Source of the DNA: Burkholderiaceae bacterium
Lineage (GTDB): Bacteria; Pseudomonadota; Gammaproteobacteria; Burkholderiales; Burkholderiaceae
NCBI GenBank assembly: GCA_947461335.1
Contig: CANHLB010000041.1
Coordinates: forward strand, 1-10,544
Direction of reading: 5' to 3'
DNA: 10,544 nucleotides
Made by a program: the position numbers and the translations under genes. Positions 1-10,544 of the stretch are shown here, one piece after another (the stretch's first letter is position 1; every line of letters starts with the position of its first letter). Below the pieces are notes generated by a model. It searched no databases. It saw only the letters and a list, made by a program, of their open reading frames with translations, and was not told the DNA's origin.

Positions 1-253
1 CATTATTGGTCTCGCTTCGATAGCATTGCTTTTTTCATTGGTGAGATTTTTGGAGGCCCTTGGTCTTTATTTCGATAAAACTTGGGCCGAGGGTATGGTG
101 ATAGTGACAAGCCTGGTATCTTTTTTAATTTTAGGCTCGCAATTATTAGTCCGTTTTGACTTGGTGCTGATGATTCTTCTGATTATTAATATCGGAGTGC
201 TGGCTTACTTATCGATGGTACTTTTGTATAAAAGACGCCGTACTTCAAACTAA
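1..253 (+). CDS. C-terminal part of an unrecognised integral membrane protein (5' end outside window)
   Basis: The reading frame is open from the left edge (first full codon at position 2) to TAA at 251-253, so this is probably the tail of a longer gene. A TTG at 26 could be an internal start, but no Shine-Dalgarno sequence supports it. The protein is strongly hydrophobic, with about three membrane segments: one at the very start (IIGLASIALLFSLV), one around VIVTSLVSFLILGSQLL and one around LVLMILLIINIGVLAYL. It ends in a basic tail (KRRR) that would by the positive-inside rule face the cytoplasm. I do not recognise the family. The next gene also begins with a multi-helix membrane domain, but I see no clear similarity between them. 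A complete small membrane protein starting at 26 is less likely, because the frame continues upstream. Confidence 0.55.
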   Translation, partial: IIGLASIALLFSLVRFLEALGLYFDKTWAEGMVIVTSLVSFLILGSQLLVRFDLVLMILLIINIGVLAYLSMVLLYKRRRTSN

Positions 254-344
254 ACCAATTTCAGATGTATTTTGGAGCAAAAAATAAACTGATCCTTGTG
301 ACCAACGAATTACAAGATTTTCAGCTAAATGCGTTCCCATAAAA

Positions 345-1814
345 ATGAATTCACAATTTCTGTTCCTCACTTTCTTTGCTGTTAGCGTAGTGAGTGGGCT
401 ATTGACTTTTTTAGCAGTCCCATTTTTTTGGGTACGCAAAGATTCACGACTGTATATTTGGATGCTCTGTAATTTGTTATATAGCATTGGCTCATCTGCA
501 ATTGCATTACAGCTTCTAAATGCACCTGAGCTGTCACCATTTGATATGGACAATAAGCTGATTGCGATTTCTCAGATTCTAAGATTTTATAGCGCTATTG
601 GCATAGTTTTATTCGTGCGATCATTTTCCCAAAAGTCTTTTTTTAAAGTATCGACAGTTAAGATTTTCTTAGCCATCTTGATACTGAGTATTTTTTCCAC
701 TTTTATAATTGCTCCTCATGTTCCAGCAGAATTTAAGGGGGCGGTCGTCGCAAGCTTTTGGGTGATGTTTCAAATTATCTGGCTTTTATATGAGCTGTAT
801 TTGATCAAAAAATCTGGCACATATCAAAACAGTTTTTCTCTAAGATTGTTTCTCATTCTTACTTGCTGCATGTTTGCGATCAACCTATACTTAGTGATGG
901 CAACTGTTGTAGCCTACTTCAATCTCTTGCCAGCGCTCAATTTCACCGCGGCAGATATCCAACCTCTCGTCTTTTCAACAAGACTGTTAACGAATGTATT
1001 GAGTTCAATATGTTTTATTTTGGCATTTATGCTCTGGGTAGAGGGTCACTCAGACCTAGCGGTTCAGTCGAAATCCGATGCATTAAGAATTTCCAATCTT
1101 TTGGTAGAAAAAGATCTCCTGATCAATAACCTTGCAAATGCTAATGCGCTGGTAGAGTCGGGGGCATTGGCTGCAGGCCTAGCACATGAACTAAATCAAC
1201 ATCTTGCCCGTATTCAGTTAAATGCTGAGCAGGCTGTTAGTAGAGTTAGTCGGGATAAATATGACGCAGAGTTAGTACAGTCTTTAGAACGTATAGCTCA
1301 AGCAAATCAACAGGCTGCAAAGTTAATCCTGAGTCTAAAAAAGATTTTTAGAAACCCGCATGAGAAAAAAACTCCGATTAGGTTAGATGAGGTTACGCTT
1401 GAGGTTGCCGAGCTTTATAAAGATCGTCTTAAGAAGTCACATATTGAGCTAGATTTAAATCTCAGCACGACTAAAGAGGTGGCATTTATCGATTCTCTGA
1501 TAAGGCAGGTTTTATCCAACTTGATTTCAAATGCAATCGAATCTTTAGATAGCTCTACTCAGCTCAATAAGAGGATTTCAATTAGTCTATCCGAATCTAC
1601 TTCTGATGTGAAATTAGAGGTTTTTGATAATGGACCTGGAATTCATCCTGGCAAAGAGCATGCTTTATTTGAAATCTTCCAAACTACTAAAAAGGAGGGG
1701 ACTGGCATAGGACTATGGCTATGTAAGCACGTTGTCGAGGCTGAGGGCGGCAAGATCTACGCCCGATCGCCAGCAACGGGCGGTGCTATTTTTACTGTCC
1801 AAATCCCTGCTTAA
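345..1814 (+). CDS. Membrane-bound sensor histidine kinase, 7-TM sensor, FixL/DctB-like kinase core
   Basis: A predicted sensor kinase of 489 residues that would autophosphorylate on His and pass the phosphate to the response regulator encoded next. Residues 1-232 carry about seven hydrophobic helices (near 4-30, 36-58, 71-95, 106-124, 132-154, 165-193, 209-232), with no sizeable periplasmic domain and no HAMP or PAS domain that I can see. A likely coiled-coil linker follows (about 236-272). The H-box is AHELNQHLARI with phospho-acceptor H281. The ATPase domain shows the N-box around N396 (SNLISNAIES), the G1 box DNGPGI at D428 and the G2 box GTGIGL at 452-457. The HELNQ form is typical of the FixL/DctB kinase group, but the usual Pro after Gln is His286 here. 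ATG at 345 is the only usable start: an in-frame stop lies at 285-287 with no ATG, GTG or TTG between. No clear Shine-Dalgarno sequence precedes it. The stimulus is unknown; with only membrane helices as sensor, it may sense a membrane or redox signal. Confidence 0.9.
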   Translation: MNSQFLFLTFFAVSVVSGLLTFLAVPFFWVRKDSRLYIWMLCNLLYSIGSSAIALQLLNAPELSPFDMDNKLIAISQILRFYSAIGIVLFVRSFSQKSFFKVSTVKIFLAILILSIFSTFIIAPHVPAEFKGAVVASFWVMFQIIWLLYELYLIKKSGTYQNSFSLRLFLILTCCMFAINLYLVMATVVAYFNLLPALNFTAADIQPLVFSTRLLTNVLSSICFILAFMLWVEGHSDLAVQSKSDALRISNLLVEKDLLINNLANANALVESGALAAGLAHELNQHLARIQLNAEQAVSRVSRDKYDAELVQSLERIAQANQQAAKLILSLKKIFRNPHEKKTPIRLDEVTLEVAELYKDRLKKSHIELDLNLSTTKEVAFIDSLIRQVLSNLISNAIESLDSSTQLNKRISISLSESTSDVKLEVFDNGPGIHPGKEHALFEIFQTTKKEGTGIGLWLCKHVVEAEGGKIYARSPATGGAIFTVQIPA

Positions 1815-1902
1815 TTGCACTATCCTTCATTCGTAGGATATAAAACGGCTTCATAGAAGATAGAATTGAATATAAATCATTGAACTCACGCCTAAATTTC
1901 AA

Positions 1903-2520
1903 GTGCTGAATAGAGCCAACAATTCCCAAAAACATGTCTTTTTAATTGAAGATCATGATGAATTGCGTGACGATCTCACACGTATTCTGCAGTTTGTGGG
2001 TTATGTAGTTCATCCATTCCCAGATCCTGTTCAGTTTCTGGAATACCCCAAGCATTTAGCTCCGGCTGCAGTGGTTTCTGATATGCGTATGCCCCATATG
2101 ACGGGTATTGAATTGCAGGAGAGGCTCAAAGAATTGGGACGCACTATGCCTATGGTCATTATTAGTGGTGAGAGTACGGATCAGCAAATTATTACTGCGC
2201 TTAAAAATGGTGCAATTGATTTCTTACTCAAGCCATTTACTCGAGAGAGCTTATTGGCAGCTGTTGCAAAGGGTATTGAGATGGATTCAGCAGCCATGCA
2301 AGATGTCATTCGAGTCAGTGAATTCAATGAAAAGCTAAAGATACTATCCCCTCGTGAGCGTCAGGTCTTTCAGCTACTATCGCAGGGCTTCAGTAATAAA
2401 GAATTAATGGAGAATCTCAATATCTCACTACCTACGGTAAAACAATATAAGTCTGAGGTGATGTACAAACTGCGGCTTCGTTCTTTATCTGAGCTTATTG
2501 CCTTGAGTGCACAAAGCTAA
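1903..2520 (+). CDS. FixJ-like response regulator (REC + LuxR-type HTH)
   Basis: A 205-residue transcription regulator, the likely partner of the kinase 88 bases upstream. Residues 11-125 form a receiver domain: acidic pocket E16/D17, phospho-acceptor D60 in VVSDMRMP, Ser88 in IISGES at the Thr/Ser switch position, and K110-P111 in LLKPF. Residues 146-203 form a LuxR/FixJ helix-turn-helix, with LSPRERQVFQLLSQG, then SNKELMENLNIS and a recognition helix near PTVKQYKSEVMYKL. The start is GTG at 1903. The frame is open upstream only to TAA at 1873-1875 and offers no ATG or other common start. No Shine-Dalgarno sequence precedes the GTG, so initiation may be weak or coupled to the kinase message. 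Length and domain order match the FixJ/NarL type. Target genes cannot be read from sequence; the downstream lipoprotein and cytochrome genes are the nearest candidates (inference). Confidence 0.9.
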   Translation: MLNRANNSQKHVFLIEDHDELRDDLTRILQFVGYVVHPFPDPVQFLEYPKHLAPAAVVSDMRMPHMTGIELQERLKELGRTMPMVIISGESTDQQIITALKNGAIDFLLKPFTRESLLAAVAKGIEMDSAAMQDVIRVSEFNEKLKILSPRERQVFQLLSQGFSNKELMENLNISLPTVKQYKSEVMYKLRLRSLSELIALSAQS

Positions 2521-2544
2521 GAGGCCATTTTCTTGTCTAGAGTG

Positions 2545-2603
2545 AAGTAAATTACTTAGCATCCTCCTTTCGAAGGAATTACAGCCCTTTTTTTTAGTAA
2601 TTT
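2545..2603 (+). terminator. Possible weak terminator inside nested AT-rich palindromes, after the response regulator
   Basis: Three structures overlap here. A near-palindrome AAGTAAATTACTT (2545-2557) has 6-base arms around one central A. A short hairpin TCCTT-TCG-AAGGA (2565-2577) is followed ten bases later by a run of eight T (2588-2595). AAATTACT (2549-2556) is the exact reverse complement of AGTAATTT (2596-2603), so an 8-bp stem could enclose the whole. The hairpin is weak and not adjacent to the T run, so intrinsic termination is uncertain. A protein-binding palindrome or a regulatory leader for the lipoprotein downstream is an alternative. Confidence 0.35.
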
Positions 2604-2659
2604 GTACTGATACGATAATTCTGTTATTTAAATTTTTAGCGATCTTGCATCTATTAACT

Positions 2660-2664
2660 GAGGA
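2660..2664 (+). promoter_or_regulatory. Shine-Dalgarno sequence for the six-module lipoprotein
   Basis: GAGGA lies six bases before the ATG at 2671. It favours that start over the in-frame ATG at 2689, which would still leave a complete lipoprotein signal peptide beginning MKHLRS. Confidence 0.65.
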
Positions 2665-2670
2665 ATTTAT

Positions 2671-3822
2671 ATGCACCAAGCATCATCCATGAAACACTTG
2701 CGCTCAATTTATGTTGGACTCGGTACCGTTGTATTAATGGGCTTAATTTCTTGTAGTGGAGGGGGTGATAGCACTACCTCATCTCCAGCAACCATTACCT
2801 ACACGACGATTAATTCTTCGACTTCAAGCGCGAACATCACTAGTTTGACGGGTATTCGGGGTGTGAGTAATTCAAGCAATGTTTACATCACTGGAGCAGC
2901 AGTCACTTCAAGCGGTATTTACAGTAATCAACTCTATGTTGGCCCTATTACTGGTGGCGGTACTTATTACACGCTGAACGTTCCCGGATCAAATAGTAGT
3001 ACTAATTCTTATAGTGCTGACAATTGGTTAGATACGCAAGTAAAGGTTGTAGGAAGCTCAGTCATCGATGGTGTAACAAAAGGATTTTTATACCAAGGCC
3101 CAGTGACAAATAATAATGGCCTGGGTACTGTGGGAACAGCACCATGGTATGACATTTCTTTTAGCAAGAATGGCACTGTGTATAACAGCATTCCTCATAG
3201 TGTAATGAATAACATTGTTGTGGGTGGATATCAGAAGGCACTCATCAGTGCTTATATATGTGACATCACTACTGCAGCCGCCCCTGTTTGTGATGATATG
3301 AGCGCAGCTTTTGCCAGCCTTCCGTTCGTGCCAGCAAGTACATCCGCATATGGTGTTTGGTGGAACGGTGGAACAAGCTACACCATAGTAGGGGGATATA
3401 GTAGCGTTATTAGTTCTGAGAGTAGTGGTCCTGGTAAGGTAGGCGTAACAGGATATATCGTAGATTACGATTCTTCCTCAAAAACTTGGACGCATTTCAC
3501 TAAGCTCAATTGGATGAATGGTACTACTGGAGCACTTGGCACTCACTTTGAAGGTATTACGATTGATCTAACCAAGGGTGGTTATAACTTGGCAGGAGAA
3601 GGAATTATGCCTAATGGCACAATTCCTGTAGGTTTGGCCCACGTTACCAGGACTGCAGATGGTGGCTTTACGACAAGCCCAACATGGGTCGCCGTCAGCT
3701 ATCCAAATGCCACTGTCACTACTGCTGATACGGTTTACCAGAATAATATCTTGGGAATTTATCAACCTGGGGTCCAACCTGTGAATGGATATGTGGCCAA
3801 TATTCCAACTAGTCTTTATTAA
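2671..3822 (+). CDS. Secreted lipoprotein with six internal modules, possible beta-propeller; family not recognised
   Basis: A 383-residue protein with a type II signal peptide: basic MKHLRS, a hydrophobic core and lipobox LISC, predicting lipidation at C28. Ser at +2 argues against inner-membrane retention, so the outer membrane is expected. After a Ser/Thr-rich linker, the mature part shows a repeating pattern: a hydrophobic strand ending in Gly (near residues 72, 126, 183, 239, 308 and 361), then a strand with G-F/Y or similar about 10-20 residues later, then usually an aromatic strand (YYTLNV, PWYDISF, WTHFTKL, TWVAVSY). Module starts fall near 69, 123, 180, 236, 304 and 358, a spacing of about 54-68. 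The last module lacks the closing aromatic strand, and the N-terminal ITYTTINSS could supply it, as in propellers that close by circular pairing. C197 and C207 could form a disulfide. I recognise no named domain; a distant relation to HAF-type extracellular repeats is possible. It sits between the two-component genes and another lipoprotein gene. Confidence 0.85.
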   Translation: MHQASSMKHLRSIYVGLGTVVLMGLISCSGGGDSTTSSPATITYTTINSSTSSANITSLTGIRGVSNSSNVYITGAAVTSSGIYSNQLYVGPITGGGTYYTLNVPGSNSSTNSYSADNWLDTQVKVVGSSVIDGVTKGFLYQGPVTNNNGLGTVGTAPWYDISFSKNGTVYNSIPHSVMNNIVVGGYQKALISAYICDITTAAAPVCDDMSAAFASLPFVPASTSAYGVWWNGGTSYTIVGGYSSVISSESSGPGKVGVTGYIVDYDSSSKTWTHFTKLNWMNGTTGALGTHFEGITIDLTKGGYNLAGEGIMPNGTIPVGLAHVTRTADGGFTTSPTWVAVSYPNATVTTADTVYQNNILGIYQPGVQPVNGYVANIPTSLY

Positions 3823-3828
3823 TCTTAC

Positions 3829-3856
3829 GTTAAACCACTCTTTAGAGTGGTTTAAC
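3829..3856 (+). terminator. Perfect 12-bp inverted repeat hairpin after the six-module lipoprotein gene
   Basis: Arms GTTAAACCACTC (3829-3840) and GAGTGGTTTAAC (3845-3856) are exact reverse complements around the loop TTTA, starting six bases after the stop codon. The core CCACTC/GAGTGG is flanked by AAA and TTT within the stem, as in intrinsic terminators that can work in both directions. No long T run follows, so termination may be partial or the hairpin may stabilise the 3' end of the message. Confidence 0.7.
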
Positions 3857-3917
3857 ACATGCTAAGATATTGAAAACATTATACCTTTCAAATCATTTTT
3901 AGCCTCGATCCCCAATC

Positions 3918-5990
3918 ATGACTTCTAATCGAGTTTCTTTCCGCCGTTTCATTACTCTCGCATTCATAGCGGTTTTATCTATGGGTTTAGTTGCTTGCGG
4001 CGGAGGTAGTAGTAGCACTAGTAGCAGCGCGACATCTTCAAGCACAACACCAAGCACTTACTATGTAGTGAGTACCTTGAATGATTCGGGAACTGGCTCC
4101 CTAAGAGCAGCGATAAGCTCAGTCAATAGCGCTGCTTCATCACAATATTCCGGTATTACATTTTCTGTGACTGGAGTTATTACTCTAGCCAGTGATCTGC
4201 CGGCGATTACTAATAAAGTACTGATTGATGGAACTACAGCTCCTGGATATGTGGCAGGTAATACTACTACTGCTCCACTGGTTGCCGTCAACTTTAATAA
4301 TTCAGCCTCGGGATTTAATTTCAATAGTGGATCAGCTGGCTCTGCTATCTCTGCTCTATCGATTTATGGATCGACATCAAACGGAATTACATTAAATGCT
4401 AGCAATATCGCCTTATTAAGCAACTATATTGGTTTAAACCTGAGTGGCGCGGCTGGCGGCAATGCAAAGAATGGTATCTATATTTCTTCTACCTCAATAA
4501 ATAATGTGATTGGCACGAACCCTAAGAGTATTTCTGGGCTTTATTCAAATGTTATTTCTGGAAATACACTTAACGGCATTCAGATATATGGCAGTACCGG
4601 TAATAAGATTCAAGCCAACGCCATTGGAACTAACCCAGCTGGAACTGCCGCTATCAGCAATAAAAACAACGGCATCTGGGTGACTTATTACGCTGAGCAA
4701 AACACCATTGGTGGAACAGCTTACTACGATGCAGCGACTGGTCAAACCAACAATCCTACTGGCAATAAAGGAACGGTTCCAATTGTTTCAATTGCTCCCC
4801 CATTAGGCAACCTCATTTCTGGCAATACTCAGAACGGAGTGCTGATTGATTCCTATTCAGAGCTAACAGTTCTGAGCGGTAACTTTATTGGTACGAATAA
4901 TGTTGGAACTTCAGCCATAGGAAATGGCTTGGATGGTGTCAATATTAGCTTTGCAAATAATAACCAGCTCATTGGCTGTACATTTCAAGATAATCCATTT
5001 ATTTATTACAACGTATTGAGTGGTAATGGCAGAAATGGATTGTATGTCTTCAACTCAAATGCTATTTTGGTGCAAGCCAATTTCTTTGGTGCTGGAGCAA
5101 ACAATGCATCCATGGTACCTAATGCTCAAGATGGAATTCACGTTACCGGAACCTCTGCAGGTGTTCAGGTAGGCGGAGTTATTCCTCTAGGAAATGTGTC
5201 TGCGGGTAATGGTAGGGACGGTATTCGAGTAGCAGGAACTGCTAGTGGCTTTACTACTTTTAATACCTTTGGTGGCCTGTATGCTTTTCAAGGCGCTGCA
5301 CCTAACCAGGGCAACGGTATAACAATTGACTCCACAGGTTTAAATAATCTGATTCGTACAAACGTGATGTCTGGGAATATTGGCAATGGTATTGAGCTTA
5401 CAGCTAATGCAACCAATGTGACTGTAGACCCTAATGTGGTTGGTCTGAATACTGAAGGCAATGGTGTACTTACCGGCACATCTGCTACTGACGGTTTTGG
5501 TAATGGCGGTAGCGGTGTTAAAGTCAGCGGAACTGGTAACTATATTGGTGGATATAACGATTCAGTCATTCCGCAAAATACATTCTCTGGAAATAGACGT
5601 TATGGAGTTGAGATTACTGCTGGCGCCACCGGTAATTATGTATTTAATGCTTCAATAGGCCTTGAGACTACCTTCAAGACTGGCGCTGGTTTTGGAAATG
5701 GTATGGGTGGAATATTAATCGCGGGCAATAACAACTTTGTTCAGCCATACAATGCGACCCCATCTACATACACTGGTACGCTAAAACCAGCTTATATCAG
5801 TGGAAATACGGGCAATGGAATTACATTAACTGGCAGTGGCAATACTGTTACTGGTAATTATTTTGGTTATGCTGCTGCATCAACTTTGGGCCCGCTTTTG
5901 CCAAATCAGGCATGCAATACTGGCCTCTCGATAGTTGGTGCTGGGGGCAATTCAGTTAGCGCCAATAACACAGGAACTTGCGCTCCTTAA
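3918..5990 (+). CDS. Lipid-anchored right-handed parallel beta-helix repeat protein
   Basis: A 690-residue protein with a signal peptide (basic NRVSFRR, hydrophobic core, lipobox LVAC) predicting lipidation at C27. GGG then a Ser/Thr-rich spacer (about 31-47) follows, so it is probably displayed from the outer membrane. Residues about 48-72 (STLNDSGTGSLRAAI) match the start motif common in secreted beta-helix proteins (usually N-D-S-G-x-G-S-L-R-x-A-I). The rest is rich in Asn, Gly, Ser and Thr, with a recurring N-h-x-S-G-N-x-x-N-G-I motif beginning near residues 211, 298, 365, 426, 482, 555 and 625. These are consistent with stacked parallel beta-helix (PbH1-like) coils. C354 is isolated; C666 and C688 near the C-terminus could pair. 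I see no clear polysaccharide lyase catalytic set, so adhesin, glycan-binding or surface-structure roles are all possible. ATG at 3918 has no obvious Shine-Dalgarno sequence but gives a complete signal peptide. The gene lies between two hairpins, so it may be its own transcription unit. Confidence 0.88.
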   Translation: MTSNRVSFRRFITLAFIAVLSMGLVACGGGSSSTSSSATSSSTTPSTYYVVSTLNDSGTGSLRAAISSVNSAASSQYSGITFSVTGVITLASDLPAITNKVLIDGTTAPGYVAGNTTTAPLVAVNFNNSASGFNFNSGSAGSAISALSIYGSTSNGITLNASNIALLSNYIGLNLSGAAGGNAKNGIYISSTSINNVIGTNPKSISGLYSNVISGNTLNGIQIYGSTGNKIQANAIGTNPAGTAAISNKNNGIWVTYYAEQNTIGGTAYYDAATGQTNNPTGNKGTVPIVSIAPPLGNLISGNTQNGVLIDSYSELTVLSGNFIGTNNVGTSAIGNGLDGVNISFANNNQLIGCTFQDNPFIYYNVLSGNGRNGLYVFNSNAILVQANFFGAGANNASMVPNAQDGIHVTGTSAGVQVGGVIPLGNVSAGNGRDGIRVAGTASGFTTFNTFGGLYAFQGAAPNQGNGITIDSTGLNNLIRTNVMSGNIGNGIELTANATNVTVDPNVVGLNTEGNGVLTGTSATDGFGNGGSGVKVSGTGNYIGGYNDSVIPQNTFSGNRRYGVEITAGATGNYVFNASIGLETTFKTGAGFGNGMGGILIAGNNNFVQPYNATPSTYTGTLKPAYISGNTGNGITLTGSGNTVTGNYFGYAAASTLGPLLPNQACNTGLSIVGAGGNSVSANNTGTCAP

Positions 5991-6053
5991 TATAGATAGA
6001 TGGCGGGTTTTTGAGTTAGAGATTTACCTAGTTTGATAAAAGCTGAACAAAAG

Positions 6054-6080
6054 AAAGAGCCACTCTTCGGAGTGGCTTTT
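6054..6080 (+). terminator. Intrinsic terminator with C(TTCG)G tetraloop after the beta-helix gene
   Basis: AGCCACTC (6058-6065) pairs exactly with GAGTGGCT (6070-6077) around TTCG, giving the very stable C-UUCG-G loop in RNA. The stem can extend outward through one G:U pair and A:U pairs, and the run TTTT (6077-6080) forms its 3' side. It lies 67 bases past the beta-helix stop codon. The core CCACTC/GAGTGG is the same as in the hairpin at 3829-3856. Confidence 0.88.
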
Positions 6081-6162
6081 ATATTGCTAGTGGGTCGGAG
6101 GTTTAATTTGGGTATTGTTGCACTAAAAAATCAGTTTCCCCCAAGAAAATCAATCATCTCGA

Positions 6163-6191
6163 TTTAATTCATCATAAATGTACGGTATATT
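6163..6191 (+). promoter_or_regulatory. Possible sigma-70-type promoter for the cytochrome operon
   Basis: TTTAAT (6163-6168) and TATATT (6186-6191) are separated by 17 bases, about 40 bases upstream of the likely ATG at 6233. The -35 match is poor (three of six) and the -10 match is better. It lies downstream of a strong terminator, where a new promoter is expected. No clear operator was seen in 6081-6232. Confidence 0.3.
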
Positions 6192-6232
6192 TTGAGCAAT
6201 GCGCTTAACTCAGCTTCAGAGAGTTTGACTTG

Positions 6233-7675
6233 ATGGATTTAATGAAAAAATTGAAAACTCTCTTAGTAATCCCATTGGGCTTACTACTCTTTTGTATCAG
6301 TCTAAATTACGCCCAAGCTTTGCCATTATTTTCACGACAAACAGGTCAAAACTGTGTTTCTTGTCATGCTGGGGGCCAGTATCCAGAACTTACCCCATAT
6401 GGCCGTTATTTCAAGCTCACTGGTTATACGATTGGCGAACGTACCAATATTCCTGTATCGGTCCAGTTTGTTGGGGGTGCTGCTACAAGCACAAACGGAA
6501 ACAATGGTACCGGTCAAGTCCATCAAAGCGGCAAGCTAGAGCCCAATTATCTCTTCTTGAATGTTGGCGGTAAGATCACTGATAACTTTGGCGCTTTTAG
6601 CCAGTGGTATTACGCAATTGATGAGCAAGTAAGCGGTAAGGGAAGCATTCCTAATCAAAATCAGTTTGCAGCCGACATCCAGGACTGGCGTTATGCAGAC
6701 CACTATGTAGGAGATAGTGCCGATCTTATAAAAGACTTCATATGGGGCGCGTCGTTGAATAACTATGCTGGTGCTACCGATGTGTGGAACTCCTCTCCCA
6801 TGTGGATGTATCCCTATATGGGCTCAACAAGAAACTATTCTACTTATGGGCTGCCATACAACACTCGACTGTCAGCCTATTCTGTTCATAACCCAGGATA
6901 CGGTGTTTATGGCTATGTGAACAAAAATTTTTATGGTGAAGTCAACCTTTATCAGTCAGGCGGCTCAGGCCCACTCTCGTGGATGACCTATTCCGCTTCT
7001 AATAGCAATCCAAATAGTGCGCCAGTCTACTTGCAAGGACTTAATCCCTATTTTCGGTTTGCTTATCAGAGTGATGAGTATGCTGGCCATAATTGGATGA
7101 TTGGCTTCTTGGGCGCGAATATTAATCAATACTCCAGCTGTAATACAGTGGCAGATAGTAGTTCATATAAGGGCACGGCGCCTACTTGTAATGGACCCGT
7201 GAATGCTCCGGCTTTAAGTGCAGGAACGGTAAAGTTTCAAGATAGGGCAATTGATGGACAGTATCAATATTTAGTTGATCCGCATACGGTAACTGCGCAA
7301 GTTCGCTATACCAAGGAAAATATCTCTGATCCAACAGGTATCTTATATAACAACCCAAATAACAAAACAAATTCATTTCTCTCAAAGGTGAGTTATGTAT
7401 ATAACGCTACCTATGGCGCTGCTGTGGCATTTCAAAATATCACTGGTACGGCTGATGCGCATTACGGCACCAATGCAGCAACTGGAGCTAACTTAAACCC
7501 CAATTCCACTGCATGGATTCCATCGATCTGGTATCAGCCCTTGCAAAATATACGTCTCACTTACCAGTACACAGCATTTACTAAATATAACGGCGGAACC
7601 ATTAATTACAACGGTCTAGGTACTAACGCTAGCGCAAATAACGCGAGCTGGCTCTATTTATGGTTGGCCATGTAA
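6233..7675 (+). CDS. Cyc2-like outer-membrane monoheme cytochrome c fused to a predicted beta-barrel
   Basis: A 480-residue exported protein. The signal peptide (MKKLKTLLVIPLGLLL...) has a likely cut after AQA (residue 29). The mature start LPLFSRQTGQNCVSCHAGG holds a single heme-c site CVSCH at 41-45, followed by PELTPYGRYFKLTGYT. This RQTG...CxxCH...P-x-L...GR-x-FK...GYT layout resembles the cytochrome head of Cyc2-type cytochrome-porin fusions, and the overall length is similar. The remaining ~400 residues are rich in Asn, Tyr, Gly, Ser and Trp with alternating patterns and few charges, as in outer-membrane barrels. C303 and C319 may bridge a loop. The C-terminus (WLYLWLAM) looks like a final strand but ends in Met rather than the usual aromatic residue. 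Starts at TTG 6230 or ATG 6242 are possible; AGAGAG at 6218-6223 best fits ATG 6233. The stop overlaps the next gene's ATG (TAATG). Predicted role: electron transfer across the outer membrane; the donor or acceptor is unknown. It could instead be a cytochrome-headed porin not involved in metal oxidation. Confidence 0.72.
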   Translation: MDLMKKLKTLLVIPLGLLLFCISLNYAQALPLFSRQTGQNCVSCHAGGQYPELTPYGRYFKLTGYTIGERTNIPVSVQFVGGAATSTNGNNGTGQVHQSGKLEPNYLFLNVGGKITDNFGAFSQWYYAIDEQVSGKGSIPNQNQFAADIQDWRYADHYVGDSADLIKDFIWGASLNNYAGATDVWNSSPMWMYPYMGSTRNYSTYGLPYNTRLSAYSVHNPGYGVYGYVNKNFYGEVNLYQSGGSGPLSWMTYSASNSNPNSAPVYLQGLNPYFRFAYQSDEYAGHNWMIGFLGANINQYSSCNTVADSSSYKGTAPTCNGPVNAPALSAGTVKFQDRAIDGQYQYLVDPHTVTAQVRYTKENISDPTGILYNNPNNKTNSFLSKVSYVYNATYGAAVAFQNITGTADAHYGTNAATGANLNPNSTAWIPSIWYQPLQNIRLTYQYTAFTKYNGGTINYNGLGTNASANNASWLYLWLAM

Positions 7676-8424
7676 TGAAGATTCTTCTTAAGGCATCTTC
7701 TTTCTCCCTGATTCTGTTACTGGGCATGCTGACGGGATGTACCTATTTCAACAATAAACCACCTGTCACTTCTTTAGAAAATCCCTCAAGGAGTAGAACC
7801 CTAGGTGATTATGAGGTTGCAGGAAATGTTCTAGCAGTGCAGGTATGTGCGGCTTGTCATGGTGTGAACGGGCAATCGCAATCACCCATGGTTCCGAATC
7901 TGGCGGGACAGCAAAAGGGCTATATGGTAAATCAATTACAAGATTACCGTGATCGCACCAGGAGCAATAAATATGCTGTTCAGTATATGTGGGGAATGGC
8001 TGGCTCATTAACCGATAAGCAGATACAAGAATTAGCAGATTATTTTTCAAAAAAATCTCCTCAGAAAGTTCAGGTCTCTAAGATTGATGCAAATGATTCT
8101 AAGTTAGCGCGCGGTAAGGAAATTTTTGAAAATGGAATTCCTAAGCAAGGCGTTATTCAGTGCAACTCTTGTCATGGCCCTAAGGGCGAAGGTATAGCTA
8201 CCTTTCCGAGAATTGCTGGGCAGCATGCTTATTACTTAATACAGCAGCTCAATGTTTGGAAAGAACCGGCTCAAAGGGAATTTATGGAAGTTGGTGGCAA
8301 TACTTGGGCGCCTCGCACAATTACATTCGCTCGGCCACATGGGGTTTTGATGCAGAACGAAGAGAAAAATCTATCCGAGGCGGATGTGGAGGCTGTTGCT
8401 GTTTACTTGAGCACTTTGCAGTAA
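7675..8424 (+). CDS. Lipid-anchored diheme cytochrome c (cytochrome c4-like)
   Basis: A 249-residue c-type cytochrome with two tandem class I domains and a type II signal peptide; lipobox LTGC predicts lipidation at C22, with Thr at +2 favouring the outer membrane. The first heme site is CAACH (58-62), with M108 in GMAGSLTDKQ as likely axial ligand and the helix ELADYF after it. The second is CNSCH (163-167), with M226 as likely ligand before LSEADVEAVAVYL. The order and the L-S/T-x-x-x-[IV] helices match cytochrome c4, but c4 is usually a soluble periplasmic protein, so the lipid anchor is a variation. The chosen ATG (7675) shares its A with the previous stop, implying translational coupling to the cytochrome-barrel gene; an in-frame ATG at 7660 would add five residues inside that gene. 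It is the natural candidate to exchange electrons with the upstream protein and with periplasmic carriers or a terminal oxidase (inference). Confidence 0.85.
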   Translation: MKILLKASSFSLILLLGMLTGCTYFNNKPPVTSLENPSRSRTLGDYEVAGNVLAVQVCAACHGVNGQSQSPMVPNLAGQQKGYMVNQLQDYRDRTRSNKYAVQYMWGMAGSLTDKQIQELADYFSKKSPQKVQVSKIDANDSKLARGKEIFENGIPKQGVIQCNSCHGPKGEGIATFPRIAGQHAYYLIQQLNVWKEPAQREFMEVGGNTWAPRTITFARPHGVLMQNEEKNLSEADVEAVAVYLSTLQ

Positions 8425-8582
8425 GGTTTTAATCGCATCTATTTATAAGAAAGCGCGATCTACTGATGAGTAATCCAAACAGCCATTCAGGCCATTGGCA
8501 CCAATCTTTGTTTAAGTAACGTTAAAGATCGCTTACTCCTTGGCGCTACAATCCCAAATTATTCTTATTAAAAAAGATTTGC
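8425..8582 (+). other. Intergenic region between the cytochrome operon and cycA
   Basis: These 158 bases hold no ORF and no convincing intrinsic terminator or promoter. Short complementary pieces are present: ATCGC (8432-8436) with GCGAT (8455-8459), GCGATCT (8455-8461) with AGATCGC (8526-8532), and the small palindrome ATTGG-CA-CCAAT (8494-8505). The shared GCGAT segment could pair either way, but arms this short arise by chance. No glycine-riboswitch consensus was seen, although the next gene likely imports glycine. Confidence 0.4.
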
Positions 8583-10028
8583 ATGGAAAGTAATCGTAAA
8601 TTAGAGCGCGGCCTTGGACAGCGACAAATCGAAATGATCGCCATTGGTGGCTGTATTGGTACCGGGCTATTTATGGGATCAGGCAAAACCATTTCCATTG
8701 CAGGTCCCAGCATTATTTTGATTTATGCCGTCATAGGATGCATCTTATATTTTGTCATGCGGGCAATGGGAGAATTACTTCTCTATAACCTGAATTACAA
8801 ATCCTTCGTTGACTTCTCCGAGGATATCTTGGGCCCCTCTGCTGGCTTTTTTGTTGGGTGGTCCTATTGGTTTGCTTGGATAGTTGCTGCAATTGCTGAG
8901 ATTATTGCTATTACTGGGTACGTTTCTTTCTGGTGGCCAGATTTACCTCATTGGATCTCAGCCCTAACAGTGATCATTTTTCTACTCACCTTAAACATTC
9001 TGAGTGTAAAAGCGTTTGGAGAGCTGGAGTTTTGGATGGCTATTATCAAAGTGATTGCCATTATTGGATTGATTGTCCTAGGGCTTTATTTATGCATTAC
9101 TGGATTTACTTCTCCAAGCGGGATTAAAGCTCACATTAGTAATCTATGGTCTTATGGCGGATTTTTCCCCAATGGGGTTTCTGGATTACTAGGCGGATTA
9201 CAAACTGCTATCTTTGCTTTTGCCGGTATGGAAGTGATTGGCACCATGATGGCCGAAACGAAAGATCCTAAAAAGATGTTGCCAGATGCGATTCATAAAA
9301 TTCCTTTCCGAATCATGATTTTTTATATTGGCACGGTGGTGGTGTTGATGATGGTGACGCCATGGAGGGATATTTCTCCTGATCAAAGCCCCTTTGTGGG
9401 TATGTTCTCTTTGGTAGGGATGCTAAGCGCTGCCTCCATCATCAATGGAGTAGTGATTAGTTCAGCTACCTCATCAAGTAATAGCGGCATCTATGCTACA
9501 TCTCGGATGGTGTATGGTCTAGCTCAGCATCATCACGCACCTCCTGTTTTTGGAAAGTTGTCATTTCATAAAATTCCTACGGGAGGAATCTTTTTTGGCA
9601 CAGGATTTATTCTTTTAGTATCCCTAGTGTTGACAACAACTCAATCGATGATGAGCGCATTTGAGCTGGTTGGAAGCGTAGCAGCTTTGATCTTCATTTA
9701 TATCTGGTCAATGATTTTGTTTGCTTATATTGCGTACTGCAAGCGCTTGCCCCAAGCACATGCTGAATCGGAATTTAAGATGCCTCTCAGTAAAATCATG
9801 CCTTATGTGGCATTAGGATTTTTTGTGATTGTGATTTTTGCCCTTAGTCTGAGCGATAACACCCGTATTGCACTATATGTCTTACCCCTATGGTTTTTGG
9901 TTTTAGGAAGCTTTTACTGGCTCAAGACACGCAGTAGTGCAAATCAAAAAATGCGTATTGCAGAATTTAAGGAAAAGGTAATTGAGCAAAATGCTGCAGC
10001 TAAAGAATATCTATCAAGGTCAAGGTAA
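8583..10028 (+). CDS. cycA: D-serine/D-alanine/glycine:proton symporter (CycA-like amino acid permease)
   Basis: A 481-residue inner-membrane transporter of the amino acid transporter (AAT) branch of the APC superfamily, with about 12 hydrophobic helices expected. It closely resembles E. coli CycA along most of its length by eye. The substrate-binding break IGTGLFMGSGKTISIAGPS sits at 25-43, followed by the family signatures VMRAMGELLLYNL (58-70), FWMAIIKVIAIIGLIVLGL (150-168), FAFAGMEVIGT...AETKDPKK (211-231), SPFVGMFSLVG (269-279) and SNSGIYATSRMVYGLAQ (299-315). Length fits the family (about 470). The ~30-residue C-terminal tail is polar and helical. CycA imports D-serine, D-alanine, glycine and related amino acids; the exact substrate cannot be told from sequence. 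ATG at 8583 has only an A-rich leader and no strong Shine-Dalgarno sequence. mqo follows after 56 bases on the same strand, so co-transcription is possible. Confidence 0.88.
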   Translation: MESNRKLERGLGQRQIEMIAIGGCIGTGLFMGSGKTISIAGPSIILIYAVIGCILYFVMRAMGELLLYNLNYKSFVDFSEDILGPSAGFFVGWSYWFAWIVAAIAEIIAITGYVSFWWPDLPHWISALTVIIFLLTLNILSVKAFGELEFWMAIIKVIAIIGLIVLGLYLCITGFTSPSGIKAHISNLWSYGGFFPNGVSGLLGGLQTAIFAFAGMEVIGTMMAETKDPKKMLPDAIHKIPFRIMIFYIGTVVVLMMVTPWRDISPDQSPFVGMFSLVGMLSAASIINGVVISSATSSSNSGIYATSRMVYGLAQHHHAPPVFGKLSFHKIPTGGIFFGTGFILLVSLVLTTTQSMMSAFELVGSVAALIFIYIWSMILFAYIAYCKRLPQAHAESEFKMPLSKIMPYVALGFFVIVIFALSLSDNTRIALYVLPLWFLVLGSFYWLKTRSSANQKMRIAEFKEKVIEQNAAAKEYLSRSR

Positions 10029-10072
10029 GCTTATTAAGCCCGGACTTCAAAAAACATCTTTAGAAGTAAATA

Positions 10073-10078
10073 AAGGAG
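10073..10078 (+). promoter_or_regulatory. Shine-Dalgarno sequence that sets the TTG start of mqo
   Basis: AAGGAG lies six bases before TTG at 10085. The next in-frame ATG is inside the conserved GAGIM nucleotide-binding motif, too late to be the start, so this site and the TTG are the likely initiation point. Confidence 0.75.
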
Positions 10079-10084
10079 CATTCA

Positions 10085-10544
10085 TTGAGTAAGCAGAACA
10101 ATACCACTGAAGTAGATTGCGCCTTAGTAGGTGCTGGAATCATGAGCACTACTCTGGGGGTATTTCTAAAAGAGATCAATCCAAGCTTATCAATGGAGTT
10201 GATTGAGACTCTAGCCAGTGAGGCTTTAGAAAGTTCTGGTAGCTGGAATAATGCCGGGACAGGGCACGCTGCAAACTGCGAATTAAATTACACCCCATTA
10301 GAAGCAGACGGCACAGTCAATATTTCTAAAGCCTTGGAAGTGAATGTTGAGTTTGATCTCTCAAGACAGTTTTGGGCTTACCTCATTAAAAAGGGTGCAA
10401 TTAAGGATCCCACCTCTTTTATTCACCCAGTTCCTCATATGAGTTTTGTCCAAGGGGATGAGCATGTGAGTTTTCTAAAGAAAAGGCATGCTGCGATGAG
10501 TGCGCATCATTGCTTCCATGGCATGGAGTATTCAGAAGATGCCA
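10085..10544 (+). CDS. mqo: Malate:quinone oxidoreductase, N-terminal part (3' end outside window)
   Basis: The first 153 residues of a peripheral inner-membrane flavoenzyme that oxidises malate to oxaloacetate and passes electrons to quinone. The N-terminus reads VDCALVGAGIMSTTLG (FAD-binding beta-alpha-beta, residues 10-25). The Mqo signatures follow: SSGSWNNAGTGHAANCELNYTP (about 50-71), a DGTVNISKALEVN stretch (75-87), SRQFWAYL (93-100), FIHPVPHMSFV (112-122), FLKKRHAAM and GMEYSEDA at the window edge. These match the Mqo family closely, where the usual forms are NNAGTGHSALCELNYTP and INPVPHMSFV. The frame stays open to the last base, so the gene is truncated by the window. Start is TTG with a strong Shine-Dalgarno sequence. 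The gene runs on the same strand 56 bases after cycA; no terminator was seen between them. Confidence 0.93.
   Translation, partial: MSKQNNTTEVDCALVGAGIMSTTLGVFLKEINPSLSMELIETLASEALESSGSWNNAGTGHAANCELNYTPLEADGTVNISKALEVNVEFDLSRQFWAYLIKKGAIKDPTSFIHPVPHMSFVQGDEHVSFLKKRHAAMSAHHCFHGMEYSEDA

Follow-up and report, generated by a model that had tools for sequence, protein, structure and literature searches.

Cyc2 is taken as a genetic marker of iron oxidation, and it is described from many bacteria that are not known as iron oxidizers (PMC5566968, PMC8406198, PMC10654088). In the rus operon of A. ferrooxidans, a Cyc2 of cluster 2, which is a secreted monoheme cytochrome-porin, is followed directly by Cyc1, a diheme cytochrome c4. 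The order cyc2-cyc1 is that given for this operon in PMC10654088. The Cyc2 proteins of Gallionellaceae and Zetaproteobacteria (cluster 1, Cyc2PV-1) are a second described system, and Cyc2-like proteins named 'cytochrome C' occur in Paraburkholderia, Caballeronia, and Ideonella of the Burkholderiales. MtrAB, MtoAB, and PioAB are alike in principle, since electrons cross an outer-membrane barrel. However, they hold a decaheme cytochrome in a 26-stranded porin, as described in PMC8406198, whereas the two proteins analyzed here carry one and two hemes.

The window, by which we mean the whole stretch of 10,544 nucleotides that was analyzed (assembly GCA_947461335.1, contig CANHLB010000041.1, forward strand), belongs to a Polynucleobacter assembly of 1.68 Mb that is 78.6% complete with 1.73% contamination. 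The host is a common freshwater heterotroph without a sign of iron-based life. Two adjacent genes (Table 1) are identified by sequence comparison as a cyc2-cyc1 pair in the gene order of the rus operon, an assignment that follows from a first protein of the Cyc2 family and a Cyc1-like second protein.

The occurrence of Cyc2 outside iron oxidizers is already published, and the pair adds another instance in Polynucleobacter. The passages of PMC6344600 considered here name MtoAB-type genes in Polynucleobacter and do not include the genus among the Cyc2 carriers given there. Table 1 of PMC12285243 assigns Polynucleobacter zero to three 'oxiEET' genes from a FeGenie-based pipeline and does not name them. 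PMC8406198 treats Burkholderia, Ralstonia, and Xanthomonas as over-sampled genera. Title and abstract searches, with subscription journals and preprints outside their scope, found no publication on a Polynucleobacter cyc2-cyc1 pair.

Table 1. Positions of the gene pair and its features in the window
Feature	Position	Strand	Remarks
cyc2-like gene	6233..7675	+	480 aa; fusion of a secreted monoheme cytochrome and a porin modelled with 16 strands
Signal peptide region	6233..6316	+	Residues 1-28, assigned by eye; helix 2-24 in the model
Heme domain	6317..6442	+	Residues 29-70; from by-region conservation and the Cyc2 motif of PMC8406198
Heme-binding CVSCH	6353..6367	+	C41-H45
16-stranded beta-barrel	6455..7669	+	Residues 75-479 (model); short turns alternate with long loops
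Long loop between strands 5 and 6, first half	6767..6826	+	Residues 179-198
cyc1-like gene	7675..8424	+	249 aa; lipobox-bearing diheme cytochrome c4
Lipobox cysteine C22	7738..7740	+	LTGC, Thr at +2
First CxxCH, diheme cytochrome	7846..7860	+	C58-H62; invariant in 30 sequences
Second CxxCH, diheme cytochrome	8161..8175	+	C163-H167; invariant in 30 sequences

The first protein belongs to the Cyc2 family

The product of the first gene begins with a hydrophobic leader at its N terminus and contains the stretch ALPLFSRQTGQNCVSCHAGGQYPELTPYGRYFKLTGYT and a single CxxCH. Its start codon is ambiguous (TTG at 6230, ATG at 6233, or ATG at 6242). In PMC8406198, Cyc2 proteins are described as having at least 365 amino acids and a lone CxxCH close to the N terminus behind a signal peptide, and AXPXFAR[Q/K][T/Y] ahead of the CxxCH together with PXL four residues behind it is given as unique to Cyc2. 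The window protein has this size and this layout, its signal peptide being assigned by eye. Its upstream motif, ALPLFSRQT, shows one departure (Ser replaces Ala), and the downstream PEL at residues 51-53 has a spacing of five after H45, not four.

A database search returned 1744 homologs at E≤1e-3 among 7431 candidates, and alignment A1 combines the window protein with 59 from the best 120 of these. In the 60 sequences the consensus reads FARQT upstream of the CxxCH and PxL downstream, C41, C44, and H45 are invariant, and the heme domain is the most conserved region of the protein.

No Pfam or PHROGs family matched this product. NCBIfam gave only a sub-threshold match (choice_anch_V, E 0.011), and PDB sequences gave just cytochrome c6, at E 1 with the single sequence and 1.1 with the profile. 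Profile-profile comparison (hhalign) with 24 Gallionellaceae Cyc2-type proteins, picked by their names, yielded a probability of 99.1 and an E of 9.5e-19; in the same kind of comparison, the Acidiphilium/A. ferrooxidans-plasmid group (22 proteins) gave an E of about 3e-100. At E 1.9e-83, the A1 profile also finds a Cyc2 (locus L099) that is encoded near COX1, CtaA, two SCO1 genes, and a rusticyanin-like gene whose score of 137.2 bits falls short of the curated cut-off (146.7). The protein is therefore homologous to accepted Cyc2 sequences of Gallionellaceae and to the Cyc2 that neighbors this rusticyanin-like gene.

A structure model computed from the 60-row alignment (mean pLDDT 83.9, pTM 0.83) predicts the 16-stranded porin barrel of Cyc2, and a fold search with the model returns general porins. 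On the grounds of heme motif, profile comparison, and predicted fold, we assign the protein to the Cyc2 family. An earlier sequence-only reading of the window had proposed a Cyc2-type cytochrome-barrel fusion and, with it, a candidate outer-membrane electron conduit. The fusion and, as a candidate, the conduit are supported. Neither outcome named in that reading as refuting it occurred: the predicted structure contains a barrel, and none of the profiles indicates a purely periplasmic family.

A quick tree of 69 rows separates the Gallionellaceae type from the branch of the window protein by a fully supported branch (100*), a split that places the protein outside cluster 1, the Cyc2 of neutrophilic iron oxidizers. 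The Gallionellaceae and Zetaproteobacteria proteins share the heme motif, signal peptide, and barrel with the window protein, but their barrel sequence is barely alignable to it. The window Cyc2 appears nearer to the rusticyanin-neighbor Cyc2 than to that of Gallionellaceae and probably belongs to cluster 2. Other members of the Leptothrix-Sphaerotilus group carry cluster 2 cyc2 only (PMC11412304). The Burkholderiales Cyc2-like proteins fall on the same tree branch as the window protein, although their identity to it is about 33-44%.

Within the long loop that joins strands 5 and 6, the first half is among the best-conserved stretches apart from the heme domain. D183, N186, and P194 are invariant there in the 60 sequences, accompanied by two Trp, and the loop occupies the place of L3, the loop that narrows the pore in general porins. 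A strict pattern for this loop was rejected as a family mark. It is present in 40 of 60 sequences of A1, 20 of 22 of A3, and 6 of 29 loci of the order, and its absence from all 24 Gallionellaceae proteins and all 18 further loci means that it is not general in this strict form. The rusticyanin-neighbor Cyc2 is one residue short of it.

The partner resembles the diheme cytochrome Cyc1

Solved structures matching the second protein are cytochromes c4, with 6q2u (E 4e-30) and 1h1o (E 8.7e-30) about equal. A profile of 30 relatives places 1h1o on top with 194.7 bits, 40 bits above the next c4 (154.7). We take 1h1o to be Cyc1 of A. ferrooxidans. The product has the two CxxCH motifs and two-domain organization of a c4 in its sequence, and among c4 cytochromes its family profile fits A. 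ferrooxidans Cyc1 best; we class it as Cyc1-like.

Unlike A. ferrooxidans Cyc1, this partner has a lipobox. By the Lol rule, Thr at +2 after the lipobox cysteine points to an outer-membrane anchor, and the LTGC motif suggests anchoring of the cytochrome in that membrane. Every Polynucleobacter row shows the lipobox pattern, and the overall count is 41 of 63; it is missing in two of three Burkholderiales plasmid rows and in the Methylocystis rows. The lipobox, the two CxxCH motifs, and the c4 structure matches agree with the lipid-anchored diheme cytochrome that had been read from the letters.

The TAATG overlap described in that reading is likewise confirmed by the coordinates: the ATG of the second gene uses the A from the TAA stop of the first. 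Coordinates give the identical one-base overlap in loci L002, L003, L005, and L008; in the remaining compared loci the match does not run from residue 1 or the genes lie a few bases apart.

The pair resembles the rus system in that the A1 profile matches the rusticyanin-neighbor Cyc2 and the c4 profile fits 1h1o best. In contrast to the A. ferrooxidans rus operon, the host assembly has no rusticyanin match, and both rusticyanin and coxBACD are absent from the window, which thus does not hold a rus-type operon. The host also differs from A. ferrooxidans in being a neutral freshwater heterotroph, and its protein is likened to AfCyc2 through the sequences of relatives. Across the class, 64 of 369 genomes match rusticyanin at E≤0.001, just one of them above the curated cut-off, and no complete rus operon was found around this sole match on its 9-kb contig.

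The gene pair is conserved and scattered

Both genes, when compared with four loci, have a dN of 0.04-0.14 and a dS of at least 1.3, with one locus saturated, and both are under strong purifying selection. The 1744 homologs of the first protein and a dN far below dS in both genes establish that the pair is real and beyond chance coincidence.

A search of genome contigs found both genes in 10 of 10 loci. The first gene is present in 16 of 186 Polynucleobacter genomes (9 of 144 high-quality ones), and the second adjoins it in every one of the 16 carriers. Across the order, the A1 profile matches 93 of 399 genomes, and from these 29 loci besides the window and 18 chosen weak matches were read. 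A c4 gene is adjacent in 26 of the 29 loci. Among the weak matches, a c4 is adjacent in just 1 of 11 Gallionellaceae loci, which differ from the window in this respect, in none of five from family f37, and in both others.

Ideonella and Caballeronia have a c4 directly downstream, as in the window, and Caballeronia differs by a HiPIP gene upstream. Paraburkholderia phytofirmans pOLGA1 differs in having the c4 upstream with one gene between. Nine plasmid records matched; of the five read, three have c4 immediately after the Cyc2-like gene, one has it ahead of that gene with another gene separating them, and one lacks it. Near-identical matches put a Cyc2-like gene on the acidophile plasmids CP084173 (A. 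ferrooxidans), NC_009469, and NC_015179 (Acidiphilium), and on CP084173 a one-heme cytochrome, not a c4, stands behind it. A Methylocystis plasmid (L016) has three diheme cytochromes in a row after the Cyc2-like gene, resembling a Bradyrhizobium cluster described in PMC5566968. In Polynucleobacter AP-Melu-500A-A1, a three-heme cytochrome gene directly follows the pair (L005, 8198-9484).

Only the pair is common to the window and seven Polynucleobacter loci (L002, L005-L009, L011). Some of these share one to four other genes pairwise, and the neighborhoods mostly differ between carriers. In the window, a histidine kinase and a FixJ-like response regulator lie upstream (345-2520); none of the seven other loci showed them close to the pair. 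Positions 2671-5990 hold two secreted lipoprotein-like genes, one family-less and the other with a right-handed beta-helix. No promoter was found upstream of the pair on the + strand; two sites, both on the - strand, were found versus 5.9 expected.

On a quick, one-gene gyrB tree of 150 genomes, which carried warnings on long branches and composition, the 13 included carriers need 11 changes. The other three carriers, G056, G143, and G152, are not on the tree because no gyrB position was listed for them. Clustering of the carriers does not exceed that of shuffled labels, since 109 of 500 shuffles gave a count as low. The number of changes and the lack of clustering suggest frequent gain and loss of the pair in Polynucleobacter. 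Since the pair is scattered on this tree, sits in mostly different neighborhoods, and includes both genes each time, it is apparently a transferable two-gene module.

Proposed function and alternative explanations

The host has two COX1 genes, one with a COX2-cytochrome c fusion and the other with FixO and FixP, which we assign as caa3- and cbb3-type oxidases, and it carries a HiPIP gene. RuBisCO had no match in the 78.6%-complete assembly; its large subunit was found in 7 of 186 Polynucleobacter genomes and in none of the 16 carriers as far as they are assembled. An MtrAB, MtoAB, or PioAB complex was rejected, given that MtrB/PioB (PF11854) had no match in the 78.6%-complete assembly and that the window proteins have one and two hemes.

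We consider it probable, with room for doubt, that the pair is a cyc2-cyc1 electron-uptake module. A small reduced donor, for which Fe(II) or an Fe(II)-organic complex is the most likely candidate, would enter the pore and hand one electron to the single heme of the Cyc2-like protein, which is predicted to form a plug. The lipid-anchored c4 would accept the electron, whose onward route across the periplasm, possibly via HiPIP, would end at the caa3- or cbb3-type oxidase, and the heterotroph would gain additional respiratory energy. This scheme, including the position of the heme and the direction of flow, is modelled on Cyc2PV-1 and the rus pathway as presented in PMC8406198, PMC10654088, and PMC7029218.

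The same conduit could have another partner, either taking electrons from reduced humic quinones or other small redox molecules or exporting them to such molecules at low oxygen. The hosts are bog and freshwater Polynucleobacter, the seven compared loci have no iron-specific gene beside the pair, and PMC6344600 and PMC12285243 present humic substances as the main electron-exchanging material in Trout Bog. However, the nearest characterized relatives draw electrons in from Fe(II), the c4 partner and the oxidases fit electron uptake, and a lone heme at the periplasmic mouth would be accessible to small molecules only, an argument made in PMC8406198. We regard another partner as unlikely.

Less probable still is that the pair oxidizes Fe(II) at the cell surface not to gain energy but to protect the cell or manage iron. 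This would suit carriers that are heterotrophs without RuBisCO, but a conserved c4 sending electrons inward is unneeded for detoxification alone, and the compared loci, whose neighbors are partly named, contain no linked iron-uptake gene. An ordinary porin whose heme is structural or vestigial, beside an unrelated respiratory c4, although compatible with the fold search and with the wide occurrence of c4 cytochromes in respiration, is very improbable given that conservation peaks in the heme domain, that both genes are under purifying selection, and that the pair is kept together while its neighborhood varies.

Electron uptake by the cyc2-cyc1 pair might also be linked to light. On contigs C145 (locus L101) and C158, the host has a pufM-type reaction-centre fragment at a contig end, a complete tetraheme cytochrome of the reaction centre (PF02276, E 1.1e-137), and the HiPIP, and it is a photoheterotroph if the bin is clean. 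Reaction-centre genes exceed the cut-off in 79 of 186 Polynucleobacter genomes, comprising 12 of 16 carriers versus 67 of 170 others (Fisher p 0.0077) or, among high-quality genomes, 7 of 9 versus 52 of 135 (p 0.032). An independent-pairs test on the gyrB tree, which includes 13 of the 16 carriers, counted 2.2 pairs in favor, 0.6 against, and 7.1 without difference (median p 0.625). The co-occurrence fails this kinship correction and was dropped as evidence. Carrier isolates with reaction centres, assigned through their contig coordinates, include UK-Gri1-W3, AP-Melu-500A-A1, 73C-SIWE, and 15G-AUS-farblos; the carrier isolate P. finlandensis MWH-Mekk-B1 has the pair and no reaction-centre match.

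One speculative version is that, in photoheterotrophic Polynucleobacter, cyc2-cyc1 supplies the reaction-centre tetraheme cytochrome, or HiPIP and the oxidases, with electrons taken from reduced humic substances or Fe(II). We give it only a small chance, and its light-driven form is no more than a possibility since the association was lost after kinship correction. If true, abundant lake bacteria would have light- or oxygen-driven energy without carbon fixation from a transferable two-gene add-on for photoferro-heterotrophy.

Implications

The sequence-only reading had called the electron route 'unassigned', a description that is not supported because Cyc2 is a known family, described in bacteria other than iron oxidizers, and the cyc2-cyc1 order is known from the rus operon. 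To that reading the present analysis adds the Cyc1-like partner, the oxidases, HiPIP, and reaction-centre genes of the host, and the patchy two-gene module in Polynucleobacter. A mobile cyc2-cyc1 pair in a very common lake heterotroph that lacks RuBisCO may mean that iron or humic oxidation provides a side income, or else that Cyc2 is an unsafe marker. Because named carrier isolates exist, these two readings are directly testable.
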